Position numbers and translations under genes: made by a program. A stretch of DNA of 52,662 bases from a bacterium D16-76. GTDB lineage: Bacteria > Bacillota > Clostridia > Oscillospirales > Acutalibacteraceae. The notes under the pieces are model-generated. The model saw only the letters and a list, made by a program, of their open reading frames with translations. It was not told the origin of the DNA and did no database searches. The number at the start of each line of letters is the position of its first letter. Position 1 is the first letter of the stretch. Below, in pieces: positions 1 through 52,662 of this stretch. The stretch covers positions 1-52,662 of the forward strand of contig QZEE01000025.1 in the NCBI GenBank assembly GCA_009917445.1. Direction: 5' to 3'.

Positions 1-1952
1 CTGCCGGAGGATTTCAGGAATACCGCAAACTCCGCACCCACCTCCGGGGTCTCTATCTGCGTGGAGCCATCATCGCAGTGCTTGATAACGGTGATTTTCC
101 CCTTCTGCACAGTTTCAGGGCTGGTGACAGCCGGGGCCGAGTTAAACTCTACCTCATACTGTTTGGGATCAGCGCCCACAGGGTACACGGTTTCATCCAG
201 CAGATATCCCTCGCTGGGAGTAATCTCCTGCACCGTCCAGCCGGAGCCGCAGGTGTAATAGCTGGTGGTAAAGTGCCCCTCGCTGTCGGTGGTATAGGTG
301 TCCACCAGTTCGCCATCTTTATAAATACCATAGACAGCACCCGCAAGAGTAGCGTCACCCTGCTGAGTGCCGGTTTCTCCATCCACCTTGTTAAGAGTGA
401 TATTGAATTTCTTGAGGACGTTGCGGAAACTGGCGTTGGTGGCTTTCTCCCACTCAATATTGGCGGTCTGAGTGGCAGGTACCACATAGCGGATTGCCGT
501 GTCCACTTCCTCCAGGGTGTACCCGCTGCCGATGGGAATATCGGTGAACTGCGCTACACCAGAGCTGTTCGTAGTGGCGTAGAGGTCAACGGTTTCACCC
601 ATGGAGGACGTACCGAAAAGGTGGAAACGAACGCCGCTGTTCAGGCCGTCCTCGCTGTTTTTGGTGACAGTCAGGCTGCCTTTCTGCAAGCTGTTATTGA
701 AACTGACTGTCGCCGTCTGCCCGGCTGGAACTGTTACCTTTTGCGGCTCCTGGGGAACATAGTCACCAGCCATCTGCTCAGTGACGGTGTACTCCCCAGG
801 CTGGAGACTGTCGATCTGCACCTCGCCCCGGCTGTTGGTGGTGACCGTCTGGTCGATGCCGTTGCCGGTAATGTGGAAGGTGATGCCCTCCACCTTGCCG
901 TCCTCGGAGGTCTTGACGATTTTTGCGGAGCCATAGGATACGTTCAGCTTAAGATAGGCGGCGATGGGGTCGGTGACAGACTGGGTGTAGGTGACCGTAT
1001 TCTGCTGGCCAACACCAGGCCCGAAGGTACCATCGTCCCACACAACCAGGCCCATGCGTTTGGAGTCCTTCTTGCTGGCACTGACAGTCACATCGCCGGT
1101 GGGAGCAGTGGGGCTGGTGATGGTCAGCACATCGCCGCTGGTGGTGAACTTCATGGCGCTGTAGTCAGAGGAAAACGTGTAGTTACCCAGCACCTTATTG
1201 GTGTCGGTCAGCGAGGCAGTGTACTGGCTGCCGTCCCATTCCAACTCGATAGTGGGCGCTTTTCCACGGCTCTTAGCCATGAAAGACGGTGTTTTGCTGT
1301 GGTTCTGGACACTGGTGACCATAGAGTTGTACTTGTCCATGATCCGGCTGCGCAGAGGGTGTCCAGGCTTGATGAAATCTAAGACAGGGTTCTTGCCGCC
1401 AGTGCTGACGTGACCGAAGTTTTCATCGCGTTCACCCACGATGGTCTCCCAAATCAAAAGCTGGGTCGCGTAGACGTGGGCCAGTTTATCCGCTGCGGCG
1501 CTGTTTTGGGACACCCAGGTGGGGTCGATATTGCCGTTGTAGCCGTACTGCAAAATCCGGCCAATGAGCGATTTTATGGTGTCGGCATCGATGGTCTTGT
1601 TGAGGGACGAGGGGTAGTTGTCCCAAAAGGTTTCGTCCTTCGCCGTGAAGGCGTGGGCGTTGTCGATGGGTGTACCCGGCTCGATACAATAGGCCACTTT
1701 CCCCTCATAGGAGCCGACGGCAAACGTGGCGAACATATCATAGGCGTCCATATACCAGCCGTTCATAAACTGGAGGTTATCCCGATCCCAATGGTCACGA
1801 TTGGTTTCCGCGTCACGGGGAAAAGAAACCATATAGATTTCCGAGCGTTCCCCGGCGGCTTGGGCCGTGGTTCCGAAACTGGCGAACATGGAAAAGCACA
1901 TGAGCAAGGCCATGACCAGCGCTATGCTTTTCCGCTTAACAGTAGATGTCAT
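1..1952 (-). CDS. Thioester-domain, SpaA/Cna-B repeat surface adhesin (3' end outside window)
   Basis: About 650 residues are visible, running off the left edge. A signal peptide (about residues 1-33, KRK then a hydrophobic stretch) is followed by a domain with the two hallmarks of Cys-Gln thioester adhesin domains: VAYCIEPG (Cys89) and YATQLLIWE (Gln164). Several SpaA/Cna-B-type beta-sandwich repeats follow, with the usual Lys-rich starts and E/T-P-x-G-Y turns. In the family, the internal thioester binds host or surface nucleophiles covalently and the protein is normally anchored by sortase; the anchor would be off the window. The start is set by AAAGGAGAGAAT just before ATG. A strong intrinsic terminator lies only about 30 nt upstream, leaving no room for a separate promoter. 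Function as host or cell adhesin is inferred. Confidence 0.88.
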   Translation of the reverse strand, partial: MTSTVKRKSIALVMALLMCFSMFASFGTTAQAAGERSEIYMVSFPRDAETNRDHWDRDNLQFMNGWYMDAYDMFATFAVGSYEGKVAYCIEPGTPIDNAHAFTAKDETFWDNYPSSLNKTIDADTIKSLIGRILQYGYNGNIDPTWVSQNSAAADKLAHVYATQLLIWETIVGERDENFGHVSTGGKNPVLDFIKPGHPLRSRIMDKYNSMVTSVQNHSKTPSFMAKSRGKAPTIELEWDGSQYTASLTDTNKVLGNYTFSSDYSAMKFTTSGDVLTITSPTAPTGDVTVSASKKDSKRMGLVVWDDGTFGPGVGQQNTVTYTQSVTDPIAAYLKLNVSYGSAKIVKTSEDGKVEGITFHITGNGIDQTVTTNSRGEVQIDSLQPGEYTVTEQMAGDYVPQEPQKVTVPAGQTATVSFNNSLQKGSLTVTKNSEDGLNSGVRFHLFGTSSMGETVDLYATTNSSGVAQFTDIPIGSGYTLEEVDTAIRYVVPATQTANIEWEKATNASFRNVLKKFNITLNKVDGETGTQQGDATLAGAVYGIYKDGELVDTYTTDSEGHFTTSYYTCGSGWTVQEITPSEGYLLDETVYPVGADPKQYEVEFNSAPAVTSPETVQKGKITVIKHCDDGSTQIETPEVGAEFAVFLKSSG

Positions 1953-1980
1953 ATTCTCTCCTTTTCTGCCCATCCGGGCA

Positions 1981-2012
1981 ACAAAAAAAGGACACCACTT
2001 TTGCGGTGTCCT
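1981..2012 (-). terminator. Intrinsic terminator between lipoprotein and adhesin genes
   Basis: On the minus strand the stem AAGGACACC/GGTGTCCTT (9 bp, 8-nt loop) is followed by a run of seven T. It follows the lipoprotein stop at 2029 and ends about 30 nt before the adhesin ATG. Confidence 0.85.
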
Positions 2013-2028
2013 TGGTGTTGTTTTGCGA

Positions 2029-2811
2029 TCATGCGTACCCGATATAGATGTTGTAGTTGTTCCCGCCGGTGGATTCGTACCATACCCACACGTCGGTGAT
2101 ATCCGGGTCATTTGCATATCTATTCAGCCTACTGCTGATGTCCCGCTCCAGGCAGGTGCTGTGCAGCCCGGCCCCGATGGGGTTGTCCCAGCAGTCTACC
2201 GCGCTGCTTTCCAGCCGCAAGCCCAGGCCCTGGGCATAGCTTTGGGCGTAGCCTATCCAGTAGCCGATATCGAAGGTGGGTTCCTCTATGACCGGCTCGG
2301 GCGTGGGTTCTGCCGGGGCCGGGGTAGGCTCGGCAGGTGCAGGAGTGGGGGCTGGCGGCTCCGGTGTAGGAACCGGAGTTGGTGCAGATGTGGCCGCTGG
2401 CGATGGGATGGGGGTGGCTTTCGCGGTGACTTTCAGGCAGGCGTCAGGTTCGGCGGCAGGTGGTTCAGGAGTAGGGGTAGATACCGCTGTTTTTGGCTTA
2501 GTGGCTGGATTTTCCTGCCGTACCTTGGGTTTCTGTGCCTTCTCCTGTTCAGCGGCAGGGTAGGCTTTGGGATTCTCCTTTTCCTTTTCTGCCGTATTCG
2601 GTCTGAACTTGAGGCCCGCTGCTATTTGTGCTATTATGGCGCTCGTGTCGATGTGTCCATCGCTGGTATCGGTGGGCGAGGCTACATTCAGTACAAGCGC
2701 CTGGGGTGCGGGTTCTGGCGCTGACTGTGTGGCCTGGGGCTGTTGCACCTGGCACCCGGCGCTGCTTATGAGCAGGGCGGCGGCTATAAGAGTGGTCAAG
2801 ATTTTCTTCAT
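2029..2811 (-). CDS. Proline-rich secreted lipoprotein
   Basis: A 260-residue protein starting MKKILTTL, with a hydrophobic signal and lipobox SSAGC (Cys20), so probably lipid-anchored outside the membrane. The middle (about residues 60-165) is a low-complexity linker rich in P, A, T and E (PTPEP-type repeats) of the kind that spans the cell wall. The last about 90 residues (from YWIGYAQSYAQGLGL to NIYIGYA) form a compact, Trp/Tyr-rich domain that I do not recognise. An ATG 9 nt upstream exists, but AAAGGATG sits at correct spacing only for the inner ATG at 2811. Placed upstream of the surface adhesin, it may belong to the same surface module. No enzymatic motif seen. Confidence 0.75.
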   Translation of the reverse strand: MKKILTTLIAAALLISSAGCQVQQPQATQSAPEPAPQALVLNVASPTDTSDGHIDTSAIIAQIAAGLKFRPNTAEKEKENPKAYPAAEQEKAQKPKVRQENPATKPKTAVSTPTPEPPAAEPDACLKVTAKATPIPSPAATSAPTPVPTPEPPAPTPAPAEPTPAPAEPTPEPVIEEPTFDIGYWIGYAQSYAQGLGLRLESSAVDCWDNPIGAGLHSTCLERDISSRLNRYANDPDITDVWVWYESTGGNNYNIYIGYA

Positions 2812-2847
2812 GGATTTCATCCTTTCTTGGAGTTTTTCTTGACCACA

Positions 2848-2875
2848 AGCATATCACAACTTTTCAGAAAGTCCA
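2848..2875 (-). promoter_or_regulatory. Putative sigma-A promoter for the lipoprotein gene
   Basis: On the minus strand TGGACT, a 16-nt spacer, then TATGCT, 37 nt upstream of the start codon. The 2812-2970 gap holds no gene. Confidence 0.5.
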
Positions 2876-2970
2876 GACCAATTCCGAATAAATATGCAAC
2901 AAAGATTCAGCCGGAAATTCCTTGCAATCTGGGCGGAGCGCGGATAGTTTTTATGGCAGAACACCTCCCA

Positions 2971-3645
2971 TCACATCGAAATAAAGGTAAACCCGGAGCT
3001 TTCCTCTACTTCCTCTTGGCTGATTTCCTCCGGCTGGGCGAAGCGCTCCATATACCGGTCAACTTCCGCATCCGTGAGGGAGCGAAGGCTTTCGCCGTTA
3101 TCTCCGACCAAAATGAATGGCCCGGCGATCACATCATCCTCCACATGGCGGTTGCCCTCCATGCCAATGAGTTTTCCTTCATCACTGCAGAGTAGGACGG
3201 TGCCGTCCTGATTGTTGAGGACTTCCAACGGCCCATGCACGGCCTTCTGCATGGACAGCAGGTCACGGCCCACTTCGCTGACGAATAGCGGCCTGCCGGG
3301 TTCCACATACACGATCCGCAACAGATCATCCGGCTTATGAGCCAGTTCCGGGTCGAAATCCAGTTTCTTAAATCCCCAATGATCGCAGAAGAACGCGCCA
3401 TTTTCGGTCAGCACCACATCCGAAATAGACAACGAGTGGCCCCGGTGCAGAGGATGCCCGCCGACGTTGAACAAGGAGTAGACTTCTTCCAGGTCGCGGC
3501 AGTTTACGTCACCGCGAAACACTCCCTCATATATGCCGGAATCAATTCCAGCGCCCCCGCGCAGCTCCATGGTTTGCTCAAGACCACGAAATTTCAGGCT
3601 GTCCTCATCGTAATCGCCGTCAATTTGGAATATCTGGATCTGCAA
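2971..3645 (-). CDS. YodL-like plus DUF3846 domain protein
   Basis: Two domains can be seen. The N-terminal half (LQIQIFQID through GFKKLDFD, about residues 1-110) resembles the YodL domain. The C-terminal half, from about GRPLFVSEVGRDLLSMQKAV to DRYMERFAQPEEI, resembles DUF3846. Both are uncharacterised accessory domains of conjugative elements. The frame is open further upstream to 3840, but that extension is Arg/Trp/Cys-rich and antisense-like and lies inside the AbrB-like gene. A TTG at 3645 preceded by GAGGTG is the best start (GTG at 3654 is the alternative). Either start overlaps the upstream gene by 26-35 nt, consistent with translational coupling. Molecular function unknown. Confidence 0.7.
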   Translation of the reverse strand: MQIQIFQIDGDYDEDSLKFRGLEQTMELRGGAGIDSGIYEGVFRGDVNCRDLEEVYSLFNVGGHPLHRGHSLSISDVVLTENGAFFCDHWGFKKLDFDPELAHKPDDLLRIVYVEPGRPLFVSEVGRDLLSMQKAVHGPLEVLNNQDGTVLLCSDEGKLIGMEGNRHVEDDVIAGPFILVGDNGESLRSLTDAEVDRYMERFAQPEEISQEEVEESSGFTFISM

Positions 3646-3997
3646 GCACAGCACCTCGCTTTCCTTGAATTTCCCGGCGGGGCGGGCCAGTTCTGATTTC
3701 GCGCCTGGGCAGCCTGCCCAGGCTCTCCGAGAGCTGCACAAACGCCGCCTTTTGCAGCTCCGTGGGCAGGGAATCCAGCAATTCCAACAGCATGGCCTTG
3801 TCCTCCGCCATATCTTGTGTGGCCTTGCCCTGGCAGTCATCGCAGAGCTTTTCCCTGCGGACGATTACCGACCGGCCATCGCTGGACTCCGTGAAGGATA
3901 GCACGTCATTGTACGCAAAGCCTACCCGTTGCCTGATTTCATAGGGTATGGTAATGCGTCCTCTCTTTCCCAAAATGCGCAGCAATTTCCTGTTCAT
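3620..3997 (-). CDS. AbrB/SpoVT-fold DNA-binding protein
   Basis: A 125-residue protein. Residues 5-50 (LLRILGKRGRITIPYEIRQR..., then V..R) match the swapped-hairpin AbrB/MazE fold used by transition-state regulators and antitoxins. A CDDC pair follows, then a helical tail that could mediate oligomerisation. Its ATG overlaps the stop of the upstream Cys-rich gene by 4 nt (ATGA), so the two are translationally coupled. It is probably an element-encoded repressor; a MazE-type antitoxin is less likely because no toxin gene is adjacent. Confidence 0.75.
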   Translation of the reverse strand: MNRKLLRILGKRGRITIPYEIRQRVGFAYNDVLSFTESSDGRSVIVRREKLCDDCQGKATQDMAEDKAMLLELLDSLPTELQKAAFVQLSESLGRLPRREIRTGPPRREIQGKRGAVLADPDIPN

Positions 3998-4245
3998 TCA
4001 TCCAGCCCCCTTCCGTCGCAGTTGGCCTCGCAGGGACAGCTCTCACAATTGAACTCGCAGGGGACAGCATTCAGCGGACAGTTTTCGCAGTCACGGTCGC
4101 AGACGTAATCATCCGTGGTATCCGGCGTGTCGATGATGATCTTGCCCTCACGGGCGCTCACTTGAATGATACTTTCGGTGTTGATGCCTGCCTCCAGGAA
4201 CATCTCCAGGGGCACGGACACCAGAATAAATGGTTCGCTTGCCAA
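3994..4245 (-). CDS. Small cysteine-rich protein
   Basis: About 83 residues. The N-terminal half (EPFILVSVPLEMFLEAGI, then VSAREGKIIID) looks like a degenerate AbrB-type hairpin domain. The C-terminal tail packs eight cysteines into about 30 residues (VCDRDCENC and PCEFNCESCPCEANC), suggesting metal binding. The frame starts with GTG at 4254, but AGGATG is too close to it; TTG at 4245 has better spacing and gives MASEPFILVS. It is coupled by ATGA to the AbrB-like gene downstream. Possibly a paired regulator with that gene; function unknown. Confidence 0.6.
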   Translation of the reverse strand: MASEPFILVSVPLEMFLEAGINTESIIQVSAREGKIIIDTPDTTDDYVCDRDCENCPLNAVPCEFNCESCPCEANCDGRGLDE

Positions 4246-4257
4246 AATAATCACATC

Positions 4258-5172
4258 CTATATTTCAAACTTCATTTGTGCTGGCTTTGCATTTTCCCGC
4301 TCGAACAGGTCATAGTTGCCGATAAGCAGTTCTTTGAATTCTTTCCCGGCCTCGTACCTCTGGGCCATGGAGTGTACCCGAGTAAAATCGAACACAGGAA
4401 AGCCGTCGTACAACTCCCGAATCTCTGCACAATCGTTGTACGAGAGCAGAAACCTTCCCTGCATACTTGCTGCCGTATCACGCAGGCGCACATGGTCGGC
4501 CCAGGCAAACTCCACGGCGTACATATCCTCCGTGGAGAAGTACGGCGGGTCGAGATAAAAGAATGTGTCGGACCGATCATAGTGGTGGATGAGGGTTTCA
4601 AAGTCCTGACTTTCTACCACGACATTCGCCAGCCGGTTTTCTAGCTGCTGGATAAGGCCGAACAGCCGCCGTAGGTCAAAGGGCTGTGAGGCAAAAGACT
4701 TCTTCCCGCTGGAGTAGCTGTAGCGGAGCAACTTCAGGTACATTGCCGCCCGGCGCACGTCGTAATCTTTGGTAATGCGCTGCCGGGTAGCCTGCAATTC
4801 TTCTGCCGCTGGCGGCGGGAACAGGATTTCCGTCAGTTCCATTTCTTCTGCCAGAAACCTATCGTCAAACTGCTCATGCTGGAAAAACTTCTTGATGGCT
4901 TGGAAGTCTGCACGGGAATTGAGATTACAAAACCCAAGTTCCTGAATGGTGGCCATAGTCCGTTCCTTCATGCAGTGGAACAGGTTGACAAGGTTCCGGT
5001 CGAAGTCGTTATATACCTCGAAGGGGTCAGGGGGCTTGCCCAGCAGCACGCTCCCGGATCCGCCGAACACTTCCACAAACCTGCCATATTCCAGGGGGAA
5101 CAGGCTATAAATGATAGGGAGGATAGGCGCTTTGTTGCCCACCCAAGATACCGGAGATTTAATTGAGACCAC
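4258..5172 (-). CDS. D12-class DNA adenine N6-methyltransferase (Dam-like, orphan)
   Basis: 304 residues, the usual size for the D12/Dam family. It shows the N-terminal SWVGNKAPILP element, the SAM-binding VEVFGGSGSVLL motif (about residue 33), VYNDFDRNLVNLF, and the catalytic DPPYFS motif (about residue 208). It would transfer a methyl group from SAM to adenine in a short site. No restriction endonuclease is beside it, so it is probably a protective or regulatory orphan methylase of the element. The GTG at 5172 overlaps the likely ribosome site GAGGTGG, so the true start may be a few codons inside, near the family-typical KSPVSWVG. A terminator hairpin lies 34 nt upstream. Confidence 0.9.
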   Translation of the reverse strand: MVSIKSPVSWVGNKAPILPIIYSLFPLEYGRFVEVFGGSGSVLLGKPPDPFEVYNDFDRNLVNLFHCMKERTMATIQELGFCNLNSRADFQAIKKFFQHEQFDDRFLAEEMELTEILFPPPAAEELQATRQRITKDYDVRRAAMYLKLLRYSYSSGKKSFASQPFDLRRLFGLIQQLENRLANVVVESQDFETLIHHYDRSDTFFYLDPPYFSTEDMYAVEFAWADHVRLRDTAASMQGRFLLSYNDCAEIRELYDGFPVFDFTRVHSMAQRYEAGKEFKELLIGNYDLFERENAKPAQMKFEI

Positions 5173-5205
5173 CTCATTTCTTCGCCGGAAATCGTCCAGA
5201 AAACG

Positions 5206-5248
5206 AAAAAAGCCGGTATCATCGCTCCCTGAACGATTGATACCGGCC
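5206..5248 (-). terminator. Intrinsic terminator upstream of the adenine methylase gene
   Basis: Minus-strand stem GATACCGGC/GCCGGTATC (9 bp), extended by CGAT/ATCG, followed by six T. It lies between the Api92-like stop (5265) and the methylase start (5172), with no promoter-sized gap after it. Confidence 0.8.
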
Positions 5249-5264
5249 TAAAATTCTGCTATAC

Positions 5265-5969
5265 TTATTTCATTGACATCCCGCTGTCCAAACCCTCATC
5301 TTCCTCCTGTTCATCATTTCCCCACAGGCTGTTGGCGTACTCCACAGCCTCAACACCAACAGGGCGGTACTCGCCGCACAGAGAGCCGTTGTGGTACTCA
5401 TCCTCGCCACAGTTGTACCCGATGTCCTCATCGGCCCACTGGTGGGTAAAATCCAAATCGGGATACATTTCAGCGAGCTTTGCAATGATCGGCTCAGGCG
5501 GGGACCATGCACTCAAAAACCGCAGGGACTTGCCGTCAAACTGGACGCCACCCTCATAGCCATAGGTGTTCCACTTGGTGCCCCAGTTTTTGATGCGCCA
5601 GTCATACCAACTGGTGACACCATACTTTTGCTTATTCATAAACGCCCGCCTGCCCAAATCCCAGGCAGCACGGTCGATGTCAGGCCGCACCCGGAGAAAC
5701 GCCTGCTCCGATTTTTGGGGGATATTCAGCAGGTCGAAGTCCTCCTTTTTGCCGTTAAAAGTGTAGATCTCGATGAAGTCCTTATAGGCTTTCAGACCGC
5801 GGTCTGTGCGGCTACCTTCCTCGATACCCAACTCCGGCGGCATGAGAGCCAGCTTGTTGAAATCGATGGAACCCAGACCGTATTCGTCGCTTTTGACAGC
5901 CTCGAACAAGGCCCGAACTCGCTGGGGGTCCCCTTTGATTTCAATAATATTTGTTATATGGTTTGGCAT
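5265..5969 (-). CDS. Api92-like / DUF1281 ferredoxin-like-domain protein
   Basis: 234 residues starting MPNHITNIIEIKGDPQRV. This opening, the WDLGRRAF segment and the C-terminal WYDWRIKNWGTKWN...F.SAWSPP pattern are characteristic of the Api92/YubB-like family found on plasmids, phages and conjugative elements. The family has a ferredoxin-like fold and no assigned activity. The C-terminus is acidic. The start overlaps the stop of the cytosine methylase by 16 nt, so the pair is probably co-translated. A terminator follows at 5206-5248. Confidence 0.8.
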   Translation of the reverse strand: MPNHITNIIEIKGDPQRVRALFEAVKSDEYGLGSIDFNKLALMPPELGIEEGSRTDRGLKAYKDFIEIYTFNGKKEDFDLLNIPQKSEQAFLRVRPDIDRAAWDLGRRAFMNKQKYGVTSWYDWRIKNWGTKWNTYGYEGGVQFDGKSLRFLSAWSPPEPIIAKLAEMYPDLDFTHQWADEDIGYNCGEDEYHNGSLCGEYRPVGVEAVEYANSLWGNDEQEEDEGLDSGMSMK

Positions 5970-7155
5970 TTAGACCTCCAAAATATTTCCTTGATTTTCT
6001 CGCCCAGCGCAGAAATGACAGGCACAGTAACCGCATTCCCAGCCATTTTATAAAGCTGTGCGTCGGACAGCCCGGTTGCGGTAGCTTTAATAAATTGCTC
6101 GTCACTAAAACCTTGCAACCTCCAGCATTCGATAGGCATGAGCTTGCGTACTTTGCCATAGTGAATACTGCCATCTGCATTACGCACAGGCACAGCAAAC
6201 GGGGCTTGCCCCTCGACAAACACACCCGATTTCCCGCCTTTAAACTTACCGATGCCCGCGTCCTGATTAGCCAGCAGGCACCTGGCATTCTCCGTCAGTT
6301 CCAGGCTTTCGTTCAGGTCGATAAAAAAATACCCCTGGTTATTTCCAGGGGTGACGGTGTGTGCTATCTTGTCCCCGGCCCGCCCGCGCCGGGTGTTCAT
6401 GGTGGCGTAGGCCAGGTCAATGCTGTCGCCAGGGTGAGCCAGCTGATACCCGGCTTTCGTCATAACTTTTATGGGCAGGCTCACGTCATAAAGCCCGCTG
6501 CGCCCACCAAAACCTCCAGCGCTGCTTGTCAGGGTGATGGACACTCCGCTGGGGGAGTATACTCGACACCCTTCCGGCCCTGGTAGGACTTGCTCAAGAG
6601 ACGCTCCATTTGCGTCTGTGAAAGAAAGTACCTCTCCGGCACATCGGTCTCTAAGATATCCGACAATATACACTCTCTTGCGGGATTGGGGGACTCCAAA
6701 ATCCTTGCTGTTAAGCACCTGCCACGCGACATCGTACCCCAGGTCATCCAACGTAGAGAGGATGGCCGCAAACGTCCGACAGCCGTCATGCGATAGGAGG
6801 CCGGGAACATTTTCAAGCAGCAGAAATGCAGGTCTTTTACCGGCGGCAAGGCGGGCAACCTCAAAAACAAAGTTCCTCTTGCATCGTCCGCAAATCCTCG
6901 CCGTTTTCCAGCGATTGAAAAACTCTGACAAGGGAAGCCTCCGCAAATAAGGTCGATATCCGGCAGCGCTGCCGGATCGATAGTTCTGGCGTCTGCAAAA
7001 AACACTTCTCCTTCCGTATCATACATAGCGTTGTATGCCTGATTCGCATACTTATCTATCTCGCAATGACCGAAGCATTCAAAGCCGCCCACGGCCTCCA
7101 GGCCGGAGCGGAAGCCGCCGATCCCCGCGAACATATCAAAAAATCGGATAGCCAT
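5954..7155 (-). pseudogene. dcm: DNA cytosine-5 methyltransferase, frameshifted
   Basis: All conserved C5-methylase motifs are present but split over two frames. From the start at 7155: motif I FDMFAGIGGF and motif IV GGFPCQSFS with the catalytic Cys. From about 6866 on in the -1 frame: ENVPGLL (motif VI), QSRKRVYIVG (VIII), a target-recognition region, RKLMPIECWRLQGF (IX) and KMAGNAVTVP (X). The break is at a T5 run (plus-strand AAAAA, 6862-6866); one extra T would restore TLFFEVARL. The combined length, about 400 residues, is normal. Either a true inactivating deletion or a homopolymer read error. No endonuclease partner is visible. Confidence 0.85.
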
Positions 7156-7189
7156 GCGCCATCCGACCTATCCAAAATTGAAACACCTC

Positions 7190-7486
7190 CTACATCTTCA
7201 TGCCGAAATCTTCATCCTCATCTATATCCGGCTCCTGTTCCTCTGCCAGTTCTTCCTCGGTCAGCTTGCGGAAGGAATCCTCGCTGGGAATAAGCCCCAG
7301 CGACCGGCCATTGCCGAACTTGCAGTGGAGAGTGCCGATATCGTCCACCGCCATAACAGTTCCACGGGTATTGTCACCGATACGGTGGATGTCCTCACCC
7401 ATACTTAACAGCATAATCCGGGTACCAGGCGGATACTCGGCCTTGTACCGTTCTGCCTGCCGGTGCAGTTTATCCCATTCGTTCAT
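7190..7486 (-). CDS. DUF4314 domain protein
   Basis: 98 residues. The segment PPGTRIMLLSMGEDIHRI...GTRGTVMAVDDIGTLHCKF followed by GNGRSLGLIPSEDSF fits DUF4314, a small SH3-like beta-barrel family (conserved G-T-x-G-x-V and D-D-x-G-T) found in conjugative elements. The C-terminus is acidic. The frame extends upstream, but AGGAGGTATCACA positions the start at 7486. It is flanked by 13 nt from the upstream gene and 34 nt from the cytosine methylase. Role unknown. Confidence 0.75.
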   Translation of the reverse strand: MNEWDKLHRQAERYKAEYPPGTRIMLLSMGEDIHRIGDNTRGTVMAVDDIGTLHCKFGNGRSLGLIPSEDSFRKLTEEELAEEQEPDIDEDEDFGMKM

Positions 7487-7499
7487 TGTGATACCTCCT

Positions 7500-8345
7500 T
7501 CAGATTCCGCCCATCCCTTGATGGGGTTCCAAATGTTCATCTAACTCATCTTCGGTGCAGAGAAAATAATCATCACTGCTGTTCCAGTAGGAAACGTATA
7601 GGTCGCCCTCGTCCGTATCAATGGGCCGCTGCTCAAAGCCTTCCCCGAGCCCATCTGAGCATTGTCCGAGGATTTCGTCTTTCAAATCAGCCATTTCTTC
7701 CGGCGTGAGCGGCTCCTTGAGGTGGCTGTCGATACGGCCCAGGAGCCTGCCGTCCATTTCCTCTACTGTCCAGACCGCCGACATGAGCTTGGCAGCTACG
7801 CCAGCGTTTCTGTCCAGGTACTGCGCCATGTCGCCCATTTCAGGGGACTGCTCGTTGGCGATGCCCTGCTCGATCTGATCCTGATATGCCGTCAGAAAAC
7901 CGCTGCCCACCTCGATATACTCATCGCACTCACCGTCATCCAACTGGCCCACCAGGGGGCAGTAGAATGTCAGTTTCACCGGCCCTGCGGCCTGGGTCAT
8001 GGCCTTGATGTCATCGAATAGCATCTCTTTGCTGAGATACTGGTTGTGGACGATGTTCTGTTCCAGGTCTGTGAGAATTTCCTCTCTGGCAGTGCTGACG
8101 GCGAACGCTACGGTGTTAGCATCGGCCAGAGTATCATTCCTGCCGAACACCCGCAGCAGGCCCTTGCCGATCTCGCTGTCCGCTGTGAGCTCCACGTTAG
8201 CGGCATTGTCATCCATGAGCAAGAGGCTCCGGGGCGTTTTTCGGATACCCATTTCCACCAGGGCGTGGTGGAGCTCGTGGATGTTGGCGGGCAGCTCCCA
8301 TTCAAGGGCTACCCCGGCTTTATTGGTAATTTTAACTTTTATCAT
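7500..8345 (-). CDS. Element-encoded accessory protein of unknown function
   Basis: 281 residues, acidic, soluble, with no signal or membrane segment. The first 35 residues (MIKVKITNKAGVALEWELP..., then HHALVEMGI) resemble the start of the ArdA-like neighbour (MITLKIW...LTLPL...QKTLVKAF), suggesting a shared N-terminal beta-hairpin domain. The C-terminus carries a W-E-x-x-D region and an acidic FLCTEDELDEHLEP segment. Its start lies 1 nt from the neighbour's stop, so they are translationally coupled. It may also act against host restriction, but that rests only on position and the N-terminal resemblance. Confidence 0.65.
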   Translation of the reverse strand: MIKVKITNKAGVALEWELPANIHELHHALVEMGIRKTPRSLLLMDDNAANVELTADSEIGKGLLRVFGRNDTLADANTVAFAVSTAREEILTDLEQNIVHNQYLSKEMLFDDIKAMTQAAGPVKLTFYCPLVGQLDDGECDEYIEVGSGFLTAYQDQIEQGIANEQSPEMGDMAQYLDRNAGVAAKLMSAVWTVEEMDGRLLGRIDSHLKEPLTPEEMADLKDEILGQCSDGLGEGFEQRPIDTDEGDLYVSYWNSSDDYFLCTEDELDEHLEPHQGMGGI

Positions 8346-8346
8346 A

Positions 8347-9477
8347 CTATATTCCTCTCATTGTAAGATCCATATCATCTTCCAAAATCATTTCGAGTGA
8401 ACAGCCGCTGTCCATGCAGACGAAGCCTCCTTCCACAAACTGCCCCTCTCGATCCTCACTGATCTGATTGCCCAGGGCGTCAAAGTCGATATAGTCTGCC
8501 AACTCCGGCGAAGCGCGATACTCGCTGTCAAAACTGACAAAGTGATGGCCTACATCTTCGTCTGTTTCCGCGTCTTTGATGAACACAAAATCCTCCAGAT
8601 GCCGGGCTATTCTCATGACCTCTCCGCTACTGGAAACGTCGGCATACTCCACGACCGCCGCCAGCTTTTCAAAGCCCTCTGTGGTTCTCGGAAATGCGTC
8701 AGCCAGTTCGTTTGCCACCCCGAGGCCATGCTCACACAGCATGGTTTCCAGATGCTGTATCCAGGTTGGAGCGTCCAGCATAAAATCCGTGAACGCCACC
8801 CGGCACATATCCGGGGACGGCGCTCCCATCCGCCGGGCGGCCTTGATGATGGCGAGTTCATCTTCCGGCAAGTACAGGTACTCGGTTTTGGGGCCGTACT
8901 CCATCTTTGCAACGGCGATAATGTCCCGGCGAGGTTCGCAGTAGGGAAAAGTTGCGCCGTGGTAGACTTCGCGGTACGGTACGTCCTCATTCGTGAAGAG
9001 CAGGCCGTAGGTGGTGGGAGTCCCATTTCCGCTGGTCAGCAGGTCACGGCCTGCCTGTTCGAAGTCGAGTTTATCAATTTCGGAAGCGGGAAGAGCCCCC
9101 ATCTTATTGAGCAAGTATTTCCTGCCCACAGCAGCCAGGTCAGTGACATTTTGCACCAGCGTGTACCTTTCCATATTAAAGGCGAGGTTAATAAGCGCTT
9201 TGAGGTCTGACGGCTGCTCCACCTGTACAGCCGCCCAAAACTGGTCTTGCTCATACGGGGTAAACCGGTCGAGGTTTTTGGCAAGAAAGTTCAGTTCGTC
9301 CAGATCAATTTCTTTCCCATTCAGCATGGCCAGGGCCTCTGGAGACACATCGTCGGCGGTGACCTTGAAGGGCGCAGTGCGGAACGCCTTGACAAGCGTC
9401 TTTTGAATTTCTGCTTCGCGCAGGGGGAGGGTCAGCGTGGTCCGCATGGGGCCGTGCCAGATTTTTAGGGTTATCAT
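8347..9477 (-). CDS. ArdA-like anti-restriction protein
   Basis: 376 residues, strongly acidic. The N-terminal part (about 1-150) includes LNFLAKNLDRFTPYEQDQF and a helical repeat region. The C-terminal part ends with ELADYIDFDALGNQISEDRE then GQFVEGGFV, which resembles the C-terminal region of ArdA proteins, DNA mimics that inhibit type I restriction enzymes. It is longer than classical ArdA (about 165-190 residues), as are many versions in Clostridia elements. First gene of the visible operon; RBS AAAGGAGCTGAACC. Two terminator hairpins precede it. ArdA assignment is by motif resemblance only. Confidence 0.6.
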   Translation of the reverse strand: MITLKIWHGPMRTTLTLPLREAEIQKTLVKAFRTAPFKVTADDVSPEALAMLNGKEIDLDELNFLAKNLDRFTPYEQDQFWAAVQVEQPSDLKALINLAFNMERYTLVQNVTDLAAVGRKYLLNKMGALPASEIDKLDFEQAGRDLLTSGNGTPTTYGLLFTNEDVPYREVYHGATFPYCEPRRDIIAVAKMEYGPKTEYLYLPEDELAIIKAARRMGAPSPDMCRVAFTDFMLDAPTWIQHLETMLCEHGLGVANELADAFPRTTEGFEKLAAVVEYADVSSSGEVMRIARHLEDFVFIKDAETDEDVGHHFVSFDSEYRASPELADYIDFDALGNQISEDREGQFVEGGFVCMDSGCSLEMILEDDMDLTMRGI

Positions 9478-9498
9478 AGGTTCAGCTCCTTTCCAAAA

Positions 9499-9548
9499 TA
9501 AAAAAAGCCGGTCGCTTGTTCTCGGAGAAATTTCTCCAGCGACCGGCT
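9499..9548 (-). terminator. Terminator/attenuator hairpin in the leader of the ArdA-like gene
   Basis: Minus-strand stem AGCGACCGGC region paired with GCCGGTCGCT (10 bp), an inner GGAGAAATTTCTCC palindrome, then a T-rich run. It ends about 20 nt from the start codon at 9477, overlapping where a promoter or RBS region would be. Confidence 0.8.
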
Positions 9549-9560
9549 ATGTATTTTTAC

Positions 9561-9603
9561 AAAGAGAGGGCCAGCAGATCATCTCCGCTGGCCCTCTCTT
9601 TTC
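9561..9603. terminator. Bidirectional terminator hairpin
   Basis: A near-perfect 15-bp stem AAAGAGAGGGCCAGC/GCTGGCCCTCTCTTT with A and T tracts on both sides. Together with 9499-9548 it forms a tandem pair upstream of the element operon. Confidence 0.8.
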
Positions 9604-9705
9604 TCTTTATTCTGTTGTTGTGAGGGTTCGGTTCCTGCCGGAAAGCCAAAAGGCCGTTTTGCCATCCACGTTTTCGTACTTTCGAAATCCAGCCTTTTGA
9701 GATGC

Positions 9706-9733
9706 AAAAAACCGCGTGGTTACGCGGTTTTTT
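9706..9733 (-). terminator. Terminator of the tRNA-Gly gene
   Basis: ACCGCGT/ACGCGGT stem with four-base loop and A/T runs on both sides, 30 nt past the CCA end of the tRNA. Confidence 0.8.
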
Positions 9734-9762
9734 GCCCAAATATTTTTTTGGTTTTCCTAGGA

Positions 9763-9836
9763 TGGAGCGGGCGAAGGGAATCGAACCCTCATATTCAGCT
9801 TGGGAAGCTGATGTTCTACCACTGAACTACGCCCGC
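9763..9836 (-). tRNA. tRNA-Gly(CCC)
   Basis: Complete cloverleaf: acceptor GCGGGCG/CGCCCGC, anticodon stem TCAGC/GCTGA with loop TTCCCAA (anticodon CCC), T-arm GGTTCGATTCC, discriminator T and encoded CCA. It sits at the edge of the accessory region on its 3' side; tRNA 3' ends are common integration targets, but no duplicated 3' end was found in the window. Confidence 0.95.
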
Positions 9837-9852
9837 TTATGATAACGTTGCT

Positions 9853-9881
9853 ATTATAACCCATCCAGGCGGGAAAGTCAA
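9853..9881 (-). promoter_or_regulatory. Sigma-A promoter of the tRNA-Gly gene
   Basis: On the minus strand TTGACT, 17-nt spacer, TATAAT, 16 nt upstream of the tRNA 5' end. Confidence 0.85.
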
Positions 9882-9917
9882 TGCCCTGTGGCAAATTTTT
9901 TCTCATCTGGGCGGGGC

Positions 9918-9946
9918 TTGCCCCTGGCCGCTTAAGGTGTTATAAT
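9918..9946 (+). promoter_or_regulatory. Sigma-A promoter of the YhhN gene
   Basis: TTGCCC, 17-nt spacer, TATAAT, 43 nt upstream of the start. Confidence 0.75.
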
Positions 9947-9989
9947 ATCTTTAAATAAACTGCGTACCAGCGGAAAGGCGGGCTGCTGC

Positions 9990-10640
9990 ATGGACCTTTT
10001 GACGTTTTCCCTTTTTATCCTGCCCTTATGGGGCGCTTTTTTCGCTTTATATTTTTTGTTGCGCCGGGCGGGATTGTCCCGCCAGAGTTTGGTGGCCAAA
10101 TGCGGCGGCAGCTTTTTGGCGGTGGGGTCGGCGGGCATGGCCCTGTGCCTGCGGGGGATTGAGCCCTTCTCCCAGCCCATCTTCTGGTTTTTCCTGCTGT
10201 GCACCGCTGCCGACGCCCTTTTGGAGCTCCACTTTGTCACCGGCATGCTGGTGTTTGGGGCCGGCCACGCCTGTTTGATCGTGTGGCTGTGGGGCGTGGT
10301 CCCGCCTACTTGGGTGAGCCTGGCACTGTGGCTGCTGGCTTATGCCTGCACGGCCCTGCTTTTTCGAAAGGAGCTGCCGAAGCTGGGCAAAATGACGGCG
10401 CCCTTCTGCCTGTATCCCGGGCTTTTAGGGGCGTCGCTGGCTTTGGCGCTGCCGCTGCCTTTTGTGGCCGGGGCGGCTTATGGGGCGGCCGCTGTGGGGG
10501 CGCTGCTGTTTTTCATCTCGGACATGATGGTGGCAAAGGGGGAACTATGCGGCCTGCCGCCGGCCTATCAAAAGCCCATTATGCTGCTTTACTGGGCGGC
10601 GCTGTATCTGCTGGGCTGCCCCTTGTGGGCCGGGTTATAA
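9990..10640 (+). CDS. YhhN family integral membrane protein (lysoplasmalogenase-like)
   Basis: 216 residues, almost entirely hydrophobic with about 7-8 membrane segments. The final part (GALLFFISDMMVAKG, then MLLYWAALYLLG) carries the conserved F-x-x-S-D and Y-Y/W-x-A-Q-x-L pattern of the YhhN/TMEM86 family, whose characterised members hydrolyse lysoplasmalogen vinyl ethers. Clostridia often make plasmalogens, so the role is plausible. The gene follows its own promoter and is 16 nt from the hydrolase gene downstream, probably one transcript. Confidence 0.8.
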   Translation: MDLLTFSLFILPLWGAFFALYFLLRRAGLSRQSLVAKCGGSFLAVGSAGMALCLRGIEPFSQPIFWFFLLCTAADALLELHFVTGMLVFGAGHACLIVWLWGVVPPTWVSLALWLLAYACTALLFRKELPKLGKMTAPFCLYPGLLGASLALALPLPFVAGAAYGAAAVGALLFFISDMMVAKGELCGLPPAYQKPIMLLYWAALYLLGCPLWAGL

Positions 10641-10656
10641 AAAAGGAGGAGTTGGC

Positions 10657-11463
10657 ATGGAAGAAAAAACCTATAAAACCGGCATGGGGGTTATTCATTA
10701 CTGGCAGGCGGCCCAGCCCGGCGCGGCCTGGCTGGTGTTCCTGCCGGGGCTTACGGCAGACCGCCGGCTTTTTGACAAGCAGGCCGAAGCCCTTGGCGCG
10801 CGCTTTGGGTGCCTGGTATGGGACGCCCCGGCCCACGGGGCATCCCGGCCCTTTACCCTTGCTTTTACCATGGACGACTTGACCGGCTGGCTCCACGGCA
10901 TTTTGGAAAGGGAAGGTATCAGCCGCCCGGTGCTGGTGGGGCAGTCGATGGGCGGGTGCATTGCCCAGGCTTACGCCCAGCGGTACCCCCAGCAGGTGGG
11001 GGGCCTGGTTACGGTAGATTCGCCGCCCCTGGGCCGCCGCTATTACACCGGTGCCGAGCTGTGGCTTTTGCACCACACCAAGTGGATGTACCGGTCTATC
11101 CCCTGGGGCTGGCTGCAAAAATGGGGCGTGGCGGGCACGGCAGAGTCCCCCTATGGGCGGGAGCTGATGGCCCGGACCATGGAGAGCTACCACAAAAAGG
11201 AATACTGCGCTTTGGCTACCCACGGCTACAGGCTGCTGGCCCAGGCGGTGGGAAGCTATGAAGACCACCCCCTGCCCTGCCCGGCGCTGCTGCTTTGCGG
11301 GGAAAAGGACATGGCGGGCTCGTGCAAGCGGTACGACCGGGCCTGGGCCAAGGCCACGGGCCTGCCGCTGGTATGGGTGCCTGGCGCGGGGCATAACTCC
11401 AACACGGACAACCCGGGCTTTGTAAACCAGCAGATCGGGCGTTTTGTAGAACGTTTGCCGTAA
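10657..11463 (+). CDS. Alpha/beta hydrolase
   Basis: 268 residues with the alpha/beta-hydrolase layout: oxyanion region FLPGLTADRR, the nucleophile elbow GQSMGG (Ser97), an acid after strand 6 (LLCGEKDMAGS) and the C-terminal His in PGAGHNSNTD. No signal peptide, so cytosolic. Substrate cannot be told; it may be an esterase or lysophospholipase-type enzyme given its place just downstream of a lipid-active YhhN protein. RBS AAAAAAGGAGG 5 nt before ATG. Confidence 0.85.
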   Translation: MEEKTYKTGMGVIHYWQAAQPGAAWLVFLPGLTADRRLFDKQAEALGARFGCLVWDAPAHGASRPFTLAFTMDDLTGWLHGILEREGISRPVLVGQSMGGCIAQAYAQRYPQQVGGLVTVDSPPLGRRYYTGAELWLLHHTKWMYRSIPWGWLQKWGVAGTAESPYGRELMARTMESYHKKEYCALATHGYRLLAQAVGSYEDHPLPCPALLLCGEKDMAGSCKRYDRAWAKATGLPLVWVPGAGHNSNTDNPGFVNQQIGRFVERLP

Positions 11464-11672
11464 GGGGGGCCGCCGGAGGCAAAAAATGTGCGCTGGGGGC
11501 ACCCCAACAACGGGGTGGCGGCTAGAGCCTGTCTTAAAACTCCGAAACGCAGAAAAATTAGTTTTAGGGTCAACCCCTTTTTTAAAAGGGGTTGTGGGGT
11601 ATGGGGCAAAGCCCCATGGACTTGCGCCGGCGGCGCAAATGCGCGGTGAAGCCTGCCGGCAAGGGGGCCGCA
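11464..11672. repeat. Intergenic GC-rich hairpin repeat block
   Basis: No gene. Contains the nested palindromes CCCCTTTTTTTAAAAGGGG and GGGGCAAAGCCCC followed by GGCGGCGCAAATGCGC-type sequence. The same pieces recur in several other gaps of the core region. Confidence 0.6.
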
Positions 11673-11701
11673 TTGACAAGTTGCTTAAAAAAGAGTATGA
11701 T
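11673..11701 (+). promoter_or_regulatory. Sigma-A promoter of murE
   Basis: TTGACA, 17-nt spacer, TATGAT, 55 nt before the murE start. Confidence 0.85.
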
Positions 11702-11756
11702 AGAAGCAGTTTTTATCATATAATAAGCATAGTATGGCAGGGGGAGGCTGATTCCA

Positions 11757-13217
11757 ATGAAATTGTCAAAACTGGCGGCGCCGTTAGGGGTGCGGGGGTT
11801 TGTCGATACGGAAATCTGTGATGTGGTCTACGATTCCCGCAAGGCTGTGCCGGGGTGCGCCTTTGTGTGCCTGCGTGGGGCCAGCTCGGACGGCCACCAG
11901 TACGCCAAAGGGGCCTGCGCCGCCGGGGCGGCGGTTGTGGTGGCCGAAGAGCCTGTAGAGGCCCCCGGCGCCCAGGTGCTGCTGGTGCCGGACACCAAAA
12001 AGGCCCTGGCCCTTATGAGCGCCGCTTTTTTCGGTGAGCCTGCCCGGCAGGACATTCAGGTTATCGGCATAACAGGCACCAAGGGGAAAACCAGCTCGGC
12101 GTACATGGTGCGGGCTATTTTAGAGGCCGCCGGGCACAAGGCCGGGGTGATTGGCACGGTGGGGGTGCTGATTGGCGAGAAGCTGACGCAGATTGAAAAC
12201 ACCACCCCCCAAAGCTATGACGTGCAGAAATACCTGCGGGAAATGGCCGATGCCGGCTGCGAATACTGTGTGATGGAGGCTTCCTCCATTGGCCTGCGGG
12301 ACAGCCGGGTGTACGGCATCCCTTTTAAAGTGGGGGTGTTCACGAATTTTTCGGAAGACCATATTGGCGGGGTAGAGCACAAGGACATGCAGGAATATTT
12401 GGAAAGCAAGGCCCTACTGTTCCCCATGTGTGAGACGGCGGTGGGGAATTTTGACGACCCGGCCGTTATGGGGGTGCTGGGCAAGGCCCCCTGCCCGGTG
12501 AAGACCTTTGGCTTCCAGGGGGGGGCGGACTACCAGGGCAGCGGGTGCGCCCACCTGAACCGGCCGGGCTTTCTGGGGGTAACGTTCCAGGTGTCCGGGG
12601 CCTTAAGCCTTACCGCCGAGGTGGGCCTGCCCGGGCGCTTTAACGGCTACAACGCCTTGGGGGCTGCGGCCTGCTGCCATCAGCTGGGCATAAGCCCCCA
12701 GGCCATGGCAGAGGGACTGCGCCGGGTGCGGGTAAAGGGCCGGGTAGAGCCGGTGCCCACGCCGGGCCCCTACACCCTTTTGCTGGACTACGCCCACAAT
12801 GCCGTGGCCATGGAAAACCTGCTGGAGACCCTGCGGGAGTATGAACCCAAGCGGCTTATCTGCCTGTTTGGGGCGGGGGGCAACCGTTCTCGGGTGCGCC
12901 GGTATGAAATGGGCGAGGTAAGCGGCCGGTTGGCCGACCTATCCGTTATTACCGCCGACAACTCCCGGGATGAGGACGTGCTGGACATTATGCGGGATAT
13001 CCGCATAGGCATGGACAAGACAGACGGGAAATTCATCGAAATCCCCGACCGCCGGCAGGCCATCAAATGGTGCCTGGAAAACGCGGGGGAGGGGGACATT
13101 GTGGTGCTGGCCGGCAAGGGCCACGAAGACTACCAGGAGATCAAGGGCAAGAAATACCCCTTTGACGAACGGGTCATTGTAAAAGAGCTGCTGGCTGAAA
13201 TCGCGCAGGGATCGTAA
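11757..13217 (+). CDS. murE: UDP-MurNAc-tripeptide synthetase (MurE)
   Basis: 486 residues, normal length. Adds the third amino acid to UDP-MurNAc-L-Ala-D-Glu using ATP, in the cytosol. Three Mur-ligase domains: N-terminal uridine-binding (VYDSRKAVPGCAFVCLRG), central ATPase with GITGTKGKTS (107-113) and the carbamylated-lysine segment SKALLF (Lys218), and C-terminal domain with DYAHN and DNSR (401-404). The Arg of the DNxR motif fits a diaminopimelate-adding rather than lysine-adding enzyme, although the usual Pro is Ser here. RBS GGGGGAGGC. Stands apart from other mur genes. Confidence 0.93.
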   Translation: MKLSKLAAPLGVRGFVDTEICDVVYDSRKAVPGCAFVCLRGASSDGHQYAKGACAAGAAVVVAEEPVEAPGAQVLLVPDTKKALALMSAAFFGEPARQDIQVIGITGTKGKTSSAYMVRAILEAAGHKAGVIGTVGVLIGEKLTQIENTTPQSYDVQKYLREMADAGCEYCVMEASSIGLRDSRVYGIPFKVGVFTNFSEDHIGGVEHKDMQEYLESKALLFPMCETAVGNFDDPAVMGVLGKAPCPVKTFGFQGGADYQGSGCAHLNRPGFLGVTFQVSGALSLTAEVGLPGRFNGYNALGAAACCHQLGISPQAMAEGLRRVRVKGRVEPVPTPGPYTLLLDYAHNAVAMENLLETLREYEPKRLICLFGAGGNRSRVRRYEMGEVSGRLADLSVITADNSRDEDVLDIMRDIRIGMDKTDGKFIEIPDRRQAIKWCLENAGEGDIVVLAGKGHEDYQEIKGKKYPFDERVIVKELLAEIAQGS

Positions 13218-13320
13218 TAGGCTTTGGGATCAACCCCGTGTTCCAAAGGGGTTGCAGGGTGTGGGGAGCCGGCAGGCAAAACCAGGGCCCCACGGCCTTA
13301 ATACAGGAGGGGACGGACAA
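13218..13320. repeat. Intergenic hairpin repeat
   Basis: Pieces of the dispersed family: GGGATCAACCCC, CAAAGGGGTTGCAGGGTGTGGGG and CCAGGGCCCCACGGCC. The RBS AGGAGGGG for the next gene lies at its end. Confidence 0.5.
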
Positions 13321-13992
13321 ATGAGCATCTTGACAGCCAAAAACGTAGAATACACTTACCGCACACGCTACCAGACCGTGCACGCCCTGCAGGGGGTCAG
13401 CTGCGAATTCGAGCTGGGGCAGGCCTATGCGATTGTGGGGCGCTCTGGCAGCGGCAAAACTACGCTGCTTTCCCTGCTGGCGGGGCTGGACCTGCCGGAC
13501 ACAGGGGAAATCGCCTTTGAGGGCGAGAAGACCAGCCAGATGAACCGGGACCTTTACCGGCGGGAAAAGGTATCGGTGGTATACCAGGCGTTCCATTTGT
13601 TCCCGCTGCTGACGGCGCTGGAAAACGTCATGTACCCCATGGAGCTTTCCGGCACAAAGCCCAAAGAGGCCAAAAAGCGGGCCAAGGCCCTGCTGCGCCA
13701 GGTAGGGCTGCCGGAAAGCGTAGACAAGCAGTACCCCAAAATGATGAGCGGCGGCGAACAGCAGCGGGTAGCCATTGCCCGGGCTTTGGCGTCCAGCGCC
13801 AAGGTGCTGCTGGCCGACGAGCCCACCGGCAACCTGGATTCGGAGAACAGCCAGAACATTATTGACATTTTGCTGCGCCTGGCCCACGAAGAGGGGCGGT
13901 GCGTTATTTTAATCACCCACGACAACGAGATTGCCGGGCAGGCCGACCACATTTTGCGGCTGAAGGACGGGGCTGTGGTCGGGGCGGCTTAG
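13321..13992 (+). CDS. ABC transporter ATP-binding protein (LolD/MacB type, no adjacent permease)
   Basis: 223 residues with Walker A GRSGSGKTT (40-48), Q-loop in VVYQAFHLF, signature MSGGEQQRVAIARA, Walker B VLLADEPTGNLDSE and H-loop ILITHD. The short length and the DEPTGNLDS form are typical of the MacB/LolD/YknY group that powers export or extraction of peptides and lipoproteins. The frame runs upstream to 13252 through repeat DNA; AGGAGGGGACGG places the start at 13321. No permease gene flanks it on either side, which is unusual for this group. Confidence 0.9.
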   Translation: MSILTAKNVEYTYRTRYQTVHALQGVSCEFELGQAYAIVGRSGSGKTTLLSLLAGLDLPDTGEIAFEGEKTSQMNRDLYRREKVSVVYQAFHLFPLLTALENVMYPMELSGTKPKEAKKRAKALLRQVGLPESVDKQYPKMMSGGEQQRVAIARALASSAKVLLADEPTGNLDSENSQNIIDILLRLAHEEGRCVILITHDNEIAGQADHILRLKDGAVVGAA

Positions 13993-14010
13993 GGCTTGCC
14001 TCCGGCGGCC

Positions 14011-14043
14011 AGGGGGAGTTTTTGAGGAAAACTCCCCCTGGAC
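14011..14043 (+). terminator. Hairpin after the ABC ATPase gene
   Basis: CCAGGGGGAGTTTT/AAAACTCCCCCTGG, a 14-bp inverted repeat 18 nt past the stop; it lacks a long T-run but is the same design as 24392-24414 and 29918-29949. Confidence 0.55.
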
Positions 14044-14095
14044 CCCCAAAACCTTTGGGATGGCTTACGTTGTGGAAGGGAGGGAAGTTTCTTTG

Positions 14096-14884
14096 ATGAC
14101 GGGGGTTAGCACGTCTTGTTTATACCCAATGGAGACGGAGAGGGCGCTGGGAGTGCTTTTGGGGCAGGGGTACCGGTGCTTTGAGGTCTTTTTGAACTCT
14201 TTCCGGGAGATGGAGCGGCCTTTTTTGCGGGAGCTGAAGGCTATGGGAGAGGGGTATGGGGCCCGGTTTGTATCGGTGCACCCGTTTACTTCTGCTATGG
14301 AGTCGATGCTGCTGTTTGGGGAGTATGGGCGGCGCGTAGAGGAAGGGTACGATTTATACGCGCGGTTTATGGAGGCTGCGGCATATTTGGGGGCTGGGCA
14401 TGTGGTGGTACATGGGCAGCTGCAAGGGCATGGATCGTTAGAGGACGAGGCGTATTGGGAACGCTTTGGGGAACTGTACCGGCGCGGGGACGCGGCGGGG
14501 GCTTGGCCTGCCCAGGAGAACGTGCGCCGCCACCGGGGGGCAGACCCGGCTTTTTTGGCGGGGATGAAGGCGTACTTAGGCCCGTCATGCGGTTTTGTGC
14601 TGGATGTGAAGCAATGCCGGATGTCGGGTTTTTCGATTGAGGCGGTAAGCGCTGCTATGGGGGACAAATTAAAACATGTGCACCTAAGCGACTGCCGGGG
14701 AGAAGAAGCCTGCCTGCTGCCCGGCGCCGGGGATTTTGACCTGGCCGGGTTTGCCCGGCATCTGCGGGGCATGGGCTATGGGGGCGCGGTGGTTACCGAG
14801 GTGTACCGCGACGGCTTTGGCGGGGAAGAAGAGCTGGGATGGTCCCGGGTACAGGTGGAAAGGGCTTTTGCGGGGACGATGTAG
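14096..14884 (+). CDS. Sugar phosphate isomerase/epimerase-like TIM-barrel protein
   Basis: 262 residues. AP-endonuclease-2/xylose-isomerase-like TIM-barrel features: early E-x-F (CFEVFLNSF), HPF, VVVHGQLQGH, the AQEN glutamate, VLDVKQ, HVHLSDC and a late VVTEVY glutamate. Members bind a divalent metal and isomerise or epimerise sugars, but the substrate cannot be told. The segment before AQEN (RRGDAAGAWP) is unlike relatives and could be divergent. ATG at 14096 is preceded by AGGGAGGG; an in-frame start at 14060 lies in repeat DNA and is less likely. Confidence 0.75.
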   Translation: MTGVSTSCLYPMETERALGVLLGQGYRCFEVFLNSFREMERPFLRELKAMGEGYGARFVSVHPFTSAMESMLLFGEYGRRVEEGYDLYARFMEAAAYLGAGHVVVHGQLQGHGSLEDEAYWERFGELYRRGDAAGAWPAQENVRRHRGADPAFLAGMKAYLGPSCGFVLDVKQCRMSGFSIEAVSAAMGDKLKHVHLSDCRGEEACLLPGAGDFDLAGFARHLRGMGYGGAVVTEVYRDGFGGEEELGWSRVQVERAFAGTM

Positions 14885-14916
14885 GATTTTATGTCGACTT
14901 TTTTTGAGGCCCCTTC

Positions 14917-14945
14917 TTGCATTTCCCCTATATTTCGTGTATAAT
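14917..14945 (+). promoter_or_regulatory. Sigma-A promoter of nrdR
   Basis: TTGCAT, 17-nt spacer, TATAAT, 74 nt before the nrdR start. Confidence 0.8.
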
Positions 14946-15019
14946 TACCTAATAATACCCTGGCACGCCGTAATTCTTGTGGGATTGGGTGTGTAAAAAT
15001 ATTCGGGAGGTAACGGATC

Positions 15020-15487
15020 ATGAAGTGTCCCTATTGTGGCTACAGCGAAAGCAGGGTGGTGGACTCCCGCCCTACCGATGAAGGTGAACGGATACGCCGG
15101 CGCCGGGAGTGCCTGAAGTGCGGCAAACGGTTCACGACGTATGAAATTATTGAAAATGTGCCTATTGTGGTCATTAAAAAGGATAAGTCCCGGGAGACGT
15201 TTGACCGGAGCAAGCTTTTAAACGGGCTTTTGCGGGCCTGCGAGAAAAGGCCGGTTTCGGTGGATACGTTGGAGCGGATTGTGGATGAGATTGAAACCCT
15301 GCTGCAAAATTCGCTGGACCGGGAGATTTCTTCCCAGAGGATTGGGACATATGCTATGGAGAAGCTGAAATCGGTAGATGAGGTGGCATATGTGCGGTTT
15401 GCGTCGGTGTATAGGCAGTTTAAGGATATCAACAGCTTTATGGAAGAGCTGAGTAAGATTATCAATAGTAAGTCTGGCCGGACATAA
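15020..15487 (+). CDS. nrdR: Transcriptional repressor NrdR
   Basis: 155 residues, family-typical. Zinc-ribbon cysteines C3, C6, C31 and C34, then an ATP-cone domain ([22 protein letters not shown]). NrdR senses ATP/dATP and represses ribonucleotide reductase genes at NrdR boxes. The [10 protein letters not shown] and RFTTYEI segments are diagnostic. RBS GGGAGGTAACGG. No nrd gene is nearby, as in many Clostridia. Confidence 0.97.
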
Positions 15488-15729
15488 CCGCAGTACGTTC
15501 GATAGAGCCAAAACCGCGGTCCAGGTGCGGGTGGCACCTGGCGGGTTCTTAGGGCAGAGCCCTAAGCAGGGTTTGGGACAGAGTCCCAAGACCTTGCCGC
15601 AGGCGCGACCTTTGCGCCGGAGGCTCTACAGGCGTGAGCCGGGGTTTGGGGTGTTAACCCCAAGGTCTTTTGTGTGCAAAAAAGCTTACGTATTTCCTTT
15701 TGCAGCTTTGATGTGATGTGGAAAAACTG
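15488..15729. repeat. Intergenic hairpin repeat block
   Basis: No gene. Contains AGGGCAGAGCCCT, TTGGGACAGAGTCCCAAG, GGCGCGACCTTTGCGCC and TTGGGGTGTTAACCCCAA, small perfect hairpins in a row. Confidence 0.6.
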
Positions 15730-15758
15730 TTGCACTTTTGGTAAGATTACGATATTTT
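15730..15758 (+). promoter_or_regulatory. Putative promoter of the zinc-ribbon membrane protein gene
   Basis: TTGCAC, 17-nt spacer, TATTTT, 40 nt upstream of the ATG. Confidence 0.55.
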
Positions 15759-15798
15759 TTGTGTGCTGAAATTCCCAATTAAGAGAGGAGCGATATCT

Positions 15799-16263
15799 AT
15801 GAAAGCATGCCCAATCTGCGGGGCCATGCACCCCGATGAACAGGCTGTGTGCCACTGTGGTGCGGATTTGTCCCGGGTGCCGCCTGTGCCTGCCCGTCCG
15901 GCCGCGCCCATGCCCCAGGGGCCGCCTGCCGCCCTGGGCTATGGGCCGCCCCCGCCGTTTGTGGCGCGGCCTATGGGCGGGCCGGGCTGGCCCCCGCTGG
16001 CGCGCCGGGAGTACTCGTGGACGGATATCCTTACCATACTGGGGTTTTCGGCGGCTTTGGCCGGGTACTTCTGGGCTGGGGTGCTGCTGCTGCCTTTGGG
16101 GCTGGTCGCTTCGATTATTGGCTTTCGGGGCCCTAACCGCCGGGGGCTGGCGGTGGCGGGCATCGTGGTGTCGGCCATTGGGGTTTTGCTGAAGGTCATG
16201 ATGATGCTCAACGAGGCAGGCTTGCTGCCCTACTGGTTTACAGACGGCATCTTGTTCAGCTGA
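15799..16263 (+). CDS. Zinc-ribbon, two-TM membrane protein (DUF4190-like)
   Basis: 154 residues. An N-terminal zinc ribbon (CPICGAMHPDEQAVCHC; C4, C7, C18, C20), a Pro/Ala-rich linker (about 26-75), then hydrophobic segments ILGFSAALAGYFWAGVLLLP and GLAVAGIVVSAIGVLLKVMM separated by FRGPNRRG. The last part, with an R-G-L-A-V-A-G-I pattern, resembles DUF4190. Function unknown. GAGAGGAGCGATATCT before ATG decides this start over the longer frame at 15763. Confidence 0.75.
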   Translation: MKACPICGAMHPDEQAVCHCGADLSRVPPVPARPAAPMPQGPPAALGYGPPPPFVARPMGGPGWPPLARREYSWTDILTILGFSAALAGYFWAGVLLLPLGLVASIIGFRGPNRRGLAVAGIVVSAIGVLLKVMMMLNEAGLLPYWFTDGILFS

Positions 16264-16302
16264 AAACAGCCCTAGGGGCGTGGAGGCTCCTGGGGCTGTT
16301 TT
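16264..16302 (+). terminator. Intrinsic terminator
   Basis: AAAACAGCCCTAGG paired with CCTGGGGCTGTTTT directly after the stop at 16263. Confidence 0.8.
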
Positions 16303-16345
16303 GCTTGGTTGGGGTTGAAAATAAAATAAATTCTAAATCCTGTTT

Positions 16346-16352
16346 TTCGACA
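16346..16352 (-). promoter_or_regulatory. Possible Spo0A box
   Basis: The minus strand reads TGTCGAAAAAC, matching the 0A-box core TGTCGAA. It lies 67 nt upstream of a promoter that serves a gene with a Spo0A-C-like domain. One short match; could be chance. Confidence 0.35.
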
Positions 16353-16418
16353 TATTTCGGGAATTAGTTTTTAAAACTGTGTCTTTTATTGTCGCCTGGC
16401 GTCAAATTTAGTATATTT

Positions 16419-16448
16419 TTGCAAATGGGATCAAATTTGTTGTATGCT
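16419..16448 (+). promoter_or_regulatory. Putative promoter of the Spo0A-C-like gene
   Basis: TTGCAA, 18-nt spacer, TATGCT, 38 nt before the ATG. Direct repeats TCAAATTT lie at 16402 and inside the spacer. Confidence 0.6.
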
Positions 16449-16486
16449 GTCTTTAGCTTCCAATTTTTGGAAAGGATGACCAGATT

Positions 16487-16975
16487 ATGACAAATGTTGA
16501 GCCCATCATTTCGCGGCTGCCCCTGCCCAAAAGCAACAATTCTTATCTTGTCCTTTGCCTGGCCGTGCAGGAAGCGGCGCGTCTTTATCCCGATTATCCC
16601 AACAAAATCTCTTTGGAGGAGCTTTGCCGGCGCATTATGCATGCCGCGGGCAAGACCAACCCCAAGTCTGTGCTGCGCTCGCTGGAACGGGCGGTGGAGT
16701 ACATCTGGCTGCACAAGGAAAACAACCCTGCTTTGCTGGCCATCTACGAGCACTCGATTGTGGACAAGCTTTCTGCCAAAGACTTCATTGCCTCCGCCGC
16801 CCGGTATATCTGCCTCCATTCCGCGTCCGCCCCGGATTCCAGCCTGCAGCTGGCCCCAACCGGCACGCCTTACCGGTATCTATCCAAGGAGGGCACGCCC
16901 TACTTTGTCATCCCCTGCAGCCATCCCGCCGTGCAGACCCTGCTGCCCGCTTTTTTGGGAGGTGACCTGCTATGA
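16487..16975 (+). CDS. Orphan Spo0A C-terminal-domain-like protein
   Basis: 162 residues without a receiver domain. Residues 19-76 (SYLVLCLAVQEAARLYP, then ISLEELCRRIMHAAGKT, then SVLRSLERAVEYIW) align with the Spo0A DNA-binding domain pattern YLxLRxAI...LYPxIA, then ...VERAIRHAIEVAW. A C-terminal extension (about 100-162) is unrelated. It may bind Spo0A-like sites or be a divergent sporulation regulator; assignment rests on motif resemblance by eye. RBS AAAGGATG. Its stop overlaps the next start by 4 nt. Confidence 0.55.
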   Translation: MTNVEPIISRLPLPKSNNSYLVLCLAVQEAARLYPDYPNKISLEELCRRIMHAAGKTNPKSVLRSLERAVEYIWLHKENNPALLAIYEHSIVDKLSAKDFIASAARYICLHSASAPDSSLQLAPTGTPYRYLSKEGTPYFVIPCSHPAVQTLLPAFLGGDLL

Positions 16976-17241
16976 CTGCCTCCCAGGTCTATGAGGCGTA
17001 CCTTGTGTGGCTGGGCGGGCATCCCCCGAAACCGGCCCGGCAGATTTTTGACCTGCCGGTAGCCAACTGCGACCTTTTCGAAGACGGAGGCCGGGTAGTC
17101 AACCGGCTCTTCTTCCTGGTGCCCGATACCTTTGGCGGCACGCTGCGGTGTTTCTCCTTCTTTGAAGAAAACACCTTTTTAAAAGACTCCCGGGGCGACA
17201 TGACCCTTGCCGGTTCCACCCTCCACCTGCTTCCCGAATAG
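16972..17241 (+). CDS. Small conserved-looking hypothetical protein coupled to the Spo0A-C-like gene
   Basis: 89 residues, no signal or membrane segment. Its ATG overlaps the upstream stop (ATGA), so the pair is translationally coupled. The region RLFFLVPDTFGGTLRCFSFFEENTF suggests a small beta-rich domain. I do not recognise the family. A terminator follows at 17267. Confidence 0.6.
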   Translation: MTASQVYEAYLVWLGGHPPKPARQIFDLPVANCDLFEDGGRVVNRLFFLVPDTFGGTLRCFSFFEENTFLKDSRGDMTLAGSTLHLLPE

Positions 17242-17266
17242 GCGGTTGCCCTGGCAGCCTTTGCCC

Positions 17267-17310
17267 AAAAGAAGAAGGGGGCCTCCCCTGAGGCCCGCCT
17301 TCTCTTTTTG
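17267..17310. terminator. Terminator shared by convergent genes
   Basis: GAAGAAGGGGGCCTC paired with GAGGCCCGCCTTCTC, then TTTTT on the plus strand and an AAAA tract on the other side, between convergent genes ending at 17241 and 17331. Confidence 0.75.
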
Positions 17311-17330
17311 CTTTCTTTTGCTTTTATGAT

Positions 17331-18911
17331 TTAGAACACCCAGGCGTTGCCCTCTTCGTCCTCTTCTTCGGCAGGTACGCCGAAATCCAGGGAGAAGGGT
17401 GGCTGGTAAGCCTGCAGCAAGGGCAGCAGCTCATCCTGCATGTTCTCTTGGGTATAGCAGGTGTCGCCAAAGACCATAGTGACCATTTTCCCCTCTTGGC
17501 ACCTTTCCCAGCGGGGCAGGCCTTCCCCGTTGGGGTCGCCGGTGCGGGCAAAGCGGACAAAGGCCCCGGACATCTGGGCGTCCAGCTTTTCGTAGCCCGG
17601 CTGGTGGCAGATGGGGATCAGCCCCCCGTTGTGGAAGAAATAGGGGATGTCGGAACAGTGCCAGGCGGCCCGGCCGCCGTCGTAATCAAAGACCTTGGCA
17701 AACATGTAGTTGTACACCGGGGCCGAGGCTTTTTTGGCCTTTTTCTTGACGTACTCCACCGTGGCCGGCAGGAATACCCCGTCCAGATCGCAGGCATAGG
17801 CCCCGCTGATATGGGGGTAGGCCTTGCGGAAGGCTTCCAGCACCTTGGGGCCGCCCTCTGGGCCGTAGAACTCGTTTGCCAGGCCCTCCTGCTCCTGGGG
17901 GGTGAGGCTGTCCCGGGCACGCCCGTCCCGGGGCCGGGCAAACTCGGCCATAACCGACCCTACCATAGTGGGCACGGTTAGGGAATGCGGGGCAAAATCC
18001 CCCTCCAAGGGGTCGCAGACATAGTAGTGGTTGGGCTTGGGGGCCCAGTTTACCGGCTTGCCCTGCTTATAGGAAGCCCGCACCGCCCGGTTTACCGCCC
18101 AGATAAACTGGGGTACCGGCACCTTTTCCAGCCTTTCGGCCTGGTCTTCGGGGATGTACAGGGCCCTTAAGATTTCCCGCACCAGCCCTTCGCCGGTGTT
18201 GCCGGCGTCCAGCAGGCCCCCAGGGGCAATGACCCCGGACATGACAATGGCCTTATGGAACAGCCCGTCCGCCTGGGGGATCTGCCCCAGCACGGTGACC
18301 TTAGCCCCGCCGCCGGACTGGCCGAAGATGGTCACATTATCCGGGTCGCCGCCAAACTGGGCGATGTTGTCCCGCACCCAGCGCAGGGCTTCCACCAGGT
18401 CGGCCATGCCCACGTTGACCGAGTTTTCGTACTTCTTCCCAAAGGCCGACATATCCAGGTAGCCAAAGGCGTTGAGCCGGTGGTTTACGCTTACCACCAC
18501 CACGTCGTCCTGCTTGGCCAGGTTAAAGCCGTCGTAGCACACCTGTTCAATGGAGGAACCCGCCGAGTAGCCCCCGCCGTGTATCCAGAACAGCACCGGC
18601 TTTTTGGCGGCAGGGTCGCAGCGGTCCGTCCACACGTTCAGGTACTGGCAGTGCTCGCTGCTGGGCCAGAACCGGTGGGGGATCATCACCTCGCCCATAG
18701 GCTGGGGCTCGCTGAGCACCGGGCAGATCATCCCATAGCTGCCCGCGTCCCGCACGCCTTCCCAGGGGTCTGCGGGCTCGGGCATTTGGAAGCGCTTGGC
18801 TTTGGCGTAGCGGATGCCGTAAAAGTGGTCTACCCCCTTAAAGCGGAAGCCCCGCAGCTTGCCCTGCTTGGTCTGTACAACAGGCGTTTCTTTTGAACAG
18901 CAGAATTCCAT
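17331..18911 (-). CDS. Type B carboxylesterase
   Basis: 526 residues, typical for the carboxylesterase/lipase type B family. Seen: N-terminal VVQTKQGKLRGF and FYGIRYAKAKRF, the oxyanion-hole WIHGGGYSAGS, nucleophile elbow IFGQSGGGAK (Ser), the acid-region FFHNG and a C-terminal GAFVRFARTGDPNG. No signal peptide, so intracellular. Hydrolyses carboxylic esters; physiological substrate unknown. It is transcribed alone from a strong promoter at 18993-19021. Confidence 0.93.
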   Translation of the reverse strand: MEFCCSKETPVVQTKQGKLRGFRFKGVDHFYGIRYAKAKRFQMPEPADPWEGVRDAGSYGMICPVLSEPQPMGEVMIPHRFWPSSEHCQYLNVWTDRCDPAAKKPVLFWIHGGGYSAGSSIEQVCYDGFNLAKQDDVVVVSVNHRLNAFGYLDMSAFGKKYENSVNVGMADLVEALRWVRDNIAQFGGDPDNVTIFGQSGGGAKVTVLGQIPQADGLFHKAIVMSGVIAPGGLLDAGNTGEGLVREILRALYIPEDQAERLEKVPVPQFIWAVNRAVRASYKQGKPVNWAPKPNHYYVCDPLEGDFAPHSLTVPTMVGSVMAEFARPRDGRARDSLTPQEQEGLANEFYGPEGGPKVLEAFRKAYPHISGAYACDLDGVFLPATVEYVKKKAKKASAPVYNYMFAKVFDYDGGRAAWHCSDIPYFFHNGGLIPICHQPGYEKLDAQMSGAFVRFARTGDPNGEGLPRWERCQEGKMVTMVFGDTCYTQENMQDELLPLLQAYQPPFSLDFGVPAEEEDEEGNAWVF

Positions 18912-18992
18912 ATGATCACTCCTCTAAAATATATCTGGCCAGCCTGCCCCTTTTGGCAGCGCAGCTTTTGTAACTGCTTATGTTCCTTTATG

Positions 18993-19021
18993 ATTGTACT
19001 GGTTTTTCAATGGGCTGTCAA
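18993..19021 (-). promoter_or_regulatory. Sigma-A promoter of the carboxylesterase gene
   Basis: On the minus strand TTGACA, 17-nt spacer, TACAAT, 82 nt before the start. Confidence 0.85.
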
Positions 19022-19039
19022 CTTTTTTATGCTGTTTTG

Positions 19040-19168
19040 CCCAATGCGGGCCCCAAAAAAGGGGGTTTTGACGATGTTTTGGCCTTCGGCAAGACCGTGG
19101 GGCGCTGCCCCACCCCCGCAAGGGGCCACGGGCCCCTTGACCCCTTCCTTTGCCTGCAAGAAAAATTT
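19040..19168. repeat. Intergenic hairpin repeat block
   Basis: No gene. Contains GTGGGGCGCTGCCCCAC and CAAGGGGCCACGGGCCCCTTG, members of the dispersed GC-rich hairpin family. Confidence 0.6.
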
Positions 19169-19202
19169 CCGGCCAGGACGCTTACAGCGCGCCCTGGCCG
19201 GG
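19169..19202 (-). terminator. Terminator after the fucose-isomerase-like gene
   Basis: Minus-strand CCGGCCAGG/CCTGGCCGG stem followed by AAATTTTTC. Confidence 0.75.
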
Positions 19203-19217
19203 TGATTTTATCTTATG

Positions 19218-20696
19218 CTATGCGAAAGGGTTTTCAGACTTATAGAGCATGCCCTTGGGCTGGTTAAAGCCAATATCCCCCACGCCCAGGAACTTAAACA
19301 CCTCAAACAGCGCCTTGCCGTGGTGGCCAAAGGCAACCGCGCCGTGATGGGGGTAATTCTTCTCAATGAGCACATGGCGGTAGAAACGGCCCATTTCCGC
19401 TATGGCAAACACCCCAATGCCCCCAAAGGACCGGGTGGCTACCGGCAGCACCTCACCCTGGGCTACATAGGCGCGCAGCTGGCAGTCGGCGGTGCTTTGC
19501 AGGCGGAAGAAGGTGATATCCCCAGGCTGTATGTCCCCTTCCAGGGTGCCCTGGGTCACCTCTTCGGGCAGGCTGCGCGCCATAATCAGCTGGTACTTCA
19601 TGGTGGGGCTGCACAGCTTTTTCGAGCAGGTATTGCCGCAGTGGAAGCCCATAAAGGTATCGGTCAGGCTATAGGGGAATTTGCCCTCAATGTCCGACTT
19701 GTACATATCCTTGGGCACTGTATTGTTGATGTCCAGCAGGGTGACTACATCCCCGCTAACGCAGGTACCGATAAATTCAGACAGCGTACCCCAAATGTCT
19801 ACCTCGCAGGAAACCGGGATGCCCCGGCCGGTCAGGCGGGAGTTTACATAGCAGGGCACAAAGCCGAACTGGGTCTGGAAAGCGGGCCAGCATTTGCTGG
19901 TTAAGGCCACGTATTTCCGGTAGCCCTTGTGCGCTTCTATCCAATCTAAAAGGGTGATTTCGTACTGGGCCAGCTTTTCCAAGATTTCGGGCTTTTTGTT
20001 GCCCTCCCCCAGCTCCTGGGCCATTTCCTTGGCGATTTCCGGGATGCGCGGGTCCCCGGCATGCTTGTGGAAGGCTTCGAACAGATCCAGCTCGGAGTTT
20101 TCCTCGATCTCCACCCCTAAATCGTACAGCCGCTTGATGGGCGCGTTGCAGGCCAAGAAATTCAGTGGCCGGGGGCCAAAGCTGATGATTTTTAAATCCT
20201 TAAGCCCCACCAGCGCCCGGGCAATGGGGATGAACTCGTGGATGCGGTCGGCGCAGTCTTCGGCGTCGCCTACGGGGTTTTCGGGGATGTAGGCCTTGAC
20301 CTCCCGCAGCTTCAGGTTATAGCTGGCATTGAGCATGCCGCAGTAGGCGTCCCCCCGGCCGCCTACCAGGTTGTCCCCGCTTTCCTCTGCCGCGGCAATG
20401 AACATGCAGGGGCCGTCAAAGTGCTTGGCCAAAAGGGTCTCCGAAATCTCCGGGCCAAAGTTGCCCAGGTACACGGCCAAGGCGTTGCAGCCAGCCTTTT
20501 TTACGTCCTCTAAAGCCTGCACCATATGGATTTCCGACTCTACAATACAGATAGGGCACTCGTATACGCCTGCCCCGCCGTATTTTTTGTGGTAGGCCTC
20601 CATCAGCGCCTGGCGGCGGCCTACGGACAAAGACTCGGGGAAGCAGTCCCGGGACACTGCCACCACGCCAACCTTGATTTCTGGGATATTTGTCAT
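19218..20696 (-). CDS. L-fucose/L-arabinose isomerase-family protein
   Basis: 492 residues. N-terminal Rossmann-like half (KVGVVAVSRDCFP, ALAVYLGNFGPE) and a C-terminal catalytic half with CEVDIWGTLSEF, TLLDINN and the FHCGNT motif that carries metal/substrate ligands in the fucose isomerase fold. Such enzymes convert aldoses to ketoses with Mn2+, in sugar catabolism. The exact sugar is not decidable, and no sugar kinase or transporter is adjacent. Start ATG follows AGGAGGAGAAACGT. The RNHCP gene lies 33 nt upstream on the same strand, so they are probably co-transcribed. Confidence 0.85.
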   Translation of the reverse strand: MTNIPEIKVGVVAVSRDCFPESLSVGRRQALMEAYHKKYGGAGVYECPICIVESEIHMVQALEDVKKAGCNALAVYLGNFGPEISETLLAKHFDGPCMFIAAAEESGDNLVGGRGDAYCGMLNASYNLKLREVKAYIPENPVGDAEDCADRIHEFIPIARALVGLKDLKIISFGPRPLNFLACNAPIKRLYDLGVEIEENSELDLFEAFHKHAGDPRIPEIAKEMAQELGEGNKKPEILEKLAQYEITLLDWIEAHKGYRKYVALTSKCWPAFQTQFGFVPCYVNSRLTGRGIPVSCEVDIWGTLSEFIGTCVSGDVVTLLDINNTVPKDMYKSDIEGKFPYSLTDTFMGFHCGNTCSKKLCSPTMKYQLIMARSLPEEVTQGTLEGDIQPGDITFFRLQSTADCQLRAYVAQGEVLPVATRSFGGIGVFAIAEMGRFYRHVLIEKNYPHHGAVAFGHHGKALFEVFKFLGVGDIGFNQPKGMLYKSENPFA

Positions 20697-20729
20697 ACGT
20701 TTCTCCTCCTTGGTTTTATGGGTACTGTT

Positions 20730-21182
20730 TTACTCCTGTGCCTCTGGCGCCGCCTGCTTGGGCAGGTCGCCAGAGCCGCCCATCATCCTGGTCAATTCCT
20801 CTATGCGTTCTAAGGGGAAGGGCGGGCAGGCCAAAGGCTTTAGGGCAATGGACATAAGCTTCATGGGGTTGTCGTCGGCCAGCACCCGGTTCGAGCTTAA
20901 CGCACCGCAGCGCTTGCACCGGTGGACAATAGCCCACTCCCCGTTATGGCGCACCCACACGGCAATGGGCTCCATCACCCCCCCGCAGTCAGACGCCCGG
21001 TCGCCGGGCTCTATGTCCACATGCAGGCTGGAAAGGCAGTTGGGGCAGTGGTTCCGGTGGCCGCTGCCGGCCCCGGCCGGTACCACCTCGCGGCCGCAGG
21101 CCTTACAGGTGAAAATTTCGTCGCAGGCATGGGTTTTGTAAAAACCTTTTTCATATTGGCGTCGTTTGTGTTCCCGGTTCAT
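20730..21182 (-). CDS. RNHCP-domain zinc-binding protein
   Basis: 150 residues. Two zinc-ribbon-like Cys pairs: FTCKACGREVVP and RNHCPNCLSS (the RNHCP signature), followed by DCGGVMEPIAVW and VHRCKRCGALSSNR. Small cytosolic family of unknown role, found widely in bacteria, probably nucleic-acid related. An in-frame start at 21266 is rejected because it overlaps the promoter; ATG at 21182 follows GGGGAGCG. Confidence 0.85.
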   Translation of the reverse strand: MNREHKRRQYEKGFYKTHACDEIFTCKACGREVVPAGAGSGHRNHCPNCLSSLHVDIEPGDRASDCGGVMEPIAVWVRHNGEWAIVHRCKRCGALSSNRVLADDNPMKLMSIALKPLACPPFPLERIEELTRMMGGSGDLPKQAAPEAQE

Positions 21183-21215
21183 GTGCGCACGCTCCCCTTG
21201 CTTTTTATTGGGAAC

Positions 21216-21244
21216 AGTATACCACACGCCCCGCAAAAAGTAAA
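21216..21244 (-). promoter_or_regulatory. Promoter of the RNHCP gene
   Basis: On the minus strand TTTACT, 17-nt spacer, TATACT, about 34 nt before the start. Confidence 0.7.
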
Positions 21245-21297
21245 GCGCGCAGGAGCCCTCCCGCACGCTTTGCCTTCTTACATGTTGTGGGTTCTAA

Positions 21298-21445
21298 GAC
21301 CTTAGGGGCGTTGCCCCTAAAACCCCGCTAACGCTTTTAGAGCCTCCGGCGCAAAAGGCGCGCCTGCGGCAAGACCGTCTCCGACGGCTCAGGGGCTTTG
21401 CCCCCGAGACCCCCACAAGGGGCCACGCGCCCCTTGACCGCGTTT
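21298..21445. repeat. Intergenic hairpin repeat block
   Basis: No gene. Contains TTAGGGGCGTTGCCCCTAA, GGCTCAGGGGCTTTGCCCCCGAG and CAAGGGGCCACGCGCCCCTTG hairpins. Confidence 0.65.
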
Positions 21446-21466
21446 GCGCTTCGCGGCTCTCTCTTT

Positions 21467-23164
21467 TTAGATGCCCAGCAAGCCCGGCACAGCGTCCTTC
21501 ATCTTCTGGATGACCGCCTCGCTGTCCGCCCGGGTAGCGCCCTTGCCAGACAGGTAGATTTTGATCTTCGGCTCTGTACCAGAGGGCCGCACGATCAGCT
21601 TGCAGCCATTTTCCAACCGGTACTCCAGCACATTGGACTTGGGCAGGTCAATATCGCCCTCTACGTCCCCATAAGACTTGGACGCCTGGTAATCGCTGCG
21701 CCCAACCACCTTGGCCCCGGCAATCTCTGCGGGCGGCGCGCTCCGCAGGGTGTCCATGATGCCGTTCATGGTCTTCATGCCGTCCTCGCCCTCAAAGCCG
21801 AAGTTGCACAGGTCGTTTTTATAGTAGCCGTATTTTTCGTAAAGGGCGTTCATGGCGTCAACCAAAGTCAAGCCCTTTTCCTTATAATAAGAGGCCATCT
21901 CGCAGATGAGCATGCTGCCGTCCACGGCATCCTTATCCCGCACATAGCCGCCGGACAAATACCCGTAGCTCTCTTCAAAGCCCAAAAGGTAGCTGTCCGC
22001 GCTGCCCTCCTTCTCTTCCAGCTCGGCGATAATGTCGCCAATATACTTAAAGCCCGTCAGGCACCGGCGCAGCTCTACCCCGTATTCCTTGGCAATGGGG
22101 TCTACCATGTCGGTGCTTACAATGGTGGTCACCGCTACCGGGTGGGCGGGCAGCCTGCCCTGCTCCTTTTTCACGCGGGCAATAAAGTCTAACAGCATAA
22201 TGCCCACTTCGTTGCCGGTCATCAGCACATATTCGCCTTTCTGATTTACGGCGATGCCTACCCGGTCGCAGTCGGGGTCTGTGGCCAAAAGCAGGTCGGG
22301 CTGTACCTTTTCGCACAGCTCCAAGCCCTTCTGCAAGGCCTCCCGGATTTCCGGGTTGGGGTACGGGCAGGTGGGGAAGTTGCCGTCCGGCTCGCTTTGC
22401 TCGGGCACAATGGCGATGTCCTTTACGCCGATTTTATCCAAAATGCGGGTAACGCACATTTTGCCGCTGCCGTTTAGGGGGGTGTATACCAGCTTCAGGT
22501 TGCTGGCGTCGCCGATCAGGCTTTCCTTGTACACGTCGCCGATAAAGGAATCTACCGTCTCTTCGCCGATGTACTCGATGAGGCCCTTGTCCAAGCCCTC
22601 CTGGAAATCCATCTTCTTTACGTCCGCGAAAATGTCCAGGGAGTTGATCTCGTTCATAATGCCGTCGGCCATGTCCGCCGTTACCTGGCAGCCGTCCGAC
22701 CCGTAGGCCTTATAGCCGTTGTACTTGGCCGGGTTGTGGCTGGCCGTTACGCAGATGCCCGCGTCGCACTTTAAGTGCCGCACCGCGTAGGACAGCGCCG
22801 GGGTAGGCATCAGCTGGGGATACAGGTAGGCCTTGATGCCGTTGGCCGCCAGCACCGCCGCCGACTGCTGGGCAAACAGCACGCCCTTGTTGCGGCTGTC
22901 ATGGGCGATGGCCACGCTTTGGGGCTTGCCGCCGGCATGCTGCAAAAGGTAATTGGCCATACCCTGGGTGGCCTTGCGCACCGTGTAGACGTTCATGCGG
23001 TTGGTGCCCGCGCCCAGCACGCCCCGCAGGCCGCCGGTGCCAAATTCCAGGTCCCGGTAGAAGCGGTCGTTGATTTCCTCGGGCTTATCTTTGACGGAAA
23101 GGAGCTCTTCCGCCAGGTCCTTGTCGTCCAGCTCCTGCTTAAGCCATCTCTCATATTCTGACAT
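21467..23164 (-). CDS. Phosphoglucomutase/phosphomannomutase (alpha-D-phosphohexomutase)
   Basis: 565 residues, typical of the long PGM2/PgcA group. Domain 1 carries FGTGGLRG and the phosphoserine loop VTASHNPAKYNGYK; domain 2 the metal loop ATDPDCDRVG; domain 3 the sugar-binding GFEESYGYLSG; domain 4 the phosphate-binding RPSGTEPKIK. Interconverts hexose 1- and 6-phosphates in the cytosol, feeding glycogen and cell-wall precursor synthesis. Transcribed alone from a strong promoter. Confidence 0.95.
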   Translation of the reverse strand: MSEYERWLKQELDDKDLAEELLSVKDKPEEINDRFYRDLEFGTGGLRGVLGAGTNRMNVYTVRKATQGMANYLLQHAGGKPQSVAIAHDSRNKGVLFAQQSAAVLAANGIKAYLYPQLMPTPALSYAVRHLKCDAGICVTASHNPAKYNGYKAYGSDGCQVTADMADGIMNEINSLDIFADVKKMDFQEGLDKGLIEYIGEETVDSFIGDVYKESLIGDASNLKLVYTPLNGSGKMCVTRILDKIGVKDIAIVPEQSEPDGNFPTCPYPNPEIREALQKGLELCEKVQPDLLLATDPDCDRVGIAVNQKGEYVLMTGNEVGIMLLDFIARVKKEQGRLPAHPVAVTTIVSTDMVDPIAKEYGVELRRCLTGFKYIGDIIAELEEKEGSADSYLLGFEESYGYLSGGYVRDKDAVDGSMLICEMASYYKEKGLTLVDAMNALYEKYGYYKNDLCNFGFEGEDGMKTMNGIMDTLRSAPPAEIAGAKVVGRSDYQASKSYGDVEGDIDLPKSNVLEYRLENGCKLIVRPSGTEPKIKIYLSGKGATRADSEAVIQKMKDAVPGLLGI

Positions 23165-23237
23165 GTTCCATCGTCCCTTTCTTAGCTTTGCATCCTACCC
23201 CGCGCCGCAGGGCAATCTGCTAAAGTTTCTATTACTA

Positions 23238-23266
23238 AGATTACCATTTTTTGTACTGCTTGTCAA
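23238..23266 (-). promoter_or_regulatory. Sigma-A promoter of the phosphohexomutase gene
   Basis: On the minus strand TTGACA, 17-nt spacer, TAATCT, 74 nt before the start. Confidence 0.85.
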
Positions 23267-23269
23267 CTC

Positions 23270-23850
23270 GAAATGTGGAAGCCGCAGCGGGTTTTGCCGC
23301 CATTCCCGCCCCTTTTGCGGCGCGGCCTTAAAGAGCGTACCTTAATAAAAGAAATCGGTTTAAGGCAGGCCGGGCACATAGATGCCGCCCCCACGGCTTA
23401 AAATAAAAAGCAGCGCCGCCCCCGTCGATTTAAAAAAAGAAAAGGCCAAAGGGCCCCCCGGACTTTTGCATCGTGTGGGGCTGGCGTTTGCCCTGCGGCA
23501 AAAACTATTATGGCGCAAAAGATTTGCAGGCCGCGCACCGGCAGGCCTTTAGAGAGGCCAGCGCCTTATGCCCAAAACATTTCATGTGCCCCCGCAAGGA
23601 AAGGCGGGCCGGTGAAAAAAGCAAAAATCTTACAGATTGCCCTGGGCGTGGGTATTGGGCCTGAAATTCTCGGATAAAAGGAAAAATCACGCAAATACTA
23701 CCCATTGCAGGCGACTGGGGCCGGGTATGAAGGTTAGGACCTTTCTCCAAAAGCACGGAAGGGATTTTGGGATAGCGGAAAACCCGCAGCGGCTCTAAGT
23801 GGGCTGAGATTTATAGATTACACAAAACCATCTGGAAAGGAACGCGAAAT
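23270..23850. other. Long gap without a recognisable gene
   Basis: About 580 nt upstream of spoVT. Only short unconvincing frames. Local hairpins occur, for example GGCCTTTAGAGAGGCC near 23546 and CCCGCAAGGAAAGGCGGG near 23594. No RNA family was recognised and no clear sigma-A promoter was seen. RBS GGAAAGGAACGCG precedes spoVT. Confidence 0.5.
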
Positions 23851-23851
23851 C

Positions 23852-24391
23852 ATGAAAGCTACTGGTATAGTACGCAGGATCGACGACCTAGGCCGGGTCG
23901 TCATCCCCAAAGAGATACGGCGCACGCTGAAGATACGGGAGGGCATGCCCATGGAGATTTTCACAGACGTTTCCGGCGGCGTGATCCTGAAAAAGTATTC
24001 CCCTGTAGGGGAGATGTCCCAGCTGGCCTCTGCCTATGCCGAGACCCTGGTACACCTTACGGGCTACGCGGCGGTAGTCTGCGACACCGAGCAGATCATT
24101 GCCGCGGCGGGCCCGGTAAAAAAGGAGCTCCTGCACAAGCCCCTGGCCCCCCAGCTGGAAGAGCTGGTACAGGCCAAGCGCATTTTCATTTCCGGCGGCG
24201 AAAACACCGTCCTGGTAGCCCAGGGCCTCACACCGACAGCCCTGGCCGTCTTCCCTGTTGTGTCCTCTGGCGACGTAATGGGCGCCGTCATGCTCATAAA
24301 AGGTGAAAAATCCCCGGCCCGCATCTCCGCCGAAGCCGCCGAAAGCGCCAAAGCCGCCTCCATGTTCCTCTCCCGCCAACTGGAAGCCTGA
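23852..24391 (+). CDS. spoVT: Stage V sporulation protein T
   Basis: 179 residues, full length. N-terminal AbrB-fold DNA-binding domain (MKATGIVRRIDDLGRVVIPK, then RRTLKIREG.P.EIF), near-identical in style to Bacillus SpoVT, followed by a GAF-like domain (LASAYAETLVHLTGYAAVVC to the end). SpoVT is a forespore regulator acting with sigma-G. It stands alone here; no sigma-G promoter could be picked with confidence. Its presence supports a spore-forming lineage. Confidence 0.95.
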   Translation: MKATGIVRRIDDLGRVVIPKEIRRTLKIREGMPMEIFTDVSGGVILKKYSPVGEMSQLASAYAETLVHLTGYAAVVCDTEQIIAAAGPVKKELLHKPLAPQLEELVQAKRIFISGGENTVLVAQGLTPTALAVFPVVSSGDVMGAVMLIKGEKSPARISAEAAESAKAASMFLSRQLEA

Positions 24392-24414
24392 CCAGGGGGA
24401 TAAAATCCCCCTGG
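24392..24414 (+). terminator. Hairpin after spoVT
   Basis: CCAGGGGGAT/ATCCCCCTGG immediately past the stop, same design as the hairpin after the ABC ATPase gene. Confidence 0.5.
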
Positions 24415-24569
24415 ACCCCCACGCTTCGCTTCCCGCGCACAGACGTGGGTGCGTTCTCGGCGGGAGCGGCCCGCGTCTATTGTGTTTTATTGACGGTATT
24501 GTTATACTGCCCGGGAGCACGCAAGCGCTAATACGCAGTATTTGCGCTTACACGCGATGGCAACGGGTA

Positions 24570-24628
24570 GCCGCGTGAATTCTTCACGCGGCGGCTTCCC
24601 ACCACCAACCAGTGAGCGTAAGCGAGCG
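24570..24628 (+). repeat. Palindrome-plus-tail repeat, copy 1 (upstream of rimP)
   Basis: GCCGCGTGAATTCTTCACGCGGC is a perfect hairpin followed by CCCACCACCAACCAGTGAGCG. An inverted, diverged copy lies at 26625-26682, beyond nusA. Confidence 0.65.
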
Positions 24629-24634
24629 TCCCCG

Positions 24635-24680
24635 CGTCGCGGGTGCAGCGTCACGCTGCCGTCACGCTGCCGTCACGCTG
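24635..24680 (+). repeat. Short tandem repeat
   Basis: Three consecutive copies of an 11-nt unit, CGTCACGCTGC, just upstream of the rimP promoter. Confidence 0.65.
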
Positions 24681-24701
24681 CAAATAATGTTTTGGGGGGC
24701 C

Positions 24702-24730
24702 TTGATTTTTGGGGAAGCGGGTGGTATACT
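24702..24730 (+). promoter_or_regulatory. Sigma-A promoter of the rimP-nusA-infB cluster
   Basis: TTGATT, 17-nt spacer, TATACT, 75 nt before rimP. Confidence 0.85.
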
Positions 24731-24804
24731 AGATATGGTAAATAGTAGGATGATGAAAGAGTGGGGCGACCCGCTCTTTTGTTTGCTTTGGCAGGAAAGG
24801 AAGG

Positions 24805-25299
24805 GTGCTCTTGGAAGCAGGGATGAAAAAGAAGGGCAGCGTGGCGGAGCGGGTATGGCAGATGGCAGAGCCGCTGGCCGGGCAGCTGGGGCTTGTGCTG
24901 TGGGATGTGCAGTTTGTGAAGGAAGGCGCCCAGTGGTACCTTAGGGTCTTTATTGATAAGGATGAGGGCGTTGGCATTGATGACTGCGTGGATATGACCC
25001 ACGCTTTAAGCCCGGTGCTGGACCAGGAGGACCCGATCCCTCAGGAATATATGCTGGAGGTCTCTTCCCCTGGCCTCAACCGTAAGCTTACCCGGCCCCA
25101 GCACTTTCAGGCCCTTTTGGGCGCGCCGGTGCTGGTCAAGCTTATCCGCCCCCTAGAGGACGGCAGACGGGAGCTTTCGGGGGAGTTGACCGGTTTTACC
25201 CCGCCGGGCTCCTTTGAAATCCAGCTGGATGAGGAAACCTCGGTAAGCTTTGAGAAAAAGGAATGTGTTTCGGTTACGGTAATGGACGAGGATTTTTGA
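24805..25299 (+). CDS. rimP: Ribosome maturation factor RimP
   Basis: About 160 residues. RimP signatures: LVLWDVQFVKEG..WYLRVFID, GVGIDDCVDMTHALSPVLD and YMLEVSSPGLNRKL, with a C-terminal SH3-like domain. Needed for 30S maturation. Starts at GTG 24805, TTG 24811 or ATG 24823 are all possible; AGGAAAGGAAGG best supports one of the first two. First gene of the classical rimP-nusA-rnpM-ylxQ-infB order. Confidence 0.93.
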   Translation: MLLEAGMKKKGSVAERVWQMAEPLAGQLGLVLWDVQFVKEGAQWYLRVFIDKDEGVGIDDCVDMTHALSPVLDQEDPIPQEYMLEVSSPGLNRKLTRPQHFQALLGAPVLVKLIRPLEDGRRELSGELTGFTPPGSFEIQLDEETSVSFEKKECVSVTVMDEDF

Positions 25300-25464
25300 C
25301 CGCGGGGACTACAATTGACGCCTTAGCCAGCCAGGGGCCTTTTATGGATGCCGGGGCCCTGGGCTGGGATGAATTGTTTACAGAATAAAGTGTGCGGCAC
25401 GGCCGATGGGCCGGGGGCCGGAATTTAAGATAAAAAACCAAGACGATAAGGAGAGGAACGGGAC

Positions 25465-26550
25465 ATGGCAAAAAAGAAAAAAGAGCCGGAGAAGCAGGGC
25501 AACGAAGAACTGTTTATCGCCCTGGCGCTGCTGGAAAAGGAAAAGGGCATCCCGGTAGACTTTATGGTGGATAAGATTAAAAAGGCCATAGCTACAGCCT
25601 GCAAGAATAATTACGGCAACGAAGAAGTAGACGTGCGTATAGATGCGGACACCGGGCGTTTTGACGTATACCTGCTGAAGACCGTGGTGGAAGAGGTGGA
25701 GGATTCCAACCGGGAAATCCTGTACGACCTGGCCAGGGAGATTAACCCCTTGACCCTTTTGGGGGAGCAGGTGGGCATTAAGCTGGACACCCGGCAGTTT
25801 GGCCGGGTAGCGGCCCAGACGGCCCGCAACATCATCCGCCAGGGCATACGGGACAGCGAACGGGGCCAGATGATGCAGGAATTCCAGAGCAAGCACCAGG
25901 AGCTGGTCAGCGGCCTGATTGAGCGCATTGACCCCAAGACCGGCGCCATATCCCTGCGTATTGGCAAGGCCGAGGCGGTATTGCCCAAAAACGAACAGAT
26001 CGGCGGGGAAAGCGTAAACGAGGGGGACTACATAAAGGTCTATGTAGTCGATGTAAGGGAGACGGAAAAGGGCCCCAAGGCCATTATCTCCCGTACACAC
26101 CCCGACTTAGTCAAGCGCATGTTTGAGACCGAGGTGCCGGAAATCTACGACGGCACCGTAGAGATCAAGGCCGTCTCCCGGGAGGCGGGGTCCCGCACCA
26201 AGCTGGCGGTGCTCAGCCACAACCCGGATGTAGACGCGGTAGGCGCGTGCATCGGTACCCGGGGCGCCCGGGTATCGGAGATCGTAGACGAGCTGGGCGG
26301 CGAAAAGATCGACATTGTGGAATACAGCGAAGAGCCGGAAAAATTCATTGCCGCGGCCCTGTCCCCGGCCAATGTCCTCAAGGTCGAGACAGCCGAAGAC
26401 GGCAGCCGCGCCTGCAAGGTGACCGTGCCGGACAGCCAGCTATCCCTGGCTATTGGCAACAAGGGCCAAAACGCCCGCCTGGCCGCCAAACTGACCGGCT
26501 GGAAAATCGACATAAAACCCGAAAGCGGTTTTTACGGCGAGGAAGCGTGA
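25465..26550 (+). CDS. nusA: Transcription termination/antitermination factor NusA
   Basis: 361 residues, the Firmicute length without the extra C-terminal acidic repeats of E. coli. N-terminal RNAP-binding domain (ELFIALALLEKEKGIP), S1 domain (about 130-200, SGLIERIDPKTGAI and GDYIKVYVVDV), then two KH domains with IGTRGARVSEI and AIGNKGQNARLAA. Binds RNA polymerase and modulates pausing and termination. RBS GGAGAGGAACGGG. The 165 nt between rimP and nusA hold no gene. Confidence 0.97.
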   Translation: MAKKKKEPEKQGNEELFIALALLEKEKGIPVDFMVDKIKKAIATACKNNYGNEEVDVRIDADTGRFDVYLLKTVVEEVEDSNREILYDLAREINPLTLLGEQVGIKLDTRQFGRVAAQTARNIIRQGIRDSERGQMMQEFQSKHQELVSGLIERIDPKTGAISLRIGKAEAVLPKNEQIGGESVNEGDYIKVYVVDVRETEKGPKAIISRTHPDLVKRMFETEVPEIYDGTVEIKAVSREAGSRTKLAVLSHNPDVDAVGACIGTRGARVSEIVDELGGEKIDIVEYSEEPEKFIAAALSPANVLKVETAEDGSRACKVTVPDSQLSLAIGNKGQNARLAAKLTGWKIDIKPESGFYGEEA

Positions 26551-26567
26551 CGCTTCACCCGCGGCGC

Positions 26568-26626
26568 GGGGGTCTCACCTGCCGGTTCGGTCGGTGCTGG
26601 ACGGTCTCCACCGGAGACCAGCACCG
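26568..26626 (+). repeat. Dispersed repeat: GGTCTC...TCGGTCGG...hairpin, copy 1
   Basis: GGGGGTCTCACCTGCCGG then TTCGGTCGGTGCTGGACGG and a hairpin GGTCTCCACCGGAGACC. A second copy lies at 32968-33032. Confidence 0.6.
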
Positions 26627-26682
26627 TTCGCTGGCGCTCACTGGTTAGTGGGTGCGGCCGGCGCGTGAAGGGTTCACGCGCC
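26625..26682 (-). repeat. Palindrome-plus-tail repeat, copy 2 (inverted)
   Basis: On the minus strand GGCGCGTGAACCCTTCACGC.. followed by CCCACTAACCAGTGAGCG; matches copy 1 at 24570-24628 in inverted orientation. Confidence 0.65.
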
Positions 26683-26974
26683 TACGTGGGCCAGCGCGTG
26701 TCCAGCGTGCTCCCGGGGTGCTCCTGGGGGGCGGGCGGCGGTGGGTTTGTGGCGCAGCCATCAAAACAGACAAAATGTAGAAAGCCCTAAGCGTAAGGGT
26801 ACCGGGCCCTAACCGCCGGTGCTTGCGCAAGGGGTGGTGCGGGCAGTTTTCGGATCAAACCCTTTTCCAAAAGGGTTTGCAGAGCGCGAGGGGGAGGTTC
26901 CCGGTGGGAACCGTTCTGACCTGGCCGAACCGGCAGGTGGGAAGCGTCTCGCGGCCTTGGAAGGGGGATGCAGG

Positions 26975-27265
26975 ATGAAGCAAAAGAAGGTGCCCATGCG
27001 CATGTGCACAGGCTGTGGGGAGATGAAGCCCAAGAAAGAGCTGGTGCGTATTGTGCGGGGGCCGGAGAAGGAGGACGGCGGGGCGCCGGAGATAGCCCTG
27101 GATTTGACGGGGAAGAAGCCTGGAAGGGGGGCGTACCTTTGCCGCAGCGCCCAGTGCCTGCAAAAAGCCAGGAAGTCAAGGAGGCTGGAACGGGCGTTTT
27201 CCTGCAGGATCCCGGAGGAAGTATATGGGCAGATGGAAAAGGAGTTGGGTGCGTATGGCGGATAA
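26975..27265 (+). CDS. rnpM: RNase P modulator RnpM (YlxR)
   Basis: 96 residues. The YlxR signature is clear: PMRMCTGCGEMKPKKELVRI, then GRGAYLCRSAQCLQKARK. This small basic protein binds RNase P RNA in Bacillus. ATG at 26975 is preceded by AAGGGGG; the longer frame to 26819 is repeat DNA. The stop overlaps the ylxQ start by 11 nt. Confidence 0.93.
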   Translation: MKQKKVPMRMCTGCGEMKPKKELVRIVRGPEKEDGGAPEIALDLTGKKPGRGAYLCRSAQCLQKARKSRRLERAFSCRIPEEVYGQMEKELGAYGG

Positions 27266-27563
27266 AGTGCTGCCGCTGCTGGGGCTGTGCCGGAGGGCTG
27301 GAAAACTGGAAGGCGGCTTTGACATGTGTGCGCTGGCCGCCCGCCACGGCGAGGCAAAGCTGTTGCTTGCAGCGGCGGACATATCGGATAAGACCTATAA
27401 AAATTTACGTTTTGAAGCAGAGCGGGCGGGCATACCCTGCGCCCGGGTAGAAGTGCCCATGACGGAATTGGGAAAAGCCTGCGGGCTTAGGGCCGGGGTG
27501 CTGGCTGTGACGGACCAGGGCTTTTCAAAGGCGCTGCTGGAATTAGGCTTGAAGAGGCTGTAA
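27255..27563 (+). CDS. L7Ae-family ribosomal-like protein YlxQ
   Basis: 102 residues. L7Ae/L30e/S12e/Gadd45 fold: [35 protein letters not shown] and [17 protein letters not shown]. Binds kink-turn RNA. Position between rnpM and infB is the classical one. ATG lies inside the end of rnpM, so the two are translationally coupled. Confidence 0.9.
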
Positions 27564-27583
27564 CGAGAAGGAGGCATTTGCTT

Positions 27584-29902
27584 ATGATGGTGAAATACAG
27601 AGTACGTGAAGTGGCAAAGGACCTGAACATCCCCAACAAAGAGGTCATCGATACTTTAGCGAAATTCTTCCCCGAACCGAAAAAGTATATGACGGCCCTG
27701 GAGGAAAACGAGCTGGACATTGTGCTGGAAAGCTTTACCCAGCAGCGGAACCAGGAAAACCTGGACGCCTATTTTGCAGAGCGTACCGCCGCCCCAGAGG
27801 AGCCCCAGCCCCAAAAGCCCCAAGGCGCCGCCCCCGCCAAGCACGGCCCCGCCGAAAAGCAGGGGGAAAAGCCCAGCGGCGCCAAGCAGCCGCCCGCAGC
27901 GGTGCAGGTGCAAGAGCCTAAGCAGCCCACCCGCCGGGTGGTGGACACCCGGACTTCGAACGTGAACATTGACAAATACAGCGAAAAGTACGACCGCCTG
28001 GCCGACCAGAAGGTGGGTGCCCGGGGCGACAACGTGGTGACCAAGCAGAAATTCACCAACCGCAACCAGCAGCGCCGGGGCCAGCAGCGCCGGGGCAAGC
28101 GGGAGACCGAGGCCGAGCGTTTGCGCCGCATTGCCCAGGAGCGCAAGGCCAAGCACATCACCATTGAGGTGCCTGAGGAAATTACCGTGGGCGAATTTGC
28201 CCTGCGGCTGAAGGTCTCGGCCCCGGAGGTCATTAAAAAGCTTATGGGCCTGGGGGTCTTTGCGGCCATCAACGATACCATCGACTTTGACACCGCAGTC
28301 TTAGTGGCCGACGAGTTCCACGCCAAGGTGGAAAAAGAAGTAGTGGTCACCATTGAAGAGCGCATCATCGACGACAGCGAAGACGATGAGACCAACCTGG
28401 CCCCCCGTGCCCCGGTGGTGGTGGTCATGGGCCACGTAGACCACGGCAAGACTTCTATTCTGGACGTGATCCGCCACTCCAACGTGACCGAGGGCGAGGC
28501 CGGCGGCATTACCCAGCACATCGGCGCGTACCGGGTGAAGGTGGGCGACCGGGACGTGACTTTCCTGGACACCCCTGGCCACGCGGCCTTTACCACCATG
28601 CGCGCCCGGGGCGCCCAGGTTACCGACATTGCCGTGCTGGTGGTGGCGGCGGACGACGGCATTATGCCCCAGACCGTGGAAGCCATCAACCACGCCAAGG
28701 CTGCCGGGGTGTCCATCATCGTGGCCATCAACAAGATGGATAAGGTGGGCGCAAACCCCGAGAGGGTCATGGAGCAGCTGACCGAATACGAGCTGGTACC
28801 CGAGGCCTGGGGCGGCGACACCCCCTGCATCCCGGTATCGGCCCACACCAAGGAGGGCATCAGCGACCTTCTGGAAATGATTATCCTGACCGCCGACATG
28901 ATGGAGCTGAAGGCCAACCCCCACCGGGCCGCCCGGGGCACCGTAGTAGAAGCCCGGCTGGACAAGGGCATGGGCCCCATTGCCACGGTGCTGGTGCAAA
29001 ACGGCACTTTGCACACCGGCGACATCATCGTAGCCGGCACCACCGTAGGCCGGGTGCGGTCTATGATGGATGACAAGGGCCGCCGGGACACCGAAGCCGG
29101 CCCCTCTGTCCCCGTAGAGATCACAGGCCTGGGGGATGTGCCCGTAGGCGGCGACATCTTCAACGCCGTATCGGACGAACGCCTGGCCCGCGAGCTGGTA
29201 GAGCAGCGCCTTACCGAGCAAAAGGAAGAGGCTTTCCGGGCCCAGACCAAGGTCACCCTTGACAACCTCTTCGAGCAGATGAAGGAAGGCGAGATGAAGG
29301 AGCTGAAAATCATTGTCAAGGCCGACGTGCAGGGCTCGGTAGAAGCGGTGCGCCAGTCCTTGGAAAAGCTCACAAACGAAGAGGTGCGTGTGCACATCAT
29401 CCACGGCGCCGTGGGCGCGGTAAACGAAAGCGACGTGATGCTGGCAAACGCCTCTAACGCCATTATCGTGGGCTTCAACGTCCGCCCGGACCCGGTAGCC
29501 GAAGAAAGCGCCAAGCGCGACGGTGTAGACATGCGGCTGTACCGCATCATCTACGACTGCATCGAAGAGATCGAATCGGCCATGAAGGGCATGCTGGCCC
29601 CCAAATACCGCGAGGTTTCCCTGGGCAAAGCCGAGTGCCGCGAGACCTACAAAATCAGCAACGTGGGCATGGTCATTGGCGGCCATGTAACAAACGGCAA
29701 AATCACCCGCAACGCCCTTGTGCGCGTAGTACGTGACGGCATCATCGTAGCCGACGACAAAATCGCCTCCCTGCGCCGCTTCAAGGACGACGTGCGGGAG
29801 GTGGCCGACGGCTACGACTGCGGCATCACCCTGGAAAAATTCTCCGATATCAAGCAGGGCGACGTGCTGGAGGCCTACGAGATGGAAGAATACCGGGATT
29901 AA
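27584..29902 (+). CDS. infB: Translation initiation factor IF-2
   Basis: 772 residues. N-terminal IF2-N ([19 protein letters not shown]), an Ala/Pro/Lys-rich linker (about 70-180), second IF2-N domain ([20 protein letters not shown]), G domain with [16 protein letters not shown] and NKMD, then domains II-IV. GTPase that places initiator tRNA on the 30S subunit. AAGGAGG at 27568 favours ATG 27584. rbfA, usually next, is absent here. Confidence 0.98.
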
Positions 29903-29917
29903 AAGTTTTTGAAGTGT

Positions 29918-29949
29918 CCAGAGGAACTTTTTTCAAAAAGTTCCTCTGG
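29918..29949 (+). terminator. Terminator-like hairpin after infB
   Basis: CCAGAGGAACTTTTT/AAAAAGTTCCTCTGG, 15-bp stem with 2-nt loop, followed by GGGGTTTGGGGCAAAGCCCC, another repeat-family hairpin. Confidence 0.65.
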
Positions 29950-29987
29950 TGGGGTTTGGGGCAAAGCCCCAACAGGGAGGAATCGAC

Positions 29988-31262
29988 ATGAAGCACGACA
30001 TTGTCATCATCGGCGGCGGCCCCGCAGGGTTGGCGGCCGCCATAGCGGCCCGGCAAAGCGGCGTGGAAGACGTGCCCATCCTAGAGCGCGAAAAAGAGCT
30101 GGGGGGCATCCTCAACCAGTGCATCCACAACGGCTTTGGGCTGCACACCTTTAAAGAAGAGCTTACCGGGCCGGAGTACGCCGCCCGGTACATAGAAAAA
30201 GCCCAGGAGCTGGGCATCCCCTATAAGCTGAGCACCACGGTCGTAGACCTGCAGCGGCAGGGGGATTCGGTGGTGGTCACCTCTGTAAGCAAAGAGGACG
30301 GCCTGATGCAGACCGAAGCCAAAGCCGCGGTGCTGTGCATGGGCTGCCGCGAGCGCCCCCGGGGAGCCCTGAATATCCCGGGCACCCGGCCGGCCGGTAT
30401 CTTCTCGGCGGGCACGGCCCAGCGCCTGGTGAACATGGAAGGCTACCTGCCTGGGCGCAAGGCCGTCATTTTGGGCAGCGGCGACATCGGCCTTATTATG
30501 GCCCGCCGCATGACCCTGGAAGGGGCCCAGGTCCAGTGCGTGGCGGAGCTGATGCCCTACTCTGGGGGCTTAAAGCGCAACATCGTCCAGTGCCTGGACG
30601 ATTACGGCATCCCCCTGAAACTGAGCCATACGGTGGTAGACATCGAGGGCAAAGAGCGGGTTACCGCCGTGACCATTGCCCAGGTGGACGAAAAGCTGAA
30701 GCCCATACCCGGCACCGAAGAGCGCTTTGAATGTGACACCCTGCTGCTGTCCGTGGGCCTTATCCCTGAAAACGAGCTGTCTAAGGCCGTGGGGGTAGAG
30801 CTGTCGCCGGTCACCAGCGGCCCATTGGTCAACGAGCAGCTGGAAACCAACATTCCGGGCGTCTTTGCCTGCGGCAACGTGCTGCACGTCCATGACCTGG
30901 TGGACTATGTATCCGAAGAGGCCCAGCAGGCCGGCCGCAGCGCCGCACAGTTTGTGCAAAAGGCCCAGGCCGGGCCTTTTGGGGAAATCCCCCTAAAAAC
31001 CGGCGGGGCCGTGCGCTACACCGTGCCCGCCAGCCTGTCCCCCCAGCGCATGGGGGAGGAAGCGGTGGTGCGCTTCCGGGTGGGGCGCAATATGCGCAAA
31101 GCTACGGTGCGCGTACTCTTAGACGGCAAAGAGGCCTATAAGCGCCCCCGGCCCGTTATGGCCCCGGGGGAAATGGAACAGGTCCTGATAAAAAAAGCGT
31201 GGTTTAGCGGTGAGGAAAAAGAAATCACCGTGGAAGCCACCGACGGGCAGGAGGGCAAATAA
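29988..31262 (+). CDS. NAD(P)/FAD-dependent oxidoreductase
   Basis: 424 residues. FAD-binding IIGGGPAGLAAAIAAR at the N-terminus, GGILNQCIHNGFG (a Cys-bearing segment typical of the family that accompanies glycerol-3-phosphate dehydrogenase GlpO), a second Rossmann motif VILGSGDIGLIMARR, and GVFACGN near residue 300. In many Clostridia this gene sits between a GlpA/GlpO-type dehydrogenase and DUF1667; here only the DUF1667 partner is present. Electron-transfer flavoprotein role is inferred. RBS GGGAGGAATCGAC. Confidence 0.85.
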   Translation: MKHDIVIIGGGPAGLAAAIAARQSGVEDVPILEREKELGGILNQCIHNGFGLHTFKEELTGPEYAARYIEKAQELGIPYKLSTTVVDLQRQGDSVVVTSVSKEDGLMQTEAKAAVLCMGCRERPRGALNIPGTRPAGIFSAGTAQRLVNMEGYLPGRKAVILGSGDIGLIMARRMTLEGAQVQCVAELMPYSGGLKRNIVQCLDDYGIPLKLSHTVVDIEGKERVTAVTIAQVDEKLKPIPGTEERFECDTLLLSVGLIPENELSKAVGVELSPVTSGPLVNEQLETNIPGVFACGNVLHVHDLVDYVSEEAQQAGRSAAQFVQKAQAGPFGEIPLKTGGAVRYTVPASLSPQRMGEEAVVRFRVGRNMRKATVRVLLDGKEAYKRPRPVMAPGEMEQVLIKKAWFSGEEKEITVEATDGQEGK

Positions 31263-31263
31263 T

Positions 31264-31623
31264 ATGGTCCGCGAAATCACATGTATCAGCTGCCCCCTGG
31301 GGTGCCCCCTGCGGGTAGAACTGGACGAAGCCGGGGCGGTTTTGTCCGTGACCGGCAACACCTGCAAGCGCGGGGAGGACTACGGCCGTAAGGAGGTCAC
31401 CGCCCCTACCCGCACCGTGACCTCTACCATAAAGGTAGAAGGGGCCGGCGTCCCGGTCACTTCAGTGCGCACCGAGCGGGACATACCCAAGGAGAAGATT
31501 TTCACCTGCATGGAGGAAATCCGCCAGGCCGTGGTAAAGGCCCCGGTGGCTATTGGCGACGTGGTTATTGAAAACGTAGCCGGCACCGGCGTAAATGTGC
31601 GGGCCACCAAAGCGGCCCAGTAA
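31264..31623 (+). CDS. DUF1667 cysteine-motif protein
   Basis: 119 residues. MVREITCISCPLGC, then LSVTGNTCKRGEDYG are diagnostic DUF1667 motifs with four cysteines, likely holding a metal or Fe-S centre. Starts 1 nt after the oxidoreductase stop, so the two products probably form a complex, as their gene pairing in other Clostridia suggests. Biochemical role not established. Confidence 0.88.
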   Translation: MVREITCISCPLGCPLRVELDEAGAVLSVTGNTCKRGEDYGRKEVTAPTRTVTSTIKVEGAGVPVTSVRTERDIPKEKIFTCMEEIRQAVVKAPVAIGDVVIENVAGTGVNVRATKAAQ

Positions 31624-31653
31624 GCCCTTTTGGGGCAGGAAGGAGAAAAGCCT

Positions 31654-32367
31654 TTGTTGGAGAAAACCATTACAACCGTTTTATTCGACCTGGACGGCAC
31701 CCTGCTGCCCATGGACTTAGACGCCTTTATCCACACGTACTTTGGCCTTTTGGCGCAGAAGGCCGCGCCCTATGGCTACGAGCCAAAGCCCCTGATCGAC
31801 GGGGTATGGAAGGGCATGGGGGCTATGATCCAAAACGACGGCGCCTGCCCCAATAGCCAGCGCTTCTGGCAGGCCTTCTGCCAGGAAATGGGCGAGGAGG
31901 CCGCCAAGCTGCAGCCTGTATTCGACGAGTTTTACGCCAAAGAGTTTGAAGGGGCCCGACGCTCTGTAAAAGGAAACCCCTTAGCGGCCCAAGCCGTCAA
32001 GGGCCTGAAAGGAAAGGGCTATACGGTTATCTTGGCCACCAACCCGGTCTTCCCCCTGGTGGCGGTGCAAAAACGTTTAAGCTGGCTGGGGCTTACCCCC
32101 GAGGATTTTGCCCTGGTAACGTCCTATGAAAATTCCAACGCCTGCAAGCCCAATCCCCAGTATTACCGGGAGATTTTGGAAAAGGCCGGGAAATCCCCCC
32201 GAGAGTGCCTGATGGTGGGCAACGACGCCAAGGAAGACCTGGCCGCCCGTGAAGCGGGCCTGTCCGTATACCTGGTTACAGACTGCCTGCTAAACCCTCA
32301 GGGGCTGGACCTTTCGGGGGTACCCAATGGCAGCTTCCGGGATTTTGTGGCCTATGCGGGCCTGTAA
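31654..32367 (+). CDS. HAD-superfamily phosphatase
   Basis: 237 residues. Motif I FDLDGTLLP, motif II region VILATNP, Lys in NACKPNPQYY and motif IV VGNDAKEDLAA mark a HAD hydrolase with a helical cap. Phosphomonoesterase of unknown substrate. AGGAAGGAG favours the TTG at 31654 (or 31657). Same strand as the oxidoreductase pair, 30 nt downstream. Confidence 0.85.
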   Translation: MLEKTITTVLFDLDGTLLPMDLDAFIHTYFGLLAQKAAPYGYEPKPLIDGVWKGMGAMIQNDGACPNSQRFWQAFCQEMGEEAAKLQPVFDEFYAKEFEGARRSVKGNPLAAQAVKGLKGKGYTVILATNPVFPLVAVQKRLSWLGLTPEDFALVTSYENSNACKPNPQYYREILEKAGKSPRECLMVGNDAKEDLAAREAGLSVYLVTDCLLNPQGLDLSGVPNGSFRDFVAYAGL

Positions 32368-32400
32368 AAGCGCCGGGCCGGAAAGGGGCGAAAGCAAGGC

Positions 32401-32883
32401 ATGAAGCTGTATTTTGACAAGCGTCCTTTCAGCTGGGACGCATCCTACCCCATCTACGATGAGACAGGCCAAGAGGCTTACCACATTGTGGGGGAGCCGG
32501 GGAAAAAGGAAAACATCATATCCCTGCAAAACCGCAACGGGGTAGAGCTGGGCCGGGTAAAGTGCCGCAAGACCTTTTGGGGCAGCTGGCGTTTCAGCTT
32601 GTGGTACGACAGCCAGCAGGTCGCTGCCGTAGAGAAGGTCAACCGCCACGGGGTGGTGCGCTACGAGCTGCGCTACAACCGCTGGCGGCTGTTCGGCAAC
32701 GTGCTGGCCTTTGAGTACGACATTTACGACGGCACCTACATGGTCATGCACGCCGGCAACGAGGACAGCGCCTACCCCGGCAAATACGTGCTGGACACCA
32801 GCTACTCCAACAACGAGCAAGCGGCCCTGCTGGTGGCGCTGGCTATGGAAGCCGCCAACAGCACCCTTCCCCCCCGAAAATAA
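32401..32883 (+). CDS. LURP-one-related / Tubby-like C-terminal fold protein
   Basis: 160 residues. MKLYFDKRPFSWDASYPIYD, VELGRVKCRKTFWGSWRFSL, WRLFGNVLAFEYDIYDG and ISLQNRNG fit the LURP-one/YxjI barrel family with a conserved central helix near the end (NNEQAALLVALAMEAA). No enzymatic motif; possibly membrane-associated lipid scaffold by analogy to Tubby. Follows the HAD gene by 33 nt. Confidence 0.7.
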   Translation: MKLYFDKRPFSWDASYPIYDETGQEAYHIVGEPGKKENIISLQNRNGVELGRVKCRKTFWGSWRFSLWYDSQQVAAVEKVNRHGVVRYELRYNRWRLFGNVLAFEYDIYDGTYMVMHAGNEDSAYPGKYVLDTSYSNNEQAALLVALAMEAANSTLPPRK

Positions 32884-32967
32884 AAGAAATTGCCCGCCCC
32901 ACGCAAATTTGGGGCAAGCTATACCTAGCGCGCCGCCTAACGGCAGGATTGGGCTTTGCCCTGGACC

Positions 32968-33032
32968 CCCGGGTCTCGCCTCCCGGCTCGGTCGGTTGCT
33001 GGACGTGCCCCACTGGGGCACAGCAACCCCTT
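32968..33032 (+). repeat. Dispersed repeat: GGTCTC...TCGGTCGG...hairpin, copy 2
   Basis: GGGTCTCGCCTCCCGGCTCG then GTCGGTTGCTGGACG and hairpin GTGCCCCACTGGGGCAC; parallels 26568-26626. The 32884-33109 gap holds no gene. Confidence 0.6.
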
Positions 33033-33109
33033 TAAAAAGGGCGGCCCTAAACTTTGCCTTTGCAGCGGCTGCGCGGGATATACACTTAAAACTGAAAGGA
33101 TGGATTGAC

Positions 33110-33421
33110 ATGGCGGTAAAGACATTTACGCAGGAAAATTTTGACCAGGAGGTATTGGGGGCCCAGGGCCCTGTGCTGGTAGATTTTTGGGCCAGCTGGT
33201 GCGGCCCCTGCCGCATGTTCGCCCCGATTGTAGACGAGTTTGCCGGCGAGCACCAGGCCGACGTGGTTGTGGGCAAGGTGAACATTGACGAAGAGCCCGA
33301 CCTGGCCGCCCGCTATGGGGTAATGAGCATCCCCACGGCGATCCTCTATAAGAATGGCGAAGTAGCTGCCACCCTGGTAGGCGTGCAGCCCAAAGAAAAC
33401 CTGGAAGCCCTGCTGAAATAA
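33110..33421 (+). CDS. trxA: Thioredoxin
   Basis: 103 residues. Complete thioredoxin fold with active site WASWCGPCRM (redox Cys pair), cis-Pro in SIPTAILYKNGE. Reduces protein disulfides in the cytosol. ATG follows GAAAGGATGGATTGAC. Thioredoxin reductase is the next gene downstream, 198 nt away across a structured gap, giving a matched reductant pair. Confidence 0.96.
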   Translation: MAVKTFTQENFDQEVLGAQGPVLVDFWASWCGPCRMFAPIVDEFAGEHQADVVVGKVNIDEEPDLAARYGVMSIPTAILYKNGEVAATLVGVQPKENLEALLK

Positions 33422-33436
33422 TTGAAAAGCCATAAA

Positions 33437-33499
33437 ACCCGCACCCAGACACATCTGCCGGGCACGAAATGCCGGGGCCAGCTGCGCCTGGGTGCGGGT
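33437..33499 (+). repeat. Large inverted repeat between trxA and trxB
   Basis: CCCGCACCCAG and CTGGGTGCGGG flank a nested TGCCGGGCAC-GAAA-TGCCGGGG hairpin. Could act as a terminator or a processing site. Confidence 0.5.
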
Positions 33500-33619
33500 A
33501 ATTTTCGGGCCGGGCATTCCCCGCAGGGAATGTTTGCCCCTCTTTAAAAAGGGCTGCGGGTTCAAGGGCAGAGCCCTTGGCTGGCCGTGGGGCGAATCCC
33601 CACAGAAAGGAGCCACCTT

Positions 33620-34531
33620 ATGCTATATGATGTAATCGTAATTGGCGGCGGCCCCGCAGGGTACACCTGCGCGCTGTACGCTGCCCGGGCCAACCTGAAC
33701 GTGCTGGTGCTGGAAAAGCTGGCCCCCGGGGGCCAAATGGCCACCACCGACCGGGTAGACAACTACCCCGGCTTCCCGGATGGGGTGGAAGGGTTTGAGC
33801 TGGCTATGTCCATGAAAAAAGGGGCCGAACGCTTTGGGGCGGTCTCGCAAATGGCGGATGTGACCGAAGTAAAGCTGCAGGGGGACATAAAAGAAATCTG
33901 CGCCGGGGGCAAGCAGCTGCAAGCCCGCACGGTGGTGCTGGCCAGCGGCGCCCGTCCCCGCGAGCTGGGCCTGCCCGGTGAAAAAGAGCTGCGGGGCCGG
34001 GGCGTCTCTTACTGCGCCACCTGCGACGGCATGTTCTACCGGGGCAAAACCGTGGTGGTGGCAGGCGGCGGCGATACCGCCTGTGCCGACGCCCTGTACC
34101 TTTCGCGCCTGTGCCAAAAGGTCCTTGTGGTGCACCGCCGGGATAAGCTGCGGGCCTCTGCCGCATACCAAAAGCCCCTGCTGGAAGCCGGCAACGTGGA
34201 ATTTATCTGGGACAGCGAGGTGATGGCCTTAGAGTATGCGGACATCCTCATCGGGGCCCACCTGCGCAACAAAAAAACCGGGGCCCAAACCTTAATCGCC
34301 TGCAGCGGCCTCTTCGTCGCCATAGGCCAGGTGCCGGAAACCGGCCTTTTTGCCGGGCAAATAGACTTAGACCCCGCCGGCTACGTGCTGGCCGGCGAAG
34401 ATACCCGCACCAACCTTCCCGGCGTCTTCTGCGCCGGGGACTTGCGGGCCAAGCCCCTGCGACAAATCGTCACAGCCTGCGCCGACGGGGCCGTAGCGGC
34501 CCAAGCGGCCGAAGAATATCTCTCTATGTGA
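33620..34531 (+). CDS. trxB: Thioredoxin reductase
   Basis: 303 residues. FAD motif VIGGGPAGYTCALYAARANL, TDRVDNYPGFP, redox-active SYCATCDGMFYRG, NADPH motif VVAGGGDTACADALYL, and C-terminal GVFCAGDLRAKPLRQIVTA. Transfers electrons from NADPH to thioredoxin. ATG follows GAAAGGAGCCACCTT. Confidence 0.95.
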   Translation: MLYDVIVIGGGPAGYTCALYAARANLNVLVLEKLAPGGQMATTDRVDNYPGFPDGVEGFELAMSMKKGAERFGAVSQMADVTEVKLQGDIKEICAGGKQLQARTVVLASGARPRELGLPGEKELRGRGVSYCATCDGMFYRGKTVVVAGGGDTACADALYLSRLCQKVLVVHRRDKLRASAAYQKPLLEAGNVEFIWDSEVMALEYADILIGAHLRNKKTGAQTLIACSGLFVAIGQVPETGLFAGQIDLDPAGYVLAGEDTRTNLPGVFCAGDLRAKPLRQIVTACADGAVAAQAAEEYLSM

Positions 34532-34596
34532 GGGCCCAGAGCCTAACCAACCCAAAGTTTAGGGCCGCCCTTTTTAAAGGGTGGTGGGTCCAGGGC

Positions 34597-34680
34597 AAAG
34601 CCCTGGTGGGCAAGGCCCTGGTGGGCAAGGCCCTGGTGGGCAAGGCCCTGGTGGGCAAGGCCCTGGTGGGCAAGGCCCAA
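34597..34680 (+). repeat. 15-bp tandem repeat array
   Basis: About 5.5 head-to-tail copies of a GGGCAAGGCCCTGGT unit, evidently expanded from a GGGCAAAGCCCTGG hairpin of the dispersed family. Confidence 0.9.
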
Positions 34681-34681
34681 T

Positions 34682-34716
34682 AAAAAGGACGGCGCCGGGT
34701 GGCGCCGCCCTTTTTT
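34682..34716. terminator. Bidirectional terminator between trxB and pckG
   Basis: AAAAAGG..GGCGCC GGGT GGCGCCGCCCTTTTTT, serving convergent genes on both strands. Confidence 0.85.
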
Positions 34717-34748
34717 ATATCAGGGGGTTGAAATCAAAAGAGGGAAAA

Positions 34749-36524
34749 TTACTGGCAGTTGGCCTTCAAGGTGTTCAGCTCGTCACGCAGGGCAGCGGGC
34801 AGCTTGTCGCCGAACTTGGTGTAGAACTCTTCTACGCCGGCAGCTTCCTTGGCCCACTTCTCCTTGTCCACTTCCAAGATGCCCTTAAGGGTATCGATGC
34901 TGAAATCCTCCAGGCCTTCCAGGTTGATGTCCTCGGGCTTGGGTACAAAGCCGATGGGGGTCTCTACCGCATCTACTTCGCCCTCGCAGCGCTTGACAAT
35001 CCACTCCAGCACGCGCAGGTTGTCACCGAAGCCGGGCCAAATGAAGTGGCCTTCCTCGTCTACACGGAACCAGTTGACGTTGAAGATCTTGGGGGCCTTG
35101 TCGCCCAGGGTCTCGCCCATCTCGATCCAGTGCTTGAAGTAATCGCCCATGTGGTAGCCGCAGAAGGGCAGCATGGCCATGGGGTCGCGGCGCACAACGC
35201 CTACGGCGCCGGCAGCGGCAGCGGTGGTCTCAGACCCGGTAATGGAGCCGATGAACACACCGTTGTTCCAGCTGCGGGACTGATAAACCAGCGGTACGGT
35301 ATCGGGGCGGCGGCCGCCAAAGATAATGGCGGATACGGGTACGCCCTGGGTGTTCTCAAACTCGCTGGAAAGGCAGGGGCAGTTCTGGGCAGGGGCGGTA
35401 AAGCGGCTGTTGGGATGGGCCAGCTTGTTGCCCTCGGCAATATACTCGGGGCCGTTGACGTCGGCGCCCTTCCACTCCTGCGCGTTTACAGGGGGGTTCT
35501 TGTCCAGGCTCTCCCACCATACGGTGTTGTCGTCCAGGTTGCGGGCGACGTTTGTAAAGATGGTGCCCTTCTGGGTAGAGATCAGGGCGTTGGGGTTGGA
35601 CTTCATATTGGTGCCGGGGGCCACGCCGAAGAAGCCGTTCTCGGGGTTGATGGCATACAGGCGGCCGTCCTTGCCGGGGCGCATCCAGGAGATATCGTCG
35701 CCTACTGTCCAAACCTTGTAGCCCTTGGCCTTGTAGCCCTCGGGGGGGATCATCATGGCCAGGTTGGTCTTGCCGCAGGCAGAGGGGAAAGCCGCGCAAA
35801 CGTACTTGACCTCGCCCTTGGGGTTCTCAATGCCCAAAATGAGCATGTGCTCGGCCATCCAGCCCTCGTTCTTGGCCTGGTAAGAGGCGATGCGCAGGGC
35901 AAAGCACTTTTTGCCCAGCAGCACGTTGCCGCCGTAGCCGGAGTTCACGCTGATAATATAATTGTCCTCAGGGAAGTGGCAGATGTAGCGCTTTTCCGCG
36001 TCGATCTCGCACTTGCAGTGCAGGCCCTTCACCCAGTCGGTGCTGTCGCCCAGGGCTTCCCATACCTTGTTGCCCACGCGGGTCATGATTGCCATGTTCA
36101 GCACAACGTAGATCGAGTCGGTAAGCTCTACGCCGATCTTGGCCAAGGGGGACCCTACGGGGCCCATGGAATAGGGGATGACGTACATAGTACGGCCCTT
36201 ATAGCTGCCACGGGCAATGTCGAACAGCATCTTGTAGGCCTTCTCGGGCTCCATCCAGTGGTTGGTGGGGCCGGCATCCTCTTCCTTCTTGGCGCAGATG
36301 AAGGTGCGGTCCTCTACACGGGCCACGTCATTCACCGCCGTGCGGTGGTAGTAGCAGCCGGGCAGCTTCTCCTCGTTGAGCTTCATCATCTCGCCGGTGC
36401 TGCAGGCTTCTTTGCGCAGGGCCTCGATCTGCTCTTCGCTGCCGTCGATCCACACCATGTTGTCCGGCGTGACCAGGGCCTTCATCTCTTCGATCCAGCT
36501 TAAAACGGACTTATTTTGGGTCAT
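34749..36524 (-). CDS. pckG: Phosphoenolpyruvate carboxykinase (GTP)
   Basis: 591 residues, matching GTP-dependent PEPCK rather than the ATP type. Seen: GGNVLLGKKCFALRIAS, P-loop-type AAFPSACGKTNLAM with the hyper-reactive Cys, the metal-site VGDDISWM, and C-terminal GSETTAAAAG and NWFR. Interconverts oxaloacetate and PEP with GTP/GDP; in fermenting Clostridia often runs toward oxaloacetate. AAAGGAG is only 3 nt from the outer ATG (36530), so the ATG at 36524 (MTQNKS) is the probable start. Confidence 0.97.
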   Translation of the reverse strand: MTQNKSVLSWIEEMKALVTPDNMVWIDGSEEQIEALRKEACSTGEMMKLNEEKLPGCYYHRTAVNDVARVEDRTFICAKKEEDAGPTNHWMEPEKAYKMLFDIARGSYKGRTMYVIPYSMGPVGSPLAKIGVELTDSIYVVLNMAIMTRVGNKVWEALGDSTDWVKGLHCKCEIDAEKRYICHFPEDNYIISVNSGYGGNVLLGKKCFALRIASYQAKNEGWMAEHMLILGIENPKGEVKYVCAAFPSACGKTNLAMMIPPEGYKAKGYKVWTVGDDISWMRPGKDGRLYAINPENGFFGVAPGTNMKSNPNALISTQKGTIFTNVARNLDDNTVWWESLDKNPPVNAQEWKGADVNGPEYIAEGNKLAHPNSRFTAPAQNCPCLSSEFENTQGVPVSAIIFGGRRPDTVPLVYQSRSWNNGVFIGSITGSETTAAAAGAVGVVRRDPMAMLPFCGYHMGDYFKHWIEMGETLGDKAPKIFNVNWFRVDEEGHFIWPGFGDNLRVLEWIVKRCEGEVDAVETPIGFVPKPEDINLEGLEDFSIDTLKGILEVDKEKWAKEAAGVEEFYTKFGDKLPAALRDELNTLKANCQ

Positions 36525-36621
36525 TGCCATTAACTCCTTTCGCCGTCCAGGGCAAAATTTTTAAGAATGGGGTAGGGTACAAAAACCGCCCGCGTACCGG
36601 GCCCCCTTGTAACCCAGTCTT

Positions 36622-36650
36622 ATTTTATCACACCGCCTGGAAATAATCAA
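36622..36650 (-). promoter_or_regulatory. Sigma-A promoter of pckG
   Basis: On the minus strand TTGATT, 17-nt spacer, TAAAAT, 98 nt before the start. Confidence 0.8.
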
Positions 36651-36683
36651 CCAGGTATTTGTTAAATTTCCTACAACTGGGGA

Positions 36684-36730
36684 GAAAAAGAGGCGCCCAA
36701 AGGCCAAAGCCCATGGGCGCCTTGCTTTTT
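36684..36730 (-). terminator. Terminator after the small lipoprotein gene
   Basis: AGGCGCCCA/TGGGCGCCT stem with inner AAGGCCAAAGCC, T-run on the minus strand. Confidence 0.75.
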
Positions 36731-36744
36731 GCGGGGGGCAGGGC

Positions 36745-37350
36745 TTAGCCCTCCCCGTCCCAGTCCACGTCGTACTCTTTGGATACCGCAAACTTGACCA
36801 GCTTGCCGGTGCCCATGTCAAAGTTTAAATCGTACTTGTACGTAAGCCCATAGTGCAGCCACATGGTGTCGTCGCCTGTCCAGTCGGGGTACTTTTCCCC
36901 GGCCAGCTCCCGGGTCCACTGGGACACCGGCACGCCGTCAAAGGCGATCTCTTCCAGCAGCTGGGCGTCCTCCACCCCGGCCAGCTGGAATTCCAGCCGG
37001 GCGATGACGGCCTGGCCCAGGGTGGCGTCCTCTTCACCGGTGGTAAAAGAGATGTTGGCAAAGGCGTTGCCGCCAAGCTGCACATTGCCGCCGGTGTAGT
37101 AGGACTCGGCCTCCAAGACCGTCTCCGGGTCTACCTCTATAGCCTGGTAATTCTCATCGGTCCAGGTCACATGCAGGCCCTGGTCTAAAAGGGACTGCAC
37201 GGTGGTCTCGCCTACCCGCACCTCCGCCCCTTTCAGGGTGATGGGGTAAAGGGCTTCTTCTTCCTTTTCCTCTTCGGCTGCGCAGGCGCCCAGCACCGCT
37301 AAAACCAGTGCCAGGGCCAGGCACAGCAGGGCTTTTACTGTCTTGTTCAT
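36745..37350 (-). CDS. Small secreted lipoprotein, unknown function
   Basis: 201 residues. Signal MNKTVKALLCLALALVLAVL and lipobox LGAC (Cys23), then acidic linker EEEKEEE and a globular beta-rich domain (VRVGETTVQSLLDQGLHVTW, DTMWLHYGLTYKYDLNF). Likely anchored outside the membrane. No named family recognised. Forms a two-gene minus-strand unit with the membrane protein upstream. Confidence 0.75.
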   Translation of the reverse strand: MNKTVKALLCLALALVLAVLGACAAEEEKEEEALYPITLKGAEVRVGETTVQSLLDQGLHVTWTDENYQAIEVDPETVLEAESYYTGGNVQLGGNAFANISFTTGEEDATLGQAVIARLEFQLAGVEDAQLLEEIAFDGVPVSQWTRELAGEKYPDWTGDDTMWLHYGLTYKYDLNFDMGTGKLVKFAVSKEYDVDWDGEG

Positions 37351-37395
37351 GGTCCTTCAGGCTTCCCTTCTGTGTGGATTCCCCCAGCCGCGGCC

Positions 37396-38094
37396 CTACT
37401 GCCCCCCCAGCAGGGCCTGCCCTTTGGGGCAATGGCGGCGGATGAGGGCGTAGGCCTCTTCCAGCTGCTTGGCGTTGTCCAGGTAGAGGGTGGCTTCCGG
37501 GCTTTTGCCGGCCGAGGCCGTGCCGTCCCGGTACCCCACCACCAGGGATACCCCTGTGCCCAGGTTTTGGCGCACCCGGGTTTCGCCCAGGCTATAGCCT
37601 ACCCGGGTGGTTTCCTGCCGGGCACCCAGGCGCTGCATGTCTGCTACCCGGTACACCTGGCAGCCTAAGTCCCGGAAATACAGCCAGTATTCCGGGCCTA
37701 TGGTCAGGCGGGCGGGGTATTTGTCGGTCAGGCGGTTGGCAAAGCTTGCCTGGCCGCACTGGGGGGCCTGGGCGGCAAAGGCCGCCTGGTCCTGGGGGGG
37801 CAGGGCGCTTAGGGCTTTTTCATAAGAGGCCCGGGCCTTTTTTACCGAGACGCTGCGCCCCTGCAGCCAAAAGCACAGCCCCACAAAGGCCGCAAGCCCC
37901 AGGCCGATAGGCAGGTGCAGGGTCAGCACCGTGGAAAGGCCCGCCCCTACCACAAAGCCCAGGGTTACCATGCCGATGACGCATAGGGCCATCCACAGGG
38001 GCAGCTTTTTCATGGTGCCTTTGTTATAGGCTTTCAGGTCTTTTGCAAAGTCCTGCATTTCGGCGTCCAACCAACGGTTTATGTCGTTCCCCAT
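37396..38094 (-). CDS. Two-TM membrane protein, unknown function
   Basis: 232 residues. Short soluble N-terminus, two hydrophobic segments (LPLWMALCVIGMVTLGFVVG and LPIGLGLAAFVGLCFWLQG), then a cytosolic domain with PARLTIGPEYWLYFRDLGCQ and VSLVVGYRDGT, resembling a PH-like beta barrel. No named family. Promoter at 38140-38168; 45 nt upstream of the lipoprotein gene. Confidence 0.7.
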   Translation of the reverse strand: MGNDINRWLDAEMQDFAKDLKAYNKGTMKKLPLWMALCVIGMVTLGFVVGAGLSTVLTLHLPIGLGLAAFVGLCFWLQGRSVSVKKARASYEKALSALPPQDQAAFAAQAPQCGQASFANRLTDKYPARLTIGPEYWLYFRDLGCQVYRVADMQRLGARQETTRVGYSLGETRVRQNLGTGVSLVVGYRDGTASAGKSPEATLYLDNAKQLEEAYALIRRHCPKGQALLGGQ

Positions 38095-38139
38095 TTTAAC
38101 ATCGCCTTCCTTTTGCAGCGGTTTTGGCCGCTAAGCAAT

Positions 38140-38168
38140 AGTATACTCCCTGCCCTTGCAGGTGGCAA
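38140..38168 (-). promoter_or_regulatory. Promoter of the membrane protein/lipoprotein pair
   Basis: On the minus strand TTGCCA, 17-nt spacer, TATACT, 46 nt before the start. Confidence 0.75.
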
Positions 38169-38301
38169 ATAACAAAAGGGTATCAAAGGTTACAAACCGT
38201 TTACAAAATGAAGGTTTTTGGTAGATTTTGGAAGATTGTTACCCTTTTGCTGCCAGAAAAAATGATATAATTAAATTGGATTATTTGGCAGGGGCCAGCG
38301 C

Positions 38302-39915
38302 TTAATTCGCCTTTTTAGCCTGCCAGGTCTTCAGCACGAACAGCGTGCCCACCATCAGCAGGATGGCCACGGGCAGGGCGATAAGGGCGTTGGGCACAAA
38401 GCCCGCGAACAGGTAGGCCGCAAAGCTTACCGCCGCGGCGGTGATCGCGTAGGGCAGCTGGGTGGAGACGTGGTCTACGTGGTCGCACTGGGCCCCGGCG
38501 GAAGCCATAATGGTGGTGTCGGAGATGGGGGAGCAATGGTCGCCGCAGACGGCACCGGCCATGCAGGCCGAAACGCACACCACGCCCAGGGGGTTGGTAA
38601 GGGGGAAGACGCTGAGGGTGATGGGGATGAGGATGCCAAAGGTGCCCCAGCTGGTGCCGGTGGCAAAGGCCAAGAAGCACCCGATAAGGAACACCACCGC
38701 CGGCAGGAAGGCCTGGAACGCCCCGGCAGAGCCCTTTACCACGCCTTCTACAAACGCTTTGGCGCCCAGGGAGTCGGTCATGGCCTTGAGGGACCAGGCA
38801 AAGGTCAAAATGAGGATGGCCGGCACCATGGCCCGGAAGCCTTCGGGGATGCAGTCCATAGTCTGGCGGAAGGTCATGGTCTTGCGCAGGCAGTAGTAGA
38901 GGATGGTAAAGGCCAGGGCAAAGACCGAGCCCAGCATCAGGCCCACCGAGGCGTCGGAGCCGGAAAAGGCGTCTACAAAGGACGTGCCCTCAAAGAAGCC
39001 GCCGGAGTAGATCATGCCGATAACACAGGAGACGATAAGCACCGCAATGGGCAGCACCAGGTCTAAGACGATGCCCTTCTGCTCTTCTTCCTGGGCGGCG
39101 GTGTTGGCGTAGGGGTTTTTGCCGCTGAACAGGTCCCCCTTCTTTTCAGCGTTCTGCTCGAAGCGGGCCATGGGGCCGAACTCCATCTTCATCAGGGCCA
39201 TGCCTACCATCATGATAATGGTGAGGATGGCGTAGAAATTGAAGGGGATGGCCTTGATGAACAGCTCCAGGCCGTTGCCGTCCTCTACATAGCTGGCCAC
39301 GGCCGCCGCCCAGGAGGAAATGGGGGCGATGATGCAGACCGGCGCCGCAGTGGCGTCAATGAGGTAAGCCAGCTTTACCCGGGAGACCTTGTGCTTGTCT
39401 GTAACGGGCCGCATGACAGAGCCTACGGTGAGGCAGTTGAAATAGTCGTCGATGAATATCAGCACGCCCAGGGCCACGGTAGCCAGCTGGGCCCCCACCC
39501 GGGTCTTGATGTGCTGGGCGGCCCAGCGGCCAAAGGCGGCCGAGCCCCCGGCCTTATTCATCAGGGACACCATGGCCCCCAGGATGACCAGGAACACCAG
39601 GATGCCGATGTTGTAGCCGTCGGACAGGACGCTGACAATGCCGTCCTGGAAAACGTGGAGCACGGTGCCCTCGAAATCATAGGCAGAGTAGAGCAGGCCG
39701 CCCATTAAGATGCCCACGAACAGGGAGGAGTACACCTCTTTGGTGATAAGGGCCAGGGCGATGGCCACCACCGGCGGCAGCAGCGCCCAGGGCGTGCCGT
39801 AGAACCCGCCGCCGTCGGCAGCGCTTACCCCGCTGCTTAAAAACAGCGGGATGAGGAACACTGCCAGCAGGATGGCCGCCAGCAGCACCCCTTTTACCAG
39901 GTTTGCTTTTTTCAT
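38302..39915 (-). CDS. lysW: NhaC-family transporter, probable lysine importer (LysW-like)
   Basis: 537 residues with about 12 hydrophobic segments. NhaC-family hallmarks: FIDDYFNCLTVGSVMRP, TAAPVCIIAPISSWA, FATGTSWGTFGIL and AGAVCGDHCSPISDTTI. Annotation by similarity alone would be Na+/H+ antiporter, but a lysine riboswitch with a terminator controls it, and NhaC-like proteins under L-box control (LysW) are predicted lysine transporters. Hence lysine uptake, probably cation-coupled, is favoured. ATG at 39915 follows GAGAGGGAAAAAC; the frame up to 39960 runs through the riboswitch terminator. Confidence 0.88.
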   Translation of the reverse strand: MKKANLVKGVLLAAILLAVFLIPLFLSSGVSAADGGGFYGTPWALLPPVVAIALALITKEVYSSLFVGILMGGLLYSAYDFEGTVLHVFQDGIVSVLSDGYNIGILVFLVILGAMVSLMNKAGGSAAFGRWAAQHIKTRVGAQLATVALGVLIFIDDYFNCLTVGSVMRPVTDKHKVSRVKLAYLIDATAAPVCIIAPISSWAAAVASYVEDGNGLELFIKAIPFNFYAILTIIMMVGMALMKMEFGPMARFEQNAEKKGDLFSGKNPYANTAAQEEEQKGIVLDLVLPIAVLIVSCVIGMIYSGGFFEGTSFVDAFSGSDASVGLMLGSVFALAFTILYYCLRKTMTFRQTMDCIPEGFRAMVPAILILTFAWSLKAMTDSLGAKAFVEGVVKGSAGAFQAFLPAVVFLIGCFLAFATGTSWGTFGILIPITLSVFPLTNPLGVVCVSACMAGAVCGDHCSPISDTTIMASAGAQCDHVDHVSTQLPYAITAAAVSFAAYLFAGFVPNALIALPVAILLMVGTLFVLKTWQAKKAN

Positions 39916-39934
39916 GTTTTTCCCTCTCTCTTGC

Positions 39935-39964
39935 AAAAAAGTCATGACAGAACCTGCCATGACT
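39935..39964 (-). terminator. Riboswitch terminator
   Basis: On the minus strand AGTCATGGCAG-GTT-CTGTCATGACT followed by TTTTT, 20 nt before the transporter start. Confidence 0.9.
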
Positions 39965-39984
39965 CCACAAAACCTTATGAATCA

Positions 39985-40160
39985 CAACAGCGCCCCGCCC
40001 TATACATTCTATATAGGGCGACAGTCCGGGGGATGTTCTCCCGCGGCCCGGCAGGCAAGTGGGCAACGCTTGCCTGCCTCGGCGGAATCCCCTTTCAGCC
40101 TGCCGCCCTTGCCCGGGCTTTGGGGCAGGCTTACTGTTGTCATCCGCGCCTCTATCATGC
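39985..40160 (-). promoter_or_regulatory. Lysine riboswitch (L-box) aptamer
   Basis: Reading the minus strand: GATAGAGGCGCGG, then ACAACAGTAAGCCTGCC, the P2 partner GGCAGGCTGAAAGGGGATTC, CGCCGAGGC, a perfect P3 hairpin GGCAGGCAAG/CTTGCCTGCC, P4 CCGCGGGAGAACATCCCCCGG, ACTGTCGCC and P5 GCCCTATA/TATAGGGC. The order and core segments (GATAGAGG, AGTA, GAAAGGGGA..CGCCGA.GC, CTGTC) match the L-box. Lysine binding should favour the downstream terminator and lower transporter expression. Confidence 0.92.
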
Positions 40161-40168
40161 ATAGGCTT

Positions 40169-40197
40169 ATCATACCCCCTGGGGGGCGGGTTGTCAA
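40169..40197 (-). promoter_or_regulatory. Sigma-A promoter of the riboswitch-controlled transporter
   Basis: On the minus strand TTGACA, 17-nt spacer, TATGAT; transcription would begin near 40162, just before the aptamer. Confidence 0.88.
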
Positions 40198-40248
40198 TAC
40201 GGCTGGGGGAAAAACTTGGCGGATAAGGGCGGCGGGGGAAAAAAAGGC

Positions 40249-40277
40249 TTGCAATTTACGTGGTTACGTGGTATGAT
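40249..40277 (+). promoter_or_regulatory. Sigma-A promoter of rpsT
   Basis: TTGCAA, 17-nt spacer, TATGAT, 44 nt before rpsT. Confidence 0.8.
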
Positions 40278-40321
40278 AATGGCTGTGCAAATGGTAAACG
40301 GAAAACAAGGAGGTGTGACGG

Positions 40322-40582
40322 ATGCCAAATATTAAATCGGCGAAGAAGCGCGTAAAGGTCATCAGCACAAAGACCATGCAGAACCGGGCTACCAGCTCCC
40401 GGCTGAAGACGGAGATCAAGAAGGCCAATGCGGCCCTTGAGAGCAATGCGGAGAACAAGGCGGAGGCTGTGCGCGCGGCCGTAAAGAAGATCGACCAGGC
40501 TGCGGCCAAGGGGATCCTCCATAAGAACACCGCTGCCAGGAAGAAATCTGCCCTGGATAAGAAGCTGCACGCCAGCCTGTAA
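40322..40582 (+). CDS. rpsT: Ribosomal protein S20
   Basis: 86 residues, normal length, very basic. MPNIKSAKKRVKVISTK, NRATSSRLKTEIKKA and the C-terminal KGILHKNTAARKKSALDKKL are the S20 signature. Binds 16S rRNA in the 30S body. RBS AAGGAGGTGTGACGG. Single-gene unit ended by a terminator. Confidence 0.97.
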   Translation: MPNIKSAKKRVKVISTKTMQNRATSSRLKTEIKKANAALESNAENKAEAVRAAVKKIDQAAAKGILHKNTAARKKSALDKKLHASL

Positions 40583-40631
40583 GGGACGGCATTTTTACGG
40601 GGCCGCACAGGACCCGAGGCTATAAGGGCTT

Positions 40632-40658
40632 GCCGCCCCCAGGGGCGGGGGCCTTTTT
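40632..40658 (+). terminator. rpsT terminator
   Basis: CCGCCCC/GGGGCGG with inner CAG, then CCTTTTTGCTTTT. Confidence 0.8.
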
Positions 40659-40724
40659 GCTTTTGCGGCCTGGGGGCGGCTTAGCGAAAATAGCGGGCAA
40701 AGGGAAAAAGAGGCAGAAACCCCC

Positions 40725-40753
40725 TTGACGAAACCGGCGGCTTGTGGTATAAT
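40725..40753 (+). promoter_or_regulatory. Promoter of the tRNA cluster
   Basis: TTGACG, 17-nt spacer, perfect TATAAT; the first tRNA begins at 40880, leaving a 120-nt leader. Confidence 0.88.
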
Positions 40754-40879
40754 AACCCATGCTATCCGAAGAAACGTGTTTTCTTGACGCACACCGGGGC
40801 ACGATGGGTACGCGGCCGGGGCGGGGACGTTTTGCGAAGCAATCCGTTTTGCCACAGACAGCCTTTGCCGTCACGTTGC

Positions 40880-40953
40880 GCGGGTGTAGTTCAATGGTAG
40901 AACCCCAGCCTTCCAAGCTGGTCGTGTGGGTTCGATTCCCATCACCCGCTCCA
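40880..40953 (+). tRNA. tRNA-Gly(TCC)
   Basis: GCGGGTG/CACCCGC acceptor, anticodon stem CCAGC/GCTGG with loop CTTCCAA (TCC), encoded CCA. Confidence 0.95.
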
Positions 40954-41032
40954 ATTTTTGTGTGCAGGGTTATGCTTTGTGCTGAGAGGCGCCTGGGCTG
41001 CCGGGCGTGGGGATGTTTCCCCCTATTATAAT

Positions 41033-41109
41033 GCGCCAATAGCTCAGCTGGATAGAGCAACTGCCTTCTAAGCAGTAGGCCAGGGGTTCGAGTCCCTTTT
41101 GGCGCGCCA
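41033..41109 (+). tRNA. tRNA-Arg(TCT)
   Basis: GCGCCAA/TTGGCGC acceptor, stem ACTGC/GCAGT with loop CTTCTAA (TCT), T-arm GGTTCGAGTCC, encoded CCA. Confidence 0.95.
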
Positions 41110-41113
41110 ATAT

Positions 41114-41191
41114 GGTGGATGTAGCTTAGCTGGTTAAAGCGCCAGATTGTGGCTCTGGAGACCGAGGGTTCGAATCCCTTCACCCACCCCA
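41114..41191 (+). tRNA. tRNA-His(GTG)
   Basis: Extra G-1 pairs with C73; anticodon stem CCAGA/TCTGG with loop TTGTGGC (GTG); encoded CCA. The acceptor has one A-C mismatch (fifth pair). Confidence 0.93.
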
Positions 41192-41242
41192 CCTAATGAA
41201 CGCGGAGTTTAATTCTTGCAATTAGGCTCCGTGTTCCCATAT

Positions 41243-41318
41243 TGGGCTGTCGCCAAGCGGTAAGGCAACGGACTTTGACTCCGTCATCCCGTGGGTTCGA
41301 ATCCCGCCAGCCCAGCCA
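41243..41318 (+). tRNA. tRNA-Gln(TTG)
   Basis: TGGGCTG/CAGCCCA acceptor, stem ACGGA/TCCGT with loop CTTTGAC (TTG), T-arm GGTTCGAATCC, encoded CCA. Last gene before the accessory region C. Confidence 0.95.
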
Positions 41319-41340
41319 ACTTGCATTGACAAAAAAGATG

Positions 41341-41377
41341 CAGGCAAAAATCCCGCACTTCGGTGCGGGATTTTTGC
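41341..41377 (+). terminator. Terminator of the tRNA cluster
   Basis: AAAAATCCCGCAC-TTCG-GTGCGGGATTTTT, a perfect stem on a TTCG tetraloop. Confidence 0.93.
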
Positions 41378-41536
41378 TACTAAAGACAGAAAACGGCGAA
41401 AGTTCAGAACAATATGATGTCATTTACAAAATAAGGAAGCGTAAAATAAAAATAACGAGCCGGAGATGCAAATCCGCCGGATTTGGGAGTTTTTAGGAAT
41501 ACGCATGACTCGAACTCTCCAGCATTCAAAACAACG

Positions 41537-41590
41537 AAAAGGCTGTCCACAGCCTGTCAATTTTAAGGCAGACCAGTGGACAGCTTTTTT
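41537..41590 (+). terminator. Terminator-like hairpin in front of the surface-protein fragment
   Basis: GGCTGTCCAC and GTGGACAGC flank a 29-nt loop, followed by TTTTTT. The 41380-41643 gap otherwise holds no gene. Confidence 0.55.
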
Positions 41591-41643
41591 CGTTCCCCTT
41601 ATCTGTTCACTTTGGTGATTATGTTTGCTTTGTCTCTCAATCA

Positions 41644-44600
41644 TTGTTGGTAATGGTGAATAGCTTCAGCTATTCCAACTCGAACGGCGGAGCTGGCAAC
41701 CATACCAACGCCGGAACCGTCACCGTGACCGTCACCGCCAGGGCAGACGGCAATTATTCCGGCTTTAACAGCACGGCGACCTTCACCATCGCACCCAAGG
41801 AATTGACTCCAAAAATCACAGGAGCCGCCACGAAAACCTATGACGGCGGCACAACCTGCGATGGCAGGGGCCTGTCAATTACGCTGGATGGCCTTTTGGA
41901 AGCTGACACTGGTAACGTGACCGCCACCGCAAGCTATGTCTACGCCGACAAAAACGTGGGGACGGATAAGACTATCAATGCCAGCGGTATCACTTTGGAC
42001 GGTGCCAGCAAGGACAATTATGTTCTGTCCAAAACCACTGCCACGGCCAATGTTGGGATGATCATAAGAGCTACTGTCAATATCATCTGGGGCAACGAGT
42101 CACAGACCATGACCTATAACGGCACCCAGGCCACGATCACCGAGCCAACGGTCAGTGCCGAGAGTGGCGTGACCGTCAGTGTGTCCCCCAAATATTCCTA
42201 CGCAGCGCAGGATAGCACCGATTTTAAGGACGGCCTGCCCATCAACGCGGGAACTTACACCGTCCGGGCCAGCATTGCGGAGAGCGACAACCTGACCGCC
42301 GCCCAAGCGGATACGACCTTGACCATCAACAAGGCCGCCCTGACTGTCAGCGGTGCGACCATCAAGTCCAAGTCCTACGATACCACCAAGACGGCCACCG
42401 TGTCCGGCGTGACCTTCACCGGGCTGAAAAACGGCGAGATGCTGGCCCTAGGCACAGATTACACCGCCACCGGCACCTTTGCGGATGCAAACGTCGGGGA
42501 GGGTAAGAGTGTCACCGTCACCGTGACCCTGGCTAACACAGCAAAGGCGAACAATTATAATCTAACTCCAAACACAACTACGGCCACCGCCGACATCACC
42601 AAGGCCGATCCCGTGGTGACGGATGTTTCCGTGAGCAGCCCTGACCCGATCTACGAATCCGTCAGCTTGAACAACATTACCCTGACCCATGGGGCAGGCG
42701 ACACGGCGGGAACTGTCGCGCTGGACCCCAGCCAGACGCTGACGGTTGGGACGAAGGGGTACGCCTGGACATTCACGCCAACTGACACCGACAATTATAA
42801 CACCGCCACCGGGACAATTTCCCTGACCGTGGCGGTAGACGCCCTGCAAAGCATTGCCGTCACCACCCCGCCGACCAAAACCACCTATACCTACGGCGAG
42901 AGCTTTGATAAGGCGGGCATGGTGATCACGGCAATCTACGCCAGCGGCGCGACCAAGGTCGTGACGGGTGAAGTGCAGATCAGCCCCGCCGAGTTGACTG
43001 TCACCACCACCGAGCTGATCATCACCTACCAGGGCAAGACCGTCACCCAGGCGATTACTGTCGGCCCCAAGGAGGTTACGAATCCCACCATTGAACTGTC
43101 CCCCACCACGTTTGTCTATGACGGCGCTGAAAAGAAGCCCGCTGTCACTGTGAAGGACGGCGAGAAGGTGATCCCGGCTGACGAATACACAGTAGAGTAC
43201 AGCAACAACACCAACGTGGGCACCACCGCCACCGTCACTATTACCGACAAGACGGGCGGCAACTACACCGTCAGCGGCACCACGACTTTCACCATCACCG
43301 CCAAGCCCCTCACCGGGGCGAAGGTGGAAACCACAGGCACGTTTACCTACACCGGGAACGCCCTTACGCCAGCGCCTACCGTGACCCTGGACGGGAAAAC
43401 GCTGACGGAGAACACCGACTACACTGTGGCCTATGACAAGAACACCGACGCTGGCACCGCGACTATCACCGTCACGGGCAAAGGCAACTACTCCGGCACC
43501 GCCCAGGGCACCTTTACCATCGGCAGGGCCGACCTGACCGTGGACGGCACCGGCACCGCCAGCGGCACCTATGGCGATAAGCTGTCCGAGCTGACCATTT
43601 CCGGCCTGACCGCCAAGCTGGGCGAGGCCCCGGTGACAGGCACCTGGAAGCTGACCGGGGACGCCGTGCCCAACGTGGGGGACAGCGGCGAGTACACCGC
43701 CACTTTCACCCCGGCTATCGGCGCGGACAACTACAACGCGCTGGAGGCCAAGGTGACGCTGAACATCGCCCAAGCCACGGCTCCAACTCCGCAGACCGGG
43801 ACGCTGAATGTGCAGAACGGCCATGCCAGGGAGTACACCTATGATCTCAGCCGTCTGCTCCCCGTTTTGGCAAGCGGGCAGAGCTTTGGGGGCGAAGTGA
43901 CCTATACGCTGAAAACGGTCAACATCACCGAGGCGGGCTACTACGACATTGATACAGCGGCCATCAGCGGCACAACGCTGACGCTGCCGGTCAAGGCGGT
44001 GGAGTCCACCACCGAGAGTAGTATCGGCACCATCGTCGTGATAATCTCCTCCAAAAACTTTGCCGATGTGGACGCGACCATCAATGTCAACCGCGTCAAC
44101 AAGCAGCCTGTGAGTATTGAGGGCGTGACCGCGAAGAACGGCACCTACAACGGCAGTACGCATAACGGCTACACCGGCACACCCACTGCCTCGCCGTATA
44201 GCGGAGGTTTCACAACTACCTATGCTACGGCGGACGGAACGGCCCTGAGCGGCCCGCCCACCAATGCGGGCGACTACACCGTGACATTCTCTTTAGATCC
44301 CAACGACACCTACACCGGCAGCCGTACCCTCAGTTTCACCATCAGCAAAGCCAGTATCACCATCAAAGCGGACGACAAGCGGGCCGACGTAGGCGCCGCA
44401 AAGCCCGCCCTGACCTATACCGTGACCGGGCTTGTGAGCGGGGACACGCTGGCCACCGCACCCACCCTGGCCTGTGACGCGGATATGAACACCATAGGCC
44501 AGTACCCCATCACCGCCAGCGGCGCGGCTGTCCCCAGCGGCGGCAACTACAACACGGCCATCACCTATGTACCGGGGACGTTGAGTGTCACCGATCCGAC

Positions 44601-45867
44601 CATCCCTGTCACCGGTGTCACGCTGAACAAGACCAGCACGACCCTGACCGTGGGCGGCTCGGAGCGGCTGACCGCCACCGTTGCCCCCAGCGACGCCACC
44701 GACAAGAGCGTGACCTGGGCATCCAGCAATACCGCCGTCGCCACGGTGGACAGCAGCGGGAACGTCACCGCCATCGGCTCGGGCAGCGCCACCATCACCG
44801 TCACCACAGCAGACGGGGCCAAGACCGCTACCTGCACCGTCACCGTCAGAACCAACAGCAGCGGAGGCGGCAGTTATGTACCCTCCGGCCCCGGCAGTTC
44901 CACCATCACCGTTCCTGTGTCCGGGGACAAAAGCACCGTCCACGTCAGCGCCAGCGTGTCCGGCACCACCGCCACCGTGAGCAAGATCGACACCTCACAA
45001 ATCGAGAATGTCATCGGGGACAACGGGCAGGCCAGCATGGTGGAGATTGACTTTACTGGCCTGGGCAAGACCATCGACACGGTGAAGCTGCCCGCCGCCG
45101 CCATCAAGTATATTGCGGCAAAGGCGCAGAACGAGGAAGTCGGGGGCCTGACGGTCAAGCTCCCGGAGGCTGAAATCTCCTTTGACGCCAATGCCCTCTC
45201 CGCAATCCAGGCCCAGGCAGGCAGTCAAATCACCCTGACCGTCACCCCGGCCAAGCCCGCCGACCTCAACAGCAGGCAGAAAGAGGCCGTGGGCAGCGCC
45301 CCGGTATTCGATCTGACACTGCGGAGCAGCAGCGGGGCCATCACCGACTTCCGGGGCGGCTATGCCACCGTGTCCCTGCCGTACACCCTGGCGGCGGGAC
45401 AGAACCCCTCCGGCGTGGTGGTGTACTATCTGGACAGCACCGGCAATATCACCCCCTGCCCCACCATGTACGATGTGCGGAGCAAGTCGGCCATCTTCAC
45501 TACCGGCCACCTGTCCCTGTACTTTGTGGGTTATGATCCTGCGGCGGTATGGGTGAACCCGTTCTCCGATGTGGCCGGGGACGCATGGTATTATGACGCG
45601 GTGCGGTATGCCAGTGAAAACGGTCTGATGGGCGGTTACGGCAACGGGATGTTTGGCCCGAATGATAACCTCTCCCGCGCCCAATTCGCTCAAATCCTCT
45701 TTAACAAAGAGGGTAGGCCGGTTGTCAATTATCTGTTGCGGTACAACGATGTGGCAGACGGCGCATGGTACACCGAGGCTGTCCGCTGGGCCACCAGCCA
45801 GGGCGTTGTGAGCGGCTACGGCAACGGGATGTTCGGCCCCAATGACAATATCACCCGTGAGCAGTAC
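41644..45867 (+). pseudogene. MBG/BIG2/SLH-domain surface protein, N-terminus missing and C-terminus cut
   Basis: About 1408 residues. A long series of MBG-type repeats (for example YTGNALTPAPTVTLDGKTL, YDKNTDAGTATITVTGKGNY, KSYDTTKTATVSGVTF) is followed by a bacterial Ig-like group 2 domain (VTGVTLNKTSTTLTVGGSE ... VTWASSNTAVATVDSSGNVT), a Ser/Gly linker, a distinct beta-rich domain ending GHLSLYFVGYDP, and two SLH repeats (NPFSDVAGDAWYYDAVRYA; YNDVADGAWYTEAVRWA). SLH domains bind cell-wall polymers. The second SLH repeat breaks off at NITREQY, and no signal peptide is present. It was probably a very large wall-bound adhesin. Confidence 0.85.
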
Positions 45868-46566
45868 TGCCGGGTGTCTACCGACAGCGAGGAGCAGCTC
45901 AACAGCTACGACGCCCAAAAGGCTTACTACACCCAGAAGATTGGGGAAAATCCCGATTGGGAGATGGCTGGGATCTTTGCCGACAAAGGCATCACCGGGA
46001 CGAGTCTGAAAAAGCGGGCGGAGTTCAACCGCATGATTGCCGCCTGCAAACGGGGCCGCATCGACATGATCCTCACCAAGTCCGCCTCCCGCTTCGCCCG
46101 AAACACGGTGGACTGCCTCAAGGTGATCCGCACCCTCAAGAGCAGGGGTATCGCCGTGATCTTTGAAAAGGAAAACATTAACACCCTGACGGAGTCCAGC
46201 GAGTTCCTGATCACCCTGTTTAGCAGCTTTTCTCAGGCGGAGAGCGAGTCCATGAGCCTGAACATCATTCCAGGTATACGCCAGAGTATGAAGGAGGGCA
46301 ATGTCCCTTTCCAATACAGCCGGACGCTGGGCTACCGCAGGGGGCCGGACGGCAAACCTACTCACCAGCCCGGCCAGCAGAAGCATGGCAGCAGGCACAA
46401 CATATTTCCTGGGGTGGTGCCAGAGATCGCTTTCGGTTTTCCACCCCCGGATAGGGCAGTACCACTCCAACAGTACGGATCCGATTGCGCTCAACAGGGC
46501 AAAGGAGATTGCTGTTATAACATGGAGAGGAATAACTCCGCCAATCCCAATTTGCCAGCTGCATAG
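41644..46566 (+). CDS. Chimeric open frame: surface protein fused to serine recombinase catalytic part
   Basis: One uninterrupted 1640-codon frame with three sources: residues 1-1408 MBG/Ig-like/SLH surface protein without an N-terminus; about 1409-1574 a resolvase-type catalytic domain; the last about 66 codons antisense to an ABC permease. It begins at a TTG with no ribosome site, after an open stretch that lacks any start codon, and there is no signal peptide. So expression as a surface protein is unlikely. Likely a recombination scar or assembly chimera; components are listed separately. Confidence 0.6.
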   Translation: MLVMVNSFSYSNSNGGAGNHTNAGTVTVTVTARADGNYSGFNSTATFTIAPKELTPKITGAATKTYDGGTTCDGRGLSITLDGLLEADTGNVTATASYVYADKNVGTDKTINASGITLDGASKDNYVLSKTTATANVGMIIRATVNIIWGNESQTMTYNGTQATITEPTVSAESGVTVSVSPKYSYAAQDSTDFKDGLPINAGTYTVRASIAESDNLTAAQADTTLTINKAALTVSGATIKSKSYDTTKTATVSGVTFTGLKNGEMLALGTDYTATGTFADANVGEGKSVTVTVTLANTAKANNYNLTPNTTTATADITKADPVVTDVSVSSPDPIYESVSLNNITLTHGAGDTAGTVALDPSQTLTVGTKGYAWTFTPTDTDNYNTATGTISLTVAVDALQSIAVTTPPTKTTYTYGESFDKAGMVITAIYASGATKVVTGEVQISPAELTVTTTELIITYQGKTVTQAITVGPKEVTNPTIELSPTTFVYDGAEKKPAVTVKDGEKVIPADEYTVEYSNNTNVGTTATVTITDKTGGNYTVSGTTTFTITAKPLTGAKVETTGTFTYTGNALTPAPTVTLDGKTLTENTDYTVAYDKNTDAGTATITVTGKGNYSGTAQGTFTIGRADLTVDGTGTASGTYGDKLSELTISGLTAKLGEAPVTGTWKLTGDAVPNVGDSGEYTATFTPAIGADNYNALEAKVTLNIAQATAPTPQTGTLNVQNGHAREYTYDLSRLLPVLASGQSFGGEVTYTLKTVNITEAGYYDIDTAAISGTTLTLPVKAVESTTESSIGTIVVIISSKNFADVDATINVNRVNKQPVSIEGVTAKNGTYNGSTHNGYTGTPTASPYSGGFTTTYATADGTALSGPPTNAGDYTVTFSLDPNDTYTGSRTLSFTISKASITIKADDKRADVGAAKPALTYTVTGLVSGDTLATAPTLACDADMNTIGQYPITASGAAVPSGGNYNTAITYVPGTLSVTDPTIPVTGVTLNKTSTTLTVGGSERLTATVAPSDATDKSVTWASSNTAVATVDSSGNVTAIGSGSATITVTTADGAKTATCTVTVRTNSSGGGSYVPSGPGSSTITVPVSGDKSTVHVSASVSGTTATVSKIDTSQIENVIGDNGQASMVEIDFTGLGKTIDTVKLPAAAIKYIAAKAQNEEVGGLTVKLPEAEISFDANALSAIQAQAGSQITLTVTPAKPADLNSRQKEAVGSAPVFDLTLRSSSGAITDFRGGYATVSLPYTLAAGQNPSGVVVYYLDSTGNITPCPTMYDVRSKSAIFTTGHLSLYFVGYDPAAVWVNPFSDVAGDAWYYDAVRYASENGLMGGYGNGMFGPNDNLSRAQFAQILFNKEGRPVVNYLLRYNDVADGAWYTEAVRWATSQGVVSGYGNGMFGPNDNITREQYCRVSTDSEEQLNSYDAQKAYYTQKIGENPDWEMAGIFADKGITGTSLKKRAEFNRMIAACKRGRIDMILTKSASRFARNTVDCLKVIRTLKSRGIAVIFEKENINTLTESSEFLITLFSSFSQAESESMSLNIIPGIRQSMKEGNVPFQYSRTLGYRRGPDGKPTHQPGQQKHGSRHNIFPGVVPEIAFGFPPPDRAVPLQQYGSDCAQQGKGDCCYNMERNNSANPNLPAA
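45868..46365 (+). pseudogene. Serine recombinase (resolvase/TnpX type), catalytic-domain fragment
   Basis: About 166 codons. YCRVSTDSEEQLNSYDAQ carries the catalytic serine (RVSTD), followed by GIFADKGITGTSLKKRAEFN, then LTKSASRFARNTVDCL with the conserved arginines, and ESESMSLNI then LGYRRGPDGKP. This is the N-terminal catalytic domain plus the start of the recombinase domain of large serine recombinases that move Tn5397/Tn4451-like elements. The first about 12 residues and the whole DNA-binding C-terminus are missing, so it should be inactive alone. Confidence 0.88.
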
Positions 46567-47370
46567 GAAAATAATACTCGCAGCCAGGTTGCAAACAAAG
46601 ATGAACAGGCAGTAGGGGAGGCAGAACGCACGATCCTGTCCTGGCAGGAACCGCACCGCCCGCTCCAGAGCCGGGTCGCAGGACAGCAGGATGCAGAGAG
46701 GTGTGTTCAGGGAGAGGATAGCAAAGCCGATGGGCAGGACGAACCGGGCCTCCATCTGGCCCAGCAGCACCGGCAGGACGCAGGCCACGCCCCACATAGC
46801 CGCCGTGTTGAGCAGATAATTCTTGTGGGCTATCAGGTAGCGGAACAGATAGCGCCATAGGGAGTGATGCCGGTGGACTTTGGCTGTCTGCCTGCGGCCT
46901 TCGGGTCTGACGTAGAAAGCATAGGCGTCTGTACGTCCCAGGCGCAGGGGATAGAGACAGGACACCACCACAATAGCGGCCAAGGCGCAGAGGACGCTTT
47001 CCAAAATCTCCACCCAGCTCCAGCGGGAAACCGCCCAAGCCACGGCCAGCAGTCCAGCGGTCTTGGTCAGCAGGGTGTATGCTCCCAGGGCAGTTACATA
47101 GGGAAAAATCAGACTGCGCCCCTCAAAGGGGAGCATGAACGCGTTTTTGAGGTTTTCCCGGTTATCCTCAGAGGAAAGCGCCTGCCACATAACGCCAGCT
47201 GAGAAGGCGCTGGCCATTAGGAACAGAACAAAAGGGGAGATATGTATCTGGAATCCGCTGATATGCAGCCCCCAAAACACCACGACATCCAGAAAAAACG
47301 TCCGGGTCAGCCGCTCATATCTGGCCCCAAACAGCTTTTTGGCGGTTACATCAAACATCATTTTCATCAT
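46366..47370 (-). pseudogene. ABC-2-type permease, C-terminus replaced
   Basis: About 330 native residues from MMKMMFDVTAKKLFGARYER, with around 8 hydrophobic segments (VVFWGLHISGFQIHISPFVLF, LPYCLFIFVCNLAASIIFL, YVVPAAMLLLAGL). After AGLVS the frame continues antisense through the recombinase fragment, so the natural C-terminus is lost. The gene starts by overlapping the ATPase stop by 20 nt, with GGAGGCCCTGC as RBS, so the two are partners of one exporter. The truncation may inactivate the permease. Confidence 0.8.
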
Positions 47371-48058
47371 GCAGGGCCTCCCGAATGTTGGCGGCGTTGA
47401 TTTCACCGCCCTCAAAGCTCCGCCGGATCTGCCCGTTCTCCAACACCAACACCCGGTCAGAGGTCAGGGTGATGCTCTCCAGGATGTGGGAGGAGAACAG
47501 GACCGTCCCGTACTTCTTGTACCCGGCGATCAGTTGGTACAGGTACTCCGTGCTCTGGAAGTCCAGCCCGTTCACCGGCTCGTCCAGCAGAAGCAGTTCC
47601 GGCTTCAGGGTGAAGGCGGTAATCAGAAACGCTTTTTTCTTATTGCCGGTGGACAGGTCTTTCAGCAGGGTGTCGGTGTAGTCCTCAAAGTGAAAGCCCC
47701 GCACCGGCTCCGTCACGTCCGGCAGTTTCGTCTTGTACGCCGCCGCCACATAGGACAGGTATTCCCGGAAGGTGAAATACTGGAAGGAGTTGTCCTCGGC
47801 AAAAACGGTGTACCTGCTCAGCTTGAAGTCCTTGTCCCGGAAAGATACCGGGCGGTCATGCAGGCGGATGCCGTCACAGCGGAACCCCTCATGCAGGCCG
47901 GACAGGGTTTTCAAAAAGGTGGTCTTTCCGGCCCCATTCAGGCCGATCAGCCCCACCACTTCATGGGGCCGCAGCTGGAGAGAGAAGCCGGACAGCACAT
48001 TCTTTCCCTCACTGTACCAGGCGCGGAGGTTTTGCAGCTCCAGGATGTTCCCGCTCAT
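47351..48058 (-). CDS. ABC transporter ATP-binding protein
   Basis: 235 residues. Walker A GLNGAGKTT, Q-loop region AEDNSFQYFTF, a degenerate signature LSTGNKKKAFLITAF, Walker B LLLLDEPVNGLD, H-loop LFSSHIL. The LSTG-N-K-K signature is typical of small ABC-2 exporters of the bacitracin/lantibiotic self-protection or peptide export type. RBS GGGGAGCTGACC lies inside the end of the upstream small gene. Its partner permease is the truncated gene downstream. Confidence 0.9.
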   Translation of the reverse strand: MSGNILELQNLRAWYSEGKNVLSGFSLQLRPHEVVGLIGLNGAGKTTFLKTLSGLHEGFRCDGIRLHDRPVSFRDKDFKLSRYTVFAEDNSFQYFTFREYLSYVAAAYKTKLPDVTEPVRGFHFEDYTDTLLKDLSTGNKKKAFLITAFTLKPELLLLDEPVNGLDFQSTEYLYQLIAGYKKYGTVLFSSHILESITLTSDRVLVLENGQIRRSFEGGEINAANIREALHDENDV

Positions 48059-48060
48059 GG

Positions 48061-48228
48061 TCAGCTCCCCTTTTTATATTTCTTCCAGGAGGCATAGCAG
48101 GAATACCCAAAAACGCCCCCCAGCAGGACATAAATCCCGGCCCACTCCAGTTTGCCAGACAAACCGCTGATGACCGCCGCTGCCAGCCAGATCAGAGCCA
48201 GGATGCCGCGAATATAGACATGACGCAT
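48061..48228 (-). CDS. Small two-TM membrane protein
   Basis: 55 residues: IRGILALIWLAAAVISGLSG and WAGIYVLLGGVFGYSCYASW form two hydrophobic segments, ending in a basic tail KKYKKGS. AAGGAGGAAACGATT places the start at 48228 and rejects the longer frame to 48360. Stop lies 2 nt before the ATPase start, so it may be an accessory subunit of that transporter. Family not recognised. Confidence 0.7.
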   Translation of the reverse strand: MRHVYIRGILALIWLAAAVISGLSGKLEWAGIYVLLGGVFGYSCYASWKKYKKGS

Positions 48229-48289
48229 AATCGTTTCCTCCTTGAAGAGGCGCTTATCCTCTGGGGATAGGTGCCTGATGAATCGAAGT

Positions 48290-48805
48290 TTATAAAATGA
48301 TCTTATATATGTCCGCTTGCTTACCCTCAAATTCAAAACTCCGTTCATGCTTTCCACCATTTTTTACGATTGTTTTAATAGAGGCTTCATTGTCCCGTTC
48401 AACAGACAAATACAACTCTTTCATTCCTGCATTTTTTGCAATCGGCAGCAGCAGCCGGAGCATTTCTGTTGCATACCCTTTTCTCCGTTCAGAAGGGCGT
48501 ACGCTGTAGCCGCAATTCCCTAAATCTTTCAAAAAGTCATTCAACGTATGCCTTAAATCGATAATACCAACAATCTTGTCTTTTTCATCCACAGCAAAAA
48601 AGGTATCCGTGACCACCCAGCTGGCGTTTACTGTTTCTATATTTGTATTAGCGGTCACAGCTTTCAGCCAATCCTCGTACGATTCTGTTTGATCAAGCAG
48701 CTCACTCCCGTTTATTACCATCTCATGGTTGTCGAAGAATTCTTGCCTGAATTTGATTGCCTGTTCCTTTAATTGCTCCGTAGGTCTTACCAGTCTGATT
48801 TTCAT
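48290..48805 (-). CDS. GNAT-family N-acetyltransferase
   Basis: 171 residues. Core GNAT pattern: FFAVDEKDKIVGIIDLRHTL, the acetyl-CoA loop VRPSERRKGYATEMLRLLL and ELYLSVERDNEASIKTIVKNGG. Transfers acetyl to an amine; the target is unknown. TGGAGGACAAT supports ATG at 48805. AT-rich relative to neighbours, suggesting a separate origin. Confidence 0.88.
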   Translation of the reverse strand: MKIRLVRPTEQLKEQAIKFRQEFFDNHEMVINGSELLDQTESYEDWLKAVTANTNIETVNASWVVTDTFFAVDEKDKIVGIIDLRHTLNDFLKDLGNCGYSVRPSERRKGYATEMLRLLLPIAKNAGMKELYLSVERDNEASIKTIVKNGGKHERSFEFEGKQADIYKIIL

Positions 48806-48820
48806 ATTGTCCTCCACAAA

Positions 48821-49666
48821 TTAGACGTTGTTACTGTTCTGTTTACGGCGGTAAAGAATCAAGACGAATACGAATGAAATAAGCTGTGCAGCCATAATTC
48901 GGACAATTTGCATTTCGTCCGCACCCGCCCCGGAAACCACATGCAGCATATTGGCAGCGACGGTATTATTGAACAGATGGTCGCCAAGCCCAACCCATAT
49001 ATTCCCTGTCATGCGGTTAAGAAGCCCCCATTTGATTCCCATAATTCCGGCAAGGATCACATAACCAATACTCATCAGAATCATTTCCGCAAATGGCATT
49101 TCCCCGTTTATATAGCTTCTGATCGGCATAACAATGTGCCAAATGCCAAACAGAAACGCGGCAATAAAATTAGCTGTCATAAAGGGCGTTGTTTCAGAAA
49201 GCATCTTTATAAACAGTCCTCGGAAAACGCCCTCCTCCATCCACACATTGATGGCATTAAAGAACAGGCATAACCCGAAGAAAAGGAAATCGGTATTCTT
49301 TATGGGAGAGCCGGTCAATGAAAAACCGCTGACATATAGTTCAAAATGCGCGGGATTGCCTTGCAGGGACAGAATGGCAAATTCAAGGCCATATGCAATC
49401 GCAAAGCAAACCGTTCCTAATGACAAGCCTTTCAGAACACCGATTGCAAAGCCGTTCCTTTGAAATCCAATATCGCTCCATGTCAGGTTTGTACGTTTTA
49501 ATACCACTGCCAATAGAATAATTCCGACGGCTTTGTGAAGCACATTTTCTCCAATCGCCGTTTTGTCTGTTTCAATTAAAAAATACTCTATAAACCTAGC
49601 CGAGAGGCAAATTGCGAATATTGCAAAGCACAAGCGCCGCCCCTTTACGCACCTTTTAACTTTCAC
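48821..49666 (-). CDS. CPBP-family intramembrane metalloprotease (Abi)
   Basis: 281 residues, about 8 hydrophobic segments. Motif 1 EEGVFRGLF, motif 2 FGIWHIV and motif 3 GDHLFNN mark the CPBP/CAAX-like glutamyl protease family, often found beside bacteriocin or peptide systems as processing or immunity proteins. Starts at GTG 49666 with AGGAGGAAAAC. A perfect palindrome lies between its promoter and RBS. Confidence 0.88.
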   Translation of the reverse strand: MKVKRCVKGRRLCFAIFAICLSARFIEYFLIETDKTAIGENVLHKAVGIILLAVVLKRTNLTWSDIGFQRNGFAIGVLKGLSLGTVCFAIAYGLEFAILSLQGNPAHFELYVSGFSLTGSPIKNTDFLFFGLCLFFNAINVWMEEGVFRGLFIKMLSETTPFMTANFIAAFLFGIWHIVMPIRSYINGEMPFAEMILMSIGYVILAGIMGIKWGLLNRMTGNIWVGLGDHLFNNTVAANMLHVVSGAGADEMQIVRIMAAQLISFVFVLILYRRKQNSNNV

Positions 49667-49677
49667 GTTTTCCTCCT

Positions 49678-49693
49678 GTAAATTCTAATTTAC
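49678..49693. promoter_or_regulatory. Operator-like palindrome upstream of the CPBP gene
   Basis: GTAAATT-CT-AATTTAC, a perfect 7+2+7 palindrome between a TATAAT element (49701-49706, minus strand) and the RBS, the place where a repressor would block transcription. Confidence 0.6.
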
Positions 49694-49700
49694 CGCTTTG

Positions 49701-49706
49701 ATTATA
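49701..49706 (-). promoter_or_regulatory. -10 element for the CPBP-GNAT-ABC unit
   Basis: Perfect TATAAT on the minus strand; the -35 is weak (GCGTTT at 17 nt). Confidence 0.5.
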
Positions 49707-49721
49707 GCGCAACCCTGGCCC

Positions 49722-49928
49722 CTAAACGCTCCTTTGAAAAACAACCGTCTGCTCCCGCATGGAGATTTTCCCCACCTGATACCCATAGTCCGCTAATTCC
49801 TTTTTGTATCTCAGGAACGAGTGGTCAATGGGAATGCCCGCGATCTCCTGGATTTGCGCAAAGGTCAATTTGAGGGTCGGGCTTCCATCCTTTTGCACAT
49901 AGGCCCACAGAGCGTCGTATTTACTCAT
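49722..49928 (-). CDS. Small conserved hypothetical protein of the two-component locus
   Basis: 68 residues: MSKYDALWAYVQKDGSPTLKLTFAQIQEIAGIPIDHSFLRYKK... has a wHTH-like pattern (LTFAQIQEIAGIPIDHSFL) but no assured DNA-binding family. Similar small proteins are frequent in Clostridia. It follows the kinase gene by 17 nt, ATG after GGAGGAACTTC, so it belongs to that transcript. Confidence 0.7.
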   Translation of the reverse strand: MSKYDALWAYVQKDGSPTLKLTFAQIQEIAGIPIDHSFLRYKKELADYGYQVGKISMREQTVVFQRSV

Positions 49929-49945
49929 GAAGTTCCTCCATTTCT

Positions 49946-51220
49946 CTACACAGCCGCGACATTCAGCAGCACATTCAGCGAAAACCAGCCTCCTGTTTTC
50001 TCCGTCAGCACCGCCCCATGGTACTTCTCCGCCACCACCCGGATGTTGGATAACCCGGTACCTGCCGGGGGAAGTGGCTCCTGCGAGCAGGTGTTCTCAA
50101 AGGTCAGCATATAGAAATCTCCCTGACGCTTGCCGCTGATGCGTATGGATTTTGCTCCGTCCTGAGCGCGGCAGGCAGTGATGGCATTGTCCAGGACGTT
50201 GGCAAAGAGCACGCACAGATCAAAATCATCGATCCCGCAGGGGTTTGGCAAAACCAGGGACACCTCTGCCGTAATCTCTTTGGCCAGCCCCAGCTTCTCC
50301 CCCAGCAGAATATCCACCACCTGGTTGCCGGTCTGGTAGGGGAAGGACAGAGCCTCCGAGACGGTTTCCAGCTTTTTCAGATACTCCCGGCCCTCGTCCA
50401 GCTTCTCATTCTTGAGCAGGCCGTCCAGCACAGACAGATGGTTCTTGATGTCGTGACGAAAGGATTTCGTTTGCTCATAGCGGGCCCGGGCCTCAGCAAT
50501 GTAAACTTTCTGAGCCTGGGCTGCCTGGGTCAGCGATTGCAGTTCAACCTGAGCCTGAAAGCCCCGGCAGAGCTGCCGGTAGGCGTACAGGGTGCACAGC
50601 AGCGCCGCCAGCCCCGTGATTTGCAGGAAGAACAGCGTGCCGTGCTTACCAACATCCTCCAGGGAAACGGAGGGGACAAAAAAGCTGTAGGCGGTCTGGA
50701 GGATGTACAGCTCCGCCCCAAAGAAAAACAACCCAGGAAGCAGGAGAAGCCCGATATAAGGCGTTTGGCTGTCCTGCGTCCAGGCCAGGAGCTTCCGCAC
50801 AGCGCGGTAACAGCCAATGCATGCCACAAAATAGAGGGCCTGTGCAACCAAAAGCAGCAGATATAACTGAGGGGTCCCGATAAAGCCGGGAAAGAAGGCC
50901 ACCTCCACAGAGTTGATAATTCCAAAAGAGAGCTGCGAAACATAAAAGGCCAGCACCGCCGCCACCCAGGAAATGGGCCGCTGGTTCCCCAGCGCAAAGC
51001 GGCTGAGGGTGTACAGCCCCAGGATTCCTGCGGCAATGGAGATAATCCCATCGTCTTTAAAGCCCAGCGACAGACACTGAATGACGCAGAGGGCAAGGCA
51101 ATAGACCGCAAAATGCCAAAGCCTGCGCCCCTTCCCAGTAAGGCGGCTGACAAAAAAGATGTGCATTATACCCTGCCCAAGGATGCTGATCCCGTCCATA
51201 ATCAGGCTGAAATAATCCAT
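49946..51220 (-). CDS. GHKL-domain sensor histidine kinase (AgrC/peptide-sensor type)
   Basis: 424 residues. About six N-terminal membrane segments (to about residue 210), a coiled linker, phospho-acceptor SFRHDIKNHLSVLDGLL, and a GHKL ATPase with NVLDNAITAC (N box) and GTGLSNIRVVAEKYHG (G box). This architecture is that of AgrC/ComD-like kinases that sense peptides. It starts 1 nt after the response regulator stop. No precursor-peptide gene is visible in the locus. Confidence 0.92.
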   Translation of the reverse strand: MDYFSLIMDGISILGQGIMHIFFVSRLTGKGRRLWHFAVYCLALCVIQCLSLGFKDDGIISIAAGILGLYTLSRFALGNQRPISWVAAVLAFYVSQLSFGIINSVEVAFFPGFIGTPQLYLLLLVAQALYFVACIGCYRAVRKLLAWTQDSQTPYIGLLLLPGLFFFGAELYILQTAYSFFVPSVSLEDVGKHGTLFFLQITGLAALLCTLYAYRQLCRGFQAQVELQSLTQAAQAQKVYIAEARARYEQTKSFRHDIKNHLSVLDGLLKNEKLDEGREYLKKLETVSEALSFPYQTGNQVVDILLGEKLGLAKEITAEVSLVLPNPCGIDDFDLCVLFANVLDNAITACRAQDGAKSIRISGKRQGDFYMLTFENTCSQEPLPPAGTGLSNIRVVAEKYHGAVLTEKTGGWFSLNVLLNVAAV

Positions 51221-51221
51221 A

Positions 51222-51932
51222 TCAGATACACCTCTCTTTCATATGGCGCAAAAGGGCTTGCGTCAATTCCCGCTCCCGCAGCCGCGAAACCGGGATGCGC
51301 TCTCCCTGGGACAGCAGGACCTGCCCATCTTGGCACCCTCCCACATAGTCCAGATTCACAAGGTAGCTGCGGTGGCACTTGAAAAAGCGGCTATCCACGC
51401 GCTGTTCTAAATCCTCCAGCCTGTCATAGTAGTCCAAAACAGTACCATCCTTTTTGTGGATGTAAATTTTCCTGCCCAGCACCTCGCAATACACGATGTC
51501 AGAGAGAGAAACGACCTGGCAGTCAGAACCCCGCTGTATCACAAGACTTTTTGCCGCGTCCTGTTGTAGCCAGCGCAAGGCCCGGTCCATTGTCCGCCTG
51601 AACCGATCCCTATCCAGGGGCTTGAGCAAGTAATCGAAAGTTTCCAGCGGGAACACATCAAACACGCGATCTTTCAGCACCGTCACGAAAATCAGCAGAC
51701 TGCGGCTTTCACGCTGCCGCAGGAGCGCGGCTGTTTCCATCCCGTCCGGACGCTCCATCTGGATGTCCAGAAAAATAACATCAAATTCATCTGAGGACTT
51801 CAGCAGCGCATACCCGCTGGAGAAACAGTCAACCGAATAGTCACAGTCCGTTTCCTTCATATAGCCTGCAAGCTGATCCACAATTTCTCGGGCCATCTGT
51901 GGCTCGTCATCGCAGATAGCAAACTTTATCAT
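51222..51932 (-). CDS. LytTR-family response regulator (AgrA type)
   Basis: 236 residues. Receiver domain with FAICDDEP (Asp8, Asp9), phospho-acceptor FLDIQM (Asp56) and the KPLDRDRF lysine, followed by a LytTR DNA-binding domain (IVYCEVLGRKIYIHKKDGTV, FFKCHRSYLVNLDYV, IPVSR). ATG at 51932 follows AGGGTGGTATGC. LytTR proteins bind direct repeats about 21 bp apart; such a pair lies upstream (51992-52020), which predicts autoregulation. Confidence 0.94.
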   Translation of the reverse strand: MIKFAICDDEPQMAREIVDQLAGYMKETDCDYSVDCFSSGYALLKSSDEFDVIFLDIQMERPDGMETAALLRQRESRSLLIFVTVLKDRVFDVFPLETFDYLLKPLDRDRFRRTMDRALRWLQQDAAKSLVIQRGSDCQVVSLSDIVYCEVLGRKIYIHKKDGTVLDYYDRLEDLEQRVDSRFFKCHRSYLVNLDYVGGCQDGQVLLSQGERIPVSRLRERELTQALLRHMKERCI

Positions 51933-51991
51933 GCATACCACCCTATTTTTAGGTTAGCAAAAAGTCGGCAAAGGAGCAACCCATTTGTAAT

Positions 51992-52020
51992 GAAATGTTG
52001 GAAATCCGTCACGAAATGTT
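51992..52020 (-). promoter_or_regulatory. LytTR operator: direct repeat with 21-bp period
   Basis: AACATTTC occurs twice on the minus strand with exactly 21 bp between start points (plus strand GAAATGTT at 51992-51999 and 52013-52020), 60-90 nt upstream of the LytTR regulator gene. Confidence 0.75.
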
Positions 52021-52200
52021 TTTGGCGGCAGATATAGCATATTCCTGGCAGGGGATGTTGTCAACGAAAAGTTTTGCGCTCAGACCATTTGTCTAGGTTT
52101 AGGTAACTGGTTAAGTTTAGTATAGACGCACTATTTCTATTTTTCTGCCGATAGTATCTTCCTTTGGGTAGTTCCCTACACCCGCCACCATGACAGGAGC
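52021..52200. other. Gap without a recognisable gene
   Basis: AT-rich; only a short, unconvincing minus-strand frame. It probably holds upstream control sequences of the two-component operon. Confidence 0.5.
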
Positions 52201-52250
52201 CACCTGCCACCGAGAGGGCGCAAAGGCCCCTTGGCGGCAGGTGCTTTCCT
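52201..52250 (-). terminator. Terminator after the HTH gene
   Basis: CACCTGCC/GGCAGGTG stem, inner AGGGCGCAAAGGCCCCT; minus-strand end is not strongly T-rich. Confidence 0.6.
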
Positions 52251-52251
52251 T

Positions 52252-52512
52252 TCACATATTCTTGAGGCGAAAAAGCAAGCTGCTCTTGCCGCCTTTAGCC
52301 CGATAGCGCTGTTCTGTTTCCAGCAGGTCTGCTTTCCTCAAATCCTGCAAAGCCCTGCGTACCGTAGACTGCGACAGCTTCAATTCCCTGGCAATGGTGG
52401 GGATAGCAGGCCAGCACTCACCATCTCTGTTCGCCCGGTCTGCCAGATAGATATACACAGCCACGGCCCTGTGCTGCAAGTCCATCTTGTAGAGGAAATC
52501 AAACCGGCCCAT
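52252..52512 (-). CDS. Helix-turn-helix protein (HTH_36 type)
   Basis: 86 residues. YKMDLQHRAVAVYIYLADRANRDGECWPAIPTIA, then LKLSQSTVRRALQDLRKADLLE is the winged-HTH pattern of the HTH_36 family, seen in replication initiators and regulators of plasmids and conjugative elements. AGAGGTAAAGCAGG precedes ATG. Oriented away from a possible plus-strand gene that starts at the window edge. Confidence 0.8.
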   Translation of the reverse strand: MGRFDFLYKMDLQHRAVAVYIYLADRANRDGECWPAIPTIARELKLSQSTVRRALQDLRKADLLETEQRYRAKGGKSSLLFRLKNM

Positions 52513-52659
52513 CCTGCTTTACCTCTGATTCAAATTCCCGGTTGCGTGGGGCAACCGCCTTGAAAGGCTTTCCCTTGCCACCGTCCAGCCTTACGAACCT
52601 TCACAAGTAAATGGAAAAGCGGTAAAATTAAGGAGGGATAAAGAAAGCCGGAGGCAAAA

Positions 52660-52662
52660 ATG
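52660..52662 (+). other. Possible start codon of a gene beyond the right edge
   Basis: The last three bases are ATG preceded by GGAGGCAAAA at ideal spacing, with another AAGGAGGG further upstream. Confidence 0.4.

Follow-up and report, generated by a model that had tools for sequence, protein, structure and literature searches.

It is highly probable that a lysine-sensing transcriptional OFF switch controls an NhaC-superfamily lysine transporter, most likely a cation-coupled importer, in bacterium D16-76. The switch and the gene are on the minus strand of the window, which is the whole stretch of 52,662 nucleotides that was analysed (contig QZEE01000025.1). The sequence-only reading had proposed a full promoter-aptamer-terminator unit at 39935-40197. 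All of these parts are found there, ahead of the gene and in the order proposed, and the interval spans from the -35 box through the end of the T run (Table 1).

Table 1. Features of the lysine riboswitch leader and the transporter gene, in the order of transcription.
Feature	Position in the window	Strand	Basis or remark
Sigma-70-type promoter: TTGACA (40197-40192), 17 nt, TATGAT (40174-40169)	40169..40197	-	Pattern scan, 11/12 consensus matches
Lysine riboswitch aptamer (L-box, RF00168)	39980..40162	-	Full-length match, 98.3 bits
P1 5' arm CAUGAUAG	40152..40159	-	Helix analysis of the leader
Loop L2 segment GGGCAA, predicted to kiss L3	40109..40114	-	Coordinates counted by hand
Loop L3 segment UUGCCC, predicted to kiss L2	40061..40066	-	Coordinates counted by hand
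G in place of A	39994	-	A in the other 11 genus orthologs; beside the lysine pocket
P1 3' arm CUGUUGUG	39983..39990	-	The extension to 39980 is also the antiterminator 5' arm
Terminator 5' arm, also the antiterminator 3' arm	39964-39954	-	Helix analysis
Intrinsic terminator hairpin, 11 bp, 3-nt loop	39940..39964	-	T run 39939-39935 (5 T)
NhaC-superfamily (PF03553) transporter, 537 aa, predicted lysine transporter (LysW-like)	38302..39915	-	Profile matches, ortholog starts, model

A covariance-model search with the Rfam Lysine family had been proposed for 39980-40165 of the minus strand. RF00168 matches at 40162-39980 with 98.3 bits (gathering score 30, E 6e-25), and the alignment is full length, covering model positions 1-182 of 182. 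The core segments of the aptamer agree with the RF00168 consensus, except for the G at 39994. The predicted L2-L3 kissing contact, GGGCAA/UUGCCC, consists of six pairs. Six L2-L3 pairs are also seen in the solved T. maritima aptamer (PMC3764141, in the available part). Among the 12 genus sequences, at least six kissing pairs are present in 11, and G010 has four; in G006 and G001, the contact is kept with quite different letters. The controls for the kissing loop are weak, because the loop letters are common to most genus members: at least six pairs are also found in 89 of 132 non-cognate loop pairs and in 448 of 1200 shuffles.

The sequence TTGACA-17-TATGAT is the best of five promoter-like sites in 38000-40700, where shuffles give 1.2 on average. 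As judged by eye, TTGAC(A/T) and a -10-like box precede the aptamer in the nine genus orthologs inspected, which are those other than L033, L034, and L038. The terminator hairpin corresponds to AGUCAUGGCAG-GUU-CUGUCAUGACU (39964-39940, minus strand). It has an energy of -14.3 kcal/mol, a value never reached when the 40-nt stretch was dinucleotide-shuffled 2000 times. This hairpin is absent from the list of a generic terminator pattern scan of the leader region, probably because G-U pairing carries the stem on into the T run. The start codon of the transporter gene is most likely ATG 39915, since tblastn alignments begin at residue 1 in 10 of the 11 genus orthologs (residue 8 in the remaining one). 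The alternative start of a longer ORF, 39960, falls within the terminator.

The P1 3' arm runs on into CUGUUGUGAUU, and 10 to 11 positions of this region are pairable with the terminator 5' arm, AGUCAUGGCAG. P1 together with the terminator is therefore mutually exclusive with the antiterminator. The same exclusive sharing of strands among P1, the antiterminator, and the terminator is observed in 12 of 12 genus sequences (that of D16-76 included), with energies of -10.2 to -12.0 kcal/mol for the antiterminators and -12.1 to -15.3 kcal/mol for the terminators. These 12 sequences are close relatives and represent conservation, not 12 independent tests. For the leader of D16-76 itself, 2000 shuffles equalled the terminator energy 0 times, the antiterminator energy 10 times, and both jointly 0 times. 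When the leader is folded as it stands before the terminator 3' arm, the antiterminator (-97.2) is ahead of P1 (-92.9) by about 4 kcal/mol. For the full-length leader, the energy model places the two states within 2 kcal/mol of each other, as expected for a switch that can be tipped by a ligand.

In known L-boxes, lysine binding stabilises P1, and thus lysine should turn the gene off. RNA polymerase would start just 3' of the -10 box and transcribe the aptamer. With little lysine, the P1 3' arm (CUGUUGUGAUU) would pair with the terminator 5' arm (AGUCAUGGCAG). This antiterminator pairing would block the terminator, and the transporter gene would be transcribed. With lysine bound, P1 would be held, the terminator would form, and transcription would end ahead of the gene. 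We infer that the leader is a lysine-OFF transcriptional switch, which would bind lysine and terminate transcription in the cell. The L-box of Bacillus subtilis lysC, a terminator/antiterminator switch, has the lysine aptamer and the OFF logic in common with this leader, but it precedes a biosynthetic gene, whereas the gene here encodes a transporter. The L-boxes of the biosynthetic operons of B. subtilis and E. coli are described as OFF switches in the available part of PMC11477304. The OFF logic favours import of the substrate, and does not prove the direction.

The G at 39994 deserves attention. From the matching of the numbering, the base is probably the equivalent of A162 in the T. maritima aptamer. 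There, A162 is paired to G141, within the purine quartet that underlies the lysine pocket as its floor (PMC3764141, in part). In 93 surveyed L-boxes, the equivalent base as located by a simple motif is A in 83, G in two (D16-76 included), and T in one, and seven are outside the motif. The G could weaken lysine binding; it is also possible that it is a sequencing error. If lysine sensing has been weakened, the riboswitch might be a decaying remnant and the gene effectively unregulated. The restriction of G to D16-76 among the 12 genus sequences, its rarity in the survey, and the position of the equivalent base in the quartet under the pocket would all be in line with decay. On the other hand, the 98.3-bit aptamer is full length, and the promoter, P1, the kissing loop, the antiterminator, and the terminator are all present. 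The other surveyed L-box with G is L063, and A162 is not among the nucleotides named as highly conserved in the available text of PMC3764141. We consider such decay very unlikely.

The gene behind the unit had been read as an NhaC-family transporter, and the 537-aa protein does match PF03553 (Na_H_antiporter), with 181.6 bits against a cut-off of 23. It is the only PF03553 match in the genome. Similarity to three NCBIfam models is detectable, and all the scores are far under the cut-offs: 37.7 bits against 370 for TIGR00931 (the NhaC equivalog), 39.7 against 650 for NF052307 (the ArcD arginine/ornithine antiporter), and 185.9 against 750 for NF000013 (Tet(35)). A PDB sequence search with the transporter returned no chain up to E 1. 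The AlphaFold2 model has a mean pLDDT of 80.2 and a pTM of 0.79. In Foldseek, the model is matched to an integrative model of MleN and to the carriers INDY, TRAP SiaQM, ArsB, and YdaH, which presumably group in the IT superfamily. The quality of the matches is modest (TM 0.56 at best, rmsd 7.2), and the top one is itself to an integrative model. The antiporter NapA is placed far lower in the ranking (E 0.26, TM 0.13).

The family name of PF03553 would fit a true Na+/H+ antiporter, acting in pH or sodium homeostasis. Lysine would then be a proxy, with lysine decarboxylase consuming protons at high lysine. Such a proxy role is discussed for NhaC of C. difficile in PMC11477304, and a role in pH is mentioned in PMC5584792 (both in the parts available). 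The genome contains one protein of the OKR decarboxylase family (OKR_DC_1, PF01276, 103.5 bits), and this decarboxylase fragment has no match among NCBIfam models at 1e-10. Homeostasis as the function is nevertheless very unlikely in our view, given the low score against the NhaC equivalog, the placement of the structural model with IT-superfamily carriers far above NapA, albeit by modest matches, and the position of the other L-box of the genome, which precedes a biosynthetic operon.

Two L-boxes are found in the genome, and the second lies upstream of asd-dapA-dapB. About 430 nt separate the second aptamer from asd, including one frame of 141 codons. Behind these three genes stands a separate fragment (1697-2161 of locus L182, minus strand) that resembles the regulatory end of aspartate kinase. 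It scores up to 69.5 bits, under all cut-offs, and might be a lysine-sensing subunit or partner. An assignment of an L-box to queA (locus L001) was rejected, since the switch is actually on the minus strand, upstream of asd-dapA-dapB, and queA is divergent. Lysine fermentation through the aminomutase route is not supported as the purpose of the transporter, as the genome has no match to the KamA family (TIGR00238). The picture of the genome is that of a small lysine regulon, composed of lysine synthesis and the predicted lysine transporter.

Other features of the neighbourhood are as follows. Downstream of the transporter gene, two frames of 232 and 201 aa (36745-38094, minus strand) have no Pfam or NCBIfam match at E 0.001, and they are followed by a gene for GTP-type PEP carboxykinase. 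On the plus strand, four tRNA genes (Gly-TCC, Arg-TCT, His-GTG, and Gln-TTG; 40880-41318) lie between rpsT and a frame combining SLH repeats with a recombinase. The tRNA cluster is a possible landing site for mobile DNA. The latter frame (41644-46566, plus strand) is a single one of 1640 aa, in which Ig-like/MBG and SLH repeats are joined to a serine-recombinase domain (Resolvase PF00239, profile positions 4-144 of 145). Either a gene fusion through an insertion or deletion or an error of the assembly may explain this frame.

The pairing of the L-box with the transporter is conserved among close relatives. In a set of 60 genomes (D16-76 and relatives), L-boxes are found in 41 and matches to the transporter protein in 34. 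All 12 genus proteins with at least 82% identity (that of D16-76 included) have an L-box directly upstream. Five of those genomes also have second copies of ~50% identity, which are without an L-box as judged by coordinates. From a collection of titled genomes, the best 80 of at least 589 relatives were retained (62-79% identity), and in 44 of these 80 an L-box lies directly upstream on the same strand (11, 17, 9, and 7 per 20). When four relatives with too little upstream DNA (L115, L160, L175, and L180) are set aside, the proportion is 44 of 76, and the other 32 have no L-box match. One of the 44, L171, is a weak match (43.4 bits). The carriers include Oscillibacter valericigenes An860, Blautia hansenii, Dorea phocaeensis, Mordavella massiliensis, and three Spirochaetota assemblies. 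The loci of the 80 relatives contain no other amino-acid riboswitch or T-box above the gathering score, and the same is true of T-boxes in 100 scanned loci. On a larger scale, a phylum-level survey of 299 genomes found L-boxes in at least 177 and PF03553 in at least 153, and at least 18 neighbouring pairs were counted by eye among the matches listed, with the pair of D16-76 excluded.

Terminator-like hairpins, as detected by a scanner allowing bulges, are present in 37 of the 44 L-box leaders, compared with 43 of 220 shuffles and 10 of the 32 upstream stretches of unlinked relatives. Stricter scanners detected terminators in 19 of 44 (an antiterminator in five of them) and in 10 of 44 (an antiterminator in eight; shuffles 2 of 132). 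An antiterminator of -7 kcal/mol or lower is seen in 29 of the 37 distant leaders with terminators, and this survey says little, because shuffled upstream arms reach that value in 415 of 740 cases.

The sequence-only reading had predicted lysine, not sodium homeostasis, as the context of the transporter. This prediction is strengthened by the linkage in the 12 genus members and in 44 of the best 80 relatives, and by the other genomic L-box at asd-dapA-dapB. Lysine regulation would also suit a lysine-related solute as the substrate, for example arginine/ornithine, cadaverine in exchange, or diaminopimelate, and ArcD is one of the weak matches. Its score is far below the ArcD cut-off, however, and with L-box linkage in many relatives, lysine is the simplest reading. 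We thus regard a related solute as unlikely and lysine as the predicted substrate.

A quick tree of 105 rows was composed of 76 of the best 80 relatives and 29 of 67 earlier rows, and has some long branches. In this tree, the D16-76 protein belongs to a branch in which 18 of 18 rows have an L-box (SH-aLRT 96). A smaller earlier tree, with 58 of the 67 rows after removal of L054 (wrong ORF), eight near-copies, and L061 (internal stop), had suggested that the near relatives are mostly without the switch; the 18 of 18 branch overturned this. The L-box label changes 11 times on the 58-row tree and 17 times on the 105-row tree, where at least 11 changes are forced by well-supported branches. Gain and loss of the L-box are not separable on either tree. 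Because 17 changes are needed, L-box control and the protein do not strictly travel together. A second L-box-linked group (L064, L066, L069, L075, L078, and L079) is apart from the branch of D16-76, with switch-less clades between them. It can be speculated that separate branches of the NhaC superfamily acquired their L-boxes on at least two independent occasions. The branch of D16-76, composed of Oscillospiraceae, Lachnospiraceae, and some Spirochaetota, would then be a second lysine-transporter lineage beside the other group. This scenario is tentative, and we are inclined to doubt it.

The sequence-only reading had also linked the gene to the LysW prediction, of which Rodionov et al. 2003 is reportedly the source paper. 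The accord is real, as NhaC-type genes under L-box control are already in print (PMC5584792 and PMC11477304, in the parts available), which makes the earlier finding less surprising. In the accessible text of PMC5584792, L-box-regulated NhaC-type genes are predicted to be lysine transporters and called lysW, and lysW is referred to as a candidate lysine transporter in that of PMC545781. LysW (COG1757; PMC5584792, in part) and the protein described here are alike in being NhaC-superfamily proteins encoded directly behind a lysine riboswitch. The D16-76 protein is on a branch apart from the second L-box-linked NhaC-type group, and either group might hold the published LysW proteins. C. difficile CD1655, an NhaC-like gene behind a lysine riboswitch, has a like arrangement; a review of C. 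difficile riboswitches, in its available part, regards what NhaC does in such a setting as unknown (PMC11477304). The NhaC-family transporters under tyrosine T-boxes (PMC2494555, in part) are a parallel case. Their amino-acid substrate was also predicted from the RNA regulator, although that regulator is a T-box for tyrosine and here it is an L-box. A literature search covering titles and the beginnings of abstracts turned up no experiment on lysine uptake by an NhaC-family protein.

The pairing of L-box and NhaC is thus already in print. What is mildly new is its commonness in the branch of D16-76 and the presence of at least two separated L-box-linked groups. The leader provides a substrate prediction for a transporter that homology alone would label as a Na+/H+ antiporter. 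Many of its relatives in Oscillospiraceae and Lachnospiraceae, along with a few Spirochaetota, share the pairing.
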